33,503 nt of DNA from Candidatus Gastranaerophilales bacterium (GTDB lineage Bacteria > Cyanobacteriota > Vampirovibrionia > Gastranaerophilales > Gastranaerophilaceae). The notes beneath the pieces were generated by a model. That model had not been told where the DNA came from. It searched no databases and was given only the letters and a program-made list of their open reading frames with translations. Positions 1-33,503 of the stretch are shown here, in pieces; position 1 is the first letter of the stretch, and each line of letters begins with the position of its first letter. The DNA is taken from NCBI GenBank assembly GCA_944324835.1, contig CALUXV010000019.1, positions 1 through 33,503 on the forward strand. Reading direction: 5' to 3'. The position numbers and the translations under genes were made by a program.

Positions 1-1
1 A

Positions 2-1300
2 ATGCAAATAACAGTAATAGGAACAGGATATGTAGGATTAGTAGCAGGAGCCTGCCTTGCAGATATGGGAAATGACGTTATCTGTATAGATAATAATATA
101 GAAAAATTGGAACAACTAAAAAACAGTATTATTCCAATCTATGAACCGGGACTTGAAGAACTTGTAAAATCAAATGTTATGGAAGACAGGCTAAAATTCT
201 CATCTGATATTGATTCTGCTGTTAAACAATCCCAAGTTTGTTTCATTGCTGTCGGAACTCCGCAGGGAGAAGACGGTTCCGCAGATTTACAATATGTATT
301 CCAAGTTGCAGAATCAATTGCAAAATCAATGAACGGGTACAAAGTAATCGTTGATAAATCAACTGTTCCTGTCGGTACTGCAGAAAAAGTTACAGAAATC
401 ATAAAAGAAAATACAACACACCCATTTGATGTCGTATCTAACCCGGAATTCTTGAAACAAGGGAATGCGGTAGATGATTTTTTACATCCTGATAGAGTTA
501 TTATCGGTTCAAATTCTGACAAAGCAACTCTTATTATGCAGGAAATTTATTCTCCGTTCTTTAGAACCGGAAACAGAGTCATTGTAATGGATGTAAAATC
601 AGCAGAGATGACAAAATATGCTGCAAATTCTTTCCTTGCAACAAAAATCTCATTTATGAACGAGATTGCAAATCTATGCGAAAAAGTCGGAGCAGATGCG
701 GAAATGGTTCGTGTAGGGATTTCAACAGATTCCCGTATCGGAAACAAATTCCTGTTCCCGGGACTTGGTTATGGCGGAAGTTGCTTCCCGAAAGATGTAA
801 AAGCTCTTATCAAAACAGGACTTGAAAACGGTATGGATATGAGTATTATCTCTGCAGCCGATAATATCAATAAAAAACAGAGAAAAATATTTATAGAAAA
901 AATTACAAAACGATTTGGAACTGATTTATCCGGAAAAACTTTTGCAGTATGGGGGCTGGCATTTAAACCTAAAACTAACGATATGAGAGAAGCCCCTGCA
1001 ATTACAATAATCAATGCATTACTTGATATGGGAGCAAAAGTTAAATGCTTTGACCCGAAAGCAATGGAGAGTGCAAAAGTTATTTTCAAAGATAGAATTA
1101 CATACTCAAAAAATGCGTACGATACCATTGAAAATGTGGATGCTCTTTTACTTCTGACGGAGTGGAACGAATTCAGACGTCCGGATTTTGAAAGAATAAA
1201 ATCTCTGATGAAAACACCGATTATATTTGACGGCAGAAACCAATATAATTCCGTAAGACTGGAAGAAAAAGGTTTTGAATATTTTCAAGTAGGGAAATAA
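2..1300 (+). CDS. ugd: UDP-glucose 6-dehydrogenase
   Basis: Oxidises UDP-glucose to UDP-glucuronate with two NAD+, supplying acidic sugar for cell-surface polysaccharide in the cytoplasm. The 432-residue length is normal for the family. The N-terminal Rossmann motif GTGYVGLVAGACLA is at residues 7-20, the substrate loop NPEFLKQG is near 147-154, and the catalytic cysteine is C261 in GYGGSCFPKD. The C-terminal domain has the usual WGLAFKPKTNDMREAPA segment. The ATG is the second base of the window, so any ribosome site is outside it, but the protein starts where family members start and appears complete. The nearby methyltransferase and glycosyltransferase suggest a glycan cluster. Identification is firm; a UDP-mannose/ManNAc dehydrogenase is less likely given the fit to the UDP-glucose group. 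Confidence 0.94.
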   Translation: MQITVIGTGYVGLVAGACLADMGNDVICIDNNIEKLEQLKNSIIPIYEPGLEELVKSNVMEDRLKFSSDIDSAVKQSQVCFIAVGTPQGEDGSADLQYVFQVAESIAKSMNGYKVIVDKSTVPVGTAEKVTEIIKENTTHPFDVVSNPEFLKQGNAVDDFLHPDRVIIGSNSDKATLIMQEIYSPFFRTGNRVIVMDVKSAEMTKYAANSFLATKISFMNEIANLCEKVGADAEMVRVGISTDSRIGNKFLFPGLGYGGSCFPKDVKALIKTGLENGMDMSIISAADNINKKQRKIFIEKITKRFGTDLSGKTFAVWGLAFKPKTNDMREAPAITIINALLDMGAKVKCFDPKAMESAKVIFKDRITYSKNAYDTIENVDALLLLTEWNEFRRPDFERIKSLMKTPIIFDGRNQYNSVRLEEKGFEYFQVGK

Positions 1301-1315
1301 TAAAACTCAAACTTT

Positions 1316-1341
1316 CATAACACAATAGATATTGTGTTATG
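1316..1341. repeat. perfect 12-bp inverted repeat after ugd
   Basis: CATAACACAATA and TATTGTGTTATG form a perfect 12-bp inverted repeat around a 2-base centre (GA), starting 15 bases after the ugd stop codon. There is no following T-tract, so it does not look like a standard intrinsic terminator. It could be a symmetric protein-binding site or an mRNA-stabilising hairpin. Confidence 0.7.
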
Positions 1342-1344
1342 TTA

Positions 1345-1411
1345 AGTGATTGAGTGATTAAGTGACTAAGTGATTAGGCAAGTGATTAGTGACTAGTGAG
1401 GAGTGAGGAGA
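1345..1411. repeat. short degenerate tandem repeats (AGTGATTA-like)
   Basis: A run of imperfect 8-base units, AGTGATTG, AGTGATTA, AGTGACTA, AGTGATTA, followed by more diverged GTGATTAGTGACTAGTGAGG units. It has no coding character. It lies between the palindrome after ugd and the REP-like cluster. Confidence 0.7.
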
Positions 1412-1466
1412 CGTTATAATCAAGTATTCACACTGGTAAGAACCTGAAGGGGTAAATGGATTTTTT

Positions 1467-1697
1467 GTCATTACGAACGAAATGAAGTAATCTTTTATAA
1501 GAATAGATTACTTTGCTATCGCTCGCAATGACTGCTTTTTCGTCATTCTGAGCGAATGCGAAGAATCTCTTTAAACAAGTGATTAAGAAATTCTGGTGCG
1601 AACGACAATGCGGTCCTTCACATTCGTTCAGGACGACGTGAATAAAATCAATAAATTCAGGTTGACAAAATTCTTCGTACTCTTCACGGAGTGAACC
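1467..1697. repeat. cluster of REP-like palindromic intergenic repeats
   Basis: Several elements resembling widespread bacterial palindromic repeats sit side by side. 1467-1493 (GTCATTACGAACGAAATGAA...) and 1505-1532 (ending CGCTCGCAATGAC) form a long imperfect inverted repeat. 1541-1566 carries the GTCATTCTGAGCGAATGCG type. 1610-1637 read on the minus strand gives GTCGTCCTGAACGAATGTG. 1666-1697 holds a degraded inverse copy. The minus-strand reading frame across this region is an artefact of the repeats. The rest of the 1301-1873 gap holds only the two features listed before this one and a promoter. Confidence 0.75.
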
Positions 1698-1822
1698 ATC
1701 AATGTTAACGAAACAATATTTAAGCGATGAACAAATAAAAACTTTACCATTCAATGATATAAACTTGTGTATTGATTATTTGCATAACATGAAATTAAAT
1801 ATCATATAATTTATTTACAAAA

Positions 1823-1851
1823 TTGTATATACATTAATTTTAATGTAAAAT
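1823..1851 (+). promoter_or_regulatory. predicted sigma70-type promoter for the FkbM/GT2 pair
   Basis: TTGTAT (1823-1828), a 17-base spacer, then TAAAAT (1846-1851). The predicted start of transcription is about 15 bases before the start codon, just upstream of the AAAAAAGGA ribosome site. The spacer contains the small inverted repeat ACATTA/TAATGT (1831-1846), a possible operator. Not experimentally supported. Confidence 0.45.
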
Positions 1852-1873
1852 ACTTAAAAAAGGATATAAATTA

Positions 1874-2890
1874 ATGGAAATAAAGATTGAGCAAGAAAAT
1901 CTATCAATAACACTCAATAAAACAAAACTAAACTTTCAACTAAATAAAGATTATAATTTTTATCTTTTTAAATTTAATTTTTGTATGAAAAATACGGAAT
2001 TATATCTCAGAATTAAATTACCGCTATTTAATTTTAAAATAAAATTAACTGATATCGTTATATTTTACTGGCAAGATATTTTTAATGATTATATTAATAA
2101 AAATAATATAGAAACAAAACTTGAAATCCTAAAACAAAATCTTGACGAAATATCAATTGATTATATTAACAAATTTATTGAACTAATTCATCACTGGAAT
2201 CATCCATACAATAATATGTGGACAGATGAAGATAAAAAAATTAACAAAACATATAATAAATATAAGAAAATATTTAAACAACCGTTTCCAAATATTTTAA
2301 CAATCAATCCATATATTTATCATAATAAATATGGATTAAAAGATTTACCACAAAATATTTTGGACAAAATCAACGGAAACATTATAATAGATGGCGGCGG
2401 TTTTAACGGTGATACCGCAGTTATGTTCCATGAAATTTTTCCGGATTCTGAAATTAATATTTTTGAACCTTTATCTGTCAATATAAATAAAATCAATGAA
2501 ATTATAAAAACAGGTAATTTTAATGACAAAATTATTCCAATCCATAAAGGACTATCAGATAAAGTACAAAAAACAGAAATAACTTTTAATGACACCGAAA
2601 TAGTTGATTTGATACCAATTGACCAATACTATAACCAATCTTCTAAAAAAATCGGACTGATTAAGTTAGATACAGAAGGGTATGAAACACTAATTATTAA
2701 TGGAGCATTAGATACTATCAAAAAAGATAAACCGGTTCTTGCAATTGCAATATACCATACTCCGGAAGATTTCTTTGAACTCAAGTCGAAAATTGAAGCA
2801 TTGAATTTAGGTTACAAATTTATGATAAGAAGAAGTGAAGCAATCCTTCCGCAGGCAGATTTAGTTTTAATATGCTACGCAGAAAAGTAA
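1874..2890 (+). CDS. FkbM-family SAM-dependent methyltransferase
   Basis: Probably O-methylates a sugar or other group of a surface glycan in the cytoplasm. The C-terminal half (about residues 168-336) is a Methyltransf_21 (FkbM) domain. It has SAM motif I DGGGFNGDTA at 173-182, FEP at 197-199 where the ribose-binding acidic residue is expected, and LIKLDTEGYE near 263-272. The first 165 residues are rich in Asn, Lys and Ile and match nothing I recognise. The gene is visibly more AT-rich than ugd, which could mean recent acquisition. The ribosome site AAAAAAGGA precedes the ATG by about 9 bases. It is followed after 25 bases by a glycosyltransferase in the same direction, suggesting a two-gene unit. 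The substrate cannot be told. Confidence 0.85.
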   Translation: MEIKIEQENLSITLNKTKLNFQLNKDYNFYLFKFNFCMKNTELYLRIKLPLFNFKIKLTDIVIFYWQDIFNDYINKNNIETKLEILKQNLDEISIDYINKFIELIHHWNHPYNNMWTDEDKKINKTYNKYKKIFKQPFPNILTINPYIYHNKYGLKDLPQNILDKINGNIIIDGGGFNGDTAVMFHEIFPDSEINIFEPLSVNINKINEIIKTGNFNDKIIPIHKGLSDKVQKTEITFNDTEIVDLIPIDQYYNQSSKKIGLIKLDTEGYETLIINGALDTIKKDKPVLAIAIYHTPEDFFELKSKIEALNLGYKFMIRRSEAILPQADLVLICYAEK

Positions 2891-2915
2891 AATAAATAAC
2901 AGAAAGAAAGCAGCC

Positions 2916-3686
2916 ATGAAAAAACTTACAGCAATAATACCGACATTATTAAAAGATGAAAACTTATTAAACGAATTAATATGTTCACTAAGTTCTGATA
3001 ACACTGTTCAAGAAATTATTATAATCAATAACAACGCAGATAAACAGTTCAATTATGAGAACCCAAAAGTTAAAATAATTTCTAAAGGACAAAATCTCTT
3101 TGTTAATCCTAGCTGGAATTTAGGTGTTAAAGAAGCAAAATGCGAGTATATTGCACTTGTCAATGATGATATAAAAATCCCTGATAACCTTTGTTCTGCC
3201 GTTTTAAATCTATTTGATGATAACACAGGGATTGTGGGTGCGGATACAAAAAATGTTATCAACACAAGAAATGAAAATAATGAAGTTATAATAGATGTTT
3301 CTGATAAAAATATTGAACTGTCTGATAATATAACTCTTAATCCAATAACCTTCAGACCTGCTGACTTTGGAATTTTCATGGTCTTTAAAAAAGAAAATTA
3401 TAAACCTATACCGGAAGAATTGAAAATATATTTTGGTGATGACTGGATTATTCACTGGGCTCAAAAAATGAAAAAAACTAACTATGTTTTTTCAAATCAA
3501 ACTATTTATCATCTGGGTTCTTTATCTTCAAGCCATTTTTCTGATTGGGCTAAAAAAGAAAGTAAAATCTACAAAAAATATATTTACCCGCCATATAAAA
3601 AAATATTTTCAACCTATGAAACTTGGACACATAAAGGATTATTTATTCTGGGAATGAATATTGGAATAAGGAAAAAAATAAATTAA
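2916..3686 (+). CDS. family 2 (GT-A) glycosyltransferase
   Basis: Predicted to transfer a nucleotide-activated sugar to a lipid- or glycan-linked acceptor at the cytoplasmic face. The 256 residues match a short GT2 fold. The N-terminal strand is LTAIIPTLL, the nucleotide-binding segment is EIIIINNN near 33-40, the conserved NPSWNLG helix start is at 64-70, and the metal-binding NDD is at 83-85. A later FGDDWIIHWAQ stretch near 171-181 may supply the catalytic acid. No membrane segment is visible. It lies 25 bases after the FkbM gene and before a strong terminator, so the two are probably co-transcribed. The sugar and acceptor are unknown. Confidence 0.85.
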   Translation: MKKLTAIIPTLLKDENLLNELICSLSSDNTVQEIIIINNNADKQFNYENPKVKIISKGQNLFVNPSWNLGVKEAKCEYIALVNDDIKIPDNLCSAVLNLFDDNTGIVGADTKNVINTRNENNEVIIDVSDKNIELSDNITLNPITFRPADFGIFMVFKKENYKPIPEELKIYFGDDWIIHWAQKMKKTNYVFSNQTIYHLGSLSSSHFSDWAKKESKIYKKYIYPPYKKIFSTYETWTHKGLFILGMNIGIRKKIN

Positions 3687-3725
3687 ATATAATAATTTAT
3701 ATATGCATCTTAAACAAATATAATA

Positions 3726-3761
3726 AAAGCCGCCGGCATTAATTAAAATACCGGCGGCTTT
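3726..3761. terminator. bidirectional intrinsic terminator
   Basis: AAAGCCGCCGG (3726-3736) pairs with CCGGCGGCTTT (3751-3761) around a 14-base loop, in an otherwise AT-rich gap. Read on the minus strand it is followed by TTTTATTATATTT, so it should end the phosphorylase-like transcript. On the plus strand it ends the GT2 transcript with a weaker T-tract. Confidence 0.9.
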
Positions 3762-3778
3762 AGTCTGTTATTTATGGT

Positions 3779-5467
3779 TTATTTTATGTTTGAGAAAGTC
3801 CAAGCATCAAATGTAGGTGCTTCAGATATATTTAATTCTTTCTTCTTTTCACCTGCACAGTCTTCATGAGCGATTGGTTTATACAATCTGTTGTAGTATT
3901 CAATAACCATTCTATCAGAATTGAAGTAAGCTTCTGCTGTTCTGATAGCTTGACGCATCATTCTAGCCCATTCAGGTTTGTTATTGTAGTATGTAGGAAT
4001 AATTTGATCTTCGATAATACTCATAATGCATTCGTGATCTTTCCAATGACGTTCTTCCCAAGGCATATCGTCATCCAATCCTTCATACTCTACAGTGTAA
4101 CCGTTGATACCGTTGAATGTACCTTCAACAGTCCAACCATCAAAGATTGATAAGTGTAATGCACCGTTAGCGTTTGCAGACATGCCAGATGTACCTGAAG
4201 CCTCAAACGGTCTTAATGGTGTATTCAACCAGATATCTGAACCACGTTTTAACATACCTGAAAGTTTAAGTTCATAACCAGGTAACACTACAACATTCTT
4301 TAATGTATGAGAACGGTTCAATAATTTATTGAACATTTCTTTACCCATAACATCATCCGGATGGAATTTGCCGGCAAAAATGATTTGGATTTTGTTTTCG
4401 TTCAATAATTTTTCAATTCTTTCCTTGTTCATAAGGATTAACCAAGCACGTTTGTAATCTGCAAATCTTCTTGCCCAGGTAATTGTTAATACGTTAGGAT
4501 CAAATCTCTTACCTGCAACGTTTGCAATGTACTTGAATAATTTTCTTTTCATTTCTAGTTTTGCATTTAATAATTCTTCATCAGATGCATCACCTGACAT
4601 TCTCTTATCTTGCCAGTAATGTAAGTTAACAGCATTGGTAATTGCTCTGATTGGACATCTGCCGTCAACCCATTCCCACATCTTGTTTGCAACAAGACCG
4701 TGTAATTGAGATACTGCGTTAGCAATTCTTGACATTCTTAATGCAGCAACTGTTAATGAGAAGTTTTCTCCGCCTAATTGTACAGCTTTTTCTCTTGAAC
4801 AACCAGAGAAGAATCCACCTTCCATTAATGTGTCTACCCAGTGTACTTCGTTACCTGCTGCAACAGGTGTGTGGGTTGTAAATACGGTTTTCTTTTTAAC
4901 TTCATCCAAGTTGCCGTTGTATTGTCTTAATAATTCAAAAGCTGCAGGAAGTGCGTGACCTTCGTTCATGTGGATTACATCAAAATTGTAACCTACTTTT
5001 TGAAGAACTCTTACACCAGCAATACCTAAAATTGTTTCTTGAGCAATTCTGATTCTTTCATCACCGTCATATAATCTGTGAGAAATTCTCTTAGCCCATT
5101 CACTGTTTCCTTCAATATCTGTTGTTAAAAGATATACAGGGCAAGCTCCGAATAATTCAGGTTCTACTCTGTATGCTTTTACTTTAACTTTTTCGCCAAA
5201 AGTATCTACTTCTACTGTAACACCTATATCAGTTAAGAAATCATAATACTTTCTGATATATGCTACTTCTACTTGTCCTGAATGGTCAATTCTTTGGTCA
5301 TAATAACCGTAAGACCATAACATTGTTACACCAACCATTGGCATTTGTAAGTATCCTGCAGATAACATGTGTGAACCTGCTAAGAAACCTAAACCGCCTG
5401 AATAAGTTGCTAATGATTGGTCCAGTGCAATTTCCATAGAAAAATACGCTACATTTGGTAATGACAT
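3779..5467 (-). CDS. alpha-glucan (glycogen) phosphorylase-like protein lacking the PLP lysine
   Basis: Belongs by sequence to the short alpha-glucan phosphorylase family (GT35, AgpA/MalP-like). The protein opens directly at AYFSMEIALDQSLATYSGGLG, so it lacks the N-terminal extension seen in larger members (562 residues against roughly 700-850). It keeps TTHTPVAAGNE near 198-208, ARRFADYKRAW, which holds the phosphate-contacting Arg and Lys, and the FEASGTSGM loop. In that loop the residue that normally forms the Schiff base with pyridoxal phosphate, the Lys in the usual GTSxMK, is Ser430 (codon TCT, 4178-4180), so classic PLP-dependent phosphorolysis is doubtful. It may be a non-PLP glycosyltransferase or a glucan-binding protein. 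AAAAGGA lies upstream of the ATG. It has its own promoter and terminator. Confidence 0.8.
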   Translation of the reverse strand: MSLPNVAYFSMEIALDQSLATYSGGLGFLAGSHMLSAGYLQMPMVGVTMLWSYGYYDQRIDHSGQVEVAYIRKYYDFLTDIGVTVEVDTFGEKVKVKAYRVEPELFGACPVYLLTTDIEGNSEWAKRISHRLYDGDERIRIAQETILGIAGVRVLQKVGYNFDVIHMNEGHALPAAFELLRQYNGNLDEVKKKTVFTTHTPVAAGNEVHWVDTLMEGGFFSGCSREKAVQLGGENFSLTVAALRMSRIANAVSQLHGLVANKMWEWVDGRCPIRAITNAVNLHYWQDKRMSGDASDEELLNAKLEMKRKLFKYIANVAGKRFDPNVLTITWARRFADYKRAWLILMNKERIEKLLNENKIQIIFAGKFHPDDVMGKEMFNKLLNRSHTLKNVVVLPGYELKLSGMLKRGSDIWLNTPLRPFEASGTSGMSANANGALHLSIFDGWTVEGTFNGINGYTVEYEGLDDDMPWEERHWKDHECIMSIIEDQIIPTYYNNKPEWARMMRQAIRTAEAYFNSDRMVIEYYNRLYKPIAHEDCAGEKKKELNISEAPTFDAWTFSNIK

Positions 5468-5537
5468 AACTTATATCCTTTTTATTGTGTGTAAACTAAA
5501 GACATCGAATCTGAAATTTAATTTTCGAGTCTTATTA

Positions 5538-5566
5538 AATATACCAACAACATATCACTAAATCAA
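5538..5566 (-). promoter_or_regulatory. predicted promoter of the phosphorylase-like gene
   Basis: Read on the minus strand: TTGATT (5566-5561), a 17-base spacer, TATATT (5543-5538). This gives a leader of roughly 64 bases before the ATG at 5467. Together with the 209-base gap to the GT9 gene it suggests independent transcription. Confidence 0.5.
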
Positions 5567-5577
5567 TCCTTTTACAA

Positions 5578-5606
5578 AAGTCGGTGTTACAATAAAACCG
5601 ATACTT
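5578..5606 (-). terminator. weak imperfect hairpin after the GT9 gene
   Basis: On the minus strand AAGTATCGGT pairs imperfectly with ACCGACTT about 70 bases past the GT9 stop. The downstream T-content is modest (TTGTAAA), so it is only a possible terminator of the def-fmt-aroH-GT9 transcript. Confidence 0.25.
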
Positions 5607-5676
5607 TCCCCGAAAATTTGATGAAATAAGAGTTTCAAGGTATTAAAATTTCTTTAAAAAAATTAATACTTTAGGA

Positions 5677-6666
5677 TTAATTCTTTAAAATTATTTTTAC
5701 AATGTCATGAAAATCATATTTAAGGCATGGTAATTCCATGCATGAAATTGGTCTTTTTTCCCAAAGACAAGGCCTGTCAGGACAATTACAATTATTTTTC
5801 AGAGCCATAACATTTTCATTTTGCGGAATAAGTTTTTTATCGTCAGTAGGGCCGAAAAATGCGTAAGTTTTGACTCCCAGAGCTACTGCAATATGTAAAG
5901 GAGCAGAATCAGAACAAACAAATTTTTCTGCAGAAGATATAAGTTCTGCAAGTTCAGTCAAATTTGAAGTTGCTCCATATAAATTTTCATAATCTTTATA
6001 CTTAGTATATTCTTCTATCTCTCTGATACATTCTGCATCATCAGGGCCGCCTGCAATCATAACGTGCTTACCTGCTTCTTGAAGTAAATCAACTAATTGT
6101 GCCCATTCATACCCGTTTATTGTTTTAATAATTCCTTTTATACGACTCATTCGACTTACGCCGGGATGGATTAATACCGAATTAGGGATTTTTTGTTTTA
6201 TATTAACATCAATAATAGGAAGTTCTGTTACTTGATTAGTAAGAGGTTTAACCAAATCATGATACATTTTTGCAGCATACTGTTTTTTATTTAACGGAAC
6301 TGTATCCGTTAATAATGTCCGGCTTAAACTTCCTGTATCAAATCCAACACGTCTGTTAATAAGAGTTGCGGCAGAAATAACACTCATCATTTGGTTTCCG
6401 CCGGAGGTTATTATTACGTCATAATTTCCGAACATTGCTTTAAAAATAAACTTTGTAAGTTCAATATACTTATTTTTTGTTTTAATATCGACAAGCATAA
6501 CTTCATCAATAATATCAGACAAATCCTGTATCCCTTTCGCACGGGATTCAAGAGCCAGAGTAATATGCGAATTAGGAAATTCTTTTTTTAATGACCATAA
6601 AGCAGGCAAAAATAATATCTCATCGCCTATTCCGCCAAAATTTACGGCAAGTATTCTTTCAATCAT
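5677..6666 (-). CDS. GT9 family glycosyltransferase (ADP-heptose:LPS heptosyltransferase-like)
   Basis: Family GT9 enzymes add heptose (or related sugars) to the lipopolysaccharide core on the cytoplasmic face of the inner membrane. The 329-residue protein has the typical N-terminus ILAVNFGGIGDEILFLPALW with the GGxGD loop, the mid-protein SVLIHPGVS segment, and the C-terminal donor-binding stretch FVCSDSAPLHIAVALG followed by FFGPTD. A Cys-rich tail (NNCNCPDRPCLW, then further Cys) is common in the family. AGAGGT precedes the ATG at good spacing. It follows aroH by 56 bases on the same strand and may end the def operon. The exact sugar is unknown; the family call is secure and agrees with a diderm envelope. 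Confidence 0.87.
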   Translation of the reverse strand: MIERILAVNFGGIGDEILFLPALWSLKKEFPNSHITLALESRAKGIQDLSDIIDEVMLVDIKTKNKYIELTKFIFKAMFGNYDVIITSGGNQMMSVISAATLINRRVGFDTGSLSRTLLTDTVPLNKKQYAAKMYHDLVKPLTNQVTELPIIDVNIKQKIPNSVLIHPGVSRMSRIKGIIKTINGYEWAQLVDLLQEAGKHVMIAGGPDDAECIREIEEYTKYKDYENLYGATSNLTELAELISSAEKFVCSDSAPLHIAVALGVKTYAFFGPTDDKKLIPQNENVMALKNNCNCPDRPCLWEKRPISCMELPCLKYDFHDIVKIILKN

Positions 6667-6722
6667 TTTTATACCTCTATTGAATATTATTATAATATAA
6701 AAATTCTGTTTATTTATAGAAC

Positions 6723-7073
6723 TTATTTTCTTAAATTTAAAGCTCCTTTAAGGTATACAAATTCCGGTTTAAAACCTTCTTCAACATTTACAACAATTAA
6801 AATTCTAAGACATTTATTTAATGAATTTGGGACATCCAACTCATGAAAACACATCATAGCAACATCATCCCAGCCAAAATCCAGTCTTGCGAATTTTGCA
6901 GGAAACTCTGCATTCAAATCATTAGTCATAGTAAATATTACATGAGATATATTTTCTTTCTTGATATTATTTTTTTTTATTAATTCATCAAGGAGTTCTA
7001 ACGTTGCGGACTTTATAGCGTCTTTTGTATTATCATCAACAGTAATAGCACCCCTTATACCTTTGCTTATCAT
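6723..7073 (-). CDS. aroH: monofunctional chorismate mutase (AroH type)
   Basis: Converts chorismate to prephenate for phenylalanine and tyrosine synthesis. The 116 residues align with the trimeric Bacillus subtilis AroH, and the catalytic residues appear at the same numbers: R7 (GIRGAI), R63, C75, E78 (FHELDV) and R90 (KCLRILI), plus a tyrosine at 107 (FVYLKGA). The start ATG overlaps the fmt stop by four bases (ATGA at 7070-7073), so translation is coupled to fmt. This location beside the translation-initiation genes def and fmt is unusual for an aromatic amino acid gene. No signal peptide is seen, so it is cytoplasmic rather than the secreted AroQ kind. Confidence 0.92.
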   Translation of the reverse strand: MISKGIRGAITVDDNTKDAIKSATLELLDELIKKNNIKKENISHVIFTMTNDLNAEFPAKFARLDFGWDDVAMMCFHELDVPNSLNKCLRILIVVNVEEGFKPEFVYLKGALNLRK

Positions 7074-8017
7074 AGATGATTAACCCCCTGAACGCCATGG
7101 AACCAGTCAATAGCATTCATTTCACCTTTTCCTTCCGGTTTTACAGTCAGAAGCTTTAATATTCCATCTCCGGTTAAAACTTCTATACCGTCTTTTAACT
7201 TTCCAACAACGGTTCCCGGCACAAAATCTGCATAATACGATTCCGGCTGTCTTTTTTCTACAACTTCAGTTTTTAAAACTTTTATCATTTTGTTGTTTAA
7301 ATTAAAGAAAGCAGACGGACAACGATAAACCCCTCTTACAAGATTATGGATATCTTTTGCAGATTTACTCCAATCAATCTTACATTCTTCTTTTTTTAAT
7401 TTATTTGCAATACACACACCATTTTCACATTGAGGAACCGGACAAAGCTTATTTTCGTATATCCCGATTAAAGTTTCTTCCAAAAGCTTTGGTGATTCTT
7501 CAGAGATTTTGTTATATAAATCTTCACAGGTCATATCATCAGGAATTTTTATCGGCAATTTTATACAAATATCACCGGAATCAAGCGCCAATTCAGTAAT
7601 CATTGTACAAATCCCTGTTTCTTTTTCACCATCAATTATTACTCTTTGAATCGGATTTGCACCTCTGTATTTGGGTAATAATGAGGCATGAAGGTTTATT
7701 GTTTCATATTTTGGGATATCAAGAACCTCTTGAGATAATATTTGCCCAAAAGCAAATGTCACAAAAAAATCCGGCTCAAATTTTCTTAAGGCATCCATTA
7801 TTTCAGGTTCTTTTCTGATTGATTTAGGTTGAAATACAGGAATATTATTATCAACCGCAAATTTTTTTATAGGAGACATCGTTATTTTATGCCCTCTTCC
7901 GGATGGTTTATCAGGCTGAGTAACAACAGCTTGAACATTTATTTTGTCAGATAAAAATAAATATTCTAAAGATTTCAGTCCGATATCAGGAGTACCAAAG
8001 AAAACAATGTTAATCAT
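7070..8017 (-). CDS. fmt: methionyl-tRNA formyltransferase
   Basis: Formylates Met-tRNA(fMet) for translation initiation using 10-formyl-tetrahydrofolate. The 315-residue protein starts with IVFFGTPDIG. The formyltransferase signature is at residues 108-120: N108 and H110, then SLLPKYRGA. Catalytic D146 is in ALDSGDI. The C-terminal OB-like tRNA-binding domain (about 205-310) contains GVYRCPSAFF and the terminal GxL/VKPEGK stretch. The start codon directly abuts the def stop (8018-8020) and the stop overlaps aroH. The def-fmt pair is one of the most conserved bacterial gene pairs, so the identification is firm. Confidence 0.96.
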   Translation of the reverse strand: MINIVFFGTPDIGLKSLEYLFLSDKINVQAVVTQPDKPSGRGHKITMSPIKKFAVDNNIPVFQPKSIRKEPEIMDALRKFEPDFFVTFAFGQILSQEVLDIPKYETINLHASLLPKYRGANPIQRVIIDGEKETGICTMITELALDSGDICIKLPIKIPDDMTCEDLYNKISEESPKLLEETLIGIYENKLCPVPQCENGVCIANKLKKEECKIDWSKSAKDIHNLVRGVYRCPSAFFNLNNKMIKVLKTEVVEKRQPESYYADFVPGTVVGKLKDGIEVLTGDGILKLLTVKPEGKGEMNAIDWFHGVQGVNHL

Positions 8018-8632
8018 CTATTCTTTACCCTCAACAGCTTCATCTGAATCATTTTGATTCTTGTCATCCTTATTTACCACTTCATCTTCATTTATTCCTT
8101 CAGGAAGGTCAATCATTTTATCAACTTCAACCGGCGGAAGATTGTTTTTTGCAAGAACCTCATCAGCTGCAAACCTGTTTGTTGCATGGTCAACAAATAA
8201 AATCCCATCAAGATGATCATATTCATGTTGAATTGCTCTTGCAAGCAAATCTCCGTCAGCCTCAAGAACAAAGGAACGCCCGTTTCTATCAAGAGCTTTA
8301 ACCATAACTTTTTTGTAACGCCAAACTTCTGTATATGCCTGAGGGAAACTTAAACACCCCTCATCACCCTTCATAAAACCAGACTTTTTAATAATTTTAG
8401 GATTTATGAATACTATTGGATTAAGCGGTTCATCATTTGTAGAAACATCTATAACAAAAATTCTTAAGTTCTCGCCTACCTGCGGCGCTGCAAGCCCAAC
8501 ACCATTATTTACATACATTGTATCAAGCATATCTTTTATCAATGTTTTAACTTTTGCTGATACCTTATGAACCTCTTTTGACGGTTCTCTTAATGATGGG
8601 GTACCATATTGAACAATTTTTCTTACAGACAT
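8018..8632 (-). CDS. def: peptide deformylase
   Basis: Removes the N-formyl group from new proteins; metal-dependent. All three family motifs are present: GVGLAAPQ at 44-51, EGCLS at 91-95 (metal ligand C93), and QHEYDH at 135-140 (ligands H136 and H140 with catalytic E137). At 204 residues it is longer than the usual 165-185 because of an acidic C-terminal tail of about 45 residues rich in Asp, Glu and Asn, whose role is unknown. GAGGG precedes the ATG. It is the first gene of the run def-fmt-aroH-GT9, with a promoter at 8664-8692. Confidence 0.96.
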   Translation of the reverse strand: MSVRKIVQYGTPSLREPSKEVHKVSAKVKTLIKDMLDTMYVNNGVGLAAPQVGENLRIFVIDVSTNDEPLNPIVFINPKIIKKSGFMKGDEGCLSFPQAYTEVWRYKKVMVKALDRNGRSFVLEADGDLLARAIQHEYDHLDGILFVDHATNRFAADEVLAKNNLPPVEVDKMIDLPEGINEDEVVNKDDKNQNDSDEAVEGKE

Positions 8633-8663
8633 TCAAAATTCCCTCATAAAACTAATTCCTACT

Positions 8664-8692
8664 ATTATACGGTACTATAGTTTTATTCTAAA
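8664..8692 (-). promoter_or_regulatory. predicted promoter of the def operon
   Basis: Minus strand TTTAGA (8692-8687), 17-base spacer, TATAAT (8669-8664). The -10 box is perfect and the -35 box weak. The predicted start lies about 25 bases before the def ATG. Confidence 0.5.
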
Positions 8693-8771
8693 TTCAATGG
8701 GGAAAGATGTTAATTAACTAAATAAAATCTCCACTAATATTAATTTTTGTAACAAAAAATATAATTACTGA

Positions 8772-8902
8772 AATTGGGAGGTGAATATATACTTTATATA
8801 TATGTAATCAATAAGAGAGCAAGTTAAAAGATTTTTTATATACCCTAATTCCCTTCCTAATTCTAGTTTTACTCCTCATGTTTTTCAAGAGGAGTTTTTT
8901 TT
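8772..8902 (+). ncRNA. candidate small RNA ending in an intrinsic terminator
   Basis: A TATAAT box at 8760-8765 predicts a start near 8772. That is exactly the first base of a 10-bp stem (AATTGGGAGG at 8772-8781 with CTTCCTAATT at 8853-8862, two G-U pairs). The stem closes a 90-base AT-rich domain and is followed at once by a strong terminator. No reading frame with a ribosome site is seen. No -35 box is convincing and no known RNA family is recognised. Alternatively it is the leader/attenuator of the MarR gene. The 8633-8976 gap otherwise holds only the def promoter and the palindrome before marR. Confidence 0.3.
8871..8902 (+). terminator. intrinsic terminator
   Basis: ACTCCTC (8871-8877) pairs with GAGGAGT (8889-8895) and is followed by eight T residues. 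It lies between the divergent def and MarR genes on the + strand, where no annotated + strand gene precedes it. This is the main reason to suspect a short transcript upstream. Confidence 0.8.
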
Positions 8903-8941
8903 ATGAGAATTTGATATTAGAAACAAAAAATTAAATTTCTA

Positions 8942-8951
8942 TAGAATTCTA
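8942..8951. promoter_or_regulatory. 10-bp palindrome, possible operator before the MarR gene
   Basis: TAGAATTCTA is a perfect palindrome 25 bases before the MarR-family start codon, where an autoregulatory operator could lie. The call is positional only. Confidence 0.2.
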
Positions 8952-8976
8952 CCTATTTTTATGTTAGATTTTAAAT

Positions 8977-9411
8977 ATGAAAGAAGAGAAAACTTGCAGT
9001 TATTATATTAGAAATATTGCGCACACTATCAAATATTTGCAGGATAAATGTCTTATTCATTATGATTTAACAAATCAACAGGCAAGATTATTAGGGGAAA
9101 TTATCAAGCTTTCTAAAACCAAAAAAGTTTTTGGCAGGAAAGAACTTGAACAAAGTCTTAATCTGAAAGGACCTTCTGTAACAAGTCTTTTACACGGATT
9201 GGAAAAGAAAAAGCTAGTTGAAACAGAAGCAAATAATAATGATGCCAGAAGAAAAACATTAAAACCAACAGAAGAAGGTAAAAAATTAATTAAGCAAATG
9301 AACCTGGTTTTTGAAGCAACGGAGAACCAGCTTACTGACAGACTTGAATCAGATGAAATTGAAAAATTTAAAGAATATCTTGAAATTGCTTTTGAAAATA
9401 TGAAAGAATAA
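8977..9411 (+). CDS. MarR-family transcriptional regulator
   Basis: A winged-helix DNA-binding protein that as a dimer usually represses a neighbouring gene or itself and responds to a small ligand. The 144 residues have the MarR layout: N-terminal dimerisation helix, Q-rich helix LTNQQARLLGEII near 31-43, recognition helix GPSVTSLLHGLEKKKLVE near 65-82, and the wing NNNDARRKTLKPTEEG with the family's DxR/K motif (DARRK), then a C-terminal helix. No Shine-Dalgarno sequence is visible, and TTAGAT stands 7 bases before the ATG, so the mRNA may be leaderless. There is no obvious target gene in the same direction: two decayed fragments follow, and the original partner may have been lost. Confidence 0.9.
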   Translation: MKEEKTCSYYIRNIAHTIKYLQDKCLIHYDLTNQQARLLGEIIKLSKTKKVFGRKELEQSLNLKGPSVTSLLHGLEKKKLVETEANNNDARRKTLKPTEEGKKLIKQMNLVFEATENQLTDRLESDEIEKFKEYLEIAFENMKE

Positions 9412-9412
9412 A

Positions 9413-9566
9413 TTATTTTAATAACGTATTCAAATCTATTTCTAATGCCTCAAAAATATTTACAATAATTGTAATACTTGAATTAACTTTTTGATAGTTA
9501 TACCGCTTTTTCCGCAATTTCAGCTTGAAAATACTTTTTTCTCACACGTTCAATTCAAATATTTTG
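9413..9566 (-). pseudogene. decayed XRE-type helix-turn-helix regulator
   Basis: On the minus strand the last frame reads SSITIIVNIFEALEIDL then NTLLK and a stop (9415-9413). This matches the C-terminal end of the small Cro/C1 family, where a TLxxIxxALxxxLxxLL pattern is usual. Further upstream, in another frame, QAEIAEKA matches the first helix-turn-helix segment. Frameshifts, a stop codon and an apparent loss of the recognition helix separate the two. Read by eye only; a chance resemblance is possible. Confidence 0.4.
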
Positions 9567-9570
9567 AGCT

Positions 9571-9756
9571 ATTTTTGACATTCAGATAAATTCTGTCATA
9601 ATCAGCAGAGTAAACATAGGCGATAATGCTGTAATAGGCGCAAACTCTTTAGTATTACATAATGTACCGCCAAATACAGTTGTTGCTGGTTCTACCGCAA
9701 GAAAAATACGTGATACAAGAGAAAAAGATTACATCGAACGCCAAAGATTATACTAA
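9571..9756 (+). pseudogene. 3' remnant of a hexapeptide-repeat acyltransferase
   Basis: An open stretch ending at the TAA of 9754-9756 reads NIGDNAVIGANSLVL, then HNVPPNTVVAGSTARKIR. This is the typical end of a left-handed beta-helix acetyltransferase (serine acetyltransferase or sugar O-acetyltransferase type: IGDNxxIGAxxVVxxxVPPxxVVxGxPAR). There is no start codon or upstream helical domain, and the frame is closed at 9565. It is therefore a truncated fragment, probably cut when the adjoining repeats and ATPase gene arrived. Confidence 0.65.
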
Positions 9757-9763
9757 TTTGTAA

Positions 9764-9880
9764 GTTTGTTAATTTCTACATTTTTATAAAGTACATTTTA
9801 CAAAATTGTTAATTTCTACATTTTAATAAAGTGTATTTTATAAAATTGTTGATTTCTACATTTTTATAAAGTATAATAAA
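9764..9880. repeat. three 40-bp tandem repeats upstream of the ATPase gene
   Basis: The block beginning TTGTTAATTTCTACATTTTT recurs with an exact 40-base period; the core AATTTCTACA is at 9771, 9811 and 9851 (third copy GATTTCTACA). Each copy also has a TATAAAGT segment and a following TTTTAnAAA. The third copy runs into the promoter and start codon of the ATPase gene. The core resembles part of some type V CRISPR repeats, but there are no unique spacers of separate origin and no GTAGAT end. Confidence 0.88.
9849..9877 (+). promoter_or_regulatory. predicted promoter of the ATPase gene (leaderless)
   Basis: TTGATT (9849-9854), 17-base spacer, TATAAT (9872-9877), a near-consensus promoter made by base changes in the third 40-bp repeat. 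The expected start of transcription falls on or next to the ATG at 9884, and no ribosome site exists, so the mRNA would be leaderless. Confidence 0.6.
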
Positions 9881-9883
9881 TTT

Positions 9884-11191
9884 ATGGATGAATTTAAAGA
9901 GAAATTAATAGAAAGACCGGAATATACCCAAAAACTTGAAGCCTGGCTAGGGCAAAATGATTTAGTTAAAATTATTACAGGCGTAAGAAGATGTGGAAAA
10001 TCTAAATTATTCGCATTGTTCCAAAAATTATTAATTGAACAAAAATATGTATTAGAAAATCAAATTATAAATATCAATCTGGAAGATGTTATACAGACAC
10101 AAAGTATAGGTCTTGAATATAATAAACAACTTTTATTAACAGATTATAATAAATTATTAAATTTTATTGTTGAAAAATTAGACACCAAAAAAATGAATTT
10201 TGTCTTTATAGATGAAATTCAATTGCTTGAAAATTGGCAGATAGCAGCAAATACTCTCAGGTTAAATAAAAATGTTGATTTATATTTAACAGGGTCTAAT
10301 GCTTATATGTTCTCAGGTGATTTATCTAATTCTTTTGGCGGTCGGTATGTTGAAATAAAAATGCAGCCATTTTCATTTAAAGAATATTATGAGGCGACAA
10401 AAGAAGATACTTTATCAAGTCATGACTTATTTGAAGTATATGAAAAATACATAAAAAAAAGCGGATTTCCGCAAATAATTAAATTTAAAAATAATGATAA
10501 TCTTATTTATGAGTACTTAATAAATACGGTTTATCTTAATACTGTACAAAAAGATATTATAAAACGATATAATGTAAGTAATTCTAACAGATTAGATTCA
10601 ATTATCCGCTATATTTTTGACAATATAGGAAATGAAACTTCTTTAAGGAATATTGTTAATGGGTTAAAAACTTCCGGAATTACTATTTCAATACCGACGT
10701 TAGACAGTTATATAAAAGCTTTGATTGATAGCTATTTAATTTATAAATGTGACAGATACGATATAAAAGGAAAAAATTATCTTAATCCAAACTCTAAATA
10801 TTATATTGTTGATATTGGCTTGAGAACCGCAATACTTGGTATCAACGATAGAGACAGGGGGCATATACTGGAAAATATTGTGTATTTGGAACTTTTAAGA
10901 CGAGGTTTTAGAGTTTCTGTCGGGAAAGTTCATTCAAAAGTAATAAAAAATAACGGAAAAAGTGAGAGAAAAACTATTGAAATAGATTTTGTTGCCAGAA
11001 AAGCTAATATAACAGAATATTATCAAGTTGCTTTAAATGTTACAGATCCGGATGTTTTAAATAGAGAATTAAAACCTCTGGAGGAAATTAAAGATAATTA
11101 TTCTAAATACCTGTTAACAATGGACTCTGGTGATGGGGATATAAATGGTATAAAACGGTTAAATGTATTTCAATGGTTATTAGACAAATAA
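9884..11191 (+). CDS. AAA-type ATPase with C-terminal DUF4143 domain
   Basis: A 435-residue ATP-binding protein of a large, mostly uncharacterised family common on genomic islands. The N-terminal ATPase has Walker A GVRRCGKS at 33-40, Walker B NFVFIDE ending at 111, and the sensor-like LTGSNAYMFSGDLSNSFGGR near 135-154. The C-terminal DUF4143 region has a winged-helix-like middle (NIVNGLKTSGITISIPTLDSY) and an end that looks PD-(D/E)xK-like: LENIVYLELLRRGF, then EIDFVARK and YYQVALNV. The family has been linked to toxin-antitoxin-like or transport roles without firm proof; I cannot assign one here. It stands alone after tandem repeats and a truncated gene, which suggests arrival by transfer. 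Confidence 0.88.
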   Translation: MDEFKEKLIERPEYTQKLEAWLGQNDLVKIITGVRRCGKSKLFALFQKLLIEQKYVLENQIININLEDVIQTQSIGLEYNKQLLLTDYNKLLNFIVEKLDTKKMNFVFIDEIQLLENWQIAANTLRLNKNVDLYLTGSNAYMFSGDLSNSFGGRYVEIKMQPFSFKEYYEATKEDTLSSHDLFEVYEKYIKKSGFPQIIKFKNNDNLIYEYLINTVYLNTVQKDIIKRYNVSNSNRLDSIIRYIFDNIGNETSLRNIVNGLKTSGITISIPTLDSYIKALIDSYLIYKCDRYDIKGKNYLNPNSKYYIVDIGLRTAILGINDRDRGHILENIVYLELLRRGFRVSVGKVHSKVIKNNGKSERKTIEIDFVARKANITEYYQVALNVTDPDVLNRELKPLEEIKDNYSKYLLTMDSGDGDINGIKRLNVFQWLLDK

Positions 11192-11216
11192 GAGTGATTA
11201 TCGTTTTATTAACTGA

Positions 11217-11245
11217 TTTACCTTAATTATACTTTGATATATAAT
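11217..11245 (+). promoter_or_regulatory. possible promoter of the AsmA-like gene
   Basis: TTTACC (11217-11222), 17-base spacer, TATAAT (11240-11245). The ATG follows 13 bases after the -10 box with no Shine-Dalgarno sequence between them, so the 5' leader would be very short. Confidence 0.35.
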
Positions 11246-11258
11246 TACAAAGTTTAAA

Positions 11259-14200
11259 ATGTTTAAAAATAAGTTTAAGTATATAATTATATTTTTAATA
11301 TTATATTTCATATGGGCAATTGGGATTCCACAATTGTTTAAATATAATGTGCAAAATATTCAAGCAATTATCCAAAAAGAATCCGGATACAATGTTTGTT
11401 TTACAAATCCTGATTTGAATCTATGGTTTTTGCCGCACGCAAAATTTAAAGCAGAAAAGATTGAAGTTTTAAATAAAGATAATTCAAGAGCACTTGTAAT
11501 TGAAACCCCAAAAATAAATATTAGGGTTTTACCGCTTATTATTGGTAAAGTTCATGCCGGAACAATCGAATGTTCCACTATTCAGGCAAATTTTTCACTG
11601 GATAAAAATCTATATCTCGGGGATTATTTACTAGATTTTTCTAAAAAACTAAACGTAAAATCCAAAATAGACAGGATAAAGATTAATAACTACCAAATAT
11701 CTCTTCTGGATAAAAAAAGCAAATTACCTATTTACCTAAAAGGCAAGGATTTTTATTATAAAGAGACTCTAAATTATATAATATCTCACGCAAATAATAA
11801 TTTTATTGTAGGGGAATCATCTTCTTGCGCTAATTTTGATATTAAAATCCCGAAAAGAAAATTCATCAAAGATGCAAAAGTTAATTTAAATATAAAAAAC
11901 TTACAGTTAAAACCATTTGAAAACCTTATATCAACTTGTATTCATGATGATATTACATATATAAATGGGGTTATAAATATAAAATCCGATTATTCAAAAT
12001 TAAATGCGAATATTGAAAACCTAAAAATCTTAGTTAAAGATTCTGCAAAATCAATAATTTTTCCTGAAACATTTGTTGTAAATTCTGAATTTTTACTTAA
12101 ATCTAATAATTTAAAAATTAAATATTGTAATGCTGACGGAGGAAATGTTCACGCAAGGATGCAAGGAGAAATAAATAAATTTACGTCGTTAAAACCAGTA
12201 TTTGATTTACAAATAAATATGCCCAAATCAGACGTTAGAGAAATTGCACTTTTACTACCTCCTATTGTAGTACCAACATTTAATATATATAGACTGAAAA
12301 TGTATCCGTTTTACGGATTTGCAGAAGCTGACCTTGATATAAAAGGGAAATTCCCTGAACCTCGCATCAATGGATATGTAAATGTTTTTGATGCTTATAT
12401 GATAAAACCTATACCCAATGCCCAAAAAGCAAAGATTAATATAAAATGCATTGAAAAACATATGGAACTTGATGTGGTAGTACCTGCAGCTGAAAAAGAA
12501 ACAGTTTATGTTACAGGAACAATTGATGATTACGGAGAATATAAAGCTGATTTAAGAATAAGAAGTACAAAATCCGTTGATTTAGCAATAGCAGAATTTG
12601 TACTTAACCCGTTGCATGAAGTTCTAAGATTCTTAATTGGTCCTGTTCCGATAATGAATGTAACAGGTAAAGGAAACATCAATATAAGAGTTATTGGTAC
12701 AAAAAAAGATCCGCACATATGGGGTGATTTTAATTTCAAAAATGCATCCGCTTCATTTAATGATGTAAAACATCTTGTACTAAAAAATGCATCAGGGAAT
12801 CTTAATTTTAATGGCCAAACTGCACATTTTGTTAACCATACAGGAACAGTTGAAAACCAACCGTTTAAAGTTGAAGGAGATTGCTCATTATTTGGCGATA
12901 TCAACTTTAACGCAGGGGGGAATAATTTACCTTTAAATACACTTATCAAAACGATTCAAGATTCACCGATGCTTGAACCGGTACAAAAAATACTGCCAAA
13001 TATCAAAAATTGTACAGGGAAATGCGATTTCACACTTAATTTAACCGGTAAACTTCCTGATATAAACTATATTAAACTAAACGAAAATCTTTTTGCAAAA
13101 GGAGCAATAAAGCTTAAAAATAATTCACTTATTCTAAATGGAATTCCTGTAAAACGAGTAAGCGGAGATATACGGTTTAAGAATCTTGATGTTGAATTAA
13201 ATCTCAACAGTTTCCTTGACAATTTATCTAAAATAAATGTAACAGGCGATATTAAAAATGGGATAGCAAATATTCTCGCATCGTCTGATAGAATGAACAT
13301 CCGAGAATTTACAAAAAACTATTTCAAAGAACTTGATGACTGCATTATCAAATTTAAAGCGACATATAAAGGTAAAATTGATGATATTGAAATTGATAAG
13401 GCCGAATGCTATGCAAAAGTTTTGAGAAATAATAAACCTGTTAAAAATATAAAAATAATGTCCGGAGATTTTAAGCTTAAAAACTCTAAACTTAAACTAA
13501 CAAATTTATATGGATTTATTAAACATAATCCATTCCATATCGATATAACAGCATCAAACTTATCTAAAGATATAGATAAAATCAAAGTTAATTCAGATAT
13601 CAAAATCAAAAACTTTGATTTATCTACTCTTAATTCGTTTATGGAATCAGATTTAATCCCAGATAATATTAAAAAAGAATGCAAAAAATTCAAGTTCCGT
13701 TCCGGAAACACTGATATTTCTGCAAAAATTAGAAATAATAATATAAATGCAGTATTAAATTTAAATAATATAAATGCAGTTTATCAATTAAAACAACTTG
13801 TACCAATAAGATTAATCAACGGGCAGATAGTTATTAAAAATAACCGGTTATTTTTAAACAAAATGAACTATCTTGTAGATGACATGCCAGTATTAATATA
13901 TGGAAATGTCAGCAATATACTTAAAAAACCGAAATTAGATATCCATATAAATTCAAAACTTTCACAAAAAACATTTGATAAATATTGGAACATAGATACC
14001 ATTTATCCGATAAAAGTAAAAGGAGATATTCTATTAGGGACACTTATTTCCGGTTCACTAGATAAAATTAATACAAAAATGGATTTTAAACTGGAAGAAA
14101 ATTCAAGCATCTATTATATGGGAGCAACCGTTGGCGATACAGAAAATCCGATTACAGTAAATACAGATTTTGATATTTTGAAAAATAATTTAATAAGATT

Positions 14201-15620
14201 AAATAAATTCCAATACAGTAAACTTATTGCCTCTCAAAATAATAAGCAGAACTTATTCCCTTTAGTTACTGTAAAAGGAGGTATAACGTATCATAATAAA
14301 AAATTCTATACTTTTGATAATTTAACAATAAAAACTCAAGCTCCGACTGATGCCAGAATATTTAATGTAGTATTTAGAAAACCTACAATTAAACAAGGAC
14401 AATTTACTTCTGATTTAAAAATCAACGGTAAATCAACATCACCTAAAATACTCGGGAATATGATAATAAACGGTATTGATATGCCATTTTTGAATACTAC
14501 AATTAAAGATTTATCTCTTGATTTTAATGATAAAGATATTATTATTCAGTCAAAAGGCGAAATTCTCTCGAATAATGTCGTATTTAATGCAATTGTAAAA
14601 AATAAGTTTTCAACAAATTATGTTGTAAAAAAAGCAAACATTGCTTTTAAACATCTTGATATAAATAACTTAATTTCTGAATTGAAACAACTTGAATTAA
14701 GAACATTTAATGAAAACCAATCAAGTGTAGCAAACACTAATTTACTTAATTCTGTTATATTTAATGATTTAAGTATTCGTGCAGACAGTATCATCGTTAG
14801 AAACATACATGCTAATAACCTGAAAGCTGATTGTTCGCTAAATGAAAAAATGCAATTTGCAGTAAACAAATTCAAATTTGATATCGCAGATGGAGAAATT
14901 ACAGGCAGCGTAAAATATAATATTTTGAATAATTTATTAAAATTAAAGATTAATGCTGATAGCGTCAGTGCAAATGACCTTCTAACCGCAGTATTTGATG
15001 TTCCAAACCAAATATATGGTAAACTTACAGGAACTATCGAAATTATCGCAAATGTTACAAATGAAATCACAAGTAAAGAAACTCTTTCAGGGAAAGCAAT
15101 ATTCTCTGTAAAAGATGGTCGCATGCCAAAGCTCGGTTCTTTAGAATATTTATTAAGAGCCGGAAATGTTTTCAAAAGCGGGATAACAGGAATTACAATG
15201 AACAGTATAATTGACCTTGTAACTCCTTTAAAAACCGGAGAATTTTCAAGTATAGAAGGTAACATCCTAATTAACCATGGCATTGCCCACACAATAGAAA
15301 TTAATTCTACCGGAAAAGATTTAAATTTGTTTATTAAAGGGAAATATAATATGGTTACAGAAATAGCAGATATGCAAGTTTTAGGTCAATTATCAAGAAA
15401 AATCTCAACCGTATTTGGTGCTGTTGGTAACCTGTCTTTGAATTCCCTATTTAATAAAATACCCGGCGTAAATCTAGCAGAAAATGGACAATTGATAAAC
15501 GAATTAAACAAAATTCCAGGTATAGAGTTATCTAATAAAGCATACAGAAAATTTATTGTTGAAATATACGGCGATATAAACAATGATAATAACGTTAAAA
15601 GTTTCCGCTGGATAAACTAG
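11259..15620 (+). CDS. giant AsmA/TamB-like envelope protein
   Basis: Predicted to be anchored in the inner membrane and to span the periplasm; AsmA-clan proteins (TamB, YhdP, YdbH) are thought to form beta-groove bridges that move phospholipids to the outer membrane. The 1453 residues start with a short cationic head and a single membrane segment at about 8-27 (YIIIFLILYFIWAIGIPQLF). The AsmA-like N-terminal pattern follows (NLWFLPHAKFKAEKIEV). The remainder is long, repetitive beta-strand sequence (alternating polar and hydrophobic, many INGxxxIKNxxL-type repeats). The C-terminal 230 residues (SGKAIFSVKDGRMPKLGSL near 1278-1296, then GQLSRKISTVFGAVGNLSL) resemble the AsmA-like C-terminal domain. 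No ribosome site is obvious. Length is in the range of YhdP (about 1270). No TamA-like partner is in the window. Confidence 0.8.
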   Translation: MFKNKFKYIIIFLILYFIWAIGIPQLFKYNVQNIQAIIQKESGYNVCFTNPDLNLWFLPHAKFKAEKIEVLNKDNSRALVIETPKINIRVLPLIIGKVHAGTIECSTIQANFSLDKNLYLGDYLLDFSKKLNVKSKIDRIKINNYQISLLDKKSKLPIYLKGKDFYYKETLNYIISHANNNFIVGESSSCANFDIKIPKRKFIKDAKVNLNIKNLQLKPFENLISTCIHDDITYINGVINIKSDYSKLNANIENLKILVKDSAKSIIFPETFVVNSEFLLKSNNLKIKYCNADGGNVHARMQGEINKFTSLKPVFDLQINMPKSDVREIALLLPPIVVPTFNIYRLKMYPFYGFAEADLDIKGKFPEPRINGYVNVFDAYMIKPIPNAQKAKINIKCIEKHMELDVVVPAAEKETVYVTGTIDDYGEYKADLRIRSTKSVDLAIAEFVLNPLHEVLRFLIGPVPIMNVTGKGNINIRVIGTKKDPHIWGDFNFKNASASFNDVKHLVLKNASGNLNFNGQTAHFVNHTGTVENQPFKVEGDCSLFGDINFNAGGNNLPLNTLIKTIQDSPMLEPVQKILPNIKNCTGKCDFTLNLTGKLPDINYIKLNENLFAKGAIKLKNNSLILNGIPVKRVSGDIRFKNLDVELNLNSFLDNLSKINVTGDIKNGIANILASSDRMNIREFTKNYFKELDDCIIKFKATYKGKIDDIEIDKAECYAKVLRNNKPVKNIKIMSGDFKLKNSKLKLTNLYGFIKHNPFHIDITASNLSKDIDKIKVNSDIKIKNFDLSTLNSFMESDLIPDNIKKECKKFKFRSGNTDISAKIRNNNINAVLNLNNINAVYQLKQLVPIRLINGQIVIKNNRLFLNKMNYLVDDMPVLIYGNVSNILKKPKLDIHINSKLSQKTFDKYWNIDTIYPIKVKGDILLGTLISGSLDKINTKMDFKLEENSSIYYMGATVGDTENPITVNTDFDILKNNLIRLNKFQYSKLIASQNNKQNLFPLVTVKGGITYHNKKFYTFDNLTIKTQAPTDARIFNVVFRKPTIKQGQFTSDLKINGKSTSPKILGNMIINGIDMPFLNTTIKDLSLDFNDKDIIIQSKGEILSNNVVFNAIVKNKFSTNYVVKKANIAFKHLDINNLISELKQLELRTFNENQSSVANTNLLNSVIFNDLSIRADSIIVRNIHANNLKADCSLNEKMQFAVNKFKFDIADGEITGSVKYNILNNLLKLKINADSVSANDLLTAVFDVPNQIYGKLTGTIEIIANVTNEITSKETLSGKAIFSVKDGRMPKLGSLEYLLRAGNVFKSGITGITMNSIIDLVTPLKTGEFSSIEGNILINHGIAHTIEINSTGKDLNLFIKGKYNMVTEIADMQVLGQLSRKISTVFGAVGNLSLNSLFNKIPGVNLAENGQLINELNKIPGIELSNKAYRKFIVEIYGDINNDNNVKSFRWIN

Positions 15621-15646
15621 CGAAGAGAAGGGTAATAAATACCCAA

Positions 15647-15685
15647 CTAAAGTATAAATTTCCACCATCTAAAGTATAAAATTTC
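15647..15685 (+). promoter_or_regulatory. two 22-bp-spaced direct repeats upstream of the 640-residue protein
   Basis: CTAAAGTATAAATTTC at 15647-15662 and CTAAAGTATAAAATTTC at 15669-15685 are repeated on the same face of the helix (two turns apart). They lie just upstream of a possible promoter, TTGAAT (15697-15702), 17 bases, TAATAA (15720-15725). This is the arrangement expected of an activator or repressor site; no regulator is identified. Confidence 0.4.
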
Positions 15686-15754
15686 TTCTTTATCCCTTGA
15701 ATGGTCTAGATTATACATGTAATAATTATATTGAAAAGAAAGGAAGAGAAGCCT

Positions 15755-17677
15755 ATGGGAATGGCTGCATCACAAGCCAGATACTTAGCCCTAACAGCCA
15801 GAAAGACTAACGTTGAATATGAAGGTCAACAAATTAACCAGTCAAGATTAATTCTTGCCAACCGTACAGCAGACCTGTTTAATCAAATGTTAGGCCTTCA
15901 AGTACCTACGGCTCCTTCAAGTACTGATTTTACCAAATTACAGTATACATTCAGTGACGGTGTTAATGATTCTATTCTTGACAATTATTATCAAATAGGC
16001 GAACCAAATAGTGATTACAACTATGTTGTCACAATAAGCCATTATGAAAACATATATACTGGCTCAAGAAGATTATTAAACGACCCTCAAATACAAGCGG
16101 TAAAAACAGACAAGTATTCCTATGATCCAACATCGAACCAAAGAAATGTTACAGTTAGAGCAGTAATGACCCCAACTCAAACTGGTAATGGTTCTTATAT
16201 TATCACAGACAGCAATGGGCTAAGGCACACATTTGTGCCGGTTGACAATAACAACTCTGAAGACAGAGCCAAAATAAATGCAATCACCGGCACAGATCTT
16301 GTTGCAGATTATTTCTCTTATAATGAAGCTGCAGATAATTATACCTACACATCAATTGATACTACTCGCAGTGCACAAAGTGTAAACTTAACATCATTTA
16401 CAAATGCAGGTGGCGGAAATTATACATATAATGGCCTAACCTACGCTCTAGTTGATTTAACAACATTAGATACAGAAGATCAACAGTATAAAAATATGTA
16501 CGCTGTATATGGTTCAGATTTCGCAGCAGATGTTGCAAGAGTTAAATCCGGCGGAGTTGCATCAAATAAATATTATAAATCAACAACAACAGAATCATAT
16601 GCTAAGAATTTAGATGGCACAAACAGTGCAACAACAACTGATATTTATGATGTAACTAATACTCAATCAACATACAATAAAGTCGACACCTCTGACAGTG
16701 CTCAACTGGAAGCATTAATGGAAGTATATGGTACCGATTACAATCAAGGCGATAGTTATTACGTTATAAATATTGGCGGCGTAAATAATTATGTCAGTGC
16801 AAATGAAATAAACCTCGGGAAAACATCATTAGAACACGAAAATGCAACCGTATTACAAAGTAACGCTTCAACCGTTTTTTATAAAGATACCGATGGAAAC
16901 TATGTCAAAGAATCTGATTTGCAAAATACAACAGTTGGTTCTAAATTAACTTTTCATACTGCAACTTATGCACCTACATTCTCTGACTTTAGTTATATTG
17001 GTAATCTGCGTCTAACACAAGTAACCAGTGAAGATTACGAAAAAGATAGCACCATATCTACAGAAATAGAACAAATAATAGAAGATATGAGAGGCATAAA
17101 TGGCAGCACGGATGCAGCCGAAAAATTTTCGAAATGTTTTGATGAAAATGGAGAATATATTGGCGGTATTTACTCCTTTGAAATGAATGGCACAAAATAT
17201 TACACAACAGAATTTGATTTACAAGAATCTGCTCAAAGCGCGTATGATGAAGACGCAATTGCAGATAATGGTATTGACGGGCAGCAATCAAAACTCGCAT
17301 ATTATCATGCATCGTATGTAAATACTTTGGTTTCAGAAACTAAAAAAGCATTATTAGAATCTGATGGCAATGGAAGATTCTCAACTCTTAAACTTGAAGA
17401 TGATTCAACAGTTTATACTTTGAATGTCGAAACAATTACGGATGAAGCGGCATACAATGATGCAATTAATCAATACAACTATAAACAAACAGAATATGAT
17501 AAAGCAGTAACTGATATTAATGCGAAAACAGAAATTATTCAAGCTCAGGATAGAAATTTGGAACTTAGACTTGAACAATTGAATACAGAACAAAGTGCGC
17601 TTCAAAACGAAATGGAAGCAGTTAAAAAAGTAGTTGATAAAAATATTGAACTCAGTTTTAAAACATTTGGCGGATAA
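15755..17677 (+). CDS. large protein with helical ends and variable Ser/Thr/Tyr-rich middle
   Basis: Function unknown. I chose the ATG at 15755 (640 residues) because AAAGGAAG lies 8 bases before it; a TTG 24 bases upstream is open but would place that ribosome site inside the gene. The first 45 residues (MGMAASQARYLALTARK, then ADLFNQMLGLQ) are amphipathic helix. The middle (about 60-520) is rich in Thr, Ser, Asn and Tyr and contains loosely repeated YGSDFAAD / YGTDYNQGD segments. The last 75 residues form a coiled coil (ELRLEQLNTEQSALQNEMEA, then KTFGG). There is no cleavable signal peptide. This layout, conserved helical termini around a variable beta-rich core, is that of flagellin or hook-associated proteins, but no flagellar motif is certain. 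I associate the N-terminal motif with Gastranaerophilales. It is followed by its own terminator. Confidence 0.6.
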   Translation: MGMAASQARYLALTARKTNVEYEGQQINQSRLILANRTADLFNQMLGLQVPTAPSSTDFTKLQYTFSDGVNDSILDNYYQIGEPNSDYNYVVTISHYENIYTGSRRLLNDPQIQAVKTDKYSYDPTSNQRNVTVRAVMTPTQTGNGSYIITDSNGLRHTFVPVDNNNSEDRAKINAITGTDLVADYFSYNEAADNYTYTSIDTTRSAQSVNLTSFTNAGGGNYTYNGLTYALVDLTTLDTEDQQYKNMYAVYGSDFAADVARVKSGGVASNKYYKSTTTESYAKNLDGTNSATTTDIYDVTNTQSTYNKVDTSDSAQLEALMEVYGTDYNQGDSYYVINIGGVNNYVSANEINLGKTSLEHENATVLQSNASTVFYKDTDGNYVKESDLQNTTVGSKLTFHTATYAPTFSDFSYIGNLRLTQVTSEDYEKDSTISTEIEQIIEDMRGINGSTDAAEKFSKCFDENGEYIGGIYSFEMNGTKYYTTEFDLQESAQSAYDEDAIADNGIDGQQSKLAYYHASYVNTLVSETKKALLESDGNGRFSTLKLEDDSTVYTLNVETITDEAAYNDAINQYNYKQTEYDKAVTDINAKTEIIQAQDRNLELRLEQLNTEQSALQNEMEAVKKVVDKNIELSFKTFGG

Positions 17678-17720
17678 TAATTAAGCTATTACAATTTATA
17701 TAGAATAGGGATATAAAAAG

Positions 17721-17749
17721 CACCGAATAATAACCGGTGTCTTTTTTTT
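17721..17749 (+). terminator. intrinsic terminator of the 640-residue protein gene
   Basis: CACCG (17721-17725) pairs with CGGTG (17735-17739), followed by C and eight T residues. It lies 43 bases past the stop codon. Confidence 0.8.
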
Positions 17750-17764
17750 ATTTTAAACAACAAA

Positions 17765-17788
17765 TAAAAAGGGCTGATATTCAGCCCT
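17765..17788 (-). terminator. intrinsic terminator of ilvE
   Basis: On the minus strand AGGGCTGA and TCAGCCCT form a perfect 8-bp stem with a 3-base loop (17788-17770), followed by TTTTTATTTG. It sits back to back with the + strand terminator just before it. Confidence 0.9.
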
Positions 17789-17813
17789 GAAATCTCAACT
17801 ATTATTTTATTTG

Positions 17814-18839
17814 TCAAACTATTTTTCTCACCCAGCCATCAGGACCAGCAATTTTACCAAACTGAATACCGGTTAAAGTTTCATAAAGTTGTTTAGAAAT
17901 TGGTCCCATACCATTTTGTGAGTTTTTAAATATGATTTCTCTTCCATGATCATTAACCTTACCAACAGGCGAAATAACTGCTGCAGTACCACAAAGGCCG
18001 CATTCTACAAAATCACCTATTTCAGATAAATAAACTTCTCTTTCTTCCACTTCATATCCAAGATTTTGCGCCAAAGTCATCAAAGAGTGTCTTGTAATAG
18101 ACGGTAAAATACTTGATGATTTTGGAGTAACAACTTTGTTGTCGGCAGTTACAAAGAAGAAATTAGCACCGCCTGTTTCTTCAACTTTAGTACGGGTTTG
18201 AGGATCAAGATACATATTTTCGTTGAACCCTTCATTATGAGCTGTAACTATCGGGTACAAACTCATTGCATAATTCAATCCGGCTTTTATATGTCCTGTT
18301 CCATTAGGTGCAGAACGGTCATAATCACTAACTTTAAGAACCAAAGATGAAGCACTGCCTTTTTTGAAATAAGGGCCTACAGGAGATGCAAAAACTCTAA
18401 ATTGATATTCTTGAGCAGGTTTCACACCCATTACAGGACCTGTTGCAAATAATACAGGGCGAATATATAACGCAGCTCCTGTACCAAACGGCGGAACATA
18501 TTCCAAATTGGCTTTAACGGTTTGTTCAACGGCATCAACAAATCTCTCTACCGGAAATGGCGGGATTTCTAATCTTACAGCAGAATCATACATCCTTTGC
18601 GCATTCATATCCGGCCTGAATACAACAACATGACCATCTTGTGTTGTATAAGCTTTCATACCTTCAAAACAAGTTTGACAATAATGTATAACACCGGCAC
18701 ACTCACTGATTGCAACCATAGAATCTTCTGTTATACATCCATTATCCCATTTACCATCTTTATAGTTTGATACGTATCTTTTATCAGTTTTATAATAACC
18801 AAATCCAAGATTTTCCCAATCAATATTTTTCTTTTCCAT
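17814..18839 (-). CDS. ilvE: branched-chain amino acid aminotransferase
   Basis: PLP-dependent fold-type IV aminotransferase for the last step of leucine, isoleucine and valine synthesis (and the first of their breakdown). The 341-residue length fits the longer class (IlvE/BCAT2 type). The PLP lysine is K185 in TGHIKAGLNYA. The cofactor-phosphate and glutamate region VEETGGANFFF is near 219-229, and YIRPVLFATGPVMGVKP is near 125-141. FEGMKAY near 58-64 is the substrate-pocket loop. GAAGG precedes the ATG. It follows a small unknown gene after 15 bases, so the two probably share a transcript that stops at the strong hairpin downstream. Identification is firm. Confidence 0.95.
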   Translation of the reverse strand: MEKKNIDWENLGFGYYKTDKRYVSNYKDGKWDNGCITEDSMVAISECAGVIHYCQTCFEGMKAYTTQDGHVVVFRPDMNAQRMYDSAVRLEIPPFPVERFVDAVEQTVKANLEYVPPFGTGAALYIRPVLFATGPVMGVKPAQEYQFRVFASPVGPYFKKGSASSLVLKVSDYDRSAPNGTGHIKAGLNYAMSLYPIVTAHNEGFNENMYLDPQTRTKVEETGGANFFFVTADNKVVTPKSSSILPSITRHSLMTLAQNLGYEVEEREVYLSEIGDFVECGLCGTAAVISPVGKVNDHGREIIFKNSQNGMGPISKQLYETLTGIQFGKIAGPDGWVRKIV

Positions 18840-18854
18840 ACAAGGCCTTCTTTC

Positions 18855-19106
18855 TTATTTTACACCCTTTTCTCTAATTATTCCCATTCTCTTTAAACCT
18901 TTTGATAATATTGTAGCCATTTTCTTTGTAGATGCCTGCATAACAATCTTATCTTCTCCAATTTTAAAATTAGTTGTAACACCTTTTCCTTTAATCAATT
19001 CACGAACATTATTGAATAAATAAGGTTTATGTTTATTGTTTTTACCTAGAACCGTAATATTATAATTAGAAGATTTTGGGAGTTTTCCCATTGAAACTTT
19101 TACCAT
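18855..19106 (-). CDS. small conserved-looking protein of unknown function upstream of ilvE
   Basis: 83 residues, basic, with no membrane segment or signal peptide and no motif I recognise. It starts MVKVSMGKLPKSSNYNITVL and ends with SKGLKRMGIIREKGVK. It reads as an alternating strand-helix protein, and the Lys-rich ends could bind nucleic acid. AAAGGG lies at good distance before the ATG and the gene is 15 bases from ilvE, so it is very likely expressed and co-transcribed with it. Whether it regulates ilvE cannot be told. Confidence 0.7.
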   Translation of the reverse strand: MVKVSMGKLPKSSNYNITVLGKNNKHKPYLFNNVRELIKGKGVTTNFKIGEDKIVMQASTKKMATILSKGLKRMGIIREKGVK

Positions 19107-19168
19107 AATTGCCCTTTCTTAATATCCATACATTTTAATCAAATCACATAAAGAAATATTTTGTTGAT

Positions 19169-19858
19169 TTATTGTTTAATTGTTACATTAGGAAACAATA
19201 AATTTGAAATATTTTTAAAATCCGGAATAATATTATCTACCCAATTTATACTTTCATAATAACTTTTTTCTTCCATAGAAGTGACCGCAATAATTTTCCC
19301 TATTCCGGCACGATATGCTGCTTCAATCCCGGATTGTGCATCTTCAAATACCACGCAGTTTTTTGGTGATAAACCTATTTTTTGGGCGGCAATAAGAAAA
19401 ATATCAGGATTTGGTTTCCCGGGAATTGTTCCATCAGAGTAAACTATTTTATCTAAATCGAACCAGTTAGACAATTTAAAATTTTCTATATAAAAATCTA
19501 CATTATCCTTTTCTGACATTGTAGCGATAGTACGTGGAATATGATTTTCTTTCAAAAAATTCAAAAATTCTATAGCACCTGGAGCAAGATGAAATAATTC
19601 CGGAGAACGTTTACACATATCACGGTAATGAGATTCTTTTTCTTTTGCCAATTGTATAATTTCATTTACAGGGAGTTTTTTACCAAGAGCATATTCTATA
19701 ATATCGGCATTTGTTCTTCCGAACATATATCTTTTCATTTCATAATCAGAAAACGGTTTGCCGCGCAGTTTTTTAGAAAAATCTATCCACGCATCATAAT
19801 GGAGACGTGAATCCCAGAATAACGTACCATTAAAATCAAATATTACTCCTTCAATCAT
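19169..19858 (-). CDS. HAD-superfamily phosphatase / beta-phosphoglucomutase-like
   Basis: A 229-residue HAD hydrolase of subfamily I with an alpha-helical cap inserted between motifs I and II. Motif I is DFNGT (D8 nucleophile), where the usual second aspartate, the general acid/base, is Asn10. Motif II is the TIATMSE region near 115-121. Motif III is the Lys of GKPNPDIF, and motif IV is VVFEDAQSGIEAA. The GKPxPD and FEDxxxG signatures fit beta-phosphoglucomutases and sugar-phosphate phosphatases. The start has AGAGGA 12 bases upstream. It begins 19 bases after the PPC-domain gene, so the two may be co-transcribed. The Asn substitution would slow hydrolysis in a classic HAD, though I recall DFNGT in related Firmicute proteins, so it may be a subfamily trait. 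Confidence 0.85.
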   Translation of the reverse strand: MIEGVIFDFNGTLFWDSRLHYDAWIDFSKKLRGKPFSDYEMKRYMFGRTNADIIEYALGKKLPVNEIIQLAKEKESHYRDMCKRSPELFHLAPGAIEFLNFLKENHIPRTIATMSEKDNVDFYIENFKLSNWFDLDKIVYSDGTIPGKPNPDIFLIAAQKIGLSPKNCVVFEDAQSGIEAAYRAGIGKIIAVTSMEEKSYYESINWVDNIIPDFKNISNLLFPNVTIKQ

Positions 19859-19877
19859 TATATTTTATTTCCTCTTT

Positions 19878-20423
19878 TCATCTATCTGCAAAATCGTAAA
19901 CATTTAATCCTATCTCGGAATCAAATTTTCGTTCAATTTTGGCATTTTGATAAGTTTCTATTTCGAATTCCGCTGCACCATTAATTTTGGCATTTAAAAG
20001 ATGACCGGCAACAGAGTTATATTCACTGTTACCTAAAGTTATATGAATATGCAAATATTCAAGATTATCTTTTAAAGAAATATTCCCCGTAAGATTAGAT
20101 ATTTCCATTTGTTCAGAAAAAGTTTTATCAACATATTGTTTAGTTTCAGGATTAAAAAAACGTAAAGTCACAGAATTTACGGCCCCTATACCTGAAATTT
20201 TACCGGCTTTTATCTTTTGGGTTTTAACAAAATCAGTTAATGATTCCACAATTTCACTATGATTTTTAAGACTTATAATGTACTTATTCCCGTATTGTTT
20301 TGCATCCCAGGAAGTCCCATGAATAACTTTTCCGTATTCACCATTTATTTTAAAAATTAAAAATAATGCCAAAATAACTATTAGTGCATTAAATATAAAA
20401 AATAATATTCTTGGATTTATCAT
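19878..20423 (-). CDS. membrane-anchored PPC (DUF296) domain protein
   Basis: The C-terminal part (about 45-165) matches the plant and prokaryote conserved PPC/DUF296 fold, a trimeric metal-binding beta domain. It has GKISGIGAVNSVTLRFFNP and the histidine cluster H125, H127 (YLHIHITLG) and H141 (AGHLL). Unlike typical stand-alone prokaryotic members, this 181-residue protein begins with an uncleaved-looking hydrophobic segment at about 6-24 (ILFFIFNALIVILALFLIF). The domain should therefore be held at the outer face of the inner membrane. GGGGG before the ATG supports this start, so the anchor is real and not read-through. The function of prokaryotic PPC proteins is not well established, so none is claimed. 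Confidence 0.75.
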   Translation of the reverse strand: MINPRILFFIFNALIVILALFLIFKINGEYGKVIHGTSWDAKQYGNKYIISLKNHSEIVESLTDFVKTQKIKAGKISGIGAVNSVTLRFFNPETKQYVDKTFSEQMEISNLTGNISLKDNLEYLHIHITLGNSEYNSVAGHLLNAKINGAAEFEIETYQNAKIERKFDSEIGLNVYDFADR

Positions 20424-20481
20424 TCTAATACCCCCGATGAAATTAATAATACCATAATCTTTTAACCTGTAAAAATAAAAA

Positions 20482-20510
20482 TTAATAACTTTAATTTTTT
20501 TTGCTATAAT
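20482..20510 (+). promoter_or_regulatory. predicted promoter of glf
   Basis: TTAATA (20482-20487), 17-base spacer, TATAAT (20505-20510), giving a leader of about 27 bases that contains AGGAAGGAAA. Confidence 0.5.
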
Positions 20511-20543
20511 TTAAAGCGTAAATATAATAGGAAGGAAAGCATA

Positions 20544-21635
20544 ATGAAAAATTTAATAGCAGGTGCGGGTTTTGCAGGTGCAACTTTAGCAAATTTATTG
20601 GCTAATAAAGGTGAAGAAGTTTTAATCATTGACAAAAAAGACCACATTGCCGGCAATAGTTATGATTACCGTGACAAAAACGGTATTATGATTCATAAAT
20701 ACGGCTCGCACATTTTTCATACAAATAATCAAAAAGTTTGGGAATTTGTTAATCAATTTTCTTCCTTTAATACCTATATGCATGAAGTTGTCGGTATAAT
20801 TGACGGAATAGAAGCTCATATTCCATTTAACTTCAATACACTTTATCAGGTTTTTCCACACACAATGGCAGAAAGAATTGAAGAAAAACTTCTTAAAACT
20901 TTCGAATATAATAAAAAGGTTCCTATTCTTGAATTTAAAAAACAAGACGATGAAGATTTAAAATTTTTGGCAGATTATGTTTATGAAAAAATATTCCTTC
21001 ATTATACAGCAAAACAATGGGGTAAAAATCCTGATGAAATTGATGGAGCTGTAACAGCAAGAGTTCCGGTATATCTAAGCAAAGATAACAGATATTTTCA
21101 AGATAAATATCAAGGTATTCCACTAAACGGGTATACCAAACTTGTTGAAAATATGCTAAATCACCCGAATATAAAAATAAAATTGAAAACTGATTATAAA
21201 CATATAAGTTATAAATCAGATAGAATATTCTATACCGGTTCAATTGATGAATTTTTTGATTATAAATATGGATATCTTCCATATAGAAGTGTTAATTTCA
21301 AATTTGAAGAATATGACAGAGAATTTTACCAATCACATGCCTGCATAAATTATCCTAATAATTATGATTTTACACGAATTCATGAATATAAACATTACTT
21401 GAATGATAAATCTTCTAAAACTGTTATTGCAAAAGAGTATTCAGAAGATTTCGCAATAGGAAAAAATGAAAGATATTACCCTATTGCCAATGATGAAAAT
21501 CTTGCACTATATAATAAATATTTAGAAGACGCTAAAAAGCTTGATAATGTATTCTTCTTAGGGCGTCTTGGAGATTATAAATATTACAACATGGATCAAG
21601 CAATTGAAAGAGCGATGGGAATTAAATTAGACTAA
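20544..21635 (+). CDS. glf: UDP-galactopyranose mutase
   Basis: Flavoenzyme that interconverts UDP-galactopyranose and UDP-galactofuranose, the donor for galactofuranose in surface glycans. The 363-residue length is normal. The N-terminal FAD-binding motif is AGAGFAGATLANLLA at 6-20. GSHIFHT near 55-61 and YTAKQWGKNPDEIDG near 155-169 are family signatures. TARVPVYLSKDNRYFQDKYQ and the C-terminal FLGRLGDYKYYNMDQAI segment with the flavin- and UDP-binding arginines are present. AGGAAGG precedes the ATG. It converges with a glycosyltransferase 9 bases away with no terminator between, so the two transcripts may overlap at the 3' ends. Confidence 0.95.
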   Translation: MKNLIAGAGFAGATLANLLANKGEEVLIIDKKDHIAGNSYDYRDKNGIMIHKYGSHIFHTNNQKVWEFVNQFSSFNTYMHEVVGIIDGIEAHIPFNFNTLYQVFPHTMAERIEEKLLKTFEYNKKVPILEFKKQDDEDLKFLADYVYEKIFLHYTAKQWGKNPDEIDGAVTARVPVYLSKDNRYFQDKYQGIPLNGYTKLVENMLNHPNIKIKLKTDYKHISYKSDRIFYTGSIDEFFDYKYGYLPYRSVNFKFEEYDREFYQSHACINYPNNYDFTRIHEYKHYLNDKSSKTVIAKEYSEDFAIGKNERYYPIANDENLALYNKYLEDAKKLDNVFFLGRLGDYKYYNMDQAIERAMGIKLD

Positions 21636-21644
21636 TTATTTAAT

Positions 21645-22745
21645 TTAAAATTTTATAAAAAAAGCAATACAAAGTATTAATAAAAAAACTCCAAATATAA
21701 TTGTTAATACTAAAAATAAATTGAATAATTTTTTATATTTAAAACATCTTTCAAATGTTGTATTATGAAATTCCTGTGTAAGATTAAGAAAATCGTTATA
21801 AGATAAACCATATCTTTTTTGTACCAAATCAAAACCTTTTTTATCTTTTAAAAAATTTATAATCTTATGGTAACCCCAGGATTTTTTTGCATCTTTTTTC
21901 ACATAAATCGCCATACGGCCTAAAAAATATGGTATCGTATCAGGATATGGTTTAATTCCTGTTTGTTTTATTTCTTTTTCAAACATTTTTTCTAACAAGT
22001 TAATATCTTTTATTTTAAGAAATGAGTCCATTACATTTTCAAATTCTAATGATTCTCTTAATTCAGTTTTAAAACTTTTTGAAGATATATTTGTTTTGTT
22101 ATGAAATCTTCGATATAAAATAAGTTTGTCATCCAATACAATATTTTTAACCCCATTTATTATCATATCAATATGCATTTTAAAATCTTGATTATTTACA
22201 ATAGAATAAGGTAGAGGAAGTATAGCTTTTAAATCTTTGCTTCTAACAGCCATCCCCGGCGAAGATACAAAATTTCCATATAAAAATGCATGTCTTAATT
22301 GTTCTATTTCCGGTCTGTCAAACGAATAATACTTTTTAGAGACAATGCTTTTGTATTTTTTATTATTTTCATCAATAAGTATCAAATTACAATAAACAAC
22401 GCCAATATCAGGATTTTTTTCAAATGTACCTAAGACTTTTTCCAGATAATTAGGAGCCATCATATCATCTCCTGCAAGTAAAATGATAAATTCTCCTTTT
22501 GCTTCTCTGATTGCACTATCTAAACTTGCATTAATTCCTTTATTATATTCCGATTTTAAATATTTAATGCGGCTGTCTTTTATTTCTTGAATTTTATCAA
22601 AAGTTTTATCAGAAGAATAATCATCATTAACAATTATCTCAATATTAGAATACTTTTGATTGATTACACTATTTATTGAATCTTGTATATATTTTTCTTG
22701 GTTATAAGCTAGAATTATTACAGATACAAGTTTATCTATAGGCAT
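21645..22745 (-). CDS. family 2 glycosyltransferase with a C-terminal membrane segment
   Basis: GT-A fold glycosyltransferase. [20 protein letters not shown] is the start of the catalytic domain, [14 protein letters not shown] near 35-48 the nucleotide-binding segment, and LAGDDMMAP (G92-D93-D94) the metal site. The C-terminus ends with one hydrophobic helix at about 343-363, which should tether the enzyme to the cytoplasmic side of the inner membrane. The start overlaps the end of the sugar aminotransferase by 14 bases, so translation is coupled. With glf opposite it belongs to an O-antigen- or capsule-like glycan pathway. The donor sugar is unknown; an amino sugar from the neighbouring enzyme is an inference. 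Confidence 0.87.
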
Positions 22746-23820
22746 TGACTATCTCCACAACTTTATCAATATCATTGTTATCCATTACAGGTGATATCGG
22801 AAGTGAAATAATAGTTTTGTGTATTTCTTCAGATATTGGATACGATAAATTATTCCATTCTTTATAAGCCATTTGTTTATGAGGAGGGGTTGGATAATGT
22901 ATTATTGTCTGAATATCATTTTCCCCTAAATATTTTTGGAATTCATCTCTGTTTTCTGTCCTTACCGGGAATACATGCCAGACATGTGCTGATTCATCAT
23001 AAGTTTCAGGTAAAGTAATAAGAGGATTTTTTATATTTTCTCTATAATACTTAGAAATTTCACGTCTTTTTTCATTATCGCTATCAAGATATTTAAGTTT
23101 TACGTTTAAAACTGCAGCCTGTATTTCATCAAGGCGTGAATTAATACCTTTATATATATGGTGATATTTTCTGTCACTGCCATAATTTGCTATTGCCTTA
23201 ATTTGTTCAAACAATTCATCATCATTTGTTGTAATACAGCCCCCGTCACCAAGACAGCCCAAATTTTTCCCCGGATAGAATGAAAATCCGGAAGCATCTG
23301 ATAGGGCACCGGTTCTTACACCTTCATAAATAGCACCATGAGCCTGAGCCGAATCTTCTATAACTTTAAGATTATATTTCTTGGCTAATTCCCAAACCTT
23401 TTTCATTTGTACAGCTTGTCCATAAAGATGAACTACCATTATAGCTTTTGTTTTATCAGTAATCTTTGCTTCTATTAAATCTGGGTTAATGTTATATGTT
23501 TTTATATCCGGTTCAACAAGTACAGGCACACATCCATTCAAAGAAATTGCAAGAATTGATGCAATATATGTATTGGAAGGAACAATAATTTCATCACCAT
23601 CCGTAAATCCATATCCTTTTATTATAATATTTAAAGCATCAAGTCCATTAGCGACACCAACACAATGTTTAACCCCGCAATATTTTGCAAAGTTATCTGT
23701 AAATTCTTTATTTTTTTCTCCCTGCAAATACCAGCCGGAATCAAGTACTTCTTTTATTTCTAAATCTATTTCTCTTCTTAGTCTATTATTTATTTTTTCT
23801 AAATCCAAAAACTTAATCAT
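22732..23820 (-). CDS. DegT/DnrJ/EryC1 sugar aminotransferase
   Basis: PLP enzyme that converts a nucleotide-linked keto-sugar to an amino sugar. I place the start at 23820 (362 residues): [11 protein letters not shown] is the standard family N-terminus and GGAAG precedes it, whereas the frame is open 57 bases further upstream without a ribosome site. The PLP lysine is K185 in [14 protein letters not shown] and the PLP-ring aspartate is D156 in [11 protein letters not shown]. The sequence looks closest to the FdtB/QdtB group that makes dTDP-3-amino-3,6-dideoxyhexoses. No matching dehydratase or ketoisomerase is in this window, so that specificity is inference. Confidence 0.9.
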
Positions 23821-23959
23821 AATTATTTCTTCCGCATATTTATCTTTATTATCTAATTTACTATGAAATTTGAACAATATGAATTACAACATCATTAGTT
23901 TATCATAAATATTAATATATAACATTAATATTATGAAATATAATATCTTAAATATAAGA

Positions 23960-24280
23960 TTAATATGAGAAATATTTATCAAAATCTACATCATCAAAAC
24001 AAGAGAGTAGCAAAAAAACTTCATCATCTTCATCCATTCTTTGGAAATTGTATTCATCAAAAAGCCAGAATTTAGGATTATTCCCCTTAACTCTGACTAT
24101 GTTTTTATCTTTTAAAATCGCAAGTTTTTTCTTTACTGTATCAAGCGGCAGATTCACTAATTTGGAGAGTTCAACAGCTGTAATTCCCTGTTCATTTGAA
24201 TACTTTTCAGGAGTTAAAAACATTAGTTCCAACCCAACACTTTTTAATTCTGTATCGTATTCAATATCTACTTGTCCCAT
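23960..24280 (-). CDS. small winged-helix DNA-binding protein
   Basis: 106 residues with an IclR/MarR-like helix-turn-helix: QGITAVELSKLVNLPLDTVK near 32-51 is the two-helix reader. KKKLAILKDKNIVRVKGNNP then gives the recognition helix end and wing, followed by an acidic C-terminus (MDEDDEVFLLLSCFDDVDFD). No ligand domain is present. No clear ribosome site precedes the ATG. It lies alone between the sugar aminotransferase and the NFACT gene on the same strand. The target is unknown. Confidence 0.65.
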   Translation of the reverse strand: MGQVDIEYDTELKSVGLELMFLTPEKYSNEQGITAVELSKLVNLPLDTVKKKLAILKDKNIVRVKGNNPKFWLFDEYNFQRMDEDDEVFLLLSCFDDVDFDKYFSY

Positions 24281-24364
24281 ATTACAATTTTAACAACTAA
24301 CAAGTCAAAAACATCATTTTTATAGATTATTATACTTTACAACTAAAGTTGAGTTCACATAACA

Positions 24365-25960
24365 TTAATCTTCAGATACAATAATTTCTTTTTCATTTTT
24401 ATATATTACATATCCTAAATTTGCACCTGGCGGCTTTTTTAAGAATTTACGTTTTGTATAAATAACCCCTGCTTTAGTTGAATCTTTGGCGGTTGAATAT
24501 TTTTTTGCAAGTTTACAACACTCATAAATAATATTATCGTCAGGTTCATTAGAATCCGGAACTTTTAATAATATATGGGAACCTGGTGCATTTTGAACAT
24601 GAAACCAGTAATCTTCACCATGAGAGACTTTTGATACTATCTCATCATTTTGACGATTATTTTTACCGATATAAATTTTAAATCCACGTATATTTAAAGA
24701 TTCTATTTCAGTATTGTGTATTTTCTTTTCTTTTGGTTTTTGAATAATTTCAGATTCAATTTCTTGTAATAGTTTTAAACTATCAGCATTATTAATTGTG
24801 TATTTTATCTGTTCCAAATATGTTTTTTCTGTTGTTAAAGAAGTATGCAATTTTTCTAATTTTTCCCTGGAATCCTTAGATTTTGCAAATAATTTGTAAT
24901 ACCTTTGCGAATTTTCTTTCAAAGTTTTTGTTTCATCAAGCGGAATAATAATATTTTCACCTGTATCCCAATCAACTACCGTTATTGTATTTGTAAAATC
25001 CTTTCCATTATATAAATTTGCAAGAATCAAATCACCATACTTTTTATACACTTCGCCTTTGTCTTTTTTTGATATTTGATAATCTATTTTTTTCAAAGTT
25101 CCGGTAATTTTTTTTAATTGTGCACCTAAAATATTTTTTAGCTTCTGATAAAGCTGATTGAATATTATTTTTTCTTGAACAGCTGCATAATAATTATCAA
25201 GCATTGAATTAACACTGCTTTGTAAAATCGGCGTTTCTAATAATTCTGCATAAATAGAATATTTATCTCTGGAAATTGCAGGATTTACATTTTTAATTTC
25301 CAAGTAATCTTTTATTTTTTCCAATGGAATATCTTGAACTAATTCTTCAAAACTTTTTGAAATACCCAGAAAATCTTTATTTAAACTTGCATAATCAATT
25401 TCACCAGTATATCTTAAAATATCTTTTTTATACTCTTGTTTTGGCGGATAAACATAAGGTAATGTTCCCATAAGTTCACGTTCCCTGCTTTTTTCAGATC
25501 CCACATTATGAGCGCAACCAAGTATTATTTTAGTATCAGAATTATAGAGAATAACATTAGAATATTTCCCCATCATTTCTATTGCGAGTGTAAGATTTAT
25601 ATTATCATCAAATTCGTTTGACGATTTAAAATCAATTTCTAAGATTCGTTCATAAACAGGGATTTTTACATCTACAACCCTTGCACTTTCTAAATATTTC
25701 CTTAGCAGCATACAAAACATTGGCGGAGTTTTAGGTAAATTAACATCACGCCGGCTAAGATTATGTTCTGATGCAAAGCACAAATGAAAATAAGATGGAT
25801 TAATATTTATATACATTTTTCGAGATTCAGAAAGATTTCTAAAATATAGAATAAAATCTTTTCTTGTTGGTTGCTGTATTTTTTGTAAACGTGCACCTAT
25901 TAAAAAATCAATATTTTCATTTAAAAAAGCAACAAGCGTAATATAATCCAAATTAATCAT
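24365..25960 (-). CDS. rqcH: NFACT-family protein (RqcH / fibronectin-binding-like)
   Basis: NFACT proteins bind the 50S subunit of stalled ribosomes and recruit tRNA-Ala for C-terminal alanine tailing; older annotations call them fibronectin-binding proteins. The 531 residues show the NFACT-N domain (MINLDYITLVAFLNENI, GARLQKIQQPTRKDFILYFR, PPMFCMLLRKYLES), a central coiled coil at about 270-400, and the NFACT-R domain near the end (IYIGKNNRQNDEIVSKVSHG, then DYWFHVQNAPGSHILLK). AGAGGG precedes the ATG, and the start overlaps the cyclase-like gene by 8 bases. The role in ribosome rescue is inferred from the family. No sign of surface export is seen. Confidence 0.9.
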   Translation of the reverse strand: MINLDYITLVAFLNENIDFLIGARLQKIQQPTRKDFILYFRNLSESRKMYININPSYFHLCFASEHNLSRRDVNLPKTPPMFCMLLRKYLESARVVDVKIPVYERILEIDFKSSNEFDDNINLTLAIEMMGKYSNVILYNSDTKIILGCAHNVGSEKSRERELMGTLPYVYPPKQEYKKDILRYTGEIDYASLNKDFLGISKSFEELVQDIPLEKIKDYLEIKNVNPAISRDKYSIYAELLETPILQSSVNSMLDNYYAAVQEKIIFNQLYQKLKNILGAQLKKITGTLKKIDYQISKKDKGEVYKKYGDLILANLYNGKDFTNTITVVDWDTGENIIIPLDETKTLKENSQRYYKLFAKSKDSREKLEKLHTSLTTEKTYLEQIKYTINNADSLKLLQEIESEIIQKPKEKKIHNTEIESLNIRGFKIYIGKNNRQNDEIVSKVSHGEDYWFHVQNAPGSHILLKVPDSNEPDDNIIYECCKLAKKYSTAKDSTKAGVIYTKRKFLKKPPGANLGYVIYKNEKEIIVSED

Positions 25961-27086
25961 TTAATAAACCCTCTTTGATTATATTAATTGGAGACTTTTT
26001 AAATTCCAACGGTTCATAAAAATCAATCTGGGTTTTTAATCCATGAACACTTATAGAACCCTTATGAGTAGCAAGTAATTTATCTTTAATATAATTCAAT
26101 GTCTTACCTGAAATAAGAATCGATGTATTATGAAATATACATGCATTTTCTAAACGTGCTGCTATATCCGATAAATCTCCTATAACAGTATAATTGGCGA
26201 ATTTTTTTGAACCTAATATTGCAAATATACATTCATCTGTAGCAATACCTGAATAAACTTTTAAATATTCCGAATTTAATTCTTTTATTCTATTTGATAT
26301 TTCAACTCCAGCTTTTACAGCATTAAAAGCATGTTTAGAACCAAGCCAGTAACAAAAAATAGTCGTGTTACTTGTTTTATCAATTACACCATTATGCTTT
26401 AAAACTATATCAACTATTATTTTAAATAATTCATTAACTTTATAAACTAATATATCAGTTGATGATTCATTTTGATAAACTTGCGGAATTCTTATTTTAA
26501 AACAAGCCATCGTAATATTAGTTTTTTTAGGCTGCTGAACAATATTTTTTATATAAGGGATTGAATTAGGAAACAAATTTATATCATATCCAAAAAGTTT
26601 CACTGTATTAATTTGTTTTGTTTGTTTTAAAACAGATTTAGTAAAAATAGCTGTCAAAAACATAAATATCTGCACAAGAACAGGCCAAATAAGAGGAATC
26701 CAAACATTATGTATTCTGCTCATATATAAAACAACTAAACTGAATCCAATAATTACAGACAACCCTAAACAAAATCCTATAAATATATTTGGAATCAAAT
26801 AAACAATTAATGTTGTTGCTAAAACTCCTGTACAGCACAAACAAATATCAAAAAATAAAGGATAATTTGTATATTCTATAACCGGAATCATTGGAACAAC
26901 AGCCGGGAGCATAAAACCTGTCCCCCCAAAATCTAATACCGGTTTAAGAGTATCCGGTGATACTCTTGCAAAGAGAGTATAAAGTTCTAACATTTTAATT
27001 GCCGGTTTGAATACAAAAAGAAATATTATAAATAATACAAATACTAAACCACAAGATAAATAAAGGCAGTATTTCTTATTTAACAT
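25953..27086 (-). CDS. membrane protein with a degenerate class III cyclase domain
   Basis: The N-terminal half has about four membrane helices (near 8-27, 78-98, 100-121 and 129-149). The C-terminal half (about 190-365) has the class III adenylate/guanylate cyclase fold: YTVIGDLSDIAARLENACIF near 299-318 and ILISGKTL are clear family segments. Key residues are missing. No aspartate stands at either metal position (ACFKIRIP where FxDIxGFT is expected; DKTSNTTIFCYW where the GD of KxxGDxxxAxF is expected). The transition-state Asn is Asp307 (SDIAAR instead of VNLAAR). It is therefore probably a non-catalytic sensor or scaffold. Its ends overlap thyX by 11 bases and the NFACT gene by 8 bases, and GAGGA precedes its ATG. 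Confidence 0.75.
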   Translation of the reverse strand: MLNKKYCLYLSCGLVFVLFIIFLFVFKPAIKMLELYTLFARVSPDTLKPVLDFGGTGFMLPAVVPMIPVIEYTNYPLFFDICLCCTGVLATTLIVYLIPNIFIGFCLGLSVIIGFSLVVLYMSRIHNVWIPLIWPVLVQIFMFLTAIFTKSVLKQTKQINTVKLFGYDINLFPNSIPYIKNIVQQPKKTNITMACFKIRIPQVYQNESSTDILVYKVNELFKIIVDIVLKHNGVIDKTSNTTIFCYWLGSKHAFNAVKAGVEISNRIKELNSEYLKVYSGIATDECIFAILGSKKFANYTVIGDLSDIAARLENACIFHNTSILISGKTLNYIKDKLLATHKGSISVHGLKTQIDFYEPLEFKKSPINIIKEGLLND

Positions 27087-27786
27087 TCAAAACGTCCTCT
27101 TTCCTTGGCATTCTACCGCAGCATTTATCTTCATCACAAAAACCCAAACGTTCACATTTAGGAACAAGATAATCTTTTAACCACGGTTCTTCTTTTACAA
27201 GTTCGTCGCACATTGATTTTACAAGAAGTCTAATTTCATATTGAGCACGAGTACATAATCTCAAATTTGCAAGATGAATCAATTCTCTTAAGTTTAGTGA
27301 TGCAACCATTGAACTTGCTGTTGCATTAGGGAGAACAAATCTTGCATCTTCAGCAGGAATACCTGCTTCCGTAAATTCAAGATATTTTTTAGAAATTTCG
27401 CCCATAAATTCTTCAAATTTTGTTTTTAATTCCGGATTTCTTTCAATAGTTGGAGGAATTATATAATCAAACTGACCTTTTTCTTTTACATATCGTTGGG
27501 ATTTTTGAGAAAAAGACATGTGACGATGTCTTACAAGCTGGTGAGTACAAGCACGAGAAACATTAGAAATTGCAAAACTAACCTGTATATGCTCAATTGT
27601 AGAATAGTGTCCGGATGAAACCACACGGCTTACTAGCTTAAGCATTTTTTCTTCATCAGCATCACAATCATATATATTTAACGGAGAATCAGCACTATAA
27701 CAGGTTCTGCAAGCTGTATAAATCGTCCTTAAAAGATTATCAGGTTTTGATATAAGTTTAACCTGCGGTTTATTACTGTTTTCCAT
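27076..27786 (-). CDS. thyX: flavin-dependent thymidylate synthase
   Basis: Makes dTMP from dUMP using methylene-tetrahydrofolate, FAD and NADPH. The ThyX signature RHRHMSFSQKSQRY is at 86-99, preceded by the usual STIEHIQVSFAISNVSRACTH region. The later EIRLLVKSMCDEL stretch is near 181-193. At 236 residues the size is normal. A Cys-rich end (CERLGFCDEDKCCGR) resembles the tails of some bacterial and cyanobacterial members. A very strong AGGAGGAGGG precedes the ATG. It is the first gene of the overlapping trio thyX / cyclase-like / NFACT. Confidence 0.96.
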   Translation of the reverse strand: MENSNKPQVKLISKPDNLLRTIYTACRTCYSADSPLNIYDCDADEEKMLKLVSRVVSSGHYSTIEHIQVSFAISNVSRACTHQLVRHRHMSFSQKSQRYVKEKGQFDYIIPPTIERNPELKTKFEEFMGEISKKYLEFTEAGIPAEDARFVLPNATASSMVASLNLRELIHLANLRLCTRAQYEIRLLVKSMCDELVKEEPWLKDYLVPKCERLGFCDEDKCCGRMPRKEDVLNVK

Positions 27787-27884
27787 ATTACCCTCCTCCT
27801 ATTTATCCGATGAAAATTTATCACGTCAGTTTTTAATCCCTAGATTAATCTTATCATGGAGAAATATTATATGTAAAACTTGTT

Positions 27885-27914
27885 AAGAAATTTTCATCCA
27901 GATAAAAATTTCTT
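27885..27914. terminator. AT-rich hairpin between the hypothetical gene and thyX
   Basis: AAGAAATTTT (27885-27894) and AAAATTTCTT (27905-27914) form a perfect 10-bp inverted repeat with a 10-base loop, 15 bases beyond the stop of the minus-strand gene at 27930. There is no strong T-tract, so it is only a possible terminator. Confidence 0.35.
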
Positions 27915-27929
27915 TAATTAAATAATAAA

Positions 27930-28301
27930 TTATACATTATTTGATTTTTTAGCACGATGTTTATTTATAATTGTATCAATACATTTACCAAACCCGAAAC
28001 CAACTGATAAAGTTACGGCAGTAAGCCCTATCATTATACCAATTGATGCTAAGCGTGAACGTTTAGCAAATTGCTCTAAAGTCATTTGCTCCATAAATTC
28101 AGGAGTCGAAATTTTTATTTTTTCATATGTATCATGATAATACTTTTTTGCAGCTGGAGAATTTAAACTTTTTATTCCTTTAATAAACTTATAGGCCGAA
28201 ACACCTGCTCCTGCAGTTAATCCTGCATTAGTACAGAGGTGTGATTTCTGAGAGTTATTCGAATTATGTTTTTTGATTTGAGAATTAAAAGTAATACTCA
28301 C
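27930..28301 (-). CDS. small protein with one membrane helix, unknown function
   Basis: I choose the GTG at 28301 (123 residues, MSITFNSQIKKHN...), because GGAG stands 7 bases before it, over an ATG 30 bases further upstream that has no ribosome site. The protein has an Asn/Ser-rich start, a small Gly/Ala-rich stretch (CTNAGLTAGAGVSAYKF), an amphipathic middle, and one strong membrane segment near 90-110 (LASIGIMIGLTAVTLSVGFG) followed by a basic tail. The GLTAGAG stretch may be a second weak helix. No family is recognised. It lies alone between thyX and gshA. Confidence 0.6.
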   Translation of the reverse strand: MSITFNSQIKKHNSNNSQKSHLCTNAGLTAGAGVSAYKFIKGIKSLNSPAAKKYYHDTYEKIKISTPEFMEQMTLEQFAKRSRLASIGIMIGLTAVTLSVGFGFGKCIDTIINKHRAKKSNNV

Positions 28302-28427
28302 AAAATTTCTCCAATTATTATATGCATACAATAAAAAACACCTAAAAATATTTTTTGCGCAATAAACAATAAAATAACTGAAGATATTTCAAATAACAAA
28401 TATCCAAATTTATATCATTTAATACAA

Positions 28428-29705
28428 CTAGCCGTTTACAACTTTACCCGTTTCATATTGAATATCCCCCGGAGTAAGGCCCTGTTTGGTAAGTTCCATA
28501 ATCGGCAGAATGAATTCAGAATCATTATCACCTTTTGAATCAAGTGATTGATACGCAATATTTAAAATTTCTACAGCAATATCTTTTACAAGAATATTTT
28601 TTATTTTTGTATCTAAAGCCGTTCTCGGGACATGAAATCTAAATTCTTCAATATCTCTTGGAGAAATATTTTTTAAAAGATAATCTATTTCATCCATCGC
28701 ATCTTTGTTATACATAATACCTTTATAAATAGCAGGGATTGAATACTCCAGCCCGTTTCCAACACAATCGTGGTTTCTGATTTCAACAAATTGTCTTAAC
28801 CTTACATCAGGGAAATACAAATTGGCATGGAGTTTGTAATCTTCCATTTCTGCCTGATAACCTTGATACCCGTATTTCAAAAATTGTTTAAACGTAATTT
28901 TACCATTAATATTAACGATTTTATTATTCCTTGTAATAAAAATCATTGGTGCTTCCATAACATTATTTATATAATTGGTAAAATCATTACCTTTGGTTAA
29001 ATCCATAGCGAATCCGCAGCGTTCATTATCCGTATTCAGCCATGCAAGAGCACGAAATGACTTATAACCGGTATCAACTCCGCCTCTGATTGAAGAATTG
29101 GCAAATATTGCAGTCATAAAAGGTGACATAAGACTTGCAATCCTTAATTTATTCATCGCATCTTCTTCCGAGGAATAATCTATTCCAACCTGTATTCCTG
29201 CAGTCTCTCTCATCATTACGTCAGACAATATTCCCCACAAGTAATCTGCCATATATTTATAACGTCTTTTAGGTATAAGTTTTATTTTTTTATAAGTAGA
29301 AATTGGAGAAACTCCGTAATTAATAAGCTTTATTCCGTATTTATCCAAAAGAACATTCAGTGTAGAATCAATCGATTCAATTTTATTTTTTAAATCAGTT
29401 ACTGTTTTTTGCGGTTCTATACTGTATTCAATCTGAGCACCGGGTTCCAGCGTAATTGTGTCATGAAGTTTTTTAAGCCCTATAATCTCATCTCTGTCAA
29501 GAAGATAATCCCAGTTATCAATCCTTGCAAACTCTTTTAATAATTCACATACTCCCCAAAAACCGTAATAAGATGCAGCCTCATTGGTTTCTTTATCTAT
29601 AGGCAGACGTTCGTATTCCATTCCAATAGTTTCAGTTTTTTTGCATCCTTTCCGGTATTCAGCCAGAATATTCTCATACGACAATTTTTCTTTGCAATAG
29701 TTCAT
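28428..29705 (-). CDS. gshA: glutamate-cysteine ligase (GCS2 family)
   Basis: ATP-dependent ligase that makes gamma-glutamylcysteine, the first step to glutathione. The 425 residues match the GCS2 (plant, cyanobacterial and proteobacterial) family. TIGMEYERLPID near 26-37 is the first nucleotide/metal-binding strand, TITLEPGAQIEYS near 89-101 the glutamate site, and MRETAGIQVGIDYSSE near 165-180 the second metal site. RGGVDTGYKSFRALAWLNTD and FVEIRNHDCVGN follow. AAGGAG precedes the ATG. No gshB is in the window. The gene is divergent from rsmA. A relative such as EgtA is possible, but the overall fit to gshA is better. Confidence 0.9.
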   Translation of the reverse strand: MNYCKEKLSYENILAEYRKGCKKTETIGMEYERLPIDKETNEAASYYGFWGVCELLKEFARIDNWDYLLDRDEIIGLKKLHDTITLEPGAQIEYSIEPQKTVTDLKNKIESIDSTLNVLLDKYGIKLINYGVSPISTYKKIKLIPKRRYKYMADYLWGILSDVMMRETAGIQVGIDYSSEEDAMNKLRIASLMSPFMTAIFANSSIRGGVDTGYKSFRALAWLNTDNERCGFAMDLTKGNDFTNYINNVMEAPMIFITRNNKIVNINGKITFKQFLKYGYQGYQAEMEDYKLHANLYFPDVRLRQFVEIRNHDCVGNGLEYSIPAIYKGIMYNKDAMDEIDYLLKNISPRDIEEFRFHVPRTALDTKIKNILVKDIAVEILNIAYQSLDSKGDNDSEFILPIMELTKQGLTPGDIQYETGKVVNG

Positions 29706-29793
29706 AAAAACTCCTTATCTTTAAATCATAATATAAAATTATCAAATTAAAAGATAAAAACATTTGCCTGTTTGTATTATTATTGTTAGTAAT

Positions 29794-30645
29794 ATGGATT
29801 ACGTAAAAAGAGCAAAATTTTTTAGAACCAAAAAAAGACTGGGACAAAATTTTCTGGTCAATCCTGATGTAATATCTGATATTTTAGATTTTGCAGATAT
29901 AAGTCAGAATGACATCGTACTAGAGATTGGACCGGGAGTTGGTTTTGTAACAGAACAGCTGGTGAAATATGCCAAAAAAGTTATTGCGATAGAACTGGAT
30001 GAAGAAGCAATAAAAGAACTTGAAAAAATTGAATGTGATAATCTTGAAATTATTCATCAAGATATTTTAAAAACAAATATCCGGGAATTAATTCCTGAAG
30101 GAGAAAAAGTCAAAGTTGTTGCAAACATTCCTTACTATATTACGGCACCTATTATTGCACACCTTCTGGGTGAAGTTGATGATTTAGAGAACAAAAACCG
30201 TCAAAGCATAAAAGATATTATTCTTATGGTACAGGAAGAAGTCGCCAGACGTGTTGTTGCAGATGAAACCTCGCCTTCAAAAGAATATGGTCTTTTAACA
30301 ATTCTTTCTCAATTTTGGGCAGATTGTAAAATTCTCAGACTTGTCGGCAGACGTTCTTTTTACCCTTCGCCAAAAGTTAATTCCGCTTTAATTGGCTTAA
30401 AAATAAATGATGAACCAAAGTTAAAATTATCTGATTATACGCATTTTCGCCGCACAATAAAAGCAGGATTTGCTCAAAGACGCAAGAATATAAAAAATTG
30501 CCTTATAAACGGCGGATTCGATAAGGATATTGTTCCACAAGTCCTTGAAAAACTAAATATTGATACAAATACAAGAGCCGAAAATATCTCAATAGAAAAA
30601 TTCGGAGAATTATCAGAGGAATTAAAAAATGCAAGTAAAAGTTAA
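29794..30645 (+). CDS. rsmA: 16S rRNA (adenine1518/1519-N6)-dimethyltransferase
   Basis: Dimethylates two adenosines in the 3' hairpin of 16S rRNA (KsgA). I start at the ATG of 29794 (283 residues), since MDYVKRAKFFRTKKRLGQNF is a normal family N-terminus; a TTG 30 bases upstream is open but adds no conserved sequence. RLGQNFLVNP precedes motif I VLEIGPGVGFVTEQL, then VIAIELDEEA (motif II) and the catalytic motif IV NIPYYITAP. The C-terminal helical domain has RRSFYPSPKVNSALI and AGFAQRRKNIKN. The last 17 bases overlap ispE, an arrangement common in Gram-positives and cyanobacteria. No clear ribosome site precedes the start. Confidence 0.95.
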   Translation: MDYVKRAKFFRTKKRLGQNFLVNPDVISDILDFADISQNDIVLEIGPGVGFVTEQLVKYAKKVIAIELDEEAIKELEKIECDNLEIIHQDILKTNIRELIPEGEKVKVVANIPYYITAPIIAHLLGEVDDLENKNRQSIKDIILMVQEEVARRVVADETSPSKEYGLLTILSQFWADCKILRLVGRRSFYPSPKVNSALIGLKINDEPKLKLSDYTHFRRTIKAGFAQRRKNIKNCLINGGFDKDIVPQVLEKLNIDTNTRAENISIEKFGELSEELKNASKS

Positions 30646-31480
30646 AACTCCTGCCAAAATAAACCTTACACTGGAAGTATTAAACAAACGTCCTGATGGT
30701 TATCATAATATTCAAAGTGTTATGCAGATGATAGATTTGTATGATTATTTGACTATTGATGTAAATGATTCGGATAAAACAGAAATAATTTTATCCGGTA
30801 CAAGTGATGAAATCCCGTATAACGAAAAGAATCTTGTTTATAAAGCAGCAAAACTATATATTGATAAAACCGGAATAAAAAATAAACAAATAAAAATATT
30901 TATAGAAAAAAACATTCCGGTTGCAGCAGGATTAGCAGGAGGAAGCACAAACGCCGCAGGGACATTTTACGGATTAAATAAGTTGTTTAACCTTTTATCC
31001 AAAGAAGAATTACACGAACTATGTGCAACTCTTGGTTCTGATTTGAATGTATGTCTTGAAGGCGGATGTCTTTATGCAACCGGCCGAGGAGAAAAAATAG
31101 AACCACTACCATATAGAAATTATAGTGTATCCTTAATCAAACCATTAAATCTTGGTATAAGTGCAAAAGAAGGATATACAAAATTTTCACAACTAGAGAA
31201 AAAACCTGAACTTGATATGACATTTAAAATGATTGATTCTATAAAAGTTAATTCTGATATCAGACAGTTTCTCCATGATGATTTAGAAGTTGCTGTTTTT
31301 AATGATTATCAGGAGCTCCAAAAAATAAAATCGATGTTTCCTAAATCAATCATGTCTGGTTCAGGTCCAACTTACTTTGTAATAGGCGATATAATTCCTG
31401 AAATTGACGGATACTGGGTCAAAAACGGACTCCAATTTATTCCATCGGGAGTTGAAGAATATGAACTTTTATTAAAATAG
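30629..31480 (+). CDS. ispE: 4-diphosphocytidyl-2-C-methyl-D-erythritol kinase
   Basis: GHMP kinase of the MEP pathway for isoprenoid precursors. K10 in KTPAKINL and D138 in LGSDLNVCL are the expected catalytic pair. The ATP-binding loop PVAAGLAGGSTNAAG is at 97-111, PDGYHNI near 22-28 is the typical N-terminal signature, and MSGSGPTYFV near the C-terminus is motif III. At 283 residues the size is normal. GAGGAA within the rsmA end serves as the ribosome site, so translation is coupled to rsmA. The usual PF pair after GSD is NV here, a mild oddity. Confidence 0.95.
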   Translation: MQVKVKTPAKINLTLEVLNKRPDGYHNIQSVMQMIDLYDYLTIDVNDSDKTEIILSGTSDEIPYNEKNLVYKAAKLYIDKTGIKNKQIKIFIEKNIPVAAGLAGGSTNAAGTFYGLNKLFNLLSKEELHELCATLGSDLNVCLEGGCLYATGRGEKIEPLPYRNYSVSLIKPLNLGISAKEGYTKFSQLEKKPELDMTFKMIDSIKVNSDIRQFLHDDLEVAVFNDYQELQKIKSMFPKSIMSGSGPTYFVIGDIIPEIDGYWVKNGLQFIPSGVEEYELLLK

Positions 31481-31492
31481 CCGTTAAGGGTA

Positions 31493-31522
31493 TTAACAAA
31501 ATATATATGTCGATGATAGAAT
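31493..31522 (+). promoter_or_regulatory. possible promoter of the acyltransferase gene
   Basis: TTAACA (31493-31498), 18-base spacer, TAGAAT (31517-31522), 6 bases before the ATG at 31529. No ribosome site is present, so the mRNA would be leaderless or nearly so. Confidence 0.4.
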
Positions 31523-31528
31523 AACTCT

Positions 31529-32344
31529 ATGGAGAACTTAGAGGATATGTATTCTGAAGTTCCGCCAACCAAATTAAGGGATAAAGAAGAAAAATTCCGA
31601 CCGGCGCGAACATCTAAATTTTGGTTATGGGTAGCAGATAGATTCTTTTATAACATGTTAGAGAATCGGTTTTATGCTATGCGTTATAAAGGTGTTGAAA
31701 ATCTTAAATCCTTAGGAAAAGTTCCGACAATTTTCTTTGCCCCGCATTGCAACTGGTGGGATGGTATCGTCGGATACAATATTTGTAACCGTTTATTAAA
31801 AAAAGAAATCAGACTTATGGTGGAAGAATTAAACAGATTTCCATTATTACGCAGAGGCGGAGCATTCAATGTTAATAAAAAATCTGCACAAGCATCTATG
31901 GATGCTCTTAAGTATTCAGTAAATCTACTATCAGATTTAAGAAATATATTATACATTTATCCTCAAGGAATTATTAAACCGCCTAATTTCAGACCGATAG
32001 AGTTTCAAACAGGCATGACTTATATTGCACAAAAAGCAGCAAAAAGATACGGTAAAGTTAATCTTGTACCGATAGCTGTAAGTTACTTATTCATGCGTGA
32101 TAACCGCCCTGAAATATGGGTTGAATTTGGGAAAGAAATAACTCTGGATACTCCAAAAATTGATAGAAAAGAATACACCGAATTTCTTGCTAAATCTCTT
32201 GAAGATTTATGTGATAGTCAGGCACAAGATTTATCTCACGCAAAATTTGAAGGATACCAAACTCTATTCCAGCAAAAATTAGCCTGGTACCGACGTATTG
32301 AACAATGGTTGAAACGCATTGATAACAAAGGTCATCATTCGTAA
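31529..32344 (+). CDS. PlsC-like lysophospholipid acyltransferase
   Basis: Predicted to acylate a lysophospholipid or a related acceptor at the inner membrane. The catalytic HxxxxD motif is H73-D78 (HCNWWD) and the second block is YPQGIIKPP, corresponding to the EGT/PEG acceptor-binding motif. Then come MTYIAQKAAKRYG and VNLVPIAVSYLF. At 271 residues it is near the usual length, but there is no clear membrane helix. Many PlsC family members have one, so it may be peripheral. It follows ispE by 48 bases on the same strand. The long C-terminal tail has no known motif. The acceptor is unknown. Confidence 0.85.
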   Translation: MENLEDMYSEVPPTKLRDKEEKFRPARTSKFWLWVADRFFYNMLENRFYAMRYKGVENLKSLGKVPTIFFAPHCNWWDGIVGYNICNRLLKKEIRLMVEELNRFPLLRRGGAFNVNKKSAQASMDALKYSVNLLSDLRNILYIYPQGIIKPPNFRPIEFQTGMTYIAQKAAKRYGKVNLVPIAVSYLFMRDNRPEIWVEFGKEITLDTPKIDRKEYTEFLAKSLEDLCDSQAQDLSHAKFEGYQTLFQQKLAWYRRIEQWLKRIDNKGHHS

Positions 32345-32374
32345 AGTATATTTTTAAGCCTATTTGACTTTATT

Positions 32375-32402
32375 TTGATTTACATGCACGAGATATTATA
32401 TT
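32375..32402 (+). promoter_or_regulatory. predicted promoter of the small hydrophobic peptide mRNA
   Basis: TTGATT (32375-32380), 16-base spacer, TATATT (32397-32402). The predicted start near 32410 leaves a roughly 70-base leader. In it CCCC at 32432-32435 can pair with the GGGG of the ribosome site at 32472-32476 (helped by CCG/CGG nearby), which would mask translation. Confidence 0.45.
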
Positions 32403-32481
32403 AAAATAATTACGGGTAAGCTCCTATTCTTCCCCGCCGACACAAACTTGTTAAGAGGATTATAGCGGAAAGGGGGTGATG

Positions 32482-32559
32482 ATGGTGAAATTCTATATAA
32501 CAGAAAAAGCACTATGGCTTATCTTGCTGATAATCATAGTGCTTTATTACACCAAATAG
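32482..32559 (+). CDS. small hydrophobic peptide, candidate type I toxin
   Basis: A 25-residue frame, start MVKFYITEKALW, core LILLIIIVLYY, end TK: a single membrane helix between short basic ends. AGGGGGTGAT at 32471-32480 is one base from the perfect complement of the 16S rRNA end, a very strong ribosome site. The ATG at 32479 (26 residues) is in frame too, but 32482 has the better spacing. Just after the stop codon comes a long terminator hairpin, and a convergent antisense unit overlaps the 3' half. The layout is that of type I toxins such as TxpA/RatA or Fst, but the peptide matches none that I can name. Toxicity is inference from this architecture. Confidence 0.6.
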   Translation: MVKFYITEKALWLILLIIIVLYYTK

Positions 32560-32610
32560 GGAGTTAAGAAGAGCCTTAAGAGAACTCACCTCTTGAGGTT
32601 CTTTCCCTAT
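32502..32610 (-). ncRNA. candidate antisense antitoxin RNA
   Basis: Predicted transcript from the promoter at 32644-32617, starting near 32610 and ending in the U-run just past 32506, about 110 bases. It is fully complementary to the last two thirds of the peptide frame and to the 3' hairpin of the peptide mRNA. The region also folds by itself into two stem-loops, giving loops for initial contact. This is the size and placement of known type I antitoxins that act on the toxin mRNA's 3' part. No expression data were available. Confidence 0.55.
32506..32545 (-). terminator. hairpin inside the peptide frame; terminator of the antisense RNA
   Basis: AAAGCACTATG (32506-32516) and CATAGTGCTTT (32535-32545) form a perfect 11-bp stem, extended by TTATC/GATAA inside. 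Read on the minus strand it is followed by TTTTTCTGTT, a good intrinsic terminator. Because it lies within a coding frame, it is unlikely to be chance. Confidence 0.8.
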
Positions 32611-32616
32611 ATTTTT
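32556..32616 (+). terminator. long 3' hairpin terminator of the peptide mRNA
   Basis: ATAGGG (32556-32561), AAGAA (32566-32570) and CCTTAAGAG (32574-32582) pair in order with CTCTTGAGG (32590-32598), TTCTT (32599-32603) and CCCTAT (32605-32610), followed by ATTTTT. The stem begins inside the stop codon region of the peptide. Confidence 0.85.
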
Positions 32617-32644
32617 ATTATACATTATGTTTTATATTTTACAA
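32617..32644 (-). promoter_or_regulatory. predicted promoter of the antisense RNA
   Basis: Minus strand TTGTAA (32644-32639), 16-base spacer, TATAAT (32622-32617). The perfect -10 box and fair -35 box make it stronger-looking than the toxin promoter, as expected for an antitoxin. Confidence 0.6.
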
Positions 32645-32671
32645 GTAAAAACAGAGATTACATAATTCATA

Positions 32672-32875
32672 TTAATCAGGAATAAATTCAAATAATTCTT
32701 GCGTATTACATTCCAAAGCATTACATAATTTATTCATCGTATCAAAACTGACACTTTTAGTCTTATTATAATAAAGGTTTATAACTGCACTTTGACTTAA
32801 TCCAGTTAATCTTTGCAATTCTGACATCTTTATTCTTTTACGCCCCAAAATTTCTGATAATTTATTATTAATCAT
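32672..32875 (-). CDS. small XRE (Cro/C1-type) helix-turn-helix regulator
   Basis: 67 residues that consist of one HTH domain: KLSEILGRKRIKMSELQRLT (helices 1-2), GLSQSAVINLYYNKTKSVSF (recognition helix) and DTMNKLCNALECNTQELFEF. It resembles YozG-like mini-repressors. It starts 7 bases after the stop of the next HTH gene upstream on the same strand, so the two are one unit. No ribosome site of its own is visible. Its stop codon is 28 bases from the antisense RNA promoter, so it may influence the small-peptide locus; that is inference from position. Confidence 0.8.
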   Translation of the reverse strand: MINNKLSEILGRKRIKMSELQRLTGLSQSAVINLYYNKTKSVSFDTMNKLCNALECNTQELFEFIPD

Positions 32876-32882
32876 ATTATAA

Positions 32883-33092
32883 TTATTTTCTTTTTATAAA
32901 TGTTAAATCATAACCTAAAATATCACAAATGGCTAATAACTCATTAAATCTAAGAGTATTGTTTCTTAATTTATTGCTTAAACCGGAACGAGATAAACGT
33001 TTTCCAAGCATCAATGATATTTTTGATGCTAAATCTGTAATTGTCATTTTTTCTTTTGCCAGTAATATCTTTATGTACTCTTGTGCTCCCAT
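32883..33092 (-). CDS. small helix-turn-helix protein
   Basis: 69 residues: GAQEYIKILLAKEKMTITDL, then ASKISLMLGKRLSRSGLSNK (turn and recognition helix), LRNNTLRFNELLAICDILGY and DLTFIKRK. The pattern fits small XRE-like proteins in which the last helix and a beta strand close the domain. On the minus strand TATAAT stands 7 bases before the ATG and there is no ribosome site, so a leaderless mRNA is likely. The gene is divergent from the frameshifted XRE gene at 33209 and is followed by a second HTH gene in the same direction. Confidence 0.75.
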   Translation of the reverse strand: MGAQEYIKILLAKEKMTITDLASKISLMLGKRLSRSGLSNKLRNNTLRFNELLAICDILGYDLTFIKRK

Positions 33093-33121
33093 AATTTTAA
33101 TTATATCTTTGCTTTAAAAAA

Positions 33122-33150
33122 TTGTATAATACTCATTTATGCGTTATAAT
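33122..33150 (+). promoter_or_regulatory. predicted promoter of the frameshifted XRE gene
   Basis: TTGTAT (33122-33127), 17-base spacer, TATAAT (33145-33150); start near 33157. It overlaps the region upstream of the divergent HTH gene at 33092, so a single repressor could control both directions. Confidence 0.55.
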
Positions 33151-33208
33151 AATGTGACAAATGTTTTATTATAATAACGAATAGTTAAGAAATTTAAAGA
33201 AGTAGATT

Positions 33209-33444
33209 ATGAATATATACAAATATATAGGTGAAAAGATAAAAAAATTAGGGAACATGCCGGCATGAGCCCAAAAGAATTTGCCCATAAAAGCGGGCTT
33301 AGTCTTTACAAACTAAAAAGAATTGAAGAGGGAAAACACAAAATAACGTTTATAACTTTATGGATTATCTGTGAAGTACTTAATATAAAAGTCAGCGATT
33401 TGCTTAAAAATATTGAATCACAGATGAATTGTAAACAAATGTAA
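33209..33444 (+). pseudogene. XRE-type regulator split by a one-base shift at an A7 run
   Basis: From the ATG at 33209 the frame reads NIYKYIGEKIKKLGNMPA and stops at 33266-33268. Moving back one base at the A7 run (33241-33247, in phase A AAA AAA) gives IGEKIKKIREHAGMSPKEF followed by AHKSGLSLYKLKRIEEGKHK, a complete Cro/C1 HTH domain that continues to the stop at 33442-33444 (about 78 residues). The ATG at 33265 could give only a truncated domain lacking helix 1. It may be a frameshift mutation, a phase-variable tract, programmed -1 frameshifting, or an assembly error. AAAGAAG is a weak ribosome site. Confidence 0.7.
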
Positions 33445-33503
33445 CATAATTAGAAAAATATGTTATAAAAAAAGCAAGTTTTGGATAGTTATATACTTTA
33501 TAT

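Follow-up and report, generated by a model that had tools for sequence, protein, structure and literature searches.

A likely type I toxin-antitoxin-like locus in the Gastranaerophilaceae, with antisense recognition probably coded by a direct repeat

A chromosomal locus of a Candidatus Gastranaerophilales bacterium is likely to be type I toxin-antitoxin-like, with an antisense recognition step coded by a short direct repeat. This assignment was inferred from sequence, toxicity and expression being untested; its RNA-level parts, taken alone, are held with higher confidence and are very probably as described. Comparative sequence evidence supports selection on the peptide frame, both promoters, the antisense terminator, the helix that masks the Shine-Dalgarno (SD) sequence, a helix between the 5′ and 3′ ends of the mRNA and the joint change of the repeats. 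The candidate type I reading made in the original prediction is supported, with "toxin" inferred from the architecture in the absence of transcript or toxicity data. The family was apparently undescribed before.

Layout of the locus and folding of its RNAs

The window, that is, the whole stretch of 33,503 nucleotides analysed, belongs to a genome of 97 contigs and 2.0 Mb. The locus lies at window positions 32375-32644 and contains the following features, with the evidence for each in brackets:

32379-32407, + strand: promoter of the sense (peptide) mRNA, TTTACA-17-TAAAAT (sequence; relatives)
32419-32425, + strand: 5′ arm of the long-range helix, AGCUCCU, pairing with 32559-32565 (MFE fold, co-change)
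32431-32439, + strand: anti-SD arm UCCCC-G-CCG, pairing with CGG 32466-32468 and GGGGG 32472-32476 (covariation)
32450-32455, + strand: 5′ copy of GTTAAG, in the loop of the SD hairpin (match to 3′ copy; accessibility)
32470-32480, + strand: Shine-Dalgarno sequence AAAGGGGGTGA (sequence; family-conserved region)
32485-32559, + strand: peptide gene, class A, (V)KFYITEKALWLILLIIIVLYYTK, 24 residues from GTG 32485 (pN/pS)
32503-32544, − strand: antisense intrinsic terminator within the peptide frame, stem 32507-32516/32535-32544, U5 32508-32504 (recoding, covariation)
32503-32610, − strand: predicted antisense (antitoxin) RNA, ~108 nt (fold; conserved promoter and terminator)
32556-32616, + strand: 3′ terminator hairpin of the peptide mRNA, AUAGGG...CCCUAU then UUUUU (sequence, fold)
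32559-32565, + strand: 3′ arm of the long-range helix, GGGAGUU (MFE fold, co-change)
32563-32568, + strand: 3′ copy of GTTAAG, in a bulge of the 3′ hairpin (match to 5′ copy; accessibility)
32617-32644, − strand: antisense promoter TTGTAA-16-TATAAT (sequence; family conservation)

All the parts described in the original prediction were found at 32375-32644, and the observation was confirmed. The SD sequence is one base off perfect, as claimed (AAAGGGGGTGA, perfect form AAAGGAGGTGA), the upstream CCCC proposed as its mask is present at 32432-32435, in a helix backed by compensatory changes, and the long 3′ terminator hairpin (32556-32610) precedes a T5 run. The opposite-strand TTGTAA-16-TATAAT promoter (32644-32617) also held and is conserved in the family. 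The antisense RNA of about 110 bases held as a prediction (~108 nt, from ~32610 to 32503), and so did its in-frame terminator, a strong minus-strand hairpin that has a T-run. The 25-residue peptide held when counted from ATG 32482; from GTG 32485, a start conserved in relatives, it has 24 residues, and longer in-frame starts are present at 32476 and 32479. The parts that had been missed were the sense promoter, the GTTAAG direct repeat (32450 and 32563) and the 5′-3′ long-range helix.

The mRNA is predicted to start around 32414 at GGGTAAG, downstream of TTTACA-17-TAAAAT. Across relatives, a TATAAT-like −10 box upstream of the GGG matched at 6 of 6 positions in 35/105 elements (7% in shuffles) and at 5 of 6 in 56/105 (41% in shuffles), the sense −35 box being weak. 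On the antisense side, the −10 box was a perfect TATAAT in 60/105 elements, compared with 6% in shuffles, and a perfect TTGACA −35 box at 15-19 nt was present in 42/105. The 3′ terminator hairpin of the mRNA was kept in relatives with varying stem sequence, as judged by eye. Folded alone, the predicted sense RNA (~32414-32616) reached −67.9 kcal/mol (z −5.2 vs. shuffles) and the antisense RNA −41.0 kcal/mol (z −5.5 vs. shuffles). Since both strands fold about five standard deviations better than shuffles and the unit is kept in 8/8 genomes of the genus, the locus was considered to be more than chance.

The two helices of the mRNA were supported by sequence change across relatives. The central pair of the SD helix (21-65) appears as A-U, U-A, C-G, U-G and G-U across the family, and 90.4% of cells were paired, with a score of 0.262 vs. 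0.156 in shuffles (0/500). For the long-range helix, the 5′ end tracks the 3′ UTR type in the combinations GCTCC/GGAGT, GTACC/GGTAC, GTTCC/GGAAC and GCACC/GGTGC, the changing 5′ end lying opposite the 3′ UTR variants GGGAGU, GGGUAC, GGGAAC and GGGUGC. Cognate duplexes averaged −9.15 kcal/mol vs. −5.30 kcal/mol for cross-type ones, each group being best on its own partner. The 3′ arm doubles as the foot of the 3′ hairpin, so that the long-range helix and the 3′ hairpin are mutually exclusive. By analogy with other type I toxin mRNAs, these exclusive folds may constitute a metastable switch.

Peptide classes and the in-frame antisense terminator

About 106 distinct elements were found on one chassis, composed of convergent promoters, SD hairpin, 5′-3′ helix, 3′ terminator and in-frame antisense terminator. 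Three mutually unrelated peptide classes are all placed at the same SD of this shared chassis. Class A (54 elements, consensus MxFxITEKALWLILLIIIALxxxK) is transmembrane, class B (around 42 elements, consensus MKREIIKSALTVLIALLQIIIIFL) is amphipathic with a moment of 0.51, and class C (7 elements, 31-32 residues, ending near PELELLELFLxS) is weakly hydrophobic, its best 17-residue hydropathy being 0.91. The peptide frame is under purifying selection in all three classes, with a pN/pS of 0.43 in class A (616 pairs, pN<pS in 96%) and of 0.46 and 0.44 in classes B and C, respectively, from far fewer pairs. The comparison of synonymous and non-synonymous changes, named in the original prediction as a check on the frame, was thus favourable (pN/pS 0.43).

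The statement that the peptide resembles no nameable toxin was consistent with the database searches, since no credible match was found for classes A, B and C in Pfam, NCBIfam, PHROGs or PADLOC. The class A peptide had no credible match in the PDB, and the peptide strings searched were absent from the papers searched. A TatA match to the peptide (E 0.05, 13 residues) was dismissed as a generic membrane helix.

Class C peptides (...KAPELELLELFLNS) were located at L159, L167, L175, L176, L179, L003 (1797-2053) and L071 (1098-1358); they sometimes adjoin a class A or B element, and their mode of action may differ. As a separate observation, the frame is broken by insertions of tens of bases in L100 (reverse strand) and in L080 (near 1064-1190). 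With the chassis largely intact, these broken frames might point to toxin loss.

The in-frame antisense terminator is selected beyond the coding of the peptide, as shown by synonymous recoding. Its mean energy in class A was −16.3 kcal/mol, compared with −5.6 kcal/mol after recoding, and the same comparison gave −15.6 vs. −5.8 kcal/mol in class B and −18.5 vs. −6.9 kcal/mol in class C. The observed class A sequence was the best in 53/54 cases against synonymous recodings, and the observed terminator beat the best of six such recodings in 91/95 elements. In 94/95 elements, the terminator was at −8 kcal/mol or below, while recoded sequences were around −6 kcal/mol. In addition, double changes were found at 7 pairs of the class A stem (0/500 shuffles). 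Compensatory changes, also proposed originally as a check, were found in the SD-masking helix as well as in the in-frame hairpin.

Reading the terminator on the sense strand, the non-Watson-Crick cells were C-A in 55 cases vs. G-T in 11, so that on the antisense strand the bases still pair, as G-U. Such strand-biased wobble is direct sequence evidence of which strand's RNA folds, in this case the antisense. The antisense RNA, inferred from sequence with its transcript unobserved, is backed by comparative evidence in the form of a conserved promoter, terminator and structure.

Proposed recognition repeat, distribution and alternative explanations

Across the family, a direct repeat of 6-9 bases has one copy in the SD-hairpin loop and the other in the 3′ UTR. 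The two copies shared at least 6 bases in 101/106 distinct elements, compared with 11% of cross-type pairs, and after shuffling the 3′ ends among elements (1000 times), a mean of 38/106 and at most 50/106 were matched. The search model left out the 3′ half, and for the many elements picked up with the 5′ leader alone, the 3′ match was a blind test. Seven hits beyond automatic parsing were checked by eye: the repeats matched in L145, L160, L168 and L177 and partially in L164, L103 was truncated by the contig end, and the frame of L100 carried an insertion.

Nine repeat types were distinguished (GTTAAG, GTTATG, GTTACG, ACGAAG, ACTAAG, ATGAAG, GTGAAG, GCGAAG and GCAAAG). When the repeats were masked for tree construction, 27 and 26 changes were counted for the two copies. 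Supported independent pairs changed in the same way, with none opposite among the tests inspected, and GTTATG gave 7 supported independent pairs (p 0.016).

A role of the repeat in cis, by pairing inside the mRNA, was ruled out, as direct copies cannot pair together. The antisense RNA exposes CUUAAC, the complement of the 3′ GTTAAG copy, and since it carries this complement, it can pair with both copies. The unpaired probability was 0.74 for the 5′ repeat vs. 0.50 for the whole leader/UTR, and 0.80 for the antisense repeat vs. 0.36 for the whole antisense RNA. Antisense repression of the toxin is an inference without binding data, supported by the co-switching and by the exposed repeats beside the SD.

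The same repeat type was found with different peptide classes, and vice versa; therefore, toxin and code are exchangeable. A bolder reading, towards which the balance tips only slightly, is that of a modular chassis with interchangeable unrelated peptide toxins and a nine-type repeat "barcode" in the SD loop and the antisense RNA. This barcode would set which antisense silences which mRNA, with orthogonal pairs side by side in one genome. Tandem neighbours differed in repeat type in 7/8 pairs, but no claim was made from this because about 70% is expected by chance.

The repeats were mismatched or lost in 5/106 elements. Mismatched 5′/3′ repeats (e.g., GTTATG vs. GTTAAG) were observed at L106 (397-464), L123 (163-231), L150 (374-438) and L147 (176-240). 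These elements are possible broken or newly diverging pairs and could serve as natural negative controls.

Locus DNA matched 8/8 genomes of the genus, with full-length matches at 76-100% identity, and 54/191 genomes of the family in 22/41 genera. A covariance model of the 5′ leader only (R1; 68 nt, 9 pairs, rough E-values) matched 136/383 family genomes in 27/41 genera, with 1-6 copies each, often in tandem; around 65% of family genomes had no R1 match to the chassis. R1 also matched three genomes from two other families of the order, and among the genomes of the class that were sampled, no match lay beyond the order. The genomes searched were largely metagenome bins, and named records with an R1 match were labelled Candidatus Gastranaerophilales, Melainabacteria, "Cyanobacteria bacterium" or uncultured bacterium. 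Three pattern hits in viral contigs (R1 scores ≤14 bits) and those in Treponema and other non-Gastranaerophilales (without R1 match) were rejected as chance.

Multiple, tandem, intergenic and patchy copies could suggest a miniature mobile element, or a family of non-coding repeats, spreading without host function. This explanation can be practically discounted given the codon-level selection, the compensatory changes and the co-switching repeats; moreover, no relative was found among the 72,556 plasmid and 50,697 phage records searched. The flanks are ordinary chromosomal genes varying by locus (leuS, SMC, def, ribH and others, named by eye). A leader peptide or attenuator for a downstream gene would agree with a terminator hairpin directly 3′ of a short frame. 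However, it is highly improbable, since downstream genes vary by locus and are often convergent, and the antisense promoter, in-frame antisense terminator and matched repeats serve no attenuation role.

A third alternative, considered unlikely, is a non-toxic small membrane protein (a membrane-complex regulator or stress peptide) tightly held by a cis antisense RNA. In its favour, toxicity lacks assay data, class C hydropathy is low (0.91) and the neighbours are ordinary chromosomal genes. Against it, three unrelated short peptides occur on one repression chassis, two of them clearly membrane-seeking (A transmembrane, B amphipathic), and patchy presence with tandem multi-copy arrays is more in keeping with type I toxins than with a small fixed subunit. 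The type I toxin-antitoxin-like locus is the preferred reading.

A second chassis with class A peptides was observed at L086 (1507-2591), L088, L090, L094, L098, L082 and others. Its leader differs (hairpin loop ACTTCAAAT/ACTGAAAAT), as does its 3′ hairpin (GGGGCTTTTAA...GCCC). The copies, as many as four in tandem, lie about 305 bp apart, and the antisense promoter is strongly conserved. No matching direct repeats were found when sought by eye in this second chassis, and therefore the repeat step is not universal.

Next to the locus, a block of about 770 bp (window 32661-33426), located directly downstream of the antisense promoter, contains two small Cro/C1 HTH genes (HTH_26, − strand). The block is cleanly missing from the syntenic locus in a sister species (L002), where a few bases join the flanks. 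A third HTH-like gene (window 33209-33443) has an apparent frameshift, reading MNIYKYIGEKIKKLG... and then ...REHAGMSPKEFAHKSGLSLYKLKRIEEGKHKITFITLW in another frame, and could be a pseudogene or an assembly error.

Comparison with known systems and proposed mechanism

The original prediction had likened the locus to TxpA/RatA- and Fst-like systems. The TxpA/RatA likeness held for the 3′ overlap, while family membership failed on toxin sequence; the Fst likeness was closer than claimed, owing to the direct repeats, while membership failed on toxin sequence and layout.

According to a review of par/Fst (PMC7472228), direct repeats covering the translation start are where the antisense RNA pairs; a 5′ stem-loop encloses the SD, and paralogues are believed to be kept apart by differences between their repeats. 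Like par/Fst (RNA I/RNA II, Enterococcus plasmid pAD1), the new family has convergent promoters, the SD in a 5′ stem-loop, a 5′ helix that sequesters the RNA end, short direct repeats as a second antisense pairing site at the translation start (one repeat pair here) and a repeat sequence that varies among paralogues. By analogy, it appears to be par/Fst-like at the contact step. However, there is no peptide similarity, the PXXXG motif is missing from the class consensus sequences, and there is no shared bidirectional terminator, the mRNA ending at 32556-32616 and the antisense at 32544-32503. Also unlike par/Fst, the antisense RNA overlaps the 3′ UTR as well as a large part of the frame, with its own in-frame terminator, and the repeat is in the SD-hairpin loop, its nine types being spread over the three peptide classes.

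TxpA/RatA, BsrG/SR4 and yonT/SR6 (Bacillus) and the Clostridioides difficile pairs are convergent, 3′-overlapping and chromosomal, with a small hydrophobic peptide (PMC5848175, PMC6563280). The new family shares with them the 3′-overlapping convergent RNAs, the small hydrophobic peptide and the chromosomal copies, but not the peptide, as neither similarity nor a TxpA-like family match was found. None of these systems is known to have a direct-repeat recognition site at the SD. The RatA RNA family (Rfam RF01776) gave no match in a cmscan of the window or in 9 genomes, the latter being a weak search in which controls were also silent, and an Rfam scan at E up to 5 gave chance hits only. The locus was filed in neither family because its peptides, its own in-frame antisense terminator and its long TxpA/RatA-like 3′ overlap differ from par/Fst. 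It can be described as a putative Fst/par-like recognition step within a TxpA/RatA-like overlapping layout, without sequence relation to either.

In AapA/IsoA of Helicobacter pylori (PMC6733600), a 5′-3′ interaction is also involved. The AapA mRNA is kept inert through folding, by SD sequestration and a 5′-3′ long-distance interaction. In the new family, a 5′-3′ helix covaries, its effect on translation being only inferred; the peptide is unrelated, without an AapA family match, and AapA/IsoA is not known to have a direct-repeat code. From the sister group Cyanobacteria, msoT1/msoA1 of Microcystis aeruginosa was reported as the first candidate type I pair in that group (PMC12390103). Like the present locus, it is a candidate; msoT1 has 63 residues with two predicted membrane helices and is a different, single locus. 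According to that paper, of July 2025, Proteobacteria, Firmicutes and Tenericutes were until then the only groups with known type I systems (PMC12390103).

In the proposed mechanism, the + strand RNA (~32414-32616) would encode the membrane-spanning peptide of 24-25 residues. The full-length mRNA, with its SD in a hairpin and its 5′ end on the 3′ UTR, would allow little translation. The − strand RNA (~32610-32503) would be complementary to the 3′ UTR as well as to a large part of the frame; its CUUAAC would pair a second time with GUUAAG in the SD-hairpin loop, via the direct repeat. Loop-to-loop contact at the repeats would be followed by zippering along the long 3′ duplex, which would lock the SD closed and mark the RNA for RNase III. 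On loss of the antisense RNA, the freed peptide would insert into the membrane, with damage or depolarisation. Four elements of this scheme are inferred only: expression of the two RNAs, translational repression through antisense binding, a part for RNase III and a toxic effect of the peptide.

The finding adds a large multi-copy family of candidate type I loci in the non-photosynthetic, animal-gut sister group of Cyanobacteria. The jointly changing repeats provide evolutionary evidence for an antisense first-contact site, which is usually located by mutagenesis, and the family supplies naturally occurring RNA switches that appear to be orthogonal and for which cognate and non-cognate pairs are predicted.
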